This document shows positions 1 through 41,971 of a DNA stretch of 41,971 nucleotides, in pieces. This stretch comes from Desulforegula conservatrix Mb1Pa. GTDB lineage: Bacteria > Desulfobacterota > Desulfobacteria > Desulfobacterales > Desulforegulaceae. The notes under the pieces were generated by a model. The model saw only the letters and a list, made by a program, of their open reading frames with translations. It was not told the origin of the DNA and searched no databases. The translations under genes were made by a program, and so were the position numbers. Every line of letters starts with the position of its first letter. The first letter of the stretch is position 1. The stretch spans positions 1 through 41,971 of the forward strand of contig NZ_AUEY01000031.1 in NCBI RefSeq assembly GCF_000426225.1, written 5' to 3'.

Positions 1-291
1 GAGCTCGCTGGTTTCCAGCACGAACCCCATGTTACTGGAGGTGGTAAAGCAGCTGTAGAGCATCCATCCTTCAAATGGGTCAATATAATACTTGGTAACT
101 TAAAAAATGCGCTCAAAGGTACTTATCATGCAATTAATCGCAAGCATGTTCCGCGGTACCTGGCAGAATTTCAGTACAGATTCAATCGCCGATATGATCT
201 GCCGTCCATGATTCACAGACTGATTTATGTTGCTCTTAGGACTCCACCCATGCCATCAACCATGCTTTCTATGGCTGAAGCAGAGTGGTAA
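1..291 (+). CDS. IS1595 family (ISXO2-like) transposase, C-terminal 96 residues
   Basis: The frame is open from base 1 to a TAA at 289-291, and the 5' part lies outside the window. The C-terminal part of the DDE domain typical of ISXO2-like transposases is readable: a W-V-N-x-x-L-G-N-L-K stretch, then G-T-Y-H-A-I, then Y-L-A-E-F-x-Y-R-F-N-R-R. In this family that region carries the third catalytic acidic residue (E in LAEF) and the conserved RFNRR. The protein would catalyse cut-and-paste or copy-paste movement of its own element. An identical copy lies at the other end of the window on the opposite strand, which suggests recent transposition, or one multi-copy element on which an assembly stopped. 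Family assignment is firm; whether the full gene is intact cannot be seen. Confidence 0.88.
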   Translation, partial: ELAGFQHEPHVTGGGKAAVEHPSFKWVNIILGNLKNALKGTYHAINRKHVPRYLAEFQYRFNRRYDLPSMIHRLIYVALRTPPMPSTMLSMAEAEW

Positions 292-296
292 TCAGA
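1..296 (+). mobile_element. 3' end of an IS1595/ISXO2-type insertion sequence, cut by the window edge
   Basis: The transposase 3' end and a few bases beyond its stop form one end of an insertion sequence. Bases 23-296 are identical to the reverse complement of 41698-41971. The two sequences diverge five bases after the stop codon, so the element boundary lies at or just before 296. Only one end is visible, so the terminal inverted repeat and target duplication cannot be defined. Confidence 0.85.
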
Positions 297-473
297 AAAA
301 ATATTGTTTGAAGTCTAAATCATCCCTTGCTTTTTTCTTGAACAGCCACTGCCACGGCTAATTGATAGGCATAAAGAGCATAATATCTTTTCTTTGAGAA
401 AAAAATGGTGTACTTTGGGTAGCTGATAATGAATGGCTTTTATTATATAACTATTTAAAATTTATACTAATAA

Positions 474-571
474 TGGCGGAAGTGCATGGGAATCGAACCC
501 ACCCGGGACGGTTTTAACGCCCCACACCGGATTTGAAGTCCGGGAGCCCCACCAGTGAGCTGTGCACTTCC
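474..571 (-). tRNA. selC: tRNA-Sec (anticodon UCA), selC
   Basis: Read on the minus strand, the sequence starts GGAAGTGC and ends GCACTTCC-G-CCA, giving an 8-bp acceptor stem with an encoded CCA. The anticodon loop is CTTCAAA with anticodon TCA, between CCGGA and TCCGG arms. A long variable arm and a GGTTCGATTCC T-loop follow. At 98 nt it has the size and layout of bacterial selenocysteine tRNAs (E. coli selC is 95 nt). It reads UGA as selenocysteine with SelA, SelB and SelD, none of which is encoded here. No UGA-interrupted gene was recognised in the window. Confidence 0.95.
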
Positions 572-603
572 ATATGAGAAGTATGGATATCCTTAAGAAG
601 TGG

Positions 604-632
604 CTATTAAGGTTATTTCCTTTTTTTGTCAA
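604..632 (-). promoter_or_regulatory. sigma-70-type promoter of tRNA-Sec
   Basis: On the minus strand a perfect TTGACA (627-632) is followed by a 17-bp spacer and TAATAG (604-609), a weak -10. Transcription would start about 25 bases before the tRNA. The -35 and spacing are good and the -10 is poor. Confidence 0.5.
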
Positions 633-668
633 TTCATTTTAGTTTTTTATGACTCATAAAGGTGAATG

Positions 669-1820
669 ATGATAAATGCAGAAAGATTGTGCAGGGTCTT
701 TGAAGAACTTGTTGTTATCGACAGCCCTTCAATGGAAGAGGGAGCTGTCTGTTTAAGGCTTCAGACCATTTTTTCAGAACTTGGCGCCCAGGTGTACGTC
801 GATGAGACAAGAGAAAAAACCGGCAGCCAGACAGGTAATCTCATAGCTTTTTTCATGGGAGATGTTGATGCTGAACCAATTATGCTTAGCGGCCATATGG
901 ATACAGTTGAGCCGGGCAGGGGGATAAATCCGGTTTTAAGGGATGGTGTTTATGTAAGCGCCGGAGAAACAATCCTTGGAGCTGATGATAAGAGTGCTAT
1001 TGCTATTATTATTGAAGTTATGAGGACTGTCAGGGAGAAAAATCTTAAGATTTGTCCGGTGGAAGTTGTTTTGACCACCTGTGAGGAAAAAGGACTCCTT
1101 GGGGCTAAGGCACTTGATATTTCAAAGCTCAGAAGCAGGTTCGGCTTAATTCTGGACTCGACTGATGTTGAAGGAATCGTGACAAAGGCCCCGGCCGCGA
1201 ACCGTTTTACATTCAGGATATATGGCAAGGCGGCACATGCTGGCGCCCAGCCTGAAAAAGGGTTAAGTGCGATCCAGGTCGCCTCTTCTGCTATTTCTGC
1301 AATTAAGCTTGGAAGAATTGATGATGAAACAACATGTAACATCGGTATTTTTCATGCTGGAACCGCCACCAATATTATTCCTGACCTAGCATTGATTGAA
1401 GGTGAGGTCAGAAGCCACAATCTCGCAAGGCTTGAAGAAGTGACTCTTGAAATAGTTAGTGCATTTGAAAGATCTGTTAAGACAGCAAGAGATTCATCTC
1501 CTGATCCGGATTTTCCGTTTTTTGAGAAAGAATTGATAAGAGATTTCCCTAATACAGATATCAAACATGATCATCGTGTCGTAAAACTGGTTCAGAAGGC
1601 TGCGTATAATCAGAATAGAAGTATGGATACTGTCACTGTTGGAGGCGGATCTGATGCCAATATTTTTTTTGAAAAGGGTATAGCAGCAGGAGTCATAGGT
1701 ACAGGCATGAAGGATCTGCACACCACCTCAGAAAATGTTAGTATATCTGACATGGTCTCGGCCGCAGAATTAATTATTGAGGTGTTGAAAATACATTCAT
1801 CAGGTGAGCCCTTGTATTGA
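669..1820 (+). CDS. M20 family metallopeptidase, PepT-like
   Basis: This is a probable cytoplasmic zinc di- or tripeptidase of the M20/M25/M40 family, closest in layout to the PepT/YqjE-like group. Numbering from 669, the metal motif GHMDT gives H76 and D78, the bridging aspartate lies in LGADDKS (about D106), and the catalytic/ligand pair is E139-E140 in TTCEEKG. A final ligand histidine lies in DLHTTSE near the C-terminus. The length of 383 residues is normal. Two ATGs overlap at 666 and 669; 669 is preferred because AAAGG at 658-662 then lies six bases upstream. The gene stands alone between tRNA-Sec and a convergent gene and ends at a bidirectional terminator. The exact substrate cannot be read from sequence; other M20 amidohydrolases are possible. 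Confidence 0.85.
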   Translation: MINAERLCRVFEELVVIDSPSMEEGAVCLRLQTIFSELGAQVYVDETREKTGSQTGNLIAFFMGDVDAEPIMLSGHMDTVEPGRGINPVLRDGVYVSAGETILGADDKSAIAIIIEVMRTVREKNLKICPVEVVLTTCEEKGLLGAKALDISKLRSRFGLILDSTDVEGIVTKAPAANRFTFRIYGKAAHAGAQPEKGLSAIQVASSAISAIKLGRIDDETTCNIGIFHAGTATNIIPDLALIEGEVRSHNLARLEEVTLEIVSAFERSVKTARDSSPDPDFPFFEKELIRDFPNTDIKHDHRVVKLVQKAAYNQNRSMDTVTVGGGSDANIFFEKGIAAGVIGTGMKDLHTTSENVSISDMVSAAELIIEVLKIHSSGEPLY

Positions 1821-1883
1821 TTATGAGTAATTATGGAAAAGGGTCATGACTGACGACGTGGTTTAATGAAATTGAAAAAATAA

Positions 1884-1914
1884 AAAACTGGCAGGTACAT
1901 GACCTGCCAGTTTT
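1884..1914. terminator. bidirectional Rho-independent terminator
   Basis: A perfect 13-bp stem (1884-1896 with 1902-1914) with a 5-base loop lies between convergent genes. It is followed by TTTT on the plus strand and by TTTTTT-A-TTTTTT on the minus strand, so it should be stronger for the small Cys-rich gene than for the peptidase. Confidence 0.85.
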
Positions 1915-1947
1915 GATATAAAAAAAAGAAGTAATTCTTTGGCGAAC

Positions 1948-2232
1948 TTATTTCCCGCCGCGCTTTGAAGCCTTGAGAGGGTTGACTTTCTTGCCCTGGC
2001 CCTTATCAGTGCTTTCTGTTACAATATGTGTACCCATATTGCATGATCCTATTTTCCATTTACTTTCAGGATCAGGACTTACAGAGCAGAATCTTCCGGT
2101 CGGATATTCTGAAATTTTAGCGCATCCTTCACATTTATCTATAACAGAGAGGCATGAACCATCTTTATAGGAACAGCCGTTTTTTGTCATAAACATGCAT
2201 TCTTCATTTTGTCTTACGGTAGTGCAAATCAT
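1948..2232 (-). CDS. PxxKW family cysteine-rich small protein
   Basis: This 94-residue protein has eight cysteines (C3, C12, C20, C27, C34, C37, C49, C64), including a CxxC at 34-37. The signature P-D-P-E-S-K-W lies at 53-59 and a basic N-P-L-K-A-S-K-R tail follows. It matches the deltaproteobacterial family named for its PxxKW motif, whose function is not known to me. The spacing suggests metal or Fe-S cluster binding, but this is inference. It has no signal peptide or membrane segment, so it is probably cytoplasmic. The start is supported by AGAGGTG a few bases upstream. The gene is monocistronic and ends at the strong terminator at 1884-1914. Confidence 0.75.
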   Translation of the reverse strand: MICTTVRQNEECMFMTKNGCSYKDGSCLSVIDKCEGCAKISEYPTGRFCSVSPDPESKWKIGSCNMGTHIVTESTDKGQGKKVNPLKASKRGGK

Positions 2233-2407
2233 TTCGACACCTCTTTAATTAAGCTATTTTCATCACCACAGGGTGAAATCTATACAAACAAACTTTATAA
2301 ATATATTTAAATTGATTTATTTTGTCAAATTAAATTGCTTGGAATTATTTGTGTCTAATATTTATAATATGATAAATTAAGAATATTATAGAGTTTTAGT
2401 ATCAAGA

Positions 2408-4411
2408 TTAAATGCTTGCACCGTTTTTTGCGGTGATCTTCAAAATTCTGCTGGCAAGATCTGAAAGCCTGTAAGGTTTCTGGATAAAACCTGAGTAGCC
2501 GGTGTTTTTGAATTTTGCTTCAAGTTCGTATTCCGAATACCCGCTTGAAAGAACAACCACGGCATCTTTTTTAATATTTTTAATTCTTTCAAAAGCTTCT
2601 GCACCGTCCATCTTCGGCATTGCGTGATCCAGCAGAATACATTGGATTTCATCCTTGAAATTACTAAACAAATCTATTGCCTCTCGGCCATCACAGGCTG
2701 TAATTACTCTGAAGCCTATTGTTTCAAGCATTTCTTTGGCGACAGCCAGAACGTTTTCGTCATCATCCACAAGTAGAACCATACCTTTTCCGGCTTTATG
2801 GAGCAGATGAGCCTGCCTTGAGTTGCCCTTATCATCTGTTATGTCAATGTATTTGGGGAAATATATTATAACAGTCGTCCCTTTATTAACTTCGCTTATT
2901 AATTTTATTCCCCCATTGTGAGCCTTCACAATTCCTAATAAAGCAGCCAGCCCCAGTCCCCGCCCTGCAAATTTTGTTGAAAAAAAAGGATCAAAGATTC
3001 GTTTTTTCGTATCTTCATCCATGCCGCAGCCATTGTCATTAATCTTGAGATATACATATTCTCCCGGAGCGATCGTGTCTCCAAGCCAAATATCCTCAAG
3101 ATCCATGATTGCCAGTTCTACGGTTCCAACTTCTATGCATATCAGTCCTGGTGAGTCGCCAATCGCCTCGGATGAATTTACCACCAGATTCATGATAATC
3201 TGTTTAATTTGACTTGAATCAGCGTCAATTATGGCGCTGCTCTCGTTTAAATCGTGAATAACCCTTATTTTTTTTGAAACAGCTGCATCTATCATCATTG
3301 CCATATCACTTACAGTGTTGCTAAGATTTAAGGCATGAGCAACCATCTTGCCCTTACCGGCGTAAGCAAGCATCTGATTACATAGCTCACCTGCCCGCAA
3401 CGAAGCTTTTTCAATTTCAAGGAGATTTTTCATAATATGAGAATCTGCTGGCAGCTTTGCCATTGCAAGTCCTGCATGACCAATGATTGCCATCAGAAGA
3501 TTATTGAAATCATGCGCTATCCCTCCGGCTAGGACGCCTAAGCTTTCAAGCTTTTGCATGTTCTGGATTCTTATCTCAAGCTTTTGTCTGTCAGCTTCCT
3601 CCTTTTTCTTTTCAATTATGTCTATTACAACATCAAGTCTTGCATAGACCTCCCCGGAGTGGTCATATAAGGGATAGCTTGTCAGAAGACACGGGACGTT
3701 TTCTCCTGATTTTCTGGCCATTGAGATTTCAATTTTGCGTTCTTTCCCCTGGTTGTTCGAATACAGCTTTTCGTAAATCAAATTTTTGCCGGATTTGCAT
3801 TCCTGATGACTGTATAATTTTGAGACAGGCATACCTATCATTTCTGATCTGCTATAACCAAAAATGATTTCTGCCCCAAGGCTGAGGTCTATTATATTAT
3901 GAGAAGAGTCTGTTAAATCACTAATGATAAAGGCAATTCCGGTTGCTGCTTCAAAAACAGTTTTAAGGAGATTTTCCCTTTCCTTGATTTCAACCCTCAT
4001 TTCTATAAGAGTATTTTCATTCTCTATCTCCTTCAGAACCCTCGTTGTTACGGCAGGAAGCATATCAAAAAACAAATAATCCTTTATGATGTAATCCCTC
4101 GCGTTTTTTTTCATCATTTCAACAGCAATTTTTTCATCTCCAGCTCCGGTAGTAACTATGAACGGAGGTACATCATCAAATTGTTTATGGATTTCATCGA
4201 CGAGGTCTCCGGCTGTCATGTCAGGAAGTGAATAATCAAGTATCATCAGGGTCGGATAGTTGGACTTTATTCTTTCTATAGCCGCTGTTCCGCAGTCAAT
4301 GTGGGTTACATTCAATCCCATCGTTGATAATGATTCAAGCATGAGATCCGCTATCCCTGGGTCATCTTCAACAACCAGTATTTCTTTATTGTAAATAGAA
4401 TGATTGTTCAT
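2408..4411 (-). CDS. hybrid sensor histidine kinase: REC-PAS-HisKA-HATPase-REC
   Basis: This 667-residue soluble kinase starts with a receiver domain (about 10-125, acidic pair D16/D17, phospho-acceptor D59 in LMILDYSLPD). A coiled linker and a PAS domain (about 145-265) follow. The kinase core has its H-box in G-G-I-A-H-D-F-N-N (H300), then an HATPase domain with NDNGCGMD and GRGLGL boxes. A second receiver (about 540-660) carries its acceptor aspartate in CILLDHAMPKMDG. The HDFNN form of the H-box is the NtrB-like/deltaproteobacterial type. There are no membrane segments, so the input must be cytoplasmic or come through REC1. The start codon overlaps the stop of the upstream CheY-like gene (ATGA), so the two are translationally coupled and probably one phosphorelay. 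No DNA-binding partner is adjacent, so the output is unknown. Confidence 0.9.
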   Translation of the reverse strand: MNNHSIYNKEILVVEDDPGIADLMLESLSTMGLNVTHIDCGTAAIERIKSNYPTLMILDYSLPDMTAGDLVDEIHKQFDDVPPFIVTTGAGDEKIAVEMMKKNARDYIIKDYLFFDMLPAVTTRVLKEIENENTLIEMRVEIKERENLLKTVFEAATGIAFIISDLTDSSHNIIDLSLGAEIIFGYSRSEMIGMPVSKLYSHQECKSGKNLIYEKLYSNNQGKERKIEISMARKSGENVPCLLTSYPLYDHSGEVYARLDVVIDIIEKKKEEADRQKLEIRIQNMQKLESLGVLAGGIAHDFNNLLMAIIGHAGLAMAKLPADSHIMKNLLEIEKASLRAGELCNQMLAYAGKGKMVAHALNLSNTVSDMAMMIDAAVSKKIRVIHDLNESSAIIDADSSQIKQIIMNLVVNSSEAIGDSPGLICIEVGTVELAIMDLEDIWLGDTIAPGEYVYLKINDNGCGMDEDTKKRIFDPFFSTKFAGRGLGLAALLGIVKAHNGGIKLISEVNKGTTVIIYFPKYIDITDDKGNSRQAHLLHKAGKGMVLLVDDDENVLAVAKEMLETIGFRVITACDGREAIDLFSNFKDEIQCILLDHAMPKMDGAEAFERIKNIKKDAVVVLSSGYSEYELEAKFKNTGYSGFIQKPYRLSDLASRILKITAKNGASI

Positions 4412-4878
4412 TGGGTTTCCCCGCCGTTATTTATTCCAGCCACTTCTATAACCATGATAAACAATCCAAGCCGTCTTAAGATTTCGGAAAATTTTATAAA
4501 ATCGACTGGTTTGGTAATATAGAAATTACAGCCTAGTCTGTAACATTCTTCTATTTCGACTGGATCGTCAGTGGTTGTCAGCATTATTACCGGAATTTTT
4601 TTTAAATTCTGGTCAGACTTGATTCGTTTAAGCACTTCGATCCCGTCCAGCCTTGGCATTCTGATATCAAGAAGAAGAAGGAAAGGCTTGTTTTTATCCA
4701 TTTTTTCGTTCTGATTTTCACCCGAAATAAAATCCCAGACTTCCTTGCCGTCTTTGAATCTGATTTGCCTGTTCATTACACCAGCATCAACCAGATGTTC
4801 ATTAATTAGCTCCGCATGTCCATCGTCATCTTCTGCAATGAGAATAGTCACTTCGTTTTTATAATCAGAATCGGACAT
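4408..4878 (-). CDS. single-domain response regulator (CheY/Rcp1-like)
   Basis: This 156-residue stand-alone receiver has acidic residues E16-D17-D18, phospho-acceptor D71 in LLLLDIRMPRLDG, a T-rich LTTT switch near 101 and the conserved lysine in YITKPVD near 124. The long loop after beta-2 (about 53-65) and the D-I-R-M-P-R-L-D-G motif match the Rcp1-type regulators that pair with bacteriophytochrome-like kinases. It has no output domain and would relay phosphate. It is the first gene of a two-gene unit with the downstream hybrid kinase, and the stop and start codons overlap. A GAGG-type ribosome site precedes its ATG. Confidence 0.9.
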   Translation of the reverse strand: MSDSDYKNEVTILIAEDDDGHAELINEHLVDAGVMNRQIRFKDGKEVWDFISGENQNEKMDKNKPFLLLLDIRMPRLDGIEVLKRIKSDQNLKKIPVIMLTTTDDPVEIEECYRLGCNFYITKPVDFIKFSEILRRLGLFIMVIEVAGINNGGETQ

Positions 4879-5210
4879 ATTTCCTCGCTGGATTGAATAA
4901 TTTCAGGGATCAGATTGATTTATAAAGAGTATCTATCTGCTATAATTATATTTTTTAGGTTAAATATAGCATGTAATAGCAGTCTATTTCCATTGATAAA
5001 ATGCAAAAAATTCAGGCTGCCCATCACCAGACTCCAAAAAATCTTGACAGCCCACCCATTAATTCAGTAATTCCTTACCTAATGCTATAACTTATCAATT
5101 TTTCCGGGGTTAAAACCGGCTTGTCTTATTTGCTGTATATTGCATTTTAGTGTTAAAGTAATTCAGAAAAAATCCCACAATATAGATATTCCTAAGAAGG
5201 AGGAAGAGCC
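4879..5210. other. divergent intergenic region upstream of HU and the response-regulator pair
   Basis: About 330 AT-rich bases hold no open frame that looks coding. It must carry the divergent promoters for the regulator/kinase unit (minus) and for HU (plus). A TATAAT lies on the minus strand in the stretch around 4940-4950 but has no good -35. Candidates on the HU side near 5120-5150 are also weak. AAGGAGGAAGAG at about 5197-5208 is the strong ribosome-binding site of HU. Confidence 0.5.
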
Positions 5211-5483
5211 ATGAATAAAGGGGACCTTGTTAATGAAGTTGCCAAAGTTCTTAGTACAAAAAAAGATGCCCAGGCTGCAGTTGATGCGGTTCTTCAGGCT
5301 ATCACATCGGCGCTTACAAGTGGCGATGCTGTTACCCTGGTAGGCTTTGGCACTTTCAAAACGGTTGAGCGTCAGGCGAGAAAAGGCAGAAACCCGCAGA
5401 CAGGAGCAGAAATGGAAATTGCAGGGAAAAAAGTCCCTAAGTTTATTGCAGGCAAAAATCTTAAAGACGCAATTGGCGGATAG
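5211..5483 (+). CDS. HU family DNA-binding protein
   Basis: This 90-residue nucleoid-associated protein has the full HU/IHF fold: the N-terminal helix [11 protein letters not shown], the G-F-G-T-F turn (about 47-51), the DNA-binding beta-arm with R-K-G-R-N-P-Q-T-G (about 57-66), and the closing F-x-A-G-K-x-L-K-D-A. It bends and compacts DNA as a dimer. The length is standard. A strong AAGGAGG lies just upstream and a strong terminator just downstream, so it is a highly expressed single-gene unit. HU versus IHF subunit cannot be settled strictly, but K-V-P-K-F in front of the final helix favours HU. Confidence 0.95.
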
Positions 5484-5554
5484 AGATAGCATCCTATGAA
5501 GTGGAGGAATTTCACTTCATACATTTCTTTCCCGTAATTATCGTATTCCAAATT

Positions 5555-5581
5555 AAGAAGGGACTTTTCCCTTCTTTTTTT
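5555..5581 (+). terminator. Rho-independent terminator of the HU gene
   Basis: A 9-bp stem AAGAAGGGA/TCCCTTCTT (5555-5563 with 5568-5576) with a four-base loop runs into a T-tract (5575-5581). It lies about 70 bases after the HU stop. Confidence 0.85.
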
Positions 5582-5658
5582 GTTTGCATATATTTTCAAA
5601 TCCCTGTCTATATAAATATCAATTGACCGCATCCCAGGTTCCCATAGAAATCATGTTT

Positions 5659-5790
5659 TGGCAAAGTCGCAAAAAGTCCGATTACTGTCATTATGGCGAA
5701 GGCCGGAATCAGGAAGTATCTTAAAATACAAAGATACCTGATCAAGTCCGGCATGATGCCGAACCCTTTTTGACTTTTTGCGGACAATCA
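5659..5790 (+). repeat. R1 dispersed palindromic repeat, copy a (short form)
   Basis: About 130 bp. The left end is close to GACAAGGTCGCAAAAAGTC and the right end is GACTTTTTGCG, so the termini are inverted repeats. The core contains GGCCGGAATC, AAAATACAAAGAT and CAAGTCCGGCATGATGCC, also found in six other places in this window. Same orientation as copy b. Confidence 0.85.
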
Positions 5791-5922
5791 TGTTCTTATG
5801 TCTTATTTCCTAATCATTTTTGTGGATTTTTTTTAAGCGGCTTGCCGGGGCAAAAGTTAACCATTCATTTAGATGATTTTGGCATATGATTCCGGCGAAA
5901 CTCAAAATATCAGTGGTGCAGA

Positions 5923-8900
5923 ATGGACAATAAAAGAATTATATCCAAGGCGATATATTCAGCCAAAAAAATTTGGCTTCATATGACAGCAGGTATTATT
6001 TGGAGCGCAGTTTTAATTTTTTTATACCAGGATTTCAAAAAAGATTCCCTCGATGATTATTCCCATCTGTTTTTAAATAGTGCATGGATTGCTGAAAACT
6101 TGATTGATTATGAAATATCAAAAATAAATGATGCAATAGGATCGTCAAAAAGGTTTTTTGAGTCTTCTGAGTCCGTAACAAAAGAAGAATTTATGAAGTT
6201 CATTGGTCCTATGATAACGGAAAATCAGAATATCATTTCAGCCTCTTGGATCCCTGAAATAGATATTAGGAATAAAGAACTTTTTGAAAGAAAAGCCCTG
6301 GAATATGGCCTCAATGATTTTATTTTAAGTGAGATTAGCTCAACAGGAGAATATGCTCCTGCCAAAATAAGACAAAAATACTATCCCGTTTTTTACTCAG
6401 AAGGCCTTACCCCGAATCAGGGCAAGGTTGGTTTGGATCTTGGAAGCAGAGCAGATCTCGCAAAATTGATTGAAAAGGCAATATCGTCCGGGCAAACATC
6501 CTCCGGCAGCATTTTCAGGATGAATGAACCTCAAAAAATTCATGGTGAAAACGGCTTAAATATTTTCTCTCCTGTCTATAAAACAAACAAAAACTCTGAT
6601 GAAAACCTGTCCGCAAAAGGTCTTCTGTATTTTATTATAAAAATAGAAGATATTATAAAATCGGCTAAAATCCACGCAGACCAGGAAGGACTTTTATTTT
6701 CGTTCACTGAGATTGATCCCCAAAATGATGCCGATAATAATTCAAAATCAGCTCATGGGACATACTCTAAAAGATCTTATCAATCCTCTTCATTTTACAA
6801 TTCAGGTGAACTGACCCATACCCACGAAGTTATCTTTGCTGATAAAAAGTATATTTTTACTTTTTCATCGACCTCGGCAAATGTTTCATCTCATATGCAG
6901 AAGAAGTTTTTGCTGATCAGTCTTCTTGGAATTACAGGATTTTTATTGTTCTTTTTTTACATAAAAAGTGTTCTTTCAGGAATGCACAAAAAAGATGAAT
7001 TCGAATATCGGAAAGCTGCTGAAAATTTACGGGCAAAAAGTCTTATCAGGTCAATAATCGACTCTATTCCCCAGGGCATATGCTGGAAAGATGTGGAACT
7101 GACTTATCTTGGCTGCAATTATTCGTTTGCAGTCTCAGCTAATTTAGAATCTCCTGATGAAATTCTCCTGATGAAAAATTCAGAAATAGAACTCTTGTTT
7201 GATATATCAGACTCTGAACAGATCGAAAAAAATATACTCCTGACCGGTAAGCCTGTCCTGCATGAAAAAGTTGAAACCTGTCTGCCCAATGGTGATTCAA
7301 AATGGATTGATATATGCAGGATCCCAATAATAGCCGAAGACAATTCCATTACCGGAATTCTTTGTATATATGATGACATAACAAATGCAAAAACAGCAGA
7401 GAAAGAGTTGTCTCGAACCAGATTGCTATTGGAAGCTGCTTTTGATCAGAACCCGGCAGGTATGATTCTTATCACTTCAGGGGATAACAGGGTTAAACTT
7501 ACAAATAAATCGGCTTTCAGATTTTTAGGTTTTAATGACGAAGACGCTGTGGATTCTTTAAAGAAGCATGATTATGTCATAGAATTAAACAAAATGCTGA
7601 AAACATATGACCGGAATGGCAGCCAGTTAGACACTGATGATGGCACTCCTTTGTTCAGGGCTTTGCATGGTGAAAAGATAATCAATGAGGAGCGCAGGGT
7701 AATAAAGAAAAATGGAGAGGTTGCATGGTGCATTATTAACGGGACTCCAATATACGACGAAAAAGGCAAAGTCGTTGCCGCGCTTGTTGTTTTTCCTGAT
7801 ATTACATCAAGAAAGGAAATGGAGGACAGACTAAAAATCAATGAAGAAAAATACAGGGCTCTTTTTGAACAATCAGGTATGGGTGTTTTTCTTTATAATC
7901 ACCAATTTGAGATTATTGACTGCAATGAACAGTTCGCACTCACCATAGGCGCACCAAAAGAAAGAATGATAGGGTTGGCATTAAGAAAACTCAAAGACCA
8001 AAGAGTGATGCCTGTACTTGAAAAAGCCATGCTCGGAGAAAAAGCTTATTATGAAGGTGATTATGTCACCACAACCAGCGGTTTATGTATCAGGGTTTCA
8101 TTTGTAGCTCTTCCGATAATGAATTCAATAAACGAAATAGCTTTTGGTTGCGCAGTTGTTGAAAATATCACTGAAAAATGGCTGATCCAAAAAGCGCTGC
8201 TTGAGAAAAATGAAGAATTGGACAAGTTCTTTTCAAATAGCCTGGATCTCCTTTGCATAGCAGGATTTGACGGCCATTTTAAGAGGCTTAACCCTCAGTG
8301 GACTATTACCCTCGGATATTCGATGGAACACCTGATCGGAAAATCATTCTGGGATTTTGTTCATCCTGAAGATATCGTGAGCACCAAAGAAGCAGTTTCA
8401 AAGCTTGTCACATCAAAAAAAGTCGTTGATTTTGTAAACAGATACAGATGTAGTGACGGATCATATAAGTGGATAGAATGGAGATCCTATCCCTCGGGAA
8501 ATACAATATATGCAGCGGCCAGAGATATTACGGCAAGAAAAAATACTGAAGATGAAATCCGCATGAGGGAGGAGCTTTTCAGGACTCTAAGTGAAATGGC
8601 CCCTGTTGGGATTTTTCTGGCCAATGAAATTGGCGAAATTATTCTCACGAACAGAAAATGGATTGAAATTACAGGTGTCACAGCAGAAGAAACACTTGGA
8701 AATGGGTGGATAAGGTATGTCTATCATGACGATGCTGCCCTGATTAATAGTGTTCTGGATAATTCGATCCGCTCGATATGTGATACAGAAACTGTATTCA
8801 GATTCGTCCGACCTGATGGGAAGATGAAAAATATAATGATTAAGGCTACGCCAATAATAAAGGAAGATGGTTTCCTGAACGGTTTTGTCGGAACAATAGA

Positions 8901-9687
8901 AGACATAACCGAAAGGAAAAAAAATGAATCGGAAAGAGAACATCTTCTTTATGAAATCAGTCAGAAGAATACTGAGCTTGAGGGAATTGTTTACGCGGCG
9001 TCCCATGATCTCAGAGCGCCATTGGTAAATATTCAGGGATTCAGTATTAGAATTGAAAAACTTACGGACGAGCTTTCCCGTCTGATAAAAATAGAATCAG
9101 ATAAAGAAAAATGTATTGAGATAATTGAATCAAAAATTCCTAATGCGACCAATTATATAAAAATAAGTGCATCAAAAATGGACACGCTTATAAAAGGTTT
9201 GTTGCAGGTCGCAAGAATTGGAAGGCGTCCACTGATTTCAGAGACTATAGACATGAATGTCATGATAGAGAATATATTGCAGACAATGGCATTTCAGATC
9301 CAGGAATCAGGGGCTAAAATCACCTGTCATAAGCTTCCTGAGTGTAAAGGAGATATATCCCAGCTTAATCAAGCTTTCTCAAACATTATTGATAATGCTT
9401 TGAAATATCAGAATCCTGAAAAAAAGCTTGAAATAATTATTTCAGGTTTCAGAAAAGAAGACAAAAATATTTATACTGTTGAAGACACCGGAATTGGAAT
9501 AAGTGAAGGCCAGAAGGATAAAATATGGACCATGTTTTACAGATTGTCGCCGTCAGGACCAGTATCCGGAGAGGGCTTAGGGCTTACAGTTGTTAAAAAA
9601 ATAATTGAGATGCACGGAGGAAAGGTCTGGGCGGAGCCTGGTAAGGATGGTTCTATATTTTTTATTGAACTGAAGGGCGCATATTGA
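5923..9687 (+). CDS. CHASE-domain sensor histidine kinase with five PAS domains
   Basis: This 1254-residue membrane kinase has a membrane segment at about 18-36, an extracytoplasmic CHASE-type sensor (about 75-250, with S-A-S-W-I-P and the Y-Y-P-V-F-Y-S-E stretch), and a second membrane segment at about 329-349. Five PAS domains follow in the cytoplasm (about 375-490, 500-630, 644-758, 766-875, 884-1003), several ending in DIT-type PAC motifs. The kinase core has H1028 in A-A-S-H-D-L-R-A-P-L, an N-box near 1153-1164 (NIIDNALKY), DTGIGIS near 1188 and GEGLGL near 1216. The phosphoacceptor region resembles the bacteriophytochrome/Cph1-type HisKA group, often paired with Rcp1-like regulators; such a regulator is encoded at 4408-4878. 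It has no receiver domain of its own. The Shine-Dalgarno is weak. R1 repeats lie on both sides of the gene. Confidence 0.9.
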   Translation: MDNKRIISKAIYSAKKIWLHMTAGIIWSAVLIFLYQDFKKDSLDDYSHLFLNSAWIAENLIDYEISKINDAIGSSKRFFESSESVTKEEFMKFIGPMITENQNIISASWIPEIDIRNKELFERKALEYGLNDFILSEISSTGEYAPAKIRQKYYPVFYSEGLTPNQGKVGLDLGSRADLAKLIEKAISSGQTSSGSIFRMNEPQKIHGENGLNIFSPVYKTNKNSDENLSAKGLLYFIIKIEDIIKSAKIHADQEGLLFSFTEIDPQNDADNNSKSAHGTYSKRSYQSSSFYNSGELTHTHEVIFADKKYIFTFSSTSANVSSHMQKKFLLISLLGITGFLLFFFYIKSVLSGMHKKDEFEYRKAAENLRAKSLIRSIIDSIPQGICWKDVELTYLGCNYSFAVSANLESPDEILLMKNSEIELLFDISDSEQIEKNILLTGKPVLHEKVETCLPNGDSKWIDICRIPIIAEDNSITGILCIYDDITNAKTAEKELSRTRLLLEAAFDQNPAGMILITSGDNRVKLTNKSAFRFLGFNDEDAVDSLKKHDYVIELNKMLKTYDRNGSQLDTDDGTPLFRALHGEKIINEERRVIKKNGEVAWCIINGTPIYDEKGKVVAALVVFPDITSRKEMEDRLKINEEKYRALFEQSGMGVFLYNHQFEIIDCNEQFALTIGAPKERMIGLALRKLKDQRVMPVLEKAMLGEKAYYEGDYVTTTSGLCIRVSFVALPIMNSINEIAFGCAVVENITEKWLIQKALLEKNEELDKFFSNSLDLLCIAGFDGHFKRLNPQWTITLGYSMEHLIGKSFWDFVHPEDIVSTKEAVSKLVTSKKVVDFVNRYRCSDGSYKWIEWRSYPSGNTIYAAARDITARKNTEDEIRMREELFRTLSEMAPVGIFLANEIGEIILTNRKWIEITGVTAEETLGNGWIRYVYHDDAALINSVLDNSIRSICDTETVFRFVRPDGKMKNIMIKATPIIKEDGFLNGFVGTIEDITERKKNESEREHLLYEISQKNTELEGIVYAASHDLRAPLVNIQGFSIRIEKLTDELSRLIKIESDKEKCIEIIESKIPNATNYIKISASKMDTLIKGLLQVARIGRRPLISETIDMNVMIENILQTMAFQIQESGAKITCHKLPECKGDISQLNQAFSNIIDNALKYQNPEKKLEIIISGFRKEDKNIYTVEDTGIGISEGQKDKIWTMFYRLSPSGPVSGEGLGLTVVKKIIEMHGGKVWAEPGKDGSIFFIELKGAY

Positions 9688-9798
9688 ATTCGGTTTCATG
9701 ATCCTGGGAAAGCATGTGGGCATCTATTGGGTATCTGGTTAATGATCCAATTCAACCGGGAATTGGCACAATGATCATTTTAATGGTTTTTCTATTTT

Positions 9799-9953
9799 GA
9801 TGGACTTGCAAAAAGTCCGATTGCCATCATTCCTGCGGAGCCTGTCCCGGTGAAAACCGGGAGCCGGAATCCAGAAGTGTTTGAAAATACAAAGATGCCG
9901 GATCGAGTCCGGCATGACGCCGCCGATTTTTTTGACTTTTTGCGACCTTGTCT
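9799..9953 (+). repeat. R1 dispersed palindromic repeat, copy b (long form)
   Basis: About 155 bp, same orientation as copy a. It has the extra segment CCTGTCCCGGTGAAAACCGG that distinguishes the long form. The right end GACTTTTTGCGACCTTGTC touches the stop codon of the convergent dihydrouridine synthase gene (9952-9954). Confidence 0.9.
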
Positions 9954-10947
9954 ATTTTAAATGCAGTGGAGAGTTAAGTTCAATAAAATCAACTCCTGAA
10001 CTTTTCAGGTCTTTCAAAGTTTCAATATATTGGGTGATATTTTTCAGTTTATTGATTTTTTTACATATCTCCGAACCGTTTTTTAATGAAATGCAGAAAT
10101 ATCTCCATAAACCCTTCATTTTGTCCAGTAGATGAGCCGGCCCATGAAATTTTTCACTGTAAGCCGTGTAAAGCTCATCATGAAATCTGAAAAATCTTTT
10201 TTGGGCGTTTTCAGGAACAGGCGAATTATTCAGGATCATTTCTGGGAGAAAAGGATTGGATATGGCTGCTCGTCCGATCATCCATCTGTCAATATCAGGA
10301 ATTTTGATTTTGAGATCATTGAAAAAAGAACGACCGCAGATGTCTCCATTATAAACAAGCTTGTGACCGGAAAGCTCAACAACCTTAATAAAGGCATCAA
10401 TGCTTGCCCTGCCCGAGTACATCTGACTTGCTACCCTCGGATGAATTATAAGTTCTGACATTGGATAACGATTATAAATTTCTACAAGCTTAAGTATTTC
10501 AGAGGGATTTTCAAAACCTATCCTGGTTTTTATGGAAAGACGGATATTAATTTTCGTAAAAATATCATCAAGAAGCCGGTCAAGATTGTCAGTATCCCTC
10601 AGAAGACCTGCTCCCCGGTTTTTTTTAGTAACCATGGGATATGGGCAGCCAAGGTTAAGGTTAGCTTCTTCATAACCCAATTCCTTCATGGCATTAGCCG
10701 TTCCGATGATAGATGTGGCTGAATTACCAAGTATCTGTGGGATCACCTTGTTCCCTGCGTTGTTTTCAGGAAGAATATCCTTAAAAAGTTTTCTGCTGAC
10801 TTTTTCCTCAGCGACAGCACTCACAAAAGGTGCCATGCAGCAATCAATACCAGCGAAGCTGGAGCAGTAAATATTCCTGAAACTACTGTCAGTAATGCCT
10901 TGTATAGGCGCAAGATAAAAAAACAAACTTCCTCCTGACAAAATCAT
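9952..10947 (-). CDS. tRNA-dihydrouridine synthase family protein
   Basis: This is an FMN-dependent enzyme that reduces uridines in the tRNA D-loop, using NAD(P)H. The 331 residues start with the barrel motif L-A-P-I-Q-G-I-T-D (12-20). They carry the N-L-N-L-G-C-P motif with the catalytic cysteine at C101, the K-T-R-I-G flavin lysine motif, the substrate-side histidine in IIHPR, and the late FMN phosphate motif I-G-R-A-A-I-S-N-P-F. The usual G-G-A/S-G-A-x-L segment reads K-K-N-R-G-A-G-L-L. Length is typical, and the subfamily (DusB-like or other) is not assigned. The gene is monocistronic; an R2 element lies just upstream of its start and an R1 copy touches its stop, so both its flanks are repeats. 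Confidence 0.9.
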   Translation of the reverse strand: MILSGGSLFFYLAPIQGITDSSFRNIYCSSFAGIDCCMAPFVSAVAEEKVSRKLFKDILPENNAGNKVIPQILGNSATSIIGTANAMKELGYEEANLNLGCPYPMVTKKNRGAGLLRDTDNLDRLLDDIFTKINIRLSIKTRIGFENPSEILKLVEIYNRYPMSELIIHPRVASQMYSGRASIDAFIKVVELSGHKLVYNGDICGRSFFNDLKIKIPDIDRWMIGRAAISNPFLPEMILNNSPVPENAQKRFFRFHDELYTAYSEKFHGPAHLLDKMKGLWRYFCISLKNGSEICKKINKLKNITQYIETLKDLKSSGVDFIELNSPLHLK

Positions 10948-11024
10948 AAAATGAACATGGCATAAAAACTGGCTGATATTATGGGCAGTATTTTAAACGG
11001 TTAAAAAGATCAATTAATATTAAT

Positions 11025-11188
11025 GGCTATGTACTATTTTCAGTATGATTGTCTGGTCTGAAAAAAGTGATTTACAAAAATATCGAAAGTATTGTTTTCC
11101 AAGCATCTGACATAATCATAAAGTTTTTGCGGAGCTTTTTACAAAAGCGACTCGCCGAAGGCGCTCAAGCTGAAAATAAGACAGAGCC
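11025..11188. mobile_element. R2 MITE-like element, copy a
   Basis: This 164-bp non-coding element is bounded by 20-base inverted ends. The left end (including the preceding T) reads TGGCTATGTACTATTTTCAG and the right end read outward is TGGCTCTGTCTTATTTTCAG. It is flanked by an imperfect 8-bp duplication (ATATTAAT at 11017-11024, ACATTAAT at 11189-11196, 7 of 8 identical). A near-identical copy lies at 20994-21159. It contains the R3 motif at about 11121-11165. Confidence 0.8.
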
Positions 11189-11210
11189 ACATTAATATTT
11201 GCATATTGAT

Positions 11211-11368
11211 TGACAAGGTCGCAAAAAGTCAAAAAAATGCGTCGGCGTCATGCCGGAGTCGATCCTCCATCTTTGTATTTTCAGATACTTCTGGATTTCG
11301 GCTTCCGGTTTTCACTGGGACAGGCTCCGCAGGAATGACGGTAATCGGACTTTTTGAGAGACCATCTT
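11211..11368 (-). repeat. R1 dispersed palindromic repeat, copy c (long form)
   Basis: About 158 bp, in the opposite orientation to copies a and b. It begins TGACAAGGTCGCAAAAAGTC and contains the CCGGTTTTCACTGGGACAGG long-form segment. It starts 22 bp after the R2 element, so the 10948-11662 region is largely mobile or repetitive DNA. The rest (11369-11662) holds an AATTGCC palindrome with a short T-run near 11526-11543 and nothing else recognised. Confidence 0.88.
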
Positions 11369-11662
11369 GATTGAAGTCTTGATGAAGCAGAAAAAGGCGG
11401 ATAGATTCTGTCTGAGCTATAGTTCCATAAGATGAAGTAAGCAATCACCTGATTTGACTGTGGCTGATGGTTGATGATTGGCAGTTGGCTCTTAAGTCAA
11501 GCTGAGTAAAACGGTCTTTTTTCATCGGCAATTGCCGCTTTTTGGCTTCCAAGACTATTGAAGTATGCGCTAAAGCCTGATATGGAATTTAAAAAACCGA
11601 TCAGCTTGGCATGTCTATGCTTTCATTTGTTTTCTTCAGATTTCTTCTTTGGGATATTCAGT

Positions 11663-13522
11663 ATGAGCGAGCTTCACGGAAAGTATAACGAAATTATTTC
11701 AGCCCTTGTTGGCGAAGGGATTTTGACAGATGAGAAGGTCCATTATGCTGAGAGGGTATTGTCCAAACTTAAAGGTGAGTACAAGCTGCTGGATGTGCTG
11801 AAAAAGCTTCAGTATATAACAGATGATGATATCTGGAATGCTGTACAGAAAAAGAGGGTTTCAACAAGGCTTGGAAATCTTCTTGTAGAACTTGGATATA
11901 TTTCACAGCAGCAGCTTGAGTCCGCAATCGAAGTCCAGAAAAAGGAACGTGAGAATAAGATCGCAGTAAGTCTCGTAAGCGGCTATGAAAATATTTCGGA
12001 ATTTGAGTTTGCCCAGTCCAAGGCTCTTGAACTTGGATATCAGTACATGGAACCTGATTTTGATTCAATTCCTCCTGAACTCATAACCAAATGCAGGCCT
12101 GAATGGTATGAGACTCACAGGTTTTTTCCAGTATCCATTGACGGAAAAATAATTACTGTTGGATTTACTGACCCGTCTGAGCCTAATTGTCTTGATGCGG
12201 CAAAAGAATTTTTTGGCGAAGACCTGTCGCCTGTTCTTGTACGCTCTGATTTTATCCATAATTTTATTTCAAGATATAAATCCTTTGTTCAGTCAGGAAC
12301 AATTTTTACAGGGTCAGTGTCGGTTGGCAAGGGTACTTTCCAGTCAATTATTTCTGAAGCCATAGAACGAGAAGGCGTTACAGATATTTATATAGAGCCT
12401 ATGAGAGACAGGCTATTAATCAAATTCAGGCAACACTGTGCTGTAAGGAAACATCAGGAACTGCCTCCACAGATCAAATCATCACTCTTTAATTATATTC
12501 GCGAATCATGTCTCGATGATTTTGAGGCGGATGGCTTAAAAATCAGCCATGAGTTTCATCATGAAAAAGGGCTGTTTGTTTTATCAGGAAGAATACTTCA
12601 TACAAGATTTGGTGATTCCGCAATAATCAGTTTAAGAAAACAGGAGGCAGATCCCGTTAGCCTGATTGACATGCCAATCAGCAAATATGTTGCGGAGCGT
12701 CTGAGAAATGATATTGTCGATAATAATCTGGGGCTTTTTTTGATCTGCGGAACAGAATCGTCTGCCAAAACCTCACTCCTTTTTTCTCTTTTGAAGCATA
12801 AAAAGAGAACCCAACCTGATTCAAGAATAGCCGTGCTTGAGGATAAACCTTCTTTTTATCTGGATGATGCCGCATTTTTTCAAGCAGACCCAATTGGATA
12901 TGAGCATCAAATTAAGGCAATTTCAGATTTTGCTCCTGACATTATGGGCATATCAGGAGTTACTCCTGGGAAAGCCTGCTTTGCGTTGCTTGATTCAGTC
13001 GCAAAAGGCATTCAAACCATAGCGACCCAGAGATGCACAGGTATAACCGAGGCTCTCCATTTTTTCATGGATTCCGGAACCGCATCTCTCCTTGCTTCTT
13101 CCCTGTCCGGAGTAATTGTGCAGAAAGTAATGAGACGCATATGTCCTATTTGCGTTACTCCAATATCTTTGCAGATAGAACTTGTCAGGAAGATTGGCCT
13201 GAGTCCAAACGATCTTGCCGGTCTTAAGCCTATGAAGGGAGTTGGATGCAAGGCCTGCGGCAATACCGGCTATAATGGCCAGCTGATTGCAACAGAACTT
13301 TTGATTGCAGATGAAAGATTGAGGGATGCCATCTGCGAAGTTAGATCATCCTATGCTTTAAAAAGATATATTACGGCCACGCCGGGCTTTATTAATCTTG
13401 TTGAGGACGCTATAATCTGGGCAGGTGATGGTCAGACCACTATAGATGAGATTGCCAGGGTTTTTCCAAAGAATAACAAAACCAGGCCTTTTTCCGAGCT
13501 TCAAAAAATCAGGGGGGCATAA
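11663..13522 (+). CDS. GspE/PilB-like protein with MshEN domain and degenerate ATPase motifs
   Basis: This protein has the fold order of type II secretion/type IV pilus ATPases. An N-terminal helical GspE_N/MshEN region includes R-L-G-N-L-L-V-E-L-G-Y-I-S at 69-81, continuing to L85 and Q92, which fits the c-di-GMP-binding MshEN motif. A linker, the N2 domain with T-D-I-Y-I-E-P, an ATPase-like domain and a C4 zinc site (C494, C497, C529, C532) follow. The catalytic motifs are lost: Walker A reads GTESSAKTS (363-371) instead of GPTGSGKTT, Walker B reads PDIMGISGV (near 425-433) instead of PDIIMVGEIRD, and the Asp and His boxes are unrecognisable. The protein is therefore probably not an ATPase. 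The ATG at 11663 is preferred; upstream in-frame codons to 11558 encode a hydrophobic, non-family extension. An HDOD gene follows after 2 bp. No pilus genes are nearby. Confidence 0.8.
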   Translation: MSELHGKYNEIISALVGEGILTDEKVHYAERVLSKLKGEYKLLDVLKKLQYITDDDIWNAVQKKRVSTRLGNLLVELGYISQQQLESAIEVQKKERENKIAVSLVSGYENISEFEFAQSKALELGYQYMEPDFDSIPPELITKCRPEWYETHRFFPVSIDGKIITVGFTDPSEPNCLDAAKEFFGEDLSPVLVRSDFIHNFISRYKSFVQSGTIFTGSVSVGKGTFQSIISEAIEREGVTDIYIEPMRDRLLIKFRQHCAVRKHQELPPQIKSSLFNYIRESCLDDFEADGLKISHEFHHEKGLFVLSGRILHTRFGDSAIISLRKQEADPVSLIDMPISKYVAERLRNDIVDNNLGLFLICGTESSAKTSLLFSLLKHKKRTQPDSRIAVLEDKPSFYLDDAAFFQADPIGYEHQIKAISDFAPDIMGISGVTPGKACFALLDSVAKGIQTIATQRCTGITEALHFFMDSGTASLLASSLSGVIVQKVMRRICPICVTPISLQIELVRKIGLSPNDLAGLKPMKGVGCKACGNTGYNGQLIATELLIADERLRDAICEVRSSYALKRYITATPGFINLVEDAIIWAGDGQTTIDEIARVFPKNNKTRPFSELQKIRGA

Positions 13523-13524
13523 CT

Positions 13525-14364
13525 ATGGATTTGGTTGCTCAGCTTACCCAGCTGATCAATGAAAATATTGGTACAGGCAGAACTTCTCTTCCTGTATTTA
13601 ATAAGATAGCCCTGAAGCTTCAGCAGGAACTATCTAAATCAGAGCCTGATCAACATATTATCAAAAAAATGATAAGTAATGATCCGTCTTTGACCGGGCA
13701 GCTTCTTAAGGTCGCCAATTCGGCATATTACAAGGGCATGGAAGATGTGACCACTGTCCAGGAGGCAATTTTCCGTCTTGGAACAGCTGAAGTTGGTAAT
13801 ATTGTTCTTCTTATAACCCAGAAATCCAATTTCCAGTCCAAAGATGCTTATATCCAGGAAATCATGAACAGGCTTTGGAAACATTCTGTCGGATGTGCCA
13901 TCGGAGCAAAGTGGGTCGCAAACAAGTGCGGGTGTTCTGATCTTTCAAATCAGGCATTTACTGCCGGTCTGCTTCATGATGTTGGGAAACTTTTCATCCT
14001 CACCGTTATTGATTCCCTTGTCTTGTCCGGGCATGAGGAAATCAAGGCTCCTTTAAAAACTCTTAACAGAATTATGGCCGAGCTTCATCTTGTTCACGGA
14101 TATTCCCTTATGAAGATATGGGCATTGCCAGAGATATATTGTGAGGTGGTGAGGGATCATCACAAGGAAAAAATAGATTCGAAGAACATTTTACTTCCGA
14201 TAATCAAGCTGGTTGATATGGTTTGCAACAAAATCGGTCTTGGTATTGCTCCTGACAGCGGATATGTACCTGAAGAGACCGGCGAGGCAAAGATTCTGGG
14301 ACTTGGCGATATAGATATCGCCGAGCTTGAAATTAAGCTTGAAGATGCGAAGTTTTTATTTTAA
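13525..14364 (+). CDS. HDOD domain protein
   Basis: This 279-residue protein is mostly one HDOD domain, the signalling relative of HD phosphohydrolases that usually lacks hydrolase activity. The family hallmarks are P-V-F-N-K-I-A, then D-P-S-L-T-G-Q-L-L-K-V-A-N-S-A-Y-Y (about 51-67), then the A-I-x-R-L-G pattern, and later A-F-T-A-G-L-L-H-D-V-G-K-L. Here the H-D pair is kept, and D-H-H-K occurs later, so residual metal binding is possible. It starts two bases after the GspE-like gene and is clearly co-transcribed with it. HDOD proteins are often tied to c-di-GMP, chemotaxis or motility signalling; its role here is inferred only from that pairing. Confidence 0.88.
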   Translation: MDLVAQLTQLINENIGTGRTSLPVFNKIALKLQQELSKSEPDQHIIKKMISNDPSLTGQLLKVANSAYYKGMEDVTTVQEAIFRLGTAEVGNIVLLITQKSNFQSKDAYIQEIMNRLWKHSVGCAIGAKWVANKCGCSDLSNQAFTAGLLHDVGKLFILTVIDSLVLSGHEEIKAPLKTLNRIMAELHLVHGYSLMKIWALPEIYCEVVRDHHKEKIDSKNILLPIIKLVDMVCNKIGLGIAPDSGYVPEETGEAKILGLGDIDIAELEIKLEDAKFLF

Positions 14365-14447
14365 GACTGTCATCAATATGGTGGATATTAAGTGAAATAC
14401 TATTCAATCCATTTCTTGGCGGATGTTTTTTTTAGCTTCTTATATTT

Positions 14448-14582
14448 GATGGTCTCGCAAAAATCCGGAAAATGGCATCAGTGTCATGCCGGACTTGACC
14501 CGGCATCTTTCGTATTATCAAATACTTCTGGATTCCGGCCTGCGCCGGAATGACGGCAACCGGACTTTTTGCGACTTTGTCA
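14448..14582 (-). repeat. R1 dispersed palindromic repeat, copy d (short form)
   Basis: A clear 135-bp short-form copy in the same orientation as copy c. It has GTCATGCCGGACTTGACCCG, AAATACTTCTGGATTCCGGC and GACTTTTTGCGAC near its right end. Confidence 0.88.
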
Positions 14583-14856
14583 TATTTAATGTATTGTTCA
14601 GATATTTGTAAAATCTTAAAAGAAGCAGCTTTTTTGTCAGGAGACCTAAACCACGGAGCTTTTTGTCTCGTCCATCGTTATTCATTGATGACAATTTTCT
14701 GTCCTGATTTAAAGCGTTTGTTGTCAGTAATTGAATCCAGAAGCTTTATGAAAAGCATATGCAACTATTCACCAAGCGTGCAAAGCAGGCCGTCTGCACT
14801 GTAAAGCCTCTTTTTTGAAAAAAGCTCCTCAAAAACTTTTCAGTGATATAAATTAA
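14583..14856. other. non-coding spacer between two R1 copies
   Basis: No intact gene is visible. On the minus strand about 40 codons (from 14803 down to the TAA at 14678-14680) read like protein but contain one in-frame TAG. This could be the decayed tail of a gene or chance. An R3-like motif lies at 14805-14841. Confidence 0.4.
14805..14841 (-). repeat. R3 short dispersed motif, divergent copy
   Basis: On the minus strand this reads AAAAGTTTTTGAGGAGC, then TTTTTTCAAAAAAGAGGC, close to the R3 copy upstream of cusA. Confidence 0.55.
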
Positions 14857-15012
14857 GATGGCCCGCAAAAATTAAGAAAATGGCTTCATTATCATGCCTG
14901 ACTTGATCCGGCATCCGTGTATTTTTAATTATTTCTGGATTCCGGCTCCCGGTTTTCATAGGGACAGGCCTTCGCCGGAATGACTGAAATTGGGCTTTTG
15001 TGACCTTGTCAT
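14857..15012 (-). repeat. R1 dispersed palindromic repeat, copy e (long form)
   Basis: About 156 bp, same orientation as copies c and d. It carries the CCCGGTTTTCATAGGGACAG long-form segment and diverged ends (CCCGCAAAAATTAAG, then GCTTTTGTGACCTTGTCA). It lies about 100 bp upstream of the hybrid kinase gene. Confidence 0.85.
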
Positions 15013-15110
15013 TCCTATATAAAAGCCTTTGACCCGCGTCTTTAAGAATTTTCAAAAATTCAGCGGGACTTTTTTCTATTTTTTTTCTCACCCCGGAGTT
15101 TTTTGTATTC

Positions 15111-18100
15111 ATGGAAGACCATGTTTTGGAATCTCAATTTAGAATTGAAAGAATAAAACATCTTTATTCCTATGGGCCGATGCTTTTTGCGGCAAATATT
15201 TTTGTCGGAGTTACTTTCATAGTATTCCAGAAGCCCTTTTATGGACTGACAGAGCTTTTGACCTGGTTTGCAGGTCTTCTGGTTGTTAATCTCTGGCGTT
15301 TTAAATGCTATAAGGATTCTCTTTTCGAAGGAATAAATGAAATAAATGTTGGCGGCTATGAAAAGAAAAATCTTGTAGGAATAGTTTCCACTTCTTTTTT
15401 CTGGGGCATCGCAGGGATTTTCTTTTTCTCTTCACAAGCGCCTCTGTCGCAGCTGATGACTTGTCTGACAGTTGCAGGTGTGATTTCATCCGCTGTAGTT
15501 ACTTTGTCCTCAAACCTTTTTTTCATGATTTCATTTATACTTATAGGATCTGTGCCTCTGGTCGTAAACTCGGCAATAATGAGTAATTATTATATAACAG
15601 TAATCGTTTGTCTTTATATATCAGGGCTTTTAATGGCTGGCAGAAAAGCCGGAATCCTGGTCAGGGAAACTCTCTGGCTCAGAATCAGGCTTATGAAGAA
15701 TGAATACGAACTTAGAAATACGGAAGAAAAATACAGATCCCTTGTAGAGAATATGCCTATTGCCATGTTTCGCAGCTCGATCAGCGACGGAAGCCCTATT
15801 GTCATGATTAACCCTGCCATGAAGCGTATGCTTGAGCTTGATGACTCAGATTTCCACAATTCACGGTTAGAGGATTTTTTCTGTGATACAGCCGAAGGCA
15901 AGGATTTTTTACTGAAAATATTCAGATATGGCAATGCGTCCGGTGATGATATTCGTCTGAAAACAATGCATGGGCGGGAAATATGGGGCAGTATGAGTGC
16001 CCGTCTCAATAGATGCGATGGCTCATCAGATATTTACATCGACGGAATGATAGAAGATATAACAGAAAAAAAGAGTGTTCAAAAAGCATTGGGCGAAAGC
16101 GACGAAAAATTCAGGAACCTTGCTGAAACTTCTCCGATGGGTATTTTTTTGTATCAGGATGACGTCATGATTTACGTTAATCCTGCCGGGGAAAAAATTA
16201 CAGGGTATGATCGGGACGAGCTTTTTCAAATAAGACCGCTGTGGAATATTGTTCACCCTGATTACGTGGATGACATGAGCAAAAGGGCGCAGGCCAGGCA
16301 GAGTGGTGACGGCACAATCAAACAAAGCGAATGCCTTATCATTACAAAGCAAAAAACTGAAAAATGGGTGGTTCTGGCAGGAACCTCCATTGTTGTAAAC
16401 GGGAAGCCAGCCGGTATTATTTCGGCAATGGATATAACGGATATTAAAAATGCTGAAGCCACCCTGCATCAGGCAAAAGAGACCGCCGAGACTGCAAATA
16501 GGGCAAAAAGCGAATTTTTAGCCAATATGAGTCATGAAATAAGAACTCCGATGAATGGAATTATCGGAATGACAGAACTCATTCTCGATACTGAGCTTAC
16601 AAAGGATCAGAGAGATTTTGCCGAAACAATAAGAAATAGCTCGGAGGCACTTCTGTCACTCATAAATGACATACTTGATGTTTCCAAGATAGAGGCAGGG
16701 AAACTACAGCTTGAAAATATTTCATTTGATATTAACGAGCTTGTTGAAAATGTTGCAAGTCTTATTTCAATCAGATCAAGGGAAAAAGGTGTTGAAATAG
16801 TCTGCCTTATTGACCCCGGAATACCTGCTTTTCTTAATGGCGATCCATTGAGGATAAGACAGATTCTTTTGAATCTTATGGGGAATGCAGTTAAATTTAC
16901 CCCCAAAGGTTTTGTCGAGCTCAGGCTTGAGCTTGTTGAGAGAACGATGGGGCAGTGTCTGATTGGCTTTGAGGTTATTGATACTGGTATAGGAATAAAT
17001 GAAGCAGAGCACGAAAACCTCTTTGCCCCTTTTATGCAGGCTGACGGTTCCATCACAAGAAAATTCGGTGGCACAGGCCTTGGTCTGACCATTTCGAAAA
17101 GACTGGTTGAAATGATGGGCGGGGAAATAGGTTTCAGAAGTCGTGAGGGCGGAGGCACAGTTTTTTGGTTCCGGGCAAAATTTGGTGAAGTCCCTTCTGA
17201 TGAGATCATCGCAGTGAATGAAGGAGGCGAACAGTCTGTGTTTTATGACCTTACTGATCTCAGAGTTCTTATCGTTGATGATAATCCGGTAAACCTTCAT
17301 GTCCTTGAAGGCATGCTTAATACATGGAAGTGTCTTGTTAGCCGTGCCGGATCAGCTGTGGACGCACTTGAAAAAATAGAATCATCCATTAATATGGGCC
17401 ATGGTTTTGATCTTGCCATCCTGGACATGCAGATGCCTGAAACAGATGGGTTGACTCTCGCCAAGAAAATTGTGTCAGATGAAAGGTTTGCGGGGATAAA
17501 ACTTCTTTTGCTGACGTCCTCTCCCATTGACAAAGATCAGAAGAGTGACATGGATTCTGTTTTTAATGCCTGCCTTGAGAAGCCGGTTCGAAAAGCAAGG
17601 CTCTATAAAAGTATCGCAGGCATGTTCGGCAAACCATATACTTTTATGTCTGCTGACGATCAATCTGTTTTTTCAAGAATTCCGAAGCTTAAAAATGCTG
17701 GGAGCAGAACGATTCTTGTTGTTGAGGATAATCCTGTCAATCAGCAGGTCATAATCAAATTCCTTGAGAAAATGGGACTCGGCAGTGAAGTGGCTGGCAG
17801 TGGTCTTGAGGCTGTTTCAAAACTGGAAAAAAGTTCATACGATATCATACTTATGGATATTCAGATGCCGGAACTTGACGGCTATACTTTAACAAATATG
17901 ATAAGAAACTGGAAAAATGGACCGTTGGATAATGATGTGAGTAATATCATGAGGAAAAAGGCTGCCGACACTCCAGTCATAGCGCTTACGGCTCATGCCA
18001 TGCCTGGTGACAGGGAGAAATGCCTTGCCTCAGGTATGGATGATTATGTTGTCAAGCCGATCAGGCCCGTTGACCTGTCCTTGGTTGTAGGGAAATGGCT

Positions 18101-18128
18101 TGAAAGAGATCATTTCCATATGATGTGA
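15111..18128 (+). CDS. membrane hybrid sensor histidine kinase: 6TM-PAS-PAS-HisKA-HATPase-REC-REC
   Basis: This 1005-residue kinase opens with an integral membrane sensor of about six segments (roughly 20-195) that resembles MASE-type sensors but is not assigned to one. Two PAS domains follow (about 205-330 and 335-460). The H-box is N-M-S-H-E-I-R-T-P-M-N-G with H475. The HATPase domain has N-L-M-G-N-A-V-K-F-T, DTGIGI and GGTGLGLTIS. Receiver 1 carries acceptor D772 (LAILDMQMPETDG) and receiver 2 acceptor D916 (IILMDIQMPELDG). There is no Hpt domain, so a separate Hpt protein would be needed for a full BarA-like relay. CCCCGGAG upstream serves as a loosely spaced ribosome site. The MoxR gene starts 7 bp after the stop, suggesting one transcript for an otherwise unrelated trio. 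Confidence 0.92.
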   Translation: MEDHVLESQFRIERIKHLYSYGPMLFAANIFVGVTFIVFQKPFYGLTELLTWFAGLLVVNLWRFKCYKDSLFEGINEINVGGYEKKNLVGIVSTSFFWGIAGIFFFSSQAPLSQLMTCLTVAGVISSAVVTLSSNLFFMISFILIGSVPLVVNSAIMSNYYITVIVCLYISGLLMAGRKAGILVRETLWLRIRLMKNEYELRNTEEKYRSLVENMPIAMFRSSISDGSPIVMINPAMKRMLELDDSDFHNSRLEDFFCDTAEGKDFLLKIFRYGNASGDDIRLKTMHGREIWGSMSARLNRCDGSSDIYIDGMIEDITEKKSVQKALGESDEKFRNLAETSPMGIFLYQDDVMIYVNPAGEKITGYDRDELFQIRPLWNIVHPDYVDDMSKRAQARQSGDGTIKQSECLIITKQKTEKWVVLAGTSIVVNGKPAGIISAMDITDIKNAEATLHQAKETAETANRAKSEFLANMSHEIRTPMNGIIGMTELILDTELTKDQRDFAETIRNSSEALLSLINDILDVSKIEAGKLQLENISFDINELVENVASLISIRSREKGVEIVCLIDPGIPAFLNGDPLRIRQILLNLMGNAVKFTPKGFVELRLELVERTMGQCLIGFEVIDTGIGINEAEHENLFAPFMQADGSITRKFGGTGLGLTISKRLVEMMGGEIGFRSREGGGTVFWFRAKFGEVPSDEIIAVNEGGEQSVFYDLTDLRVLIVDDNPVNLHVLEGMLNTWKCLVSRAGSAVDALEKIESSINMGHGFDLAILDMQMPETDGLTLAKKIVSDERFAGIKLLLLTSSPIDKDQKSDMDSVFNACLEKPVRKARLYKSIAGMFGKPYTFMSADDQSVFSRIPKLKNAGSRTILVVEDNPVNQQVIIKFLEKMGLGSEVAGSGLEAVSKLEKSSYDIILMDIQMPELDGYTLTNMIRNWKNGPLDNDVSNIMRKKAADTPVIALTAHAMPGDREKCLASGMDDYVVKPIRPVDLSLVVGKWLERDHFHMM

Positions 18129-18135
18129 GGACAAT

Positions 18136-19050
18136 ATGAACAGTATTTTTGAAAAAATAATCAGTCAGGTCGGTCAGGTCATTTATGGAAAAGACGAGGA
18201 GATAAAGCTTTGTCTTACCTGCCTTTTTGCTAGGGGCCATCTGCTGATAGAAGATATTCCCGGAATTGGTAAAACCACACTTGCCAAAACCCTTTCAAGA
18301 TGTCTTGGCCTGAATTTCAGGAGAATTCAGTGCACCAATGATATGCTTCCAGGAGATATTCTGGGCATTTCTGTTTTTGATCTGCAGAGCGGTTCTTTTA
18401 CCTTTCATCCAGGCCCTGTTTTCACAAATATTCTTTTATCAGATGAAATAAACAGATCAACACCAAAGACCCAGAGCGCCCTGCTTGAATCCATGGAGGA
18501 GCAACAGGTGACTGTCGAGGGATATTCCAGAACCCTTGATAAACCTTTTTTTGTGATTGCCACCCAGAACCCGCTCGAGCAGGCCGGCACATTCCCTTTG
18601 CCAGAATCCCAGCTTGACAGGTTTTTGATGAGAATAAGTATTGGGTATCCTGACAGAAAGGCCGAAATGAGTCTTCTTAAAACAGGAGATACTTCAAAGG
18701 CCGCCGATTCCTTTGAACCCTTGATGGATACAGAAAGGGTGCTCAGGATTCAGGGAATGGTCGATAATGTTTTCATATCTGACGCTTTAATTGAGTATGT
18801 TCAGGATATACTTGTTTTTACACGCAGATCTCCTTCATTTTATACTGGCCTTTCACCAAGGGCAGGTCTTTCGATAATAAGGGCCGCAAAGTCATGGGCA
18901 TTTATCCACGGCCGTGACTATGGACTTCCGGAAGACATAAAAAAGGTTATCATTCCTGTTGCTGCGCACAGGTTAAGGGCTTCATCGGGATATAAAGAGC
19001 TTTCAGCAGCAGAATTATGGGAGCTTCTGAAAGAAGTTCATGTTCCATAA
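18136..19050 (+). CDS. MoxR family AAA+ ATPase
   Basis: This 304-residue AAA+ protein has a P-loop in I-P-G-I-G-K-T-T (about 41-48), a Walker B N-I-L-L-S-D-E-I-N-R (about 103-112), the MoxR-specific P-L-E-Q-A-G-T-F-P-L-P-E-S-Q-L-D-R-F sensor region, and S-P-R-A-G-L-S near the C-terminus. MoxR proteins act as chaperone-like ATPases that help assemble or activate partner proteins, usually with an adjacent DUF58 protein, as here. GAGGA overlaps the stop codon of the upstream kinase and gives a good ribosome site. The usual third gene (a transglutaminase or VWA protein) is missing. Confidence 0.93.
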   Translation: MNSIFEKIISQVGQVIYGKDEEIKLCLTCLFARGHLLIEDIPGIGKTTLAKTLSRCLGLNFRRIQCTNDMLPGDILGISVFDLQSGSFTFHPGPVFTNILLSDEINRSTPKTQSALLESMEEQQVTVEGYSRTLDKPFFVIATQNPLEQAGTFPLPESQLDRFLMRISIGYPDRKAEMSLLKTGDTSKAADSFEPLMDTERVLRIQGMVDNVFISDALIEYVQDILVFTRRSPSFYTGLSPRAGLSIIRAAKSWAFIHGRDYGLPEDIKKVIIPVAAHRLRASSGYKELSAAELWELLKEVHVP

Positions 19051-20024
19051 TGTGGGATATGAATCTTTCTTTAATCGTTAAAAATTTTATAAAGAAAAAA
19101 TTTATTCTGAAAAGAAAACAGGATAGTTTTCCCGTAATCATATTGTCAAAACGTTTATATATTTTCCCCAACGGATTTGGCCTCTTTTTTTTATTCATCC
19201 TTCTTGTAATGCTTGCTGGATCTGTGAATTATCACAATAACCTCGGATATATGATGAGTTTTCTTCTTGGAGGAATATATCTGATGTCATTTCACCTTAC
19301 CCATCGCAACCTCAGAGGTCTTAAAATTTCTGATGTTGAGATCAAACCCGTTTTTGCAGGAGATGATCTTGTTATAGCTGTCAGCGTTTATAATCCTGAT
19401 ATGGTCAGAAATAATGTCGTTTTTGAGGTGGATGGGTTTGGAGAATATAACGCTCAGAATGTTGAAAAAGGGTATTCAGTTTATAAAATCAGAGTCAAAA
19501 CTGAGAAAAGGGGAATAACAAGAATAAGGGATATTAGCATTTCAAGTGATTATCCAATTGGTTTGACAAGAACATGGACATATATAATTCCTGAGAATCT
19601 TGAAATAATAATATATCCAAGACCAATTGTTGCTAATGAAAGTCCTTTTGTTTCAATTGAGTCTGGAAACGAGAACGGCGGTTCCGAAAAATCAAAAACA
19701 GGAGCCGATGATTTCAGTGAGCTAAAGAATTATATACTTGGAGATCCTATTCAGAGAATAGCGTGGAAAAGTCTTTCAAAGGGGCATGGCCTTATGACAA
19801 AGTATTTTGAGGGCAGTAGTGCGCCAATAGCATTTATCGTTGACTGGAAGCTTCTTTCAAATGATTCAAATGAAAAAAAGCTTGGTAAGATAGCCCATCT
19901 TATAATTGATTCAGAAAAGAAAAATAAGAGATATGGTTTGACTTTGCCTGGAAAAACTATCGCGCCTTCAAGGGGGGCTTCTCACATGCATGAATGTCTG
20001 AGGATTCTTGCCGGCTATGTCTGA
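19050..20024 (+). CDS. DUF58 domain membrane protein
   Basis: This 324-residue protein pairs with the preceding MoxR ATPase. It has a basic N-terminus, two membrane segments (about 42-60 and 66-84) and a C-terminal DUF58 region. The DUF58 hallmark runs D-D-F-S-E-L-K-N-Y-I-L-G-D, then R-I-A-W-K-S-L-S-K, then the K-Y-F-E-G segment. The stop of moxR and this ATG overlap (TAATG), so translation is coupled. A longer reading frame opens at 19017, but the overlap start fits better; ATG 19059 is a second option. DUF58 proteins resemble VWA-like folds and are thought to be MoxR clients. The C-terminus after the motif is shorter than in many relatives. Function unknown. Confidence 0.85.
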   Translation: MWDMNLSLIVKNFIKKKFILKRKQDSFPVIILSKRLYIFPNGFGLFFLFILLVMLAGSVNYHNNLGYMMSFLLGGIYLMSFHLTHRNLRGLKISDVEIKPVFAGDDLVIAVSVYNPDMVRNNVVFEVDGFGEYNAQNVEKGYSVYKIRVKTEKRGITRIRDISISSDYPIGLTRTWTYIIPENLEIIIYPRPIVANESPFVSIESGNENGGSEKSKTGADDFSELKNYILGDPIQRIAWKSLSKGHGLMTKYFEGSSAPIAFIVDWKLLSNDSNEKKLGKIAHLIIDSEKKNKRYGLTLPGKTIAPSRGASHMHECLRILAGYV

Positions 20025-20056
20025 ATAAGCAGGTATGAACGTCTCTAAGATGATTT

Positions 20057-20662
20057 TCAGGCAGAAATATCTATGGTTTCGCCCTTTGAATAATAAGATG
20101 TATTTTCATAGAGCTTTGACCCATTAACCCTTGTCCCGCTGTCTTTGCCCTCTTTTTCAGGAGCTGTCTGGGTTTGAAGAAGTTCTGCCTGGGCTAAACC
20201 CATAGTTCTTGAGGCTGCTCCGGCAACTGCTCTATCCTGGGATGAAGGGTCTGCAGGAGCCAACGCTGCATTTCTAACCACCATCATCTTCGCTATTGTA
20301 GCCTGAGGGTTATTGGCAATAGGTGAAAGATCTATTCCAACCTCACCGCCAATAGCATACATTGTCCCATCAGGGCCTTTCTGATATGTGAAATTTACAC
20401 CGCTTGTGACATATTGACCACCAGCAGAGACATGAGCCATTTCGTGTGCTCTTACCTGATGATCCCTTGACTGAAGTTTTTCAATTACTGCAAGTTGTGC
20501 TGCTGTGAGTCCTATCTGAGGGCTGGTTTCAGTGGTCTGGGGGGTGTCTTTATTCCCTTGATCGCTTCCGGCAACAGAATCTGAATTTCGGTTTATACGC
20601 CTTGAATAGGCAGCCGAATTCAGAAATATATACTCAGGTGATATAGTACTTATTTTTTCCAT
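20057..20662 (-). CDS. putative metalloprotease of the SprA-related (CJM1_0395-like) family
   Basis: This 201-residue protein has an unstructured, polar first 50 residues, then the conserved block R-D-x-x-V-R-A-H-E-M-A-H with a HExxH-type zinc motif at 73-77 (H73, E74, H77). It continues S-A-G-G-Q-Y, then Y-Q-x-G-P-D-G-x-x-Y-A-I-G-G-E-V, then a conserved alanine-rich helix. This matches a widespread family annotated as putative metalloprotease, found in Campylobacter and many Desulfobacterota. I know of no proven protease activity. It has no signal peptide or membrane segment. It is monocistronic and convergent with DUF58. The remaining zinc ligand is probably an acidic residue in G-G-E-V-G-I-D, which is inference. 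Confidence 0.75.
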   Translation of the reverse strand: MEKISTISPEYIFLNSAAYSRRINRNSDSVAGSDQGNKDTPQTTETSPQIGLTAAQLAVIEKLQSRDHQVRAHEMAHVSAGGQYVTSGVNFTYQKGPDGTMYAIGGEVGIDLSPIANNPQATIAKMMVVRNAALAPADPSSQDRAVAGAASRTMGLAQAELLQTQTAPEKEGKDSGTRVNGSKLYENTSYYSKGETIDISA

Positions 20663-20993
20663 AGCCGAACCTTAAAATCGTTAAATCATATAGTTAAATA
20701 TGATACTGCGAGACAGAGATTTCAAGATTTATTTTAATAATTTGGGGCTTTACATAATAATAGTGATTATTGATATGTATTCAAGGACGATTTGTAGATA
20801 CATAATTACGGTAACAGAGCCAAATCTTAATTGCTTTGACCGGATGTTGACTTAATGCGATCTCTAAAAAAGGCATTTTTGCTCGTTAACTGCGTCAGCG
20901 TCGTACTATAATCCTCATTTATACCGCAAAAATCAGGTTATAAACGTGAAGCTGTTGATTCACTTGGGCTACCACACATCAACAATCTAAAAT
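20663..20993. other. intergenic stretch before the R2 element
   Basis: About 330 bases with no convincing open frame. It should carry the promoter of the metalloprotease gene (minus strand), but no good -35/-10 pair stands out. The remainder up to 20993 shows no structure I can name. Confidence 0.4.
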
Positions 20994-21159
20994 GGCTATG
21001 TAATATTTTCAGTATGATTGTCTGGTTTTAAAAAAGTGATTTACAAAAATATCGAAAGTACTGTTTTCCAAGCATCTGACATAATCATAAAGCTTTTGCG
21101 GAGCTTTTTACAAAAAGCGACTCGCCGAAGGGGCTCATAACTGAAAATAAGACAGAGCC
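20994..21159. mobile_element. R2 MITE-like element, copy b
   Basis: 166 bp, with only scattered single-base differences from 11025-11188 and the same inverted ends and orientation. Its 8-bp flanks (TCTAAAAT and ACAAAATC) do not form a clean duplication. It contains R3 at about 21091-21131. Confidence 0.8.
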
Positions 21160-21248
21160 ACAAAATCTAATTGTTAGAGGCCCCTTTAGCTTGATGCGTA
21201 TCTGAATTGGAATTGATTTGAAATTGTAAATGCTCGCATTCAATATAA

Positions 21249-21271
21249 TGGGCAGGAGTTTCACCTGCCCA
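21249..21271 (-). terminator. possible terminator of the YcaO-HMA unit
   Basis: An 8-bp GC-rich stem TGGGCAGG/CCTGCCCA with a 7-base loop lies 10 bases after the HMA stop. The downstream T-run on the minus strand is poor (ATTATATTG), so termination may be weak. Confidence 0.4.
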
Positions 21272-21280
21272 ATATAGTTA

Positions 21281-21484
21281 TTATTGCGCCGGATAATTGA
21301 TCTCTTTCAACACTTTCAGTATATCAGCCTCAGTCGCAGGCTCAATGAACTCTATATCCATCGTTTTCTGGGAAGGATCTCCTTCGGCTGATTTAATTCC
21401 TTTCATATCAAGGAGCTCGTTTTTTATTGCATTAACGCAGTGACCGCATGAAATATTGGGTATTTTAAGAGTGATTTTGTTCAT
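21281..21484 (-). CDS. heavy-metal-associated (HMA) domain protein, CopZ-like
   Basis: This 67-residue, single-domain ferredoxin-like metal-binding protein has the metal motif N-I-S-C-G-H-C-V (cysteines 13 and 16), plus the usual G-I-K-S-A-E and I-N-Y-P elements. Such proteins carry Cu(I) or a similar soft metal to pumps. The histidine between the cysteines (CGHC) also occurs in known HMA proteins. The gene lies 31 bp after the YcaO-TPR gene, with AAGGAAA as its ribosome site, so the two are probably co-transcribed. No copper ATPase is adjacent; the CusA-type pump in this window is 17 kb away. The link to YcaO is inferred from position only. Confidence 0.88.
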   Translation of the reverse strand: MNKITLKIPNISCGHCVNAIKNELLDMKGIKSAEGDPSQKTMDIEFIEPATEADILKVLKEINYPAQ

Positions 21485-21515
21485 AAATTTTTCCTTTATA
21501 TCTTATAAACTCCGA

Positions 21516-23261
21516 CTATTCATTGTCGGATAGATCACCACCAAGCTTTAGAATGTTTTCAAGTGCAAAGGTTATTTTAGGGTCAATTTCAAGAGCCTTT
21601 TTATAGTAGCGTATTGCATTATCCCTGTCTCCAAGTTCACGATAGTTGGAGCCAATATTTGCATAATCTATTGCAGAAGATGGATCGAGCTTTATTAGTT
21701 TTTCAAATGATTCTATGGCTTTTTCATGTCTTTTAAGTTTGAACTGACAGAATCCCATTAGATTGAGTATGTCTGTTCTTTCATCATCACTTTCCATTCC
21801 TTTTTCCAGAATCTCAAGCGCTTCATGATATTTTTCCTGTTCTTTGAGGCACTGAGCCATGTATGAATAGATACTCGCTTCGTCCTGACTGTTTGGCCCA
21901 AGCTCCATTGCCTTTTTGAAAAAAGCCAGCGCCTCTTCATATTCTTCAAGCGTGTAAAGACACATGCCTGCATAGAATTTAAGATAATAACGATCCTGAA
22001 GTTTTTTATCCATCTGCATAATGATTGGCAAAGCCATGTCTGCAGGGAATTTTTCAATGATCAGCTTTGCGCAGAACATGGCAAGTGTTGTGTTTAAAGC
22101 TCTTTCCCTGAATCTTGCACCCGGAATTATCGTATAAAATGCAGGAATGCCAAGATCTTTGTGTGTCGTTTCAATAAGAATGATTTCCATTCCAAGTTTG
22201 TCAAGGCAGCTGATGGCATTTTCAATTTCTATCCTGATGTTATTGTCTGAAATATCCGGGAGATCTTCAATGTCGACTGATTTTCCTGATTTTCTTATGA
22301 AATCAGTCTGATCAAGGCTCGTAAGTTTTGGCAGGCCAGATGCCAGATAATTCGATCCTGTGTTGAAATCACCTGCAAGCTGGGCAATTTCAGTGAGCGC
22401 TCTGCTGAGGGCCTTTACAGGATCAGGCGCAGTTCCCGCTGTCCAGACAATTTCACTTTTTTCCGGAAAGGTTGATGGATCATAAGCAAGAACACCTACT
22501 GTGGGTATGCCGGTATCAAGGGAGAAATCTGAAATAAAGAGTTCAATGCCAGCTTTTTTGTATTTTTCGAGCATGCCGCAGACTATCTCATCTTTTACAG
22601 ATTCAGGCCTTATTAAAGGTACAGAAAGCTTTTTTTCACTGATTATTGAGCATACGTGTCTTTCAATAATTTCACTTATGCCCTGCATGATGGCTTCTTC
22701 CTTGCAATTTCCGGCAGAAGGCCCATTGAATTCATTGATTGCATAAAACCAGTCAAATGGAACCAATACTGGAGCTTTTTTTGTAATGTTATACCCCTCA
22801 GTCCATTCAAAAGACAGTAGATTGAAAAACTCTTTTGCTTCCTCTGCATTTTTAGCATCTTCATGAACAGATGCAGCAATAAGATCGAATGGAATGGCGA
22901 TTTTTTCAAAATCAGGAAAAGCGCCGTCTTTAAAATTTGCCTGATTCTTTTTGAAGCTGAAGAAGCTGAAACGTTCGGCAAGTTCCATTACAGCGCTTGC
23001 TTCTGACTGTACTGGAGTCGCACCTTTACCCATCTGCTTGTTGGTGCCGGTTATTTTTCTTGCATCTTTGCCGCAAACGCTGAAATAAACGGGGATGTCC
23101 AGGCGTCCGTTGTCTATTCTTTTCGTATATTCAAGTATCTGCATATTCAGTTTTGCAGTTTTTTTCTTGAAATTTCTGACAGTTTCTTCAGGAGTCATGA
23201 TTTTATCCTGATCCAGGGTAAACTGTTTTATTGCATCTGAAAGCTCTATGATTCCGGACAT
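21516..23261 (-). CDS. YcaO-like protein fused to TPR repeats
   Basis: This 581-residue protein has a YcaO domain (about 60-400) followed by at least four tetratricopeptide repeats (about 405-575, with A-L-A-F-F-K-K-A-M-E-L-G-P, A-L-E-I-L-E-K and A-I-R-Y-Y-K-K-A-L-E-I-D-P units). The ATP-binding glutamates of YcaO are readable in S-E-A-S-A-V-M-E-L-A-E-R-F and in E-E-A-I-M-Q-G-I-S-E-I-I-E-R-H. YcaO enzymes activate peptide-backbone amides with ATP to make azolines or thioamides, and others act on ribosomal protein S12. No TfuA, E1-like or dehydrogenase partner and no precursor peptide are visible. The TPR part probably recruits the substrate. GGAG precedes the ATG. The gene is divergent from hisB and leads into the HMA gene. 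Confidence 0.85.
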   Translation of the reverse strand: MSGIIELSDAIKQFTLDQDKIMTPEETVRNFKKKTAKLNMQILEYTKRIDNGRLDIPVYFSVCGKDARKITGTNKQMGKGATPVQSEASAVMELAERFSFFSFKKNQANFKDGAFPDFEKIAIPFDLIAASVHEDAKNAEEAKEFFNLLSFEWTEGYNITKKAPVLVPFDWFYAINEFNGPSAGNCKEEAIMQGISEIIERHVCSIISEKKLSVPLIRPESVKDEIVCGMLEKYKKAGIELFISDFSLDTGIPTVGVLAYDPSTFPEKSEIVWTAGTAPDPVKALSRALTEIAQLAGDFNTGSNYLASGLPKLTSLDQTDFIRKSGKSVDIEDLPDISDNNIRIEIENAISCLDKLGMEIILIETTHKDLGIPAFYTIIPGARFRERALNTTLAMFCAKLIIEKFPADMALPIIMQMDKKLQDRYYLKFYAGMCLYTLEEYEEALAFFKKAMELGPNSQDEASIYSYMAQCLKEQEKYHEALEILEKGMESDDERTDILNLMGFCQFKLKRHEKAIESFEKLIKLDPSSAIDYANIGSNYRELGDRDNAIRYYKKALEIDPKITFALENILKLGGDLSDNE

Positions 23262-23423
23262 CTTTTGTTTCTCCAGCTATTTCTTACTGTTCTTGTTTTT
23301 TAATTGACCGCTTAAAGCGCGGCTGATAACTATATTGATCCTGATTTAAAAGGTAAAAGGCCCTTTTTTTGAAAAGGTTTTTATTCCATATTTTTAGACA
23401 TTTAACAATGGTTTTGATTCTTA

Positions 23424-24011
23424 ATGGCAAAAACAGCTGCAATACTAAGAGAAACAGGTGAAACCAGAATAAAACTCTCCATCGATCTTGAGGGGTCTGG
23501 TAAAAGAAAAATAAGCACTGGCATACCTTTTTTTAATCACATGCTTGATCTTTTCAGTGCCCACGGTTTTTTCGATCTTGAGATTGATGCAACCGGCGAC
23601 ATTGAAGTCGATTTTCATCATACTGTAGAAGATGTCGGAATAGTTCTCGGAGATGCAGTAAATTCTGCACTCGGTGACAAAAAAGGCATAAAAAGATACG
23701 GCCATGCAGTAACTCCTATGGACGAGACTCTTACTTCCGTTTCCATGGATGTTTCAAACAGACCTTTTCTTGTTTTTAATGTCCCTGAAAAAATATATGT
23801 AAAAGGCCCTTTTGACGTGTATCTTGCAAAAGAGTTCTTCCGTGCTTTTGCTGGCAGGGCAGGTATCACCCTTCATATAAATGTTCATTACGGTGAGAAT
23901 GAGCATCATATCATAGAATCGATTTTTAAAGCCTGCGGACGTGCGCTTTCCGAGGCGTCTTCAAAAGATGACAGGATTTCAGGTGTAAGATCCACAAAAG
24001 GCGTTATCTGA
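23424..24011 (+). CDS. hisB: imidazoleglycerol-phosphate dehydratase
   Basis: This enzyme catalyses the sixth step of histidine synthesis, removing water from imidazole glycerol phosphate. The 195-residue monofunctional form has the metal motifs D-F-H-H-T-V-E-D (about 71-78) and E-H-H-I-I-E (about 160-165), plus F-F-N-H-M-L-D and a C-terminal R-S-T-K-G-V-I. Both HHxxE-type manganese sites are intact. Length matches the stand-alone bacterial enzyme. The ribosome site is weak. hisA follows 173 bases later with its own promoter and a hairpin between; no other his genes are in the window. Confidence 0.96.
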   Translation: MAKTAAILRETGETRIKLSIDLEGSGKRKISTGIPFFNHMLDLFSAHGFFDLEIDATGDIEVDFHHTVEDVGIVLGDAVNSALGDKKGIKRYGHAVTPMDETLTSVSMDVSNRPFLVFNVPEKIYVKGPFDVYLAKEFFRAFAGRAGITLHINVHYGENEHHIIESIFKACGRALSEASSKDDRISGVRSTKGVI

Positions 24012-24044
24012 TTTTTTCAAAGTCTTGGTTTCTCAAAAAGCTGG

Positions 24045-24071
24045 TTGACGTCCCATATGTTTTGGTATAAC
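24045..24071 (+). promoter_or_regulatory. candidate promoter for hisA
   Basis: TTGACG (24045-24050), a 15-bp spacer and TATAAC (24066-24071) with an extended TG element at 24063-24064. The spacer is short, but the extended -10 could compensate. Confidence 0.4.
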
Positions 24072-24136
24072 TATCAAAAGTTGTGTTTCAAAAAGGCATA
24101 TATTTAAGAGTGCCTTAGATCAATCTTAATAACTAC

Positions 24137-24169
24137 AGGGGAGTTCGCTGTAAAAGCGCTTCCCCTTTT
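24137..24169 (+). terminator. hairpin with T-run just upstream of hisA
   Basis: AGGGGAG pairs with TTCCCCT (one G-T pair) and the inner CGCT with AGCG around a 5-base loop, followed by TTTT (24166-24169). It ends 15 bases before the hisA ATG. It could terminate hisB, attenuate hisA, or only shape the leader. No histidine-rich leader peptide was found. Confidence 0.45.
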
Positions 24170-24184
24170 CGTTTGCGGAAAATC

Positions 24185-24919
24185 ATGATTGTAATTCCTG
24201 CTGTTGATATAAAGAATGGTAAATGTGTCCGCCTTTTACATGGCAATATGGATGCAGAAACAGTTTTTTCCGATGATCCCCTTGCGATGGCGCTTCGCTG
24301 GCAGAATGAAGGCGGCAAAAGACTTCATATTGTCGATCTTGACGGAGCCATCGAAAAACGCCCCAAAAATCTTGATCTGATTAAATCCATGGTTGAAAAA
24401 CTTGATATCCCAGTTCAGGTTGGTGGTGGAATCAGGGATCTTGAAACCATAGACATGTATTTTTCTATAGGTGTCAAGTGGGTGATTATTGGAACTGCCG
24501 CAATTAAAAATCCTGACATGGTCAAGTCTGCATGCAAAAAGTATCCCGGGCAAATAATAGTAGGGATAGATGCCCGTGAAGGCAAAGTGGCCGTGGAAGG
24601 ATGGGTTGAAACCACAGAAGTAACCGCCGTGGATCTAGCCAGGCAGTATGAAGGCTGGGGGGTCTCTGCCATAAATTTCACTGATATTCATAGGGACGGA
24701 GCTCACTCCGGCCCAAATATCGAGCAGACCAAGGGGCTTGCAGAAGCTGTTTCAATCCCGGTTGTGGCGTCAGGGGGGGTATCAACAATCAAGGATATTG
24801 AAAATCTCAAGAAAATTGAGTCGTCTGGCATTGTCGGTGTCATTACTGGCAGGGCTCTTTATGACGGAACACTTGATCTCAGAGAAGCAATCAAGATTGC
24901 AGAGCGCGCCTCACTTTGA
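24185..24919 (+). CDS. hisA: phosphoribosyl-formimino-AICAR ribotide isomerase
   Basis: This (beta/alpha)8-barrel isomerase of histidine synthesis converts ProFAR to PRFAR. The 244 residues start M-I-V-I-P-A-V-D-I-K-N-G-K-C-V-R-L with the catalytic aspartate D8. The Q-V-G-G-G-I-R phosphate loop, G-I-D-A-R-E-G-K and the second active-site aspartate in N-F-T-D-I-H-R-D-G follow, and the second phosphate loop V-A-S-G-G-V-S completes the barrel. ATG 24185 is chosen over the upstream TTG at 24173 because it gives the family N-terminus and has GCGGAAA in front. Confidence 0.96.
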   Translation: MIVIPAVDIKNGKCVRLLHGNMDAETVFSDDPLAMALRWQNEGGKRLHIVDLDGAIEKRPKNLDLIKSMVEKLDIPVQVGGGIRDLETIDMYFSIGVKWVIIGTAAIKNPDMVKSACKKYPGQIIVGIDAREGKVAVEGWVETTEVTAVDLARQYEGWGVSAINFTDIHRDGAHSGPNIEQTKGLAEAVSIPVVASGGVSTIKDIENLKKIESSGIVGVITGRALYDGTLDLREAIKIAERASL

Positions 24920-25003
24920 CAATAAGCCATAAAATATTATCATTATTAAAGATTTGTTAATGGCGTTAATTGTCTCTGTGTCTGATATTTACCTGGATCT
25001 AAC

Positions 25004-26776
25004 GTGGAAATAAGAATCCCCGAAGAAAAGATATCAGAAATCAGGGTTGCATCCAATATTCTGGATGTGATTTCTGAGCGGGTTCTGCTTAAAAAAACGG
25101 GTAAAAACTGGACAGGACTTTGTCCGTTCCATTCGGAGAAAACCCCGTCATTTACTGTAAGCCCGGACAAGCAGATATATTACTGTTTCGGATGTGGTGC
25201 GGGTGGTAATGTATTCAGCTTTCTCATGAAACTGGACGGGCTTTCCTTTGTCGAGGTCTTAAAGACCCTTGCATCAAGATACAGAATTGACATACCGGAA
25301 AAAGAACTTACACCTTCACAGAAAAGGCGGATCTCGGAACGTGAAAAATTCTTCGAGATAAACAGTCTTGCGTGTTCTTTTTTCAGGAGTAATCTTTTTT
25401 CAGATTCAACTGAAGCAGGCAATGCCCGGGGGTATCTTGAAAAAAGATCGATAAACAGCGCAAATATCAATGCTTTTGGTATAGGTTATGCTTCGGATTC
25501 ATGGGATTCGCTCCTAAGGTTTCTTAAAAGCAGGAATATAAGCCCTGAGATTGCGGAAAGAATCGGTCTTGCCGTTAAAAACAAGAACGGCGGCTTCTAC
25601 GACAGATTCAGGAACAGGATAGTGTTTCCGATTTCAGATGTTTCAGGAAGGATTACCGGCTTTGGCGGAAGGGTACTTGATGATTCAAAGCCCAAATATT
25701 TGAATTCGCCTGAAACAGCTTTATATCATAAAGGAAAGAGTCTTTATGCCCTTAATCTTGCCAAGGAAAAAAGCAGGGAAGAAGGGGTTGTTTATATATC
25801 AGAAGGTTATCTTGATATTGTGTCCCTTCATCAGTTCGGGATAACAAATTCTGTAGCCACGCTTGGAACAGCGCTCACTTCTGATCAGGTCAGGATCTTA
25901 AAGGGGTATGCGACAAGCATGGTACTTGTCTATGATTCTGACGAGGCGGGCAGATCCGCAGCTGTAAGAAGTGCAGAAGTTTTTATAAGGGAAGGCGTGG
26001 ACGCTTATGTCCTTCTTCTGCCTGAAGGGCATGATCCTGATTCTTTTGTAAGGGAAAAAGGCCTTGATGGTTTTAAGCATGCTGCAGAATCTAAAAAATC
26101 CATAATGGATTTTTTCATAGATGAAGGCATAAGAATGCACGGCGTTTCAGTTGCTGGAAGGGTCAAGGTCGTTGAAAATGTGTGTTCTGTTCTGGCCCTT
26201 GTAAATGACAGGGTTGAACGATCTCTTTACGCAAAGCAGGCTTCTTTGAGGCTTGGGATAGATCCCGGCGCCTTTCTTGAAAAGCTTGAGAAAAAAAATA
26301 CTCAGGAACCCACCCCTGTTAACAGGGTTCGTCCGGTTCCTAAGACTATTGAAGCAGACAGTCTCAGGATGGAGAGAATGATTGTTTCCATGATGCTCCA
26401 GTTTCCTGATGCTGATGTGATTGCGGAAATAAAAAAAAGAAACCTGGTTGATCTCTTCAGTGATGAAAAATTGAAGTTTTCAGCCTTGACTATTTTAGAA
26501 ACATATAGCGAAAAATCCGGTTCGGATCTCGCGTCAGATGTTCTTGGCAGAATTGATGAAGGGCTGAAAAGTTTTATTGCAGAACTTGGAGTTTGCGAGC
26601 ATCCCTGGACAATAGAGGGCTGCATGGGGCTGATCAATCAGTTCCAGTCAAAGCGCAGGCGCGGAGAAAAGGATCTGCTGGAAAGAATCAAGGAGGCCGA
26701 GATGTCCAATGACCATGGTCTGCTTTTAAAGCTTTTAAAAGAAAAGCAGGAAATGGTAAGGCGGAATCGGACTTAG
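25004..26776 (+). CDS. dnaG: DNA primase
   Basis: This 590-residue primase makes RNA primers at the replication fork. The CHC2 zinc site is C40, H43, C61, C64 (L-C-P-F-H and Y-C-F-G-C-G). The RNA-polymerase core and TOPRIM domain follow, with Y-I-S-E-G-Y-L-D and V-Y-D-S-D-E-A-G-R carrying the metal-binding acidic residues (about 265-345). The C-terminal part is the helicase-binding domain. The start codon is GTG, giving the usual I-P-E-E-K-I-x-E-I-R opening. rpoD follows 29 bp later, the classic macromolecular-synthesis order but without rpsU, which is absent here. Confidence 0.96.
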
Positions 26777-26805
26777 AAACCACTCTTTCGGGAGGCTTAA
26801 TTAGT

Positions 26806-28644
26806 ATGGCGAAAAAACCGGCTATGAACAGAACCGCAATAGCTGCCCAGAAGGAAGGGATCAGGATCCTCATTGCGAGAGGAAAAAAAGAAGGCTCACT
26901 CACTTATGATGAGATTAACGATGCCCTTCCTGATGATCTTCCTCCTGAGCAGATAGAAGAGATTCTGGCTGTATTTACTGATCTTGGCATAGAAGTTGTT
27001 GATTCTGACAAGAGTGATGCCCCGGCTAAAAAAACAAAATTAAGAACTTCCGAGGACGATGAAGAAACCGAGGAAGAAGAGCTTGAGCCCATAGACGGAG
27101 AAGCAATCTTTCAGCCTGAAGAGGCTGCCGAGGAGGAAAAACCTGAAGTCGATGATTCTGATTTCGGGGCTGTGACCGATCCAGTAAAGATGTATCTCAG
27201 GGAAATGGGGCAGGTTACGCTCCTGAGCCGTGAAGGTGAAATAGAGATTGCCAAAAAGATTGAAGAGGGCGAGAGGGAAGTCCTTAAGGCAATGCTTGAA
27301 ACAACCGTGGCTGTTGATATGATTCTTCAGCTTGGAGACAAGATCACAAATGGAGTCTTGAGGCCAAAGCATGTGCTTCGTGATATCGATGAAGGCGACA
27401 GCGGCATGGAAGAAGCCGGTCAAGTTCAGAAATTCATTGAGACAATTATAGCTATACGTGAAATAGATGGTGAAAACACTGAGTTGCGTAAAAAAATCTC
27501 TCTCCTTGAGAAAGAATCTGAAGAACATAGAAAGATTAAGAAGTCCATTTCGAGACGCAGCCAGAGAATATACGAGCTTCTTAAGGAGTGGCGATTCGAA
27601 GGCAGTATAATAGATAAGATAGAAAAGCAAATCCGCAGTTATATTGAGTGGAACGACATAATGAATTCTCTCATGACAAAATGCGGGGAAACTTTTGGTG
27701 CACCTATTCAGGAGTTTAGAAACAGTCTTGCAACTGAAGCATTGTTTTTGACCTGGGCAATGCAGAGATGTGATCATGATGCTGATAAACTTTCCGGAAT
27801 TTATGCTGACTTTTTAGCAATACAGAAACAGATTGATGAGCGTGAATCCACAATAAGAGCAAATAATAAAACTCTTAAAAGAATTGTTTCAAGCGTTGAC
27901 GAAGGTCGTCTTAAAGCCAAGCTTGCGAAAGGCGATCTTATAAAGGCAAATCTGCGTCTTGTTGTCAGCATTGCAAAAAAATACACAAACCGCGGACTCC
28001 AGTTTCTTGACCTGATTCAGGAAGGCAACATCGGCCTTATGAAGGCTGTTGATAAGTTTGAATACAGGAGAGGTTATAAGTTCAGTACATATGCTACCTG
28101 GTGGATACGTCAGGCAATTACAAGGGCTATAGCGGATCAGGCCAGAACGATACGTATTCCAGTGCATATGATTGAGACTATAAACAAATTGATAAGGACA
28201 TCCCGCTATCTTGTCCAAGAGCTTGGCAGGGAGCCTGTTCCTGAAGAAATTGCCGAAAAGATGGAGATCCCCCTTGATAAGGTCAGAAGGGTTCTTAAGA
28301 TCGCAAGGGAGCCTATTTCCCTTGAGACACCGATCGGAGAGGAGGAAGATAGCCATCTGGGAGATTTTATCGAGGATAAGAAGTTTATGCTTCCTTCTGA
28401 TGCTGCCATAAATATGAATCTGTCGGAGCAGACCAGAAAAGTACTGGCAACCCTTACTCCTCGTGAGGAAAAAGTCCTTAGAATGAGATTCGGTATCGGA
28501 GAAAAGGCTGATCACACTCTTGAAGAGGTTGGTAAAGATTTTGCAGTTACAAGAGAGCGTATCAGGCAGATTGAGGCAAAGGCTTTAAGAAAGCTCCGGC
28601 ATCCGACCAGAAGCAAAAAACTAAAAAGTTTTATAGAAATATAA
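26806..28644 (+). CDS. rpoD: RNA polymerase sigma factor RpoD (sigma-70)
   Basis: This 612-residue primary sigma factor has region 1.1 (about 1-75), a very acidic linker (about 80-118), region 1.2 with [11 protein letters not shown] (about 125-135), the non-conserved insert (about 170-360), and regions 2-4. Region 2.3-2.4 reads [18 protein letters not shown], followed by T-I-R-I-P-V-H-M. The region 4 helix-turn-helix reads [17 protein letters not shown]. Group 1 identity is clear from region 1.1 and the perfect R-I-P-V-H-M motif. CGGGAGG provides a good ribosome site. It is co-transcribed with dnaG. Confidence 0.97.
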
Positions 28645-28664
28645 AACAAAATATCAAACTGGGC

Positions 28665-28693
28665 TTGACAAATTTTTCATAACGGAGTAAAAG
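28665..28693 (+). promoter_or_regulatory. sigma-70 promoter of the tRNA-CAT gene
   Basis: Perfect TTGACA (28665-28670), a 17-bp spacer and TAAAAG (28688-28693). Transcription would start near 28700, about 16 bases before the tRNA. Confidence 0.6.
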
Positions 28694-28715
28694 CTTTCTA
28701 CTATTTCATGTGCGT

Positions 28716-28792
28716 GGGCCTGTAGCTCAGCCTGGTAGAGCCACCGGCTCATAACCGGTCGGTCCCTGGTTCGAATCCAGGCGGGCCCACCA
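28716..28792 (+). tRNA. tRNA with CAT anticodon (tRNA-Met elongator, or tRNA-Ile2)
   Basis: 77 nt including encoded CCA. The acceptor stem is GGGCCTG/CGGGCCC, the D-arm is AGCTCAG-CCTGGTAGAGC, the anticodon loop is CTCATAA within ACCGG/CCGGT, and the T-loop is GGTTCGAATCC. It lacks the initiator features (three G-C pairs as GGG/CCC in the anticodon stem and a mismatched first pair). A CAT anticodon alone cannot separate elongator Met from lysidine-modified Ile2. Confidence 0.93.
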
Positions 28793-28878
28793 ATTTAATG
28801 ATAATTATTTCAGAAAGGCCGCGTTATTATAGACCGTGCCATATGATGAAAATACGAAATTCTATAGAATGCTGATTG

Positions 28879-28907
28879 AAAGGCGTGGCTGAAGGCCGCG
28901 CCTTTTT
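28879..28907 (+). terminator. Rho-independent terminator after the tRNA
   Basis: An 11-bp stem AAAGGCGTGGC/GCCGCGCCTTT (one G-T pair) with a 5-base loop and T5. It lies 20 bases before the next ATG, so it also isolates the nif3-like gene from the tRNA transcript. Confidence 0.85.
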
Positions 28908-28927
28908 GTTTTTGGGGGGGGTGGAGT

Positions 28928-29743
28928 ATGAAAACACTTGTAAGGGACGTATTAGATGCAATTGATTCCATAGCTCCCTGGGATCTTGCGGAATCCTGGG
29001 ATAATTCAGGGCTTCAGGTCGGAGATCCTTATTCTGTCGTCCATAGGCTGGGTGTCTCCCTGGATATTACCCCCGATATTGTGGACGAAGCAATATCCGC
29101 AAAAATAGATTGTCTGCTAACCCACCATCCATTTCTTTTCAAGCCTATAAAAACCATAGATTTTTCTTCAATTGAAGGTAGCATCGTTTATAAGCTCGCC
29201 AGATCCGGTCTTTCAATTGTATCTGCTCATACTAACTATGACAGCGCAAGAAACGGCCTTAATGATGTGCTTGCTGAAAGAATTGGGCTTTGCGATTTGG
29301 CCCCGATGCTGGGCTTAAAAGGCAGATTTGAAAAAGACTCATCGGTTGGCATCGGACGGATCGGGCTTCTTCCTGAAGAAATAACACTTTCAGAGTTCGC
29401 CATGCAGGTAAAGACAAAACTTGGGCTTTCCCATGTCAGATTTGTCGGACAGCCTGAAAAAAAAATAAGAAAGATTTCTATCTGTACAGGCAGCGGAGGC
29501 AGTCTTATCAATGATTTTTTTGAAAACGGGTCTGACTTATATGTTTCAGGTGATCTTAAATATCATGAGGCAAGGGATACTGAGGCAAGGGGGAAGGCAT
29601 TTCTGGACATAGGTCATTTCGGATCAGAGATACTCATGGTTGAAGCTTTATCCAAAAGACTCCGGGAGTTTTTCAGAGATTCAGGCCGCAAAATCGAAAT
29701 AATTGAAATGAGATCTGAAAAGGAACCTTTTGTTTTTTTATAA
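28928..29743 (+). CDS. Nif3-like dinuclear metal centre protein
   Basis: This 271-residue protein of the NIF3/YbgI (GTP cyclohydrolase 1 type 2-like) family forms a hexameric ring with a two-metal site. Family motifs visible are A-E-S-W-D-N-S-G-L-Q-V-G (about 21-32), L-T-H-H-P (about 63-67, metal histidines), S-A-H-T-N-Y-D (about 98-104, further ligand) and D-I-G-H-F-x-S-E near the C-terminus. The biochemical role is unsettled in the literature. GGTGGAG precedes the ATG. The zinc-ribbon gene that follows is its usual neighbour in Desulfobacterota and other phyla. Confidence 0.9.
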   Translation: MKTLVRDVLDAIDSIAPWDLAESWDNSGLQVGDPYSVVHRLGVSLDITPDIVDEAISAKIDCLLTHHPFLFKPIKTIDFSSIEGSIVYKLARSGLSIVSAHTNYDSARNGLNDVLAERIGLCDLAPMLGLKGRFEKDSSVGIGRIGLLPEEITLSEFAMQVKTKLGLSHVRFVGQPEKKIRKISICTGSGGSLINDFFENGSDLYVSGDLKYHEARDTEARGKAFLDIGHFGSEILMVEALSKRLREFFRDSGRKIEIIEMRSEKEPFVFL

Positions 29744-29787
29744 ATTTCTGATATACGCATATGAAAATCGCATCATAGGGAACAAAT

Positions 29788-30525
29788 ATGAAAAAAATTT
29801 GCTGTGACCAGATCGGCGCGCTTATTCAAATTCAGGAAACTGATTCTGAAATAATAAGAATAAATGCTGCGCTTGCTCTTGTTGAAGGGCGTATAGATGA
29901 GCTGAATGTTAAATTAAAGAGTTTTTCAGACTCCATCAGCGCTAAAGATTCTGAAATCGAAGTGCTGAAGAAAAAACTAAAGGATTATGAACTCGAAATT
30001 CTGGAGTGTGAAAGAAGAATAGATCGGGGCCAGTCTCATATAAAGAGCATAACAACAAACAAAGAGTATCAGGCTGTCCAGCGTGAAATGGATGACGCCA
30101 GAAAGCGTAAATCAATGCTTGAGGACAGGCAGCTTGAGCTCATGGAATCCATGGAAAAGCTGGAAGCAGAGATGGACAGTCTCCGCAAGGATTATGTCCA
30201 GCTCGAGAGTTTTATCGAGTCACAGAAACAGGAAATATTGGATTCATCGATATCCGAGCGCAATGAGCTTGATGGCCTCAGCTCCATAAGGCAGAACGCC
30301 GCCAGAGTTGTCGAGCCTCCTCTTTTGTCAAGATACGACAGGATTCTCAAACTTGTGGGCGGAAGGGCAGTGGCTCCTGTCGAGCGTTCCATATGTGGTG
30401 GCTGCCATATGAATATCCCTCCTCAGATGTTTATTGAGCTTCAGAGATGCAAGGAAATAATGTATTGCCCGAGATGTCACAGGATAATATACTGGGCAGG
30501 ATGTTTCAAAGATGATAATGACTGA
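29788..30525 (+). CDS. coiled-coil protein with C4 zinc ribbon (CT398-like)
   Basis: This 245-residue protein has a long antiparallel coiled coil (about 10-175, heptad-rich with many E, K, L and D residues and the S-I-T-T-N-K-E-Y-Q-A-V-Q turn) and a C-terminal zinc ribbon with I-C-G-G-C-H-M and Y-C-P-R-C-H (four cysteines, about 200-235). This is the layout of the CT398/HP0958-like family. HP0958 (FlgZ) in Helicobacter affects RpoN stability and flagellin mRNA, but the role here is unknown. It follows the nif3-like gene after 44 bp and is probably co-transcribed with it; rnpB follows. Confidence 0.88.
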   Translation: MKKICCDQIGALIQIQETDSEIIRINAALALVEGRIDELNVKLKSFSDSISAKDSEIEVLKKKLKDYELEILECERRIDRGQSHIKSITTNKEYQAVQREMDDARKRKSMLEDRQLELMESMEKLEAEMDSLRKDYVQLESFIESQKQEILDSSISERNELDGLSSIRQNAARVVEPPLLSRYDRILKLVGGRAVAPVERSICGGCHMNIPPQMFIELQRCKEIMYCPRCHRIIYWAGCFKDDND

Positions 30526-30566
30526 TTCCAAATAGTTTTTAATGCAATGGATTAACAGTTTTTTTT

Positions 30567-30931
<365 letters not shown>

Positions 30932-30958
30932 ATTTTTATAAACTCTCCATTTAACTAA

Positions 30959-32308
30959 ATGATTCCCTTGGAGAAAACATTGGTTGAACAGAATTACTGT
31001 GACATATCATATCTCGAAAAGGTAAGGATTTATTCCCAGGAATACCTGAAGTGCTGTGCTTATATAGATCAGTATGGCTCTTCAGACTATATGTTCACGA
31101 AAAGACTCTATTCCAAGCTGATTTCAGCATCCCATCTTCTTGAAGACTTTCTGGATTATCACGGCGCAAAAAATAACAGTCAATGGTTTTTTTACAGGGA
31201 ATTGACCGCTAGCATCAGGCATCTTTCACTTGGCGGATATGCACAACAGCACATTGTCAGCCGAATTGCTTTTTACGGTCTGGGCGATGTTTCAGAATTC
31301 GTTGCAGAAGGCCATAAAACCCTGGCTTTCATCAGGTCAAGCCTTTTGAGTCTCGCCCCCTCTATCCTCACAGAAGCCAGACATCTTAATATCCCACTTC
31401 CAGATGTTCTTCACGGACAGTATGATTTTGCTTCTTATCTGACAGGCGAAAGGCTTCAGTCTGATATTGATGCTGAAGATAAGGATCGCCAGAAAGATCA
31501 TATTGTAAAAATTACAAGTGAGTTTTTTAAAATAGCCCAGGAAATCGATAAATTAGTTTTTTATGAGCCACTGACTAATGAAGAAATATTGGAACTTGTT
31601 CCTTCAAAGATCAACGAGGTCATGATCAGAAGCTATGAATTCAGGGTTCATAATCTCCAGTCTTATTTCGATACCTATGTCGTTCAGAGCGGTTATCATG
31701 AAATAGCCGGAAAACTGAAAGTCCTGCGCGGATATTTCAGTGTGGTTTATCATCTCTTTCAGGTAATGGGCAGGCTTCTGCATTATTATGAGCGCCACCT
31801 TCATGAGGTAAGTTTCAAGAAAGCTTATATGACTGTGAGGGAAAAACTTGCCGGAATGGTCGATCCGGCCCAGCTTCTCGACAGGACTATCAATTATGCC
31901 TTTTATTATGTTTGTTATTTTCTTTCTGAAGGGCAGAGCATTGCCGTCGAGATAATGAATGAAAATCTTGAGAAAGGCTCCGTGACTCTTCCAATTCCGA
32001 GAAACAGAGGATTTCACCAGAGACCAAGCCTTATGGTTGCAAAGCTTGTTGCCCATTTCGGAGGCAAGGTCGAAATGAGGCTTGGTGAAAAGAGATTCGA
32101 CGCGAGCAGTGTGCTTGATCTGCAATGGGCCGGTGGAGAGATTAACAAAGAAGGCATTACAAAGGTTGTGTTTGAAGGGGATATGAGGGCTCTTAATGAC
32201 CTTGAGATCCTGGCAAGCGTTAATTATGGAGAAGATATCATGGGCAGGGGGACTCCTTTGCCTGAATCACTCAGCTATCTCAGAATAACAGAATCATCCA
32301 TAGGCTGA
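30959..32308 (+). CDS. large uncharacterised protein with C-terminal HPr-like domain
   Basis: Residues 1-345 of this 449-residue protein are mostly helical and match no family I recognise. Residues about 346-440 look like an HPr phosphocarrier domain: R-G-F-H-Q-R-P-S (H353, with R355 in the position of HPr R17), then A-K-L-V-A-H-F-G-G-K-V, then F-D-A-S-S-V-L-D-L, the region that includes HPr Ser46. In HPr the histidine receives phosphate from PTS enzyme I. Here the domain is fused rather than free, so phosphotransfer or a regulatory role is inferred. It starts 28 bp after rnpB with little Shine-Dalgarno, and ispD starts 7 bp after the stop. The protein family is known in Desulfobacterota but I know of no tested function. 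Confidence 0.75.
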   Translation: MIPLEKTLVEQNYCDISYLEKVRIYSQEYLKCCAYIDQYGSSDYMFTKRLYSKLISASHLLEDFLDYHGAKNNSQWFFYRELTASIRHLSLGGYAQQHIVSRIAFYGLGDVSEFVAEGHKTLAFIRSSLLSLAPSILTEARHLNIPLPDVLHGQYDFASYLTGERLQSDIDAEDKDRQKDHIVKITSEFFKIAQEIDKLVFYEPLTNEEILELVPSKINEVMIRSYEFRVHNLQSYFDTYVVQSGYHEIAGKLKVLRGYFSVVYHLFQVMGRLLHYYERHLHEVSFKKAYMTVREKLAGMVDPAQLLDRTINYAFYYVCYFLSEGQSIAVEIMNENLEKGSVTLPIPRNRGFHQRPSLMVAKLVAHFGGKVEMRLGEKRFDASSVLDLQWAGGEINKEGITKVVFEGDMRALNDLEILASVNYGEDIMGRGTPLPESLSYLRITESSIG

Positions 32309-32315
32309 AGATATT

Positions 32316-33014
32316 ATGGCTTCAGTCGTAATAGTGGCTGCCGGAAGCGGCCTCAGAATGAAATCAGAGAAGCGTAAACAGTATCTGGGTATTTCCGGCT
32401 TAAGTATTATTTCAAGAACAATAAAAAGATTCGACTCATGTCCTTATATAGATTCTATGGTTCTGGTTGTTCCCCTGAACGATATTGAATTCTGCTCTTC
32501 AGTCATAATCAATGAAGCATCTCCAATAAAGCCCGTACATATTGTCCCTGGAGGCAGGGAAAGACATGAATCTGTCAGATTTGGGCTTGCTGCTATACCT
32601 GAAAAAATGGGAGTGGTTCTGATTCATGACGGAGTGCGGCCTTTTGTTTCGGATGAAATAATCAAATCGTGTATTGATGGTGCCATGGAAGATGGCGCAT
32701 GCATCCCCGCAATCCAGGTGTCTGATACGGTCAAACATTCTGAAGACGGAATATTTGCCACGCGAACCATTTCCCGATCAAGTCTGTGGCTTGCCCAGAC
32801 CCCCCAGGCATTTGATTTTAATCTGATTTTTAATGCCCACATGGAAGCACTTCAGAAAAATATCCTGTTTACAGATGACGCGTCCCTTATAGAGGAAATA
32901 GGTCATAAAGTAAGGATCACACAGGGCAGCAGGTTTAATATTAAAATAACAACTCCTGAAGACCTTGTGGTCGCAGAGGCCATTTTGCCTCTTTTTTGCA
33001 ATTCAGAGTTTTGA
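32316..33014 (+). CDS. ispD: 2-C-methyl-D-erythritol 4-phosphate cytidylyltransferase
   Basis: This enzyme of the non-mevalonate isoprenoid pathway couples CTP to methylerythritol phosphate. The 232 residues carry the nucleotide motif V-A-A-G-S-G-L-R-M with K-Q-Y-L, H-D-G-V-R-P-F (about 107-113), the T-V-K region and A-Q-T-P-Q-A-F near 163-169, and a final T-D-D-A-S-L-I-E. Length is typical of stand-alone IspD. ispF, its frequent partner, is not in the window. It is co-transcribed with the HPr-fusion gene. Confidence 0.95.
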   Translation: MASVVIVAAGSGLRMKSEKRKQYLGISGLSIISRTIKRFDSCPYIDSMVLVVPLNDIEFCSSVIINEASPIKPVHIVPGGRERHESVRFGLAAIPEKMGVVLIHDGVRPFVSDEIIKSCIDGAMEDGACIPAIQVSDTVKHSEDGIFATRTISRSSLWLAQTPQAFDFNLIFNAHMEALQKNILFTDDASLIEEIGHKVRITQGSRFNIKITTPEDLVVAEAILPLFCNSEF

Positions 33015-33063
33015 CAGGACGATCCTGTCGAGTAATCGTTTGCATATTTATATTTCACCAGAT

Positions 33064-33199
33064 TTGATGGGCTATCAAAAAGTCAGAAAAGGGCTTCAAT
33101 GTCATGCCGGACTTGCCCCGGCATCTTTGTATTTTCAATTACTTCTGGATTACGGTCTTCGCCGGAATGTCGGGAATCGGATTTTGTGCAACCTTGCCA
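33064..33199 (-). repeat. R1 dispersed palindromic repeat, copy f (short form)
   Basis: 136 bp, same orientation as copies c-e: ATCAAAAAGTC left end, GTCATGCCGGACTTGCCCCG, ACTTCTGGATTACGG, CTTCGCCGGAATG, and an ACCTTGCCA right end. It lies 50 bp downstream of ispD. Confidence 0.85.
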
Positions 33200-33408
33200 G
33201 ATTTTATTTTATGGAAAATCCATTTGTTGGTATACAGGCTTTAATTTGCTGAGTCACATTGCCTCCCCTGAGGCCATCAAAATCAATGAACTTTTGATTT
33301 CGAATTGGAATTAAGCAAAACTATGAGATTTTTTTGAATATTACTCCTGTTTGAGGGTATAATCTTTACAAAACAATGATCTCTATGTTATCGATTTAAC
33401 TTAAGTTT

Positions 33409-33495
33409 GACGGACTGGTAAAAAGGTAGATATAAGCGTCATCGTCTCAGGCCTTCGCCGGGATAGGGGAAGTCGGGCTTTTTGCGACCTGTCAT
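33409..33495 (-). repeat. R1 repeat, copy g (internally deleted, degenerate)
   Basis: Only the outer parts remain: GGTAAAAAGGTAG on the left, then CAGGCCTTCGCCGGGAT and CGGGCTTTTTGCGACCTGTC on the right. About 87 bp, apparently missing the middle. Confidence 0.6.
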
Positions 33496-33863
33496 GTTGA
33501 AAAGGGAAGAAGATCTTCATGTAAGGCATCAGACGTTTTTTTGCATGTCTTTATATCATTAAACAAGTAAGCCATGATTCGTATTCAAATTCAGCCGTCC
33601 ATATATGTGGTCAGCCTCTTCTGATGTAGTATTGAATTCGAAACCGACTTATATCATATCAAAAGTCAACTCCATTCAAAGTATTTATATGAAGAAATGT
33701 CTTTTTCCTTCTTTTTATCAGCTTTTTATCTTTTTTTAGTCAATTTTCTTTGATTCGGACTTGAAAAAAACTTTTCAGGGCAAATTATATAGAAACCTAA
33801 ACAAGGCACATCCTAAGTCTTCACAGACGATCAGGGTCTAAACAAAAGTATCAGGAGCGGCTT
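33496..33863. other. hsp20 upstream region
   Basis: About 370 AT-rich bases. A TTGAAA/TTATAT promoter candidate lies at 33761-33790. About 30 minus-strand codons near 33560-33645 read like protein but have no start and no length, so they are not called. Nothing else is recognised. Confidence 0.4.
33761..33790 (+). promoter_or_regulatory. candidate promoter of hsp20
   Basis: TTGAAA (33761-33766), an 18-bp spacer and TTATAT (33785-33790). The preceding C makes CTTGAAA, which also fits a sigma-32 -35, but no CCCATNT-like -10 is present, so a heat-shock sigma is not proven. Confidence 0.35.
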
Positions 33864-34310
33864 ATGAGCTATATCAAAATAAGATTTGGCAACACGCTGG
33901 ATAATCTTGGGAGTGGAATCAACAGATCTATGGAAGAGATACTTGGTCCTTTCAGTCCCATATTTGCCCTGTCAGAGAGAAAATGGAAGCCTTTTATGGA
34001 TATTTATGAGTCCGAGAACGAGATTATTGTCCTTGCCGAGATCGCTGGCATCGACAAGGATGATCTTGAGCTTGAGATCAGTAATAAGGCCATAAGAATA
34101 AGCGGAGAAAGAAAAAGCACTCAGTTCGATGGAGGCCCGACATATCGTTTGGCTGAGATTCAGTATGGGCAATTTGAAAGAATTCTTTATCTGCCGGCTC
34201 CCATCGATGTGGACAAAGTTTCCGCATCATATACGAATGGGCTGCTTAAGATTTTCATGGCAAAGCTGGCCCTCGACAAGGTTCAGAAGATTCAGATCGA
34301 GGGTGATTAA
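33864..34310 (+). CDS. Hsp20/alpha-crystallin small heat-shock protein
   Basis: This 148-residue ATP-independent chaperone has an alpha-crystallin domain from about 40 to 140. It begins K-P-F-M-D-I-Y-E-S-E-N-E-I, followed by A-E-I-A-G-I-D-K-D-D-L-E-L-E-I, I-R-I-S-G-E-R, and the signature A-S-Y-T-N-G-L-L-K-I. The R-I-L-Y-L-P-A-P-I-D segment is the usual F.R.F.LP block. CAGGAGCGG provides the ribosome site. Its position just before lon suggests a shared stress role, although a 121-bp gap leaves room for a separate promoter. Confidence 0.93.
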   Translation: MSYIKIRFGNTLDNLGSGINRSMEEILGPFSPIFALSERKWKPFMDIYESENEIIVLAEIAGIDKDDLELEISNKAIRISGERKSTQFDGGPTYRLAEIQYGQFERILYLPAPIDVDKVSASYTNGLLKIFMAKLALDKVQKIQIEGD

Positions 34311-34431
34311 TCCTAATTTCAGTCGCTAATATATTTCCATTTCAAATCAAGTTGAAGCTTTAGCAGCCATCGCTTTGATTCTGAGTCTGGAATAACATAT
34401 CTATCATTATAAGATGATAGGGGAGGTTTAC

Positions 34432-36882
34432 ATGAGCGAACAACAAGTGGTGCAGGATAATAGTGGAGTCGAGAAGCTGCCCGATAATTTGCCTATATTG
34501 CCACTGCATGAAGTTGTCCTTTTTCCTAAAATGGTACTGCCCCTTGCGGTTCAGCAGGTTGAATCCGTTAAGCTTATTGACGAAGCAATGGCAAAGGACA
34601 GAATCATCGGTTTTGTGGTTGCCAAGGACTCAGGTAAAGTAACTTTTTCACCAGATGATTTATATGAGGTCGGAACTGCAGCTGTTATCATCAAAATGGC
34701 CAAAACCAGTGATAATAAAGCTCAGATAATGGTTCAGGGAATAAGCCGGTTTAAAATAAAGGATTTTTCATCTGTTTCTCCTTATTTTCACGCAAGGGTT
34801 GAACCCATAATTGAAAAGGATGTTCACGACAAGGAAACCGAAGCCATGATGGCCAACATCCTTGAGCTTTATGAAAAATTCGTGAAGCTGTCTCCGTCTC
34901 TTCCACCTGAAATAGGATCTCTTGCAAAAACAATCGAAGAGCCTGGTGTTCTTGCTGATATGGTGACGTCAACCATAAATTCCTCGATAGAAGAAAAGCA
35001 GAAGGTTCTTGAAATCCAGGGTGTAAAGAAAAGACTTAAAAAAGTAACCCAGCTTCTGAACTATCAGATTGAGATCCTTGAGATTGGCAGCAAGATCCAG
35101 ACCCAGGTCAAGGAAGACATGAACCAGAAGCAGCGGGAGTATTTTCTTAGACAGCAGCTTAAGGCTATCAGGGATGAGCTTGGTGAATCAGATGATACAA
35201 ATACCGAAGTTGTCGAATACAGGAAGAAAGTAACAGACGCTAATCTTCCTGAAGAAGCCCAGAAAGAGGCAGACAGGGAGCTTGGCCGTCTTGCTCGCAT
35301 GCATCCTTCTTCTTCTGAATATACTGTCGCCACGACCTATCTTGACTGGCTTGTTAATCTCCCGTGGAATAAATCCACTGAAGATAACCTGGATATTGAA
35401 AGGGCAAGCAAGATTCTTGAGGAGGACCATTTCGGTCTTGAAAAAGCAAAAAAGAGAATTCTCGAATATCTTGCGGTGCGCAAGCTCAAGGCAGACTCCA
35501 AAGGCCCGATAGTTTGCTTTGTTGGGCCTCCTGGAACAGGTAAAACATCTCTTGGAAGATCAATAGCCAAGGCCCTTGGCCGTAAATTCGTACGCATGGC
35601 TCTGGGCGGTGTTCGTGACGAGGCAGAAATAAGAGGTCACAGACGGACATATGTTGGAGCTCTTCCTGGCCGTATTATTCAGGCCATTAGAAGATCTGAG
35701 AGCAGCAATCCTGTCTTTATTCTTGATGAGATTGATAAGCTCGGAAACGATTTCAGAGGCGATCCGTCTTCGGCTCTTCTTGAAGTTCTTGATCCTGAGC
35801 AGAATCATTCCTTTGTCGACCATTACCTTGATGTTCAGTTTGACTTAAGCAAGGTGATGTTCATTACAACTGCGAATGTTCTTCATACAATTCCGCCTGC
35901 GCTTCGGGATCGTATGGAAGTAATCGAGCTTCTCGGCTACACAGAAGATGAAAAGATAAAGATTGCAAATAAATATCTTATCCCAAGGCAGAGAAAAGAG
36001 AATGGTCTTAAGGGCAAGGATATAAAGTTCACCCAGGGTGCCATAAAGCAGATAATTTCCGGCTATACCAGGGAGTCAGGCTTAAGAAACCTTGAAAGAG
36101 AGATTGCCAATGTCTGCCGAGGTGTTGCCAGTAGAATAGCTACGGGTGAAAGCGGAAATATCCTGATAAATGCCCAGGCTGTTTCCCGTTATCTTGGGCC
36201 CCAGAAAATAGAAAACGAGATAAATACAAGAATAACGACCCCAGGAGTGGCAATTGGTCTTGCCTGGACTCCTGTGGGAGGTGATCTGCTTTTCATTGAA
36301 ACTACTGCCATGCCTGGAAAAGGCGGGCTTATTCTCACAGGTCAGCTTGGCGACGTAATGAAGGAATCTGTCAGTGCAGCAATGAGCTTTATAAAGTCAC
36401 ATTCAAAGCAGATTGGTACTCCTCCCGACTTTTTTGATAAACATGATATACATATTCATGTTCCGGCTGGGGCAATCCCAAAAGATGGGCCTTCTGCTGG
36501 TGTAACAATGCTTACAGCGATTACTTCGCTGATTAAAGGCAGGATTATTGCCAAGGATCTTGCGATGACAGGCGAGATTACTCTTAGGGGCCAGGTTCTT
36601 CCTGTTGGCGGAATAAAGGAAAAAGTTCTTGCTGCACACAGAGCTGGCATCAAAACCCTTATTCTTCCAAAATGGAATGAAAAAGATCTTGAAGAAATCC
36701 CTAAAAAGGTTCAGAAATCCATAGAGTTCCATTTTGTGGAAAAGATGACGGATGTTCTTAAGCTTGCCCTTGAAAGAAGAGAAACTCCGGAAGACCGTAG
36801 AAAGATTCCTGGAGAACCGCCTGAGGGTTCGGAGAGAAGGACAGTTGAAGACAGAAGAAAGGATGAAGTACCAACACTATAG
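34432..36882 (+). CDS. lon: ATP-dependent Lon protease
   Basis: This 816-residue cytosolic AAA+ serine protease has an N-terminal LON substrate domain (about 20-205), Walker A G-P-P-G-T-G-K-T near 365, Walker B V-F-I-L-D-E-I-D-K, and a C-terminal protease domain with the Ser-Lys dyad at S688 (K-D-G-P-S-A-G-V-T) and K731 (G-I-K-E-K-V-L-A). The 43-residue distance between them equals that in E. coli Lon. ATG 34432 is chosen because GGGGAGG lies just upstream; an in-frame ATG at 34414 includes that ribosome site. The last ~35 residues are a charged R/E/D-rich tail (repeated E-R-R and D-R-R-K) beyond the normal end. Confidence 0.96.
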   Translation: MSEQQVVQDNSGVEKLPDNLPILPLHEVVLFPKMVLPLAVQQVESVKLIDEAMAKDRIIGFVVAKDSGKVTFSPDDLYEVGTAAVIIKMAKTSDNKAQIMVQGISRFKIKDFSSVSPYFHARVEPIIEKDVHDKETEAMMANILELYEKFVKLSPSLPPEIGSLAKTIEEPGVLADMVTSTINSSIEEKQKVLEIQGVKKRLKKVTQLLNYQIEILEIGSKIQTQVKEDMNQKQREYFLRQQLKAIRDELGESDDTNTEVVEYRKKVTDANLPEEAQKEADRELGRLARMHPSSSEYTVATTYLDWLVNLPWNKSTEDNLDIERASKILEEDHFGLEKAKKRILEYLAVRKLKADSKGPIVCFVGPPGTGKTSLGRSIAKALGRKFVRMALGGVRDEAEIRGHRRTYVGALPGRIIQAIRRSESSNPVFILDEIDKLGNDFRGDPSSALLEVLDPEQNHSFVDHYLDVQFDLSKVMFITTANVLHTIPPALRDRMEVIELLGYTEDEKIKIANKYLIPRQRKENGLKGKDIKFTQGAIKQIISGYTRESGLRNLEREIANVCRGVASRIATGESGNILINAQAVSRYLGPQKIENEINTRITTPGVAIGLAWTPVGGDLLFIETTAMPGKGGLILTGQLGDVMKESVSAAMSFIKSHSKQIGTPPDFFDKHDIHIHVPAGAIPKDGPSAGVTMLTAITSLIKGRIIAKDLAMTGEITLRGQVLPVGGIKEKVLAAHRAGIKTLILPKWNEKDLEEIPKKVQKSIEFHFVEKMTDVLKLALERRETPEDRRKIPGEPPEGSERRTVEDRRKDEVPTL

Positions 36883-36898
36883 CCCCTTTGGCGTGATA

Positions 36899-37684
36899 AT
36901 GCTGATAATGAATAATAAAAGCCCTGCCATTGCGTCAGGGCTTTTTCGACGACTTTTTTCCTTCAGCATCTTGTTTGCCGTTTGCGCTGTTATAATTTCT
37001 GGCTGTGCCGGTACTGAGCCAGCCAGAAAGCAAAAAGCATATCCTTCAGGAAAAACGCCTGCCACACAGCGACCTTATCAGATAGACGGTATCTGGTATT
37101 ATCCCGTTCCTGACGCAGAAGGTTACAGGGAAAAAGGCATTGCCTCGTGGTACGGCCCTGGTTTTGATGGCAAAAAGACTTCAAATGGCGAGACATACGA
37201 TATGTATGCCATGACAGCCGCACATAAAACCCTGCCAATGGGAACACATCTCGAAGTAAGAAATATTGATAACGGCAAGAAGACAGTGGTAAGAATTAAC
37301 GATCGTGGGCCGTTTGTCAGAAAAAGAATAATAGACCTTTCTTATACAGCCGCAAAAACAATTGGGATTTCAGGCCTTGGCAATGTGGAGATTTCTTCTC
37401 TGGGCATGGACAAGCCCCCTCCAAAAGGGCAGGGGCCTATAGATTTTACGCGGGGTAATTTTTCAATTCAGGTGGGAGCCTTCCAGAACAGGGCAAATGC
37501 CGAGCGCCTTAAGAAAAATCTGTCTTCAAAATATGAGAATGCCCATATCACCGAGTATGACAGGGGGGACATTCATTTTTTCAGGGTCAGGGTCGGTAAA
37601 TATGTCAATCTGAAAGATGCCCAGAATGCGGAAAAAAACTTCATGAAAACTGGTTTCCCTGATGCAATGGCTGTTGCAGAGTAA
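36899..37684 (+). CDS. rlpA: septal-ring lytic transglycosylase RlpA family lipoprotein with SPOR domain
   Basis: Residues 1-36 are a lipoprotein signal (R17-R18, a hydrophobic core, lipobox I-I-S-G-C with C36). A double-psi beta-barrel RlpA domain (about 80-165) follows, with G-I-A-S-W-Y-G, T-S-N-G-E-x-Y-D, A-A-H-K-T-L-P-M-G-T, V-R-I-N-D-R-G-P-F, and D-L-S-Y-T-A-A. A C-terminal SPOR domain starts near 185 (S-I-Q-V-G-A-F-Q). RlpA cleaves peptidoglycan strands lacking stem peptides, and SPOR binds such strands at division sites. The domain order is standard. The frame is open upstream into lon, but only ATGs at 36899 or 36908 give a signal peptide. A terminator-like hairpin lies inside codons 7-16. 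No clear Shine-Dalgarno is seen. Confidence 0.88.
   Translation: MLIMNNKSPAIASGLFRRLFSFSILFAVCAVIISGCAGTEPARKQKAYPSGKTPATQRPYQIDGIWYYPVPDAEGYREKGIASWYGPGFDGKKTSNGETYDMYAMTAAHKTLPMGTHLEVRNIDNGKKTVVRINDRGPFVRKRIIDLSYTAAKTIGISGLGNVEISSLGMDKPPPKGQGPIDFTRGNFSIQVGAFQNRANAERLKKNLSSKYENAHITEYDRGDIHFFRVRVGKYVNLKDAQNAEKNFMKTGFPDAMAVAE
36917..36946 (+). terminator. terminator-like hairpin after lon, inside the start of rlpA
   Basis: Perfect 10-bp stem AAAAGCCCTG/CAGGGCTTTT (36917-36926, 36936-36945), a 9-base loop and a T-run of five. It lies 35 bases after the lon stop, yet within the signal-peptide coding part of rlpA. Confidence 0.7.
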
Positions 37685-37825
37685 TAGCCTACATCTCTTT
37701 TTTCAAAAAATTCCAACAAAAGAGCTGTTTTTTTTCAATTATAAAACTCCCTTTTAGGCCAATTTAGCTAAAAAGGCCGATTCGTAGGTCGTTCAAGCTC
37801 TAATGCTTGCGCACCAAGCGCGTGG

Positions 37826-37868
37826 CCGGCGAGTCGCTTTTGGGAAAAAGCCCAGCAAAATTTTTTAG
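37826..37868 (-). repeat. R3 short dispersed motif
   Basis: On the minus strand: TTTTGCTGGGC, then TTTTTCCCAAAAGCGACTCG and CCGGCC. This is closely similar to the core of R2 (TTTTGCGGAGC, TTTTTACAAAAAGCGACTCG) but without the rest of R2. The region 37685-37930 holds no gene. Confidence 0.65.
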
Positions 37869-37930
37869 TATTCTTTACAACTATTTGATAAATATAAAAA
37901 ACATAGAATAACATAAGTTTTTTCAGGGCT

Positions 37931-38326
37931 TTATAGATTCTGCTTTTGCTTTACAAAATCAAAGAATTTCTTGTCCTGGTGCATGATGTGTTCAATTACC
38001 CAATCATAAACAAACTTTTTGAATCTTAATAGATCCTCATCGTTTTTAAAAGGTGAAGCGGTAATTTCATTGAGCTGGGTTATAAGATCATTATGCAGAC
38101 TCATATGCTCCACAGCACAAGGGAATTTTTCATCGTTCATCAGAAGTTCTTCTGCGCTGAAATGCTTCAGTATATATTTATAAAGAGCCATTACTGTTTT
38201 TTTGACAGAACCATCTTCGATTGATTCAGGCAAAGAGTTCGCAAGCTCAAACATATATTTATGCTGGTTATCTATTTCCTCATTCCCTACAGAATATTTT
38301 TCGTCCCATGAAAAGCTGACGCTCAT
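37931..38326 (-). CDS. bacteriohemerythrin
   Basis: This 131-residue four-helix di-iron oxygen-binding protein has all ligands of the hemerythrin site: H22 (I-D-N-Q-H), H55 and E59 (H-F-S-A-E), H74 and H78 (H-M-S-L-H), H113 and D118 (H-I-M-H-Q-D). Single-domain forms store or sense oxygen in microaerophiles and anaerobes. There is no signal peptide, so it is cytoplasmic. It is monocistronic, on the same strand as the pump gene and 140 bp downstream of it; a link is not implied. Confidence 0.94.
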   Translation of the reverse strand: MSVSFSWDEKYSVGNEEIDNQHKYMFELANSLPESIEDGSVKKTVMALYKYILKHFSAEELLMNDEKFPCAVEHMSLHNDLITQLNEITASPFKNDEDLLRFKKFVYDWVIEHIMHQDKKFFDFVKQKQNL

Positions 38327-38466
38327 TGTTTTTTTTCCTTGATGGAGAATAATGCGTTCCTCATTTTTAGGGTTATATTCAAGTAAATATTGCTACTTTA
38401 TATAACCATTCGACTTTGATCTTTCATATATATAATAGTTATCATGAACGCAAAATGGAAATATAT

Positions 38467-41400
38467 TTACAGCTTCCTTTCTTTCCAGATCAGGTAAATG
38501 GCAGGATAAATGACAAGCTCAAGTATTGTTGAGGTAATTACCCCGCCCACCATTGGAGCAGCTATTCTTTTCATTACATCTGCCCCAGTGCCGCTTGCGA
38601 ACATTATGGGAATAAGACCAGCAAGTATAACGCTTACAGTCATGACCTTTGGTCTGAGGCGTTTTACAGCTCCGTGGATTATGCATTCCTTAAGATCATT
38701 AATGGTTTTGAGTTTGCCTTTCTTTTCCCATTCGTCGTGGGCAAGGTCAAGGTACAGAAGCATGACAACTCCAGTTTCTGCATCAAGGCCAGCGAGTGCT
38801 ATCAGCCCTACCCAGACAGCAATGCTCATATTGTAGTCCAGATAATAAAGAAACCAGAATGAGCCGACGAGTGAGAATGGAACCGCAAGGAAAACAATGG
38901 CCGTCTTGATTGCAGATCGTGTATTTATATAAATCAGGAAAAAAATGATCATGACTGTCAAAGGAATTACGAGCTTCAGCCTTTGATGTGTTTTAAGTAA
39001 ATATTCATATTCTCCGCTCCATTCGAGCCTGTAACCTTCAGGTATTTTAACTTTTGCAGCCATTTTTTTTGCTTCATCGACATATCCGCCAACATCCCTT
39101 CCTGAAAAATCAATATAGACATAGGCTGTCAGAAGCCCTTCCTCGCTTTTTATGGCAGTAGGCCCTTTGACTGTCTTAATATCCACAAGATCTCCAAGCG
39201 GAACCTGGAGGATTTTCGACCCTGATGAAGAAGAAGGCTGGGCTGATCCCATTCCTCCTGATTGCGTGCTGCTGTCCATCATTACCGGGACAAGAATCCT
39301 CTTCAGTTTTTCAACGTCACCCCTCAGTTCCCTCATATACCTTATGTTTACAGGATAACGCTCTCTTCCTTCAACCGTGGTGGTTATGTTCATGCCTCCA
39401 ATGGCAGATTTCACAACTTCAAGAACATCATCAATTGCAAGGCCGTATCTGGCAGCCTCTGTTCTTTTCACCTCAAGATCCAGAAAATAACCAGTATTGA
39501 CTCTCTCTGCGTAAACGCTTCTTGTGCCAGGAACCGGCATTATAGCCTTTTCAAGTTCGAGTCCTATTGTTTCGATCTGGTCCAGATTATTGCCAAGAAC
39601 TTTGATGCCAACAGGAGTTCTTATGCCTGTAGCCAGCATGTCGGTTCGTGCCTTTATGGGCATGGTGAATGAATTTACAACTCCTGGGATATCAAGGGCG
39701 TCATTCATTTCATCCTTGATTTTGTCCACAGTCATCCCGGGACGCCATTCAGATTCAGGTTTAAGATTGATGATGGTCTCAAACATTTCAGGAGGAGCCG
39801 GATCTGTCGGTGTTTCAGCACGTCCTGCCTTTCCGAATACCTGGGCGACCTCAGGAATCTTTTTCAGAAGTTTGTCCTGCATCTGAAGAAGCTTGCTTAC
39901 GCCTGCTATTGAAGCGCCTGGAGCAGTAACCGGCATATAAAAAAGTGAGCCTTCATACAGCGGAGGCATGAATTCAGATCCGAGTTTGTAAATAGGGTAG
40001 GCCGTCAATGCCAATAGAACGATTGCCGCCAGAATGACACTTTTTTTGAATCTCAGGGCTATCTTAACAAAAGGCTCATAAAGAATATGAAGAACCTTGC
40101 TTATAGGGTTTTTTTCCTCGGGCGTGATTTTTCCTCTTATGAACATAAGCATGAAAACTGGTGTGGCAGTGACTGCAAGGAATGATGAGAACAGCATTGC
40201 AAAGGTTTTTGTGTATGCAAGAGGTGTGAAAAGCCTCCCTGCCTGGGCCTGGAGGGTGAATACAGGCAGGAATCCTGCTGTTATGACAAGAAGGGAAAAG
40301 AAAAGTGACGGCCCAACTTCTTTGGCAGCGTGGATTATGACCTCGTTTCTATTAAAATCCATTCCGGTGTGATGGGCTTCCTCAAGCCTTTTGTGAGCAT
40401 TTTCCACCATGATTATCGAGGCATCGACCATTGCGCCTATTGCAATCGCAATACCGCTCAAGCTCATGATGTTGGATGTCACGCCTATATAATGCATGCA
40501 GATGAATGAGAAAATTATGGCAAAGGGCAGGGTTAGAATTACAACCAGAGCGCTTGGAATATGAAACAGAAAAATCATACAGACAACGCTGACCGCTATG
40601 GCAAGCTTGATTATCTCTTCCTTGAGTGTGCCAATAGATCTGTGGATTAGATCAGATCTGTCATAGGTCGTTACAATTTTAACTCCTTTTGGCAGGCTTG
40701 GCTGAATGCTGGATTCAATTTTTCCCTTTACCCTTTCAATCACGTTAAGGACATTCTCACCGAACCTGACAATGACAATGCCTCCTGCGACCTCGCCCTT
40801 GCCGTCAATATCAGCCACTCCTCTCCTTATTTCAGGGCCTATCTGGACCGTTGCAATATCTTTAATCAGTACAGGTGAACCTCCAGATGTCGAACCCACA
40901 GGGATGTTTTCAATGTCAGAGATGTTTTTGATATAGCCCCGCCCTCTGATCATGTATTCAATACCTGAAAATTCAAGGAGTTTTCCTTCAACATCCTGAT
41001 TGCTTTTTCTGACTGAATCCATGATTTTAGCCAGAGGGATATTGTAGGCAAGGAGTCTGTTCGGATCGAGGGATATTTGATATTGGCGGACAAAACCACC
41101 TATACTTGCCACCTGTGAAACACCTTTAACGCTTTCGAGCGCAAGTTTTATATTGTAATCCTGCATGGAGCGCAGCTCTGAAAGATCATGGCCTCCGCTT
41201 TCATCAACAAGGGCATATGAAAAACCCCATCCAAGACTTGTTGCGTCAGGTCCGATCACAGGATTCACATCAGCCGGAATTTTATTTTTAACAGCCTGGA
41301 GATATTCGATAATTCTGCTGCGCGCCCAGTATATGTCAGTGCCTTCTTCAAAAATGACATATATGAAACTGGTGCCGAAGAAAGAAAACCCTCTTACTGC

Positions 41401-41640
41401 TTGAACTTTGGGGGCTGCAAGAAGCGTGGATGTTATTGGATATGTGATCTGATCTTCAATAAGGTCTGGGCTTCGTCCCATCCATTCTGTGTAGATGATG
41501 ACCTGGGTATCGCTTAAGTCTGGTATGGCGTCAAGGGGCGTATTTTTTAGCGCCCAGTATCCCCATGAAGACATGAATACAAGCATGATGAAAACGATCA
41601 GCTTGTTGCGCGCACTATATTCAATCAGTTTGGCTATCAT
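38467..41640 (-). CDS. cusA: CusA/CzcA-type heavy-metal efflux RND pump
   Basis: This 1057-residue inner-membrane proton-driven pump is the HME-RND type that exports metal ions with a membrane-fusion protein and an outer-membrane channel. The N-terminus matches CusA (N-T-P-L-D-A-I-P-D-L-S-D, then R-G-F-S and the Y-W-A-R-S-R stretch). The TM4 block A-I-A-I-G-A-M-V-D-A-S-I-I-M-V-E-N-A-H-K is of the Cu(I)/Ag(I) class. There are two large periplasmic loops and twelve predicted membrane segments. ATG 41640 is chosen over an upstream frame start at 41709 because it gives the CusA N-terminus and has GGAGG nine bases upstream. No cusB or cusC is visible in the window, and an IS end lies only 57 bp upstream, so the operon may be cut. 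Confidence 0.93.
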   Translation of the reverse strand: MIAKLIEYSARNKLIVFIMLVFMSSWGYWALKNTPLDAIPDLSDTQVIIYTEWMGRSPDLIEDQITYPITSTLLAAPKVQAVRGFSFFGTSFIYVIFEEGTDIYWARSRIIEYLQAVKNKIPADVNPVIGPDATSLGWGFSYALVDESGGHDLSELRSMQDYNIKLALESVKGVSQVASIGGFVRQYQISLDPNRLLAYNIPLAKIMDSVRKSNQDVEGKLLEFSGIEYMIRGRGYIKNISDIENIPVGSTSGGSPVLIKDIATVQIGPEIRRGVADIDGKGEVAGGIVIVRFGENVLNVIERVKGKIESSIQPSLPKGVKIVTTYDRSDLIHRSIGTLKEEIIKLAIAVSVVCMIFLFHIPSALVVILTLPFAIIFSFICMHYIGVTSNIMSLSGIAIAIGAMVDASIIMVENAHKRLEEAHHTGMDFNRNEVIIHAAKEVGPSLFFSLLVITAGFLPVFTLQAQAGRLFTPLAYTKTFAMLFSSFLAVTATPVFMLMFIRGKITPEEKNPISKVLHILYEPFVKIALRFKKSVILAAIVLLALTAYPIYKLGSEFMPPLYEGSLFYMPVTAPGASIAGVSKLLQMQDKLLKKIPEVAQVFGKAGRAETPTDPAPPEMFETIINLKPESEWRPGMTVDKIKDEMNDALDIPGVVNSFTMPIKARTDMLATGIRTPVGIKVLGNNLDQIETIGLELEKAIMPVPGTRSVYAERVNTGYFLDLEVKRTEAARYGLAIDDVLEVVKSAIGGMNITTTVEGRERYPVNIRYMRELRGDVEKLKRILVPVMMDSSTQSGGMGSAQPSSSSGSKILQVPLGDLVDIKTVKGPTAIKSEEGLLTAYVYIDFSGRDVGGYVDEAKKMAAKVKIPEGYRLEWSGEYEYLLKTHQRLKLVIPLTVMIIFFLIYINTRSAIKTAIVFLAVPFSLVGSFWFLYYLDYNMSIAVWVGLIALAGLDAETGVVMLLYLDLAHDEWEKKGKLKTINDLKECIIHGAVKRLRPKVMTVSVILAGLIPIMFASGTGADVMKRIAAPMVGGVITSTILELVIYPAIYLIWKERKL

Positions 41641-41648
41641 TAGGGCTT

Positions 41649-41694
41649 GCCTCCGGCGGGGCCGCTTTTTTGAAAAAAAGCTCCGCAAAAAACT
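41649..41694 (-). repeat. R3 short dispersed motif supplying the cusA ribosome site
   Basis: On the minus strand: AGTTTTTTGCGGAGC, TTTTTTTCAAAAAAGCGGCC and CCGCCGGAGGC. The final GGAGG is the Shine-Dalgarno of cusA. Confidence 0.7.
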
Positions 41695-41697
41695 TAA

Positions 41698-41971
41698 TCT
41701 GATTACCACTCTGCTTCAGCCATAGAAAGCATGGTTGATGGCATGGGTGGAGTCCTAAGAGCAACATAAATCAGTCTGTGAATCATGGACGGCAGATCAT
41801 ATCGGCGATTGAATCTGTACTGAAATTCTGCCAGGTACCGCGGAACATGCTTGCGATTAATTGCATGATAAGTACCTTTGAGCGCATTTTTTAAGTTACC
41901 AAGTATTATATTGACCCATTTGAAGGATGGATGCTCTACAGCTGCTTTACCACCTCCAGTAACATGGGGTT
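41698..41971 (-). mobile_element. 3' end of an IS1595/ISXO2-type element, second copy
   Basis: All 274 bases are the exact reverse complement of 23-296. The element continues beyond the window. Its 3' end faces cusA. Confidence 0.88.
41703..41971 (-). CDS. IS1595 family (ISXO2-like) transposase, C-terminal part, second copy
   Basis: The minus-strand frame runs from the window edge to a TAA at 41703-41705, about 89 residues. It is identical in sequence to the C-terminal part of the transposase at 1-291, including the Y-L-A-E-F and R-F-N-R-R motifs. The 5' part is outside the window, so completeness is unknown. Confidence 0.88.
   Translation of the reverse strand, partial: PHVTGGGKAAVEHPSFKWVNIILGNLKNALKGTYHAINRKHVPRYLAEFQYRFNRRYDLPSMIHRLIYVALRTPPMPSTMLSMAEAEW

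Follow-up and report, generated by a model that had tools for sequence, protein, structure and literature searches.

The window analysed in this study, a stretch of 41,971 nucleotides from Desulforegula conservatrix Mb1Pa, contains two genes on the forward strand separated by 2 bp, a spacing given in the initial annotation and confirmed from the open reading frames. The upstream gene encodes a protein of the PilB/GspE type (hereafter the window ATPase) and the downstream gene an HDOD protein (the window HDOD; Table 1). In Pfam, the former matches T2SSE at residues 227-599 (4e-19, 68.9 bits against a cut-off of 24.9) and MshEN at 124-207 (9e-12), while the latter matches PF08668 (4e-46, 157.5 bits against a cut-off of 22.9) and also matches structure 3hc1 (E 2.8e-16). 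A TTG at 11558 constitutes a possible alternative start for the window ATPase, whose in-frame codon usage is similar to that of neighbouring genes. Pfam scans of 20 other window proteins, two of which match nothing, gave no match to pilus or secretion families, in agreement with the earlier remark that such genes are lacking nearby. An anti-phage role was discarded, the window ATPase having no match in PADLOC and the three weak Cas3-HD matches of the window HDOD (E 0.002-0.0085) being attributed to the common HD fold.

Table 1. Coordinates of the gene pair and of its sequence features within the window
Feature	Position	Strand	Remarks
Putative PilB/GspE-type pseudo-ATPase (window ATPase)	11663..13522	+	619 aa from ATG
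MshEN motif I, intact	11867..11938	+	residues 69-92; consensus from PMC5013675
MshEN motif II position, degenerate in the window ATPase	11960..12031	+	residues 100-123
Degenerate Walker A, GTESSAKTS	12749..12775	+	residues 363-371; G363, K369, T370 kept
Degenerate Asp box, VLEDKPSF	12833..12856	+	residues 391-398; E393-D394 kept
Degenerate Walker B/catalytic glutamate, PDIMGISGVTP vs PDVIVIGEIRD	12935..12967	+	residues 425-435
Degenerate His box	13019..13042	+	residues 453-460; TQRCTG at 455-460
Tetracysteine C494, C497, C529, C532, kept; presumed zinc site	13142..13258	+	
HDOD protein (window HDOD)	13525..14364	+	279 aa; divergence inside family range
HDOD candidate metal ligands H120, H151, D152, H188, H212, H213	13882..14163	+	invariant in aligned family rows

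The R-L-G pattern of a MshEN domain described earlier for the N-terminal region is present as motif I (RLGNLLVELGYISQQQLESAIEVQ, residues 69-92), as are the N2 sequence TDIYIEP (residues 240-246) and the four cysteines of the C4 site, for which zinc is presumed from the sequence. Compared with 60 full-length relatives, Walker A reads GTESSAKT instead of GPTGSGKT (59/60) or GPTGSGKS (1/60), and SGVTP occupies the GEIRD position. The description of the nucleotide motifs as all degenerate holds in that the four of them are broken, but is a slight overstatement given the survival of the glycine, lysine and threonine of Walker A and of the Glu-Asp pair of the Asp box. In N2, 18 of 26 near-invariant positions are changed, including R278, R298, R304, R308 and R323, among which we assume the arginine-finger role to lie. 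With both the cis residues and the conserved N2 arginines gone relative to its relatives, the window ATPase appears to have lost its ATPase site, as had been proposed, and nucleotide binding is possible, G363, K369 and T370 surviving.

The T2SSE profile and a predicted model, for which the alignment comprised eight other PilB-like rows, support a RecA-like N2-CTD fold of the PilB/GspE family, with pLDDT values of 76-91 per ten-residue block at residues 341-500 and predicted likeness to the cores of Thermus PilF and Geobacter PilB (Z about 36-40). The MshEN-N2-CTD architecture and the tetracysteine site are common to the window ATPase and the PilB/PilF ATPases (TIGR02538, PF00437), whereas the degenerate nucleotide motifs, the pairing with HDOD and the lack of detected pilus genes nearby set it apart. 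It falls below the cut-off of the TIGR02538 equivalog (117.8 bits against 675.65), and so does a motif-intact family member (L075, 486.2 bits).

The idea that the pairing with HDOD is meaningful and has been kept was borne out by comparison across genomes. An HDOD gene adjoins the family ATPase in 63/63 testable places within the order and in 12/12 loci fetched from the phylum outside the order, and is adjacent to a paralogue ATPase in 1 of 48 loci; the window pair shows the arrangement by which we recognise the module, that is, an HDOD orthologue directly downstream on the same strand. The order sample of 389 genomes was searched also with the HDOD partner as a query, in order to catch degenerate relatives that the P0001 query would rank among paralogues, and the 15 places without established pairing, out of the 77 retrieved, were fetched and inspected. 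Three of these 15 loci hold only an ATPase fragment at a contig edge, two with intact motifs and one of 67 residues. HDOD orthologues stand without an ATPase in 7/77 places, and in two further genomes (L105 and L106) a broken ATPase gene lies next to an intact HDOD. No second full-length pseudo-ATPase was found in the 389-genome sample, the HDOD-query search included. A single-sequence scan of named genomes returned two distant relatives only.

Loss of the motifs could be ruled out as a family-wide trait, since 61 of 64 family ATPases retain the three motifs tested, the exceptions being the window copy, one broken gene and one cut by a contig end; the conservation of motif loss in homologues that the initial annotation had proposed to look for is thus not observed. 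Homologues with intact motifs at the same locus, which it would have taken as a sign of recent decay and hence as a refutation, do exist and tell in part against its reading, but they are only 25-31% identical to the window ATPase and, as the nearest genomes compared belong to the same order only, they do not fix the date of the loss. The motif-intact relatives are likewise linked to HDOD and lack conserved pilus neighbours, so the window ATPase derives from a gene already paired with HDOD, and no origin in a secretion operon is visible, contrary to its depiction as a retired secretion ATPase.

The window ATPase is a degenerate derivative of the module ATPase and an atypical member of its family, scoring 365 bits against the family profile, where near-full-length members reach at least 879. 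Its identity to the family is 0.33 in the N-terminal, 0.20 in the NTPase and 0.35 in the C-terminal region, the averages of the other members being 0.43, 0.77 and 0.56, respectively. In the ATPase tree, obtained by a quick search without bootstrap, its branch length is 6.65 (median 0.14, next family member 1.15), and its position as sister to all 60 other sequences is probably a long-branch effect. Ordinary evolution within the family is evident from the sequence of the window HDOD, which retains 30/32 near-invariant positions, scores 398.6 bits with a profile of the family to which it itself contributed, and is placed inside the family in the HDOD tree (likewise a quick search without bootstrap) on a branch of 0.93, another member being at 1.16.

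In spite of 20% identity in the NTPase region, the retention of core hydrophobicity and of the zinc cysteines, together with the normal evolution of the HDOD, make the window ATPase look like an old pseudo-ATPase kept by constraint at the level of the fold, not a fresh pseudogene. Hydrophobic residues persist at 38 of the 50 hydrophobic columns of the NTPase core, including 32 of the 44 that are substituted, whereas shuffles averaged 22.5 and reached 38 in 0/20,000 cases, a test based on a single alignment at 20% identity and on an aligner itself biased to hydrophobic matches. Near-invariant positions are kept in 18/25 cases in the C-terminal region versus 14/67 in the NTPase region. A recent pseudogene was set aside as the leading explanation, the frame being open after very large divergence and the core still hydrophobic.

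The window HDOD shares a PF08668-type domain with SadB, GsmR and DVU0330, of which SadB also has a YbaK-like domain and binds c-di-GMP and DVU0330 retains HD residues, as the window HDOD does (PMC6543031, PMC4114195). It differs from these proteins in having no partner domain but a near-constant ATPase gene upstream, and in belonging to a family with six candidate metal ligands invariant across the aligned rows. Many bacteria possess HDOD proteins, and how these act has yet to be settled; the near-constant partner gene of one HDOD family offers a testable way into their function.

We give an even chance to the view that a conserved PilB-like/HDOD module is represented at this locus by a variant peculiar to the lineage, in which a switch for HDOD has been locked into a scaffold. 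The module would join a dedicated HDOD protein to a ring-type ATPase that resembles PilB and carries an MshEN-like domain. Instead of serving as a pilus motor, this ATPase would bind HDOD and determine its output as a switch responsive to nucleotide and perhaps to c-di-GMP, a role suggested by the near-exclusive HDOD pairing and by the lack of any conserved pilus gene next to the pair. In this organism, the ATPase would have turned into a pseudoenzyme long ago: the residues that turn over ATP and half of a possible c-di-GMP site are gone, as is, probably, the ability to bind ATP tightly, whereas the fold, the C-terminal region with its cysteines and the HDOD partner have been kept. It would now most likely be a conformationally locked scaffold that keeps HDOD in a single signalling state. 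The sequences show the pairing, the orthology of the pair, the loss of motifs in the window copy, constraint on its fold and an HDOD that evolves ordinarily; contact with HDOD, the switch role and the locked state we infer as the most likely interpretation.

Sensing of c-di-GMP by the window ATPase, as initially proposed, is doubtful on the basis of its motifs, and an adaptor whose MshEN domain binds c-di-GMP and passes the signal to HDOD appears improbable. Such an adaptor would be consistent with the perfect motif I, with a match to the curated NCBIfam profile NF053729 (49.3 bits against a cut-off of 38, aligned on residues 44-92 and not on motifs I plus II), with the superposition of the model on MshE solved with c-di-GMP (5htl, Z 16.7; pLDDT about 52-72 at residues 61-110), and with the retention in the C-terminal part of MshEN of D170, which we take to be the equivalent of MshE Asp108. 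However, the NF053729 match appears to join motif I with a preceding segment (41-64) in which the glycine of RLG and the last Q of the pattern are missing. Relative to Vibrio cholerae MshE (PMC5013675), motif I is common to both proteins, with 11/11 key positions by our own scoring, whereas motif II, on which the initial annotation is silent, is lost in the window ATPase: I100, A101, V102, K120 and E123, where relatives mostly have K/R, L/I, G, L and Q, leave it without equivalents of R38, L39, G40, L58 and Q61. Binding is also argued against by MshE G40I, which is not stabilised by c-di-GMP and binds it poorly if at all, by Xanthomonas XpsE, in which changes including R38, G40, L58 and Q61 plus some in motif I abolish binding, and by Thermus PilF GSPII-A, which has one good and one degenerate motif and does not bind c-di-GMP. 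In the motif-intact relatives, too, motif II is without its middle glycine, although most of its key residues are present, and 0/64 family members show two copies of the published relaxed pattern, so that control of the module by c-di-GMP is itself uncertain. The relatives also have a longer spacer between motifs than the canonical five residues.

An unlikely account is relaxed decay, in which HDOD does the job and the ATPase, superfluous in this lineage, persists as a frame through residual partial constraint or chance until it is lost. The seven solitary HDODs, which are nested in the family tree, and the broken genes at L105 and L106 indicate that the ATPase can be lost, so that the ATPase may be dispensable and the window copy on its way out, a point that also weighs against the module reading; yet some 6.7 changes per column should have put stops into an unconstrained frame of 619 codons, and the open frame, the neighbour-like codon usage, the hydrophobicity of substituted core positions beyond shuffle expectation and the better preservation of the C-terminal region all speak against it. 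It seems very improbable that the window ATPase joins, as an inactive subunit, a genuine PilB/GspE hexamer formed elsewhere in the cell, an option raised in the initial annotation: with its N2 so altered, it would be ill equipped to assist the active site of an adjacent subunit, and the only conserved genetic linkage is with HDOD. In favour of this option, the same genome encodes eight T2SSE ATPases whose Walker A is intact and has three T2SSF platform reading frames, and Walker-inactive PilT functions with PilU according to a review (PMC11656802).

A PilB-type ATPase with a part in regulation, as proposed for the module, has a parallel in Myxococcus xanthus, where, in the portion of the paper available, the ATPase-deficient PilB K327A restores EPS signalling (PMC5544727). 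The analogy is imperfect, as the Walker B mutant E391A does not signal and the lysine changed in K327A is kept in the window ATPase; moreover, M. xanthus PilB also builds pili, and that portion of the paper mentions no HDOD partner. The wider notion is that of a signalling module found through the phylum, in which a ring ATPase of the pilus type was co-opted, away from any pilus, as a switch for HDOD gated by nucleotide and perhaps also by c-di-GMP, and of which the window holds a natural, evolutionarily stable locked version that lacks the ATP site and half of the c-di-GMP site. It is advanced tentatively and rated appreciably below even, slightly lower than at first because the c-di-GMP pattern does not occur twice in any of the 64 family members. 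If the module reading is true, an ATPase of the pilus-motor type would serve as a dedicated signalling protein outside pilus operons; if the stable locked version is true, the conformation of the ring and not its work would be the output, and only a protein-protein function would be left. The window copy would then represent a natural separation-of-function variant and, if HDOD is still bound or controlled, signalling would need no ATP turnover.

In the open-licence literature we found no description of a PilB-like ATPase paired with HDOD, nor any match for HDOD with a secretion ATPase, for a pseudo-ATPase with type IV pili, or for a degenerate Walker motif in paralogues of type IV pilus ATPases. 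Across 68 loci, no third gene beyond HDOD travels with the pair; the next commonest neighbour, an ABC-type ATPase cluster, occurs in 14/68 loci at scattered positions (clusters were named by eye). Clusters with dnaX-like and recR-like genes, also named by eye, are found in 7-8 loci and probably reflect the synteny of a single clade.

The ATPase-like gene and the HDOD gene lie in tandem, 2 bp apart, and the Pfam matches of their products agree with the initial annotation, as does the lack of pilus or secretion genes nearby, no such family being matched among the 20 other window proteins scanned.

Coordinates of the gene pair and of the candidate metal-ligand residues in the window
Feature	Position	Strand	Remark
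ATPase-like ORF	11663-13522	+	Pfam: MshEN and T2SSE
HDOD ORF	13525-14364	+	Pfam: HDOD
H, HD, H, HH residues of HDOD (120-213)	13882-14163	+	invariant in family alignment

Using the window protein as a query, relatives at E<=1e-40 were identified in 66 of 389 sampled genomes of the Desulfobacterales, at 68 places, with identities to the query of 25-31% (the window itself excepted). Leaving out four divergent-clade proteins (786-902 aa, without HDOD) and one contig-edge locus, an HDOD orthologue was found next downstream on the same strand in 63/63 testable places; the predicted frames ranged from a 70-base overlap to a 35-base gap in 56 of these, and the widest gap was 279 bases. Near-full-length members scored at least 879 bits against the family profile, compared with 352-659 bits for the 48 further T2SSE proteins examined. 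Outside the order, family-level ATPases occurred in 14 places in 12 genomes of the Desulfobacterota sample (395 genomes, some from the order). All twelve loci fetched there carry GPTGSGKT and eleven have the HDOD neighbour, while the contig of the twelfth stops 50 codons into an HDOD match. Among loci of other T2SSE ATPases, used as a control (flanks up to 1.5 kb), an HDOD-like neighbour was seen at only 1/48, a locus (L184, 643 bits) that may be a more deeply branching relative of the pair. The HDOD adjacency is conserved among homologues, and the pairing is stronger than the initial annotation could know. In neighbour clustering with a crude gene call, HDOD formed one cluster at 58 loci, followed by an ABC-type ATPase (named by eye) at 14 loci in scattered positions, and no third gene travelling with the pair was found. 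Nor did we find a description of a PilB-like/HDOD pair in the open-licence literature. The second copy in G377 (L093) has intact motifs, and its branches are long in the ATPase tree as well as in the HDOD tree, as though the two genes were diverging in step.

Motif loss, noted initially along with the pairing, is not conserved: Walker A, GE[IMV]RD and the His box are all present in 61/64 family ATPases, the exceptions being the window protein, L106, whose gene is broken, and L107, whose gene is cut by the contig end. The module is conserved and motif-intact, and the 'ATPase-dead' trait was seen only in the lineage of the window. The L106 ATPase gene (G350) carries a frame change, with about 150 residues missing, and that of L105 (G256) has a frame change with its motifs kept; the adjacent HDOD is intact in both, and both are single-contig genomes in which sequencing error is a possible cause. 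Hidden degenerate copies were sought with an HDOD profile in the same 389-genome sample of the order, which yielded 77 places in 70 genomes and no second full-length pseudo-ATPase. An ATPase adjoins 65 of these places, in three cases as no more than a fragment at a contig edge; a further three places begin right at a contig edge, and seven are solitary (L208, L209, L210, L214, L217, L218 and L219), the first three belonging to G051, G053 and G099, where the window-protein search gave no family ATPase. Since the solitary HDODs nest within the HDOD family tree, either loss of the ATPase or copying of the HDOD to a place of its own has happened repeatedly. The two irregular places, both in G291, are rearranged, decayed or misassembled: at L222 the ATPase and HDOD genes of a single contig are both in pieces, which lie on opposite strands, and at L212 the HDOD lies at a contig start, with no ATPase in the 775 bases that precede it there. 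The divergent relatives L095-L098, L183 and L187 (786-902 aa) have no HDOD neighbour in the DNA examined, and in the three scanned (L096, L183 and L187) Pfam gives no significant match C-terminal to the ATPase domain.

The divergence of the window protein is greatest in the regions that its family conserves best. Mean identities are 0.20 for the NTPase region, 0.24 for N2 and 0.35 for the C-terminal part, against 0.77, 0.56 and 0.56 for other members; for MshEN-C the value is 0.25 (others 0.36, lowest other 0.27) and for the N-terminal part 0.33 (others 0.43, lowest other 0.33). Near-invariant positions are kept at 14/67, 8/26 and 18/25 in the former three regions and at 5/6 and 7/11 in the latter two; overall the window protein keeps 55/139, whereas every other member keeps a fraction of at least 0.917; the branch in the ATPase tree measures 6.65 changes per column (median 0.14). 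The HDOD partner is ordinary, with a mean identity of 0.416 versus 0.434 for the family, 30/32 near-invariant positions kept, and a branch of 0.93 (another member reaches 1.16). Despite its divergence the ATPase-like frame is open, its in-frame codon usage resembles that of its neighbours, and 38/50 hydrophobic core columns of the NTPase region are still hydrophobic (32/44 of those substituted), with 22.5 expected and 0/20,000 shuffles reaching 38, an excess somewhat inflated because the shuffles take no account of how the aligner itself favours hydrophobic matches. From these features we read the protein as a pseudoenzyme and not as debris, one in which selection would keep the fold and release the nucleotide site. 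Nucleotide binding may persist, as G363, K369 and T370 are kept, and the loss of several conserved N2 arginines argues against service to a neighbour's active site. The AlphaFold2 model (alignment of nine sequences; mean pLDDT 75.9, pTM 0.56) superposes on the Thermus PilF and Geobacter PilB cores (Z 36-40, rmsd 3.4-4.5), an overall fold partly carried by the eight other rows of the alignment, all PilB-like proteins. Per-block pLDDT is 76-91 at residues 341-500 and about 52-72 at 61-110, around the first MshEN motif; residues 67-206 superpose on MshE solved with c-di-GMP (Z 16.7).

The case for c-di-GMP sensing, initially attributed to the window protein, is weakened by its second motif. Motif I is perfect, whereas motif II opens with I-A-V and has K in place of the second leucine and E in place of the glutamine. 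Taken alone, E123 could be tolerated, since PilF with only Q218E keeps binding (460 nM). The MshE variant G40I was not stabilised by c-di-GMP, XpsE lost binding with changes that include the altered positions, and PilF GSPII-A, with one good and one degenerate motif, is reported not to bind (PMC11731258). In favour of binding, the match of the window protein to NCBIfam NF053729 exceeds the cut-off, in a register other than that of the two motifs. Binding is judged unlikely for the window copy and conceivable for its relatives. Those relatives have motif I, then a spacer exceeding the canonical five residues, then a motif II that opens with K/R-L/I-G and closes with L..Q and has no middle glycine. 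The published relaxed pattern is met twice by 0/64 family members, and two or three times by three of the four divergent proteins L095-L098.

That the family ATPase is almost exclusively paired with HDOD, and has no conserved pilus neighbours, suggests a role as a switch for HDOD and not as a motor, and the window copy could be a natural variant of the signalling kind, a scaffold fixed in one state. A PilB-type ATPase in regulation would have a precedent in Myxococcus (PMC5544727), where PilB controls exopolysaccharide separately from its part in building pili. Its ATPase-deficient mutant K327A signals strongly, and the authors of that study connect signalling with the nucleotide-free state. 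The parallel is incomplete: no signalling came from the Walker B mutant E391A, and the window protein keeps the lysine mutated in K327A. Elsewhere in the same genome there are eight T2SSE ATPases with intact Walker A, three T2SSF platform frames, and two T2SSE pieces in separate frames (G000:C22:25477-27096), possibly a broken secretion ATPase gene. Large PAS histidine kinases flank the pair on both sides (window 5923-9687 and 15111-18128) and are not conserved neighbours; a single protein at 21516-23261 has TPR repeats after a YcaO domain.

Although HDOD domains are described as lacking key active-site residues (PMC4114195), H120, H151, D152, H188, H212 and H213 do not vary between the window HDOD and the 59 others aligned (60/60), and catalysis by the family HDODs is thus conceivable. 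According to the same source, Desulfovibrio DVU0330 keeps the HD residues and acted weakly on an artificial substrate but not on c-di-GMP; SadB, which joins HDOD to a YbaK-like domain, binds c-di-GMP (PMC6543031).
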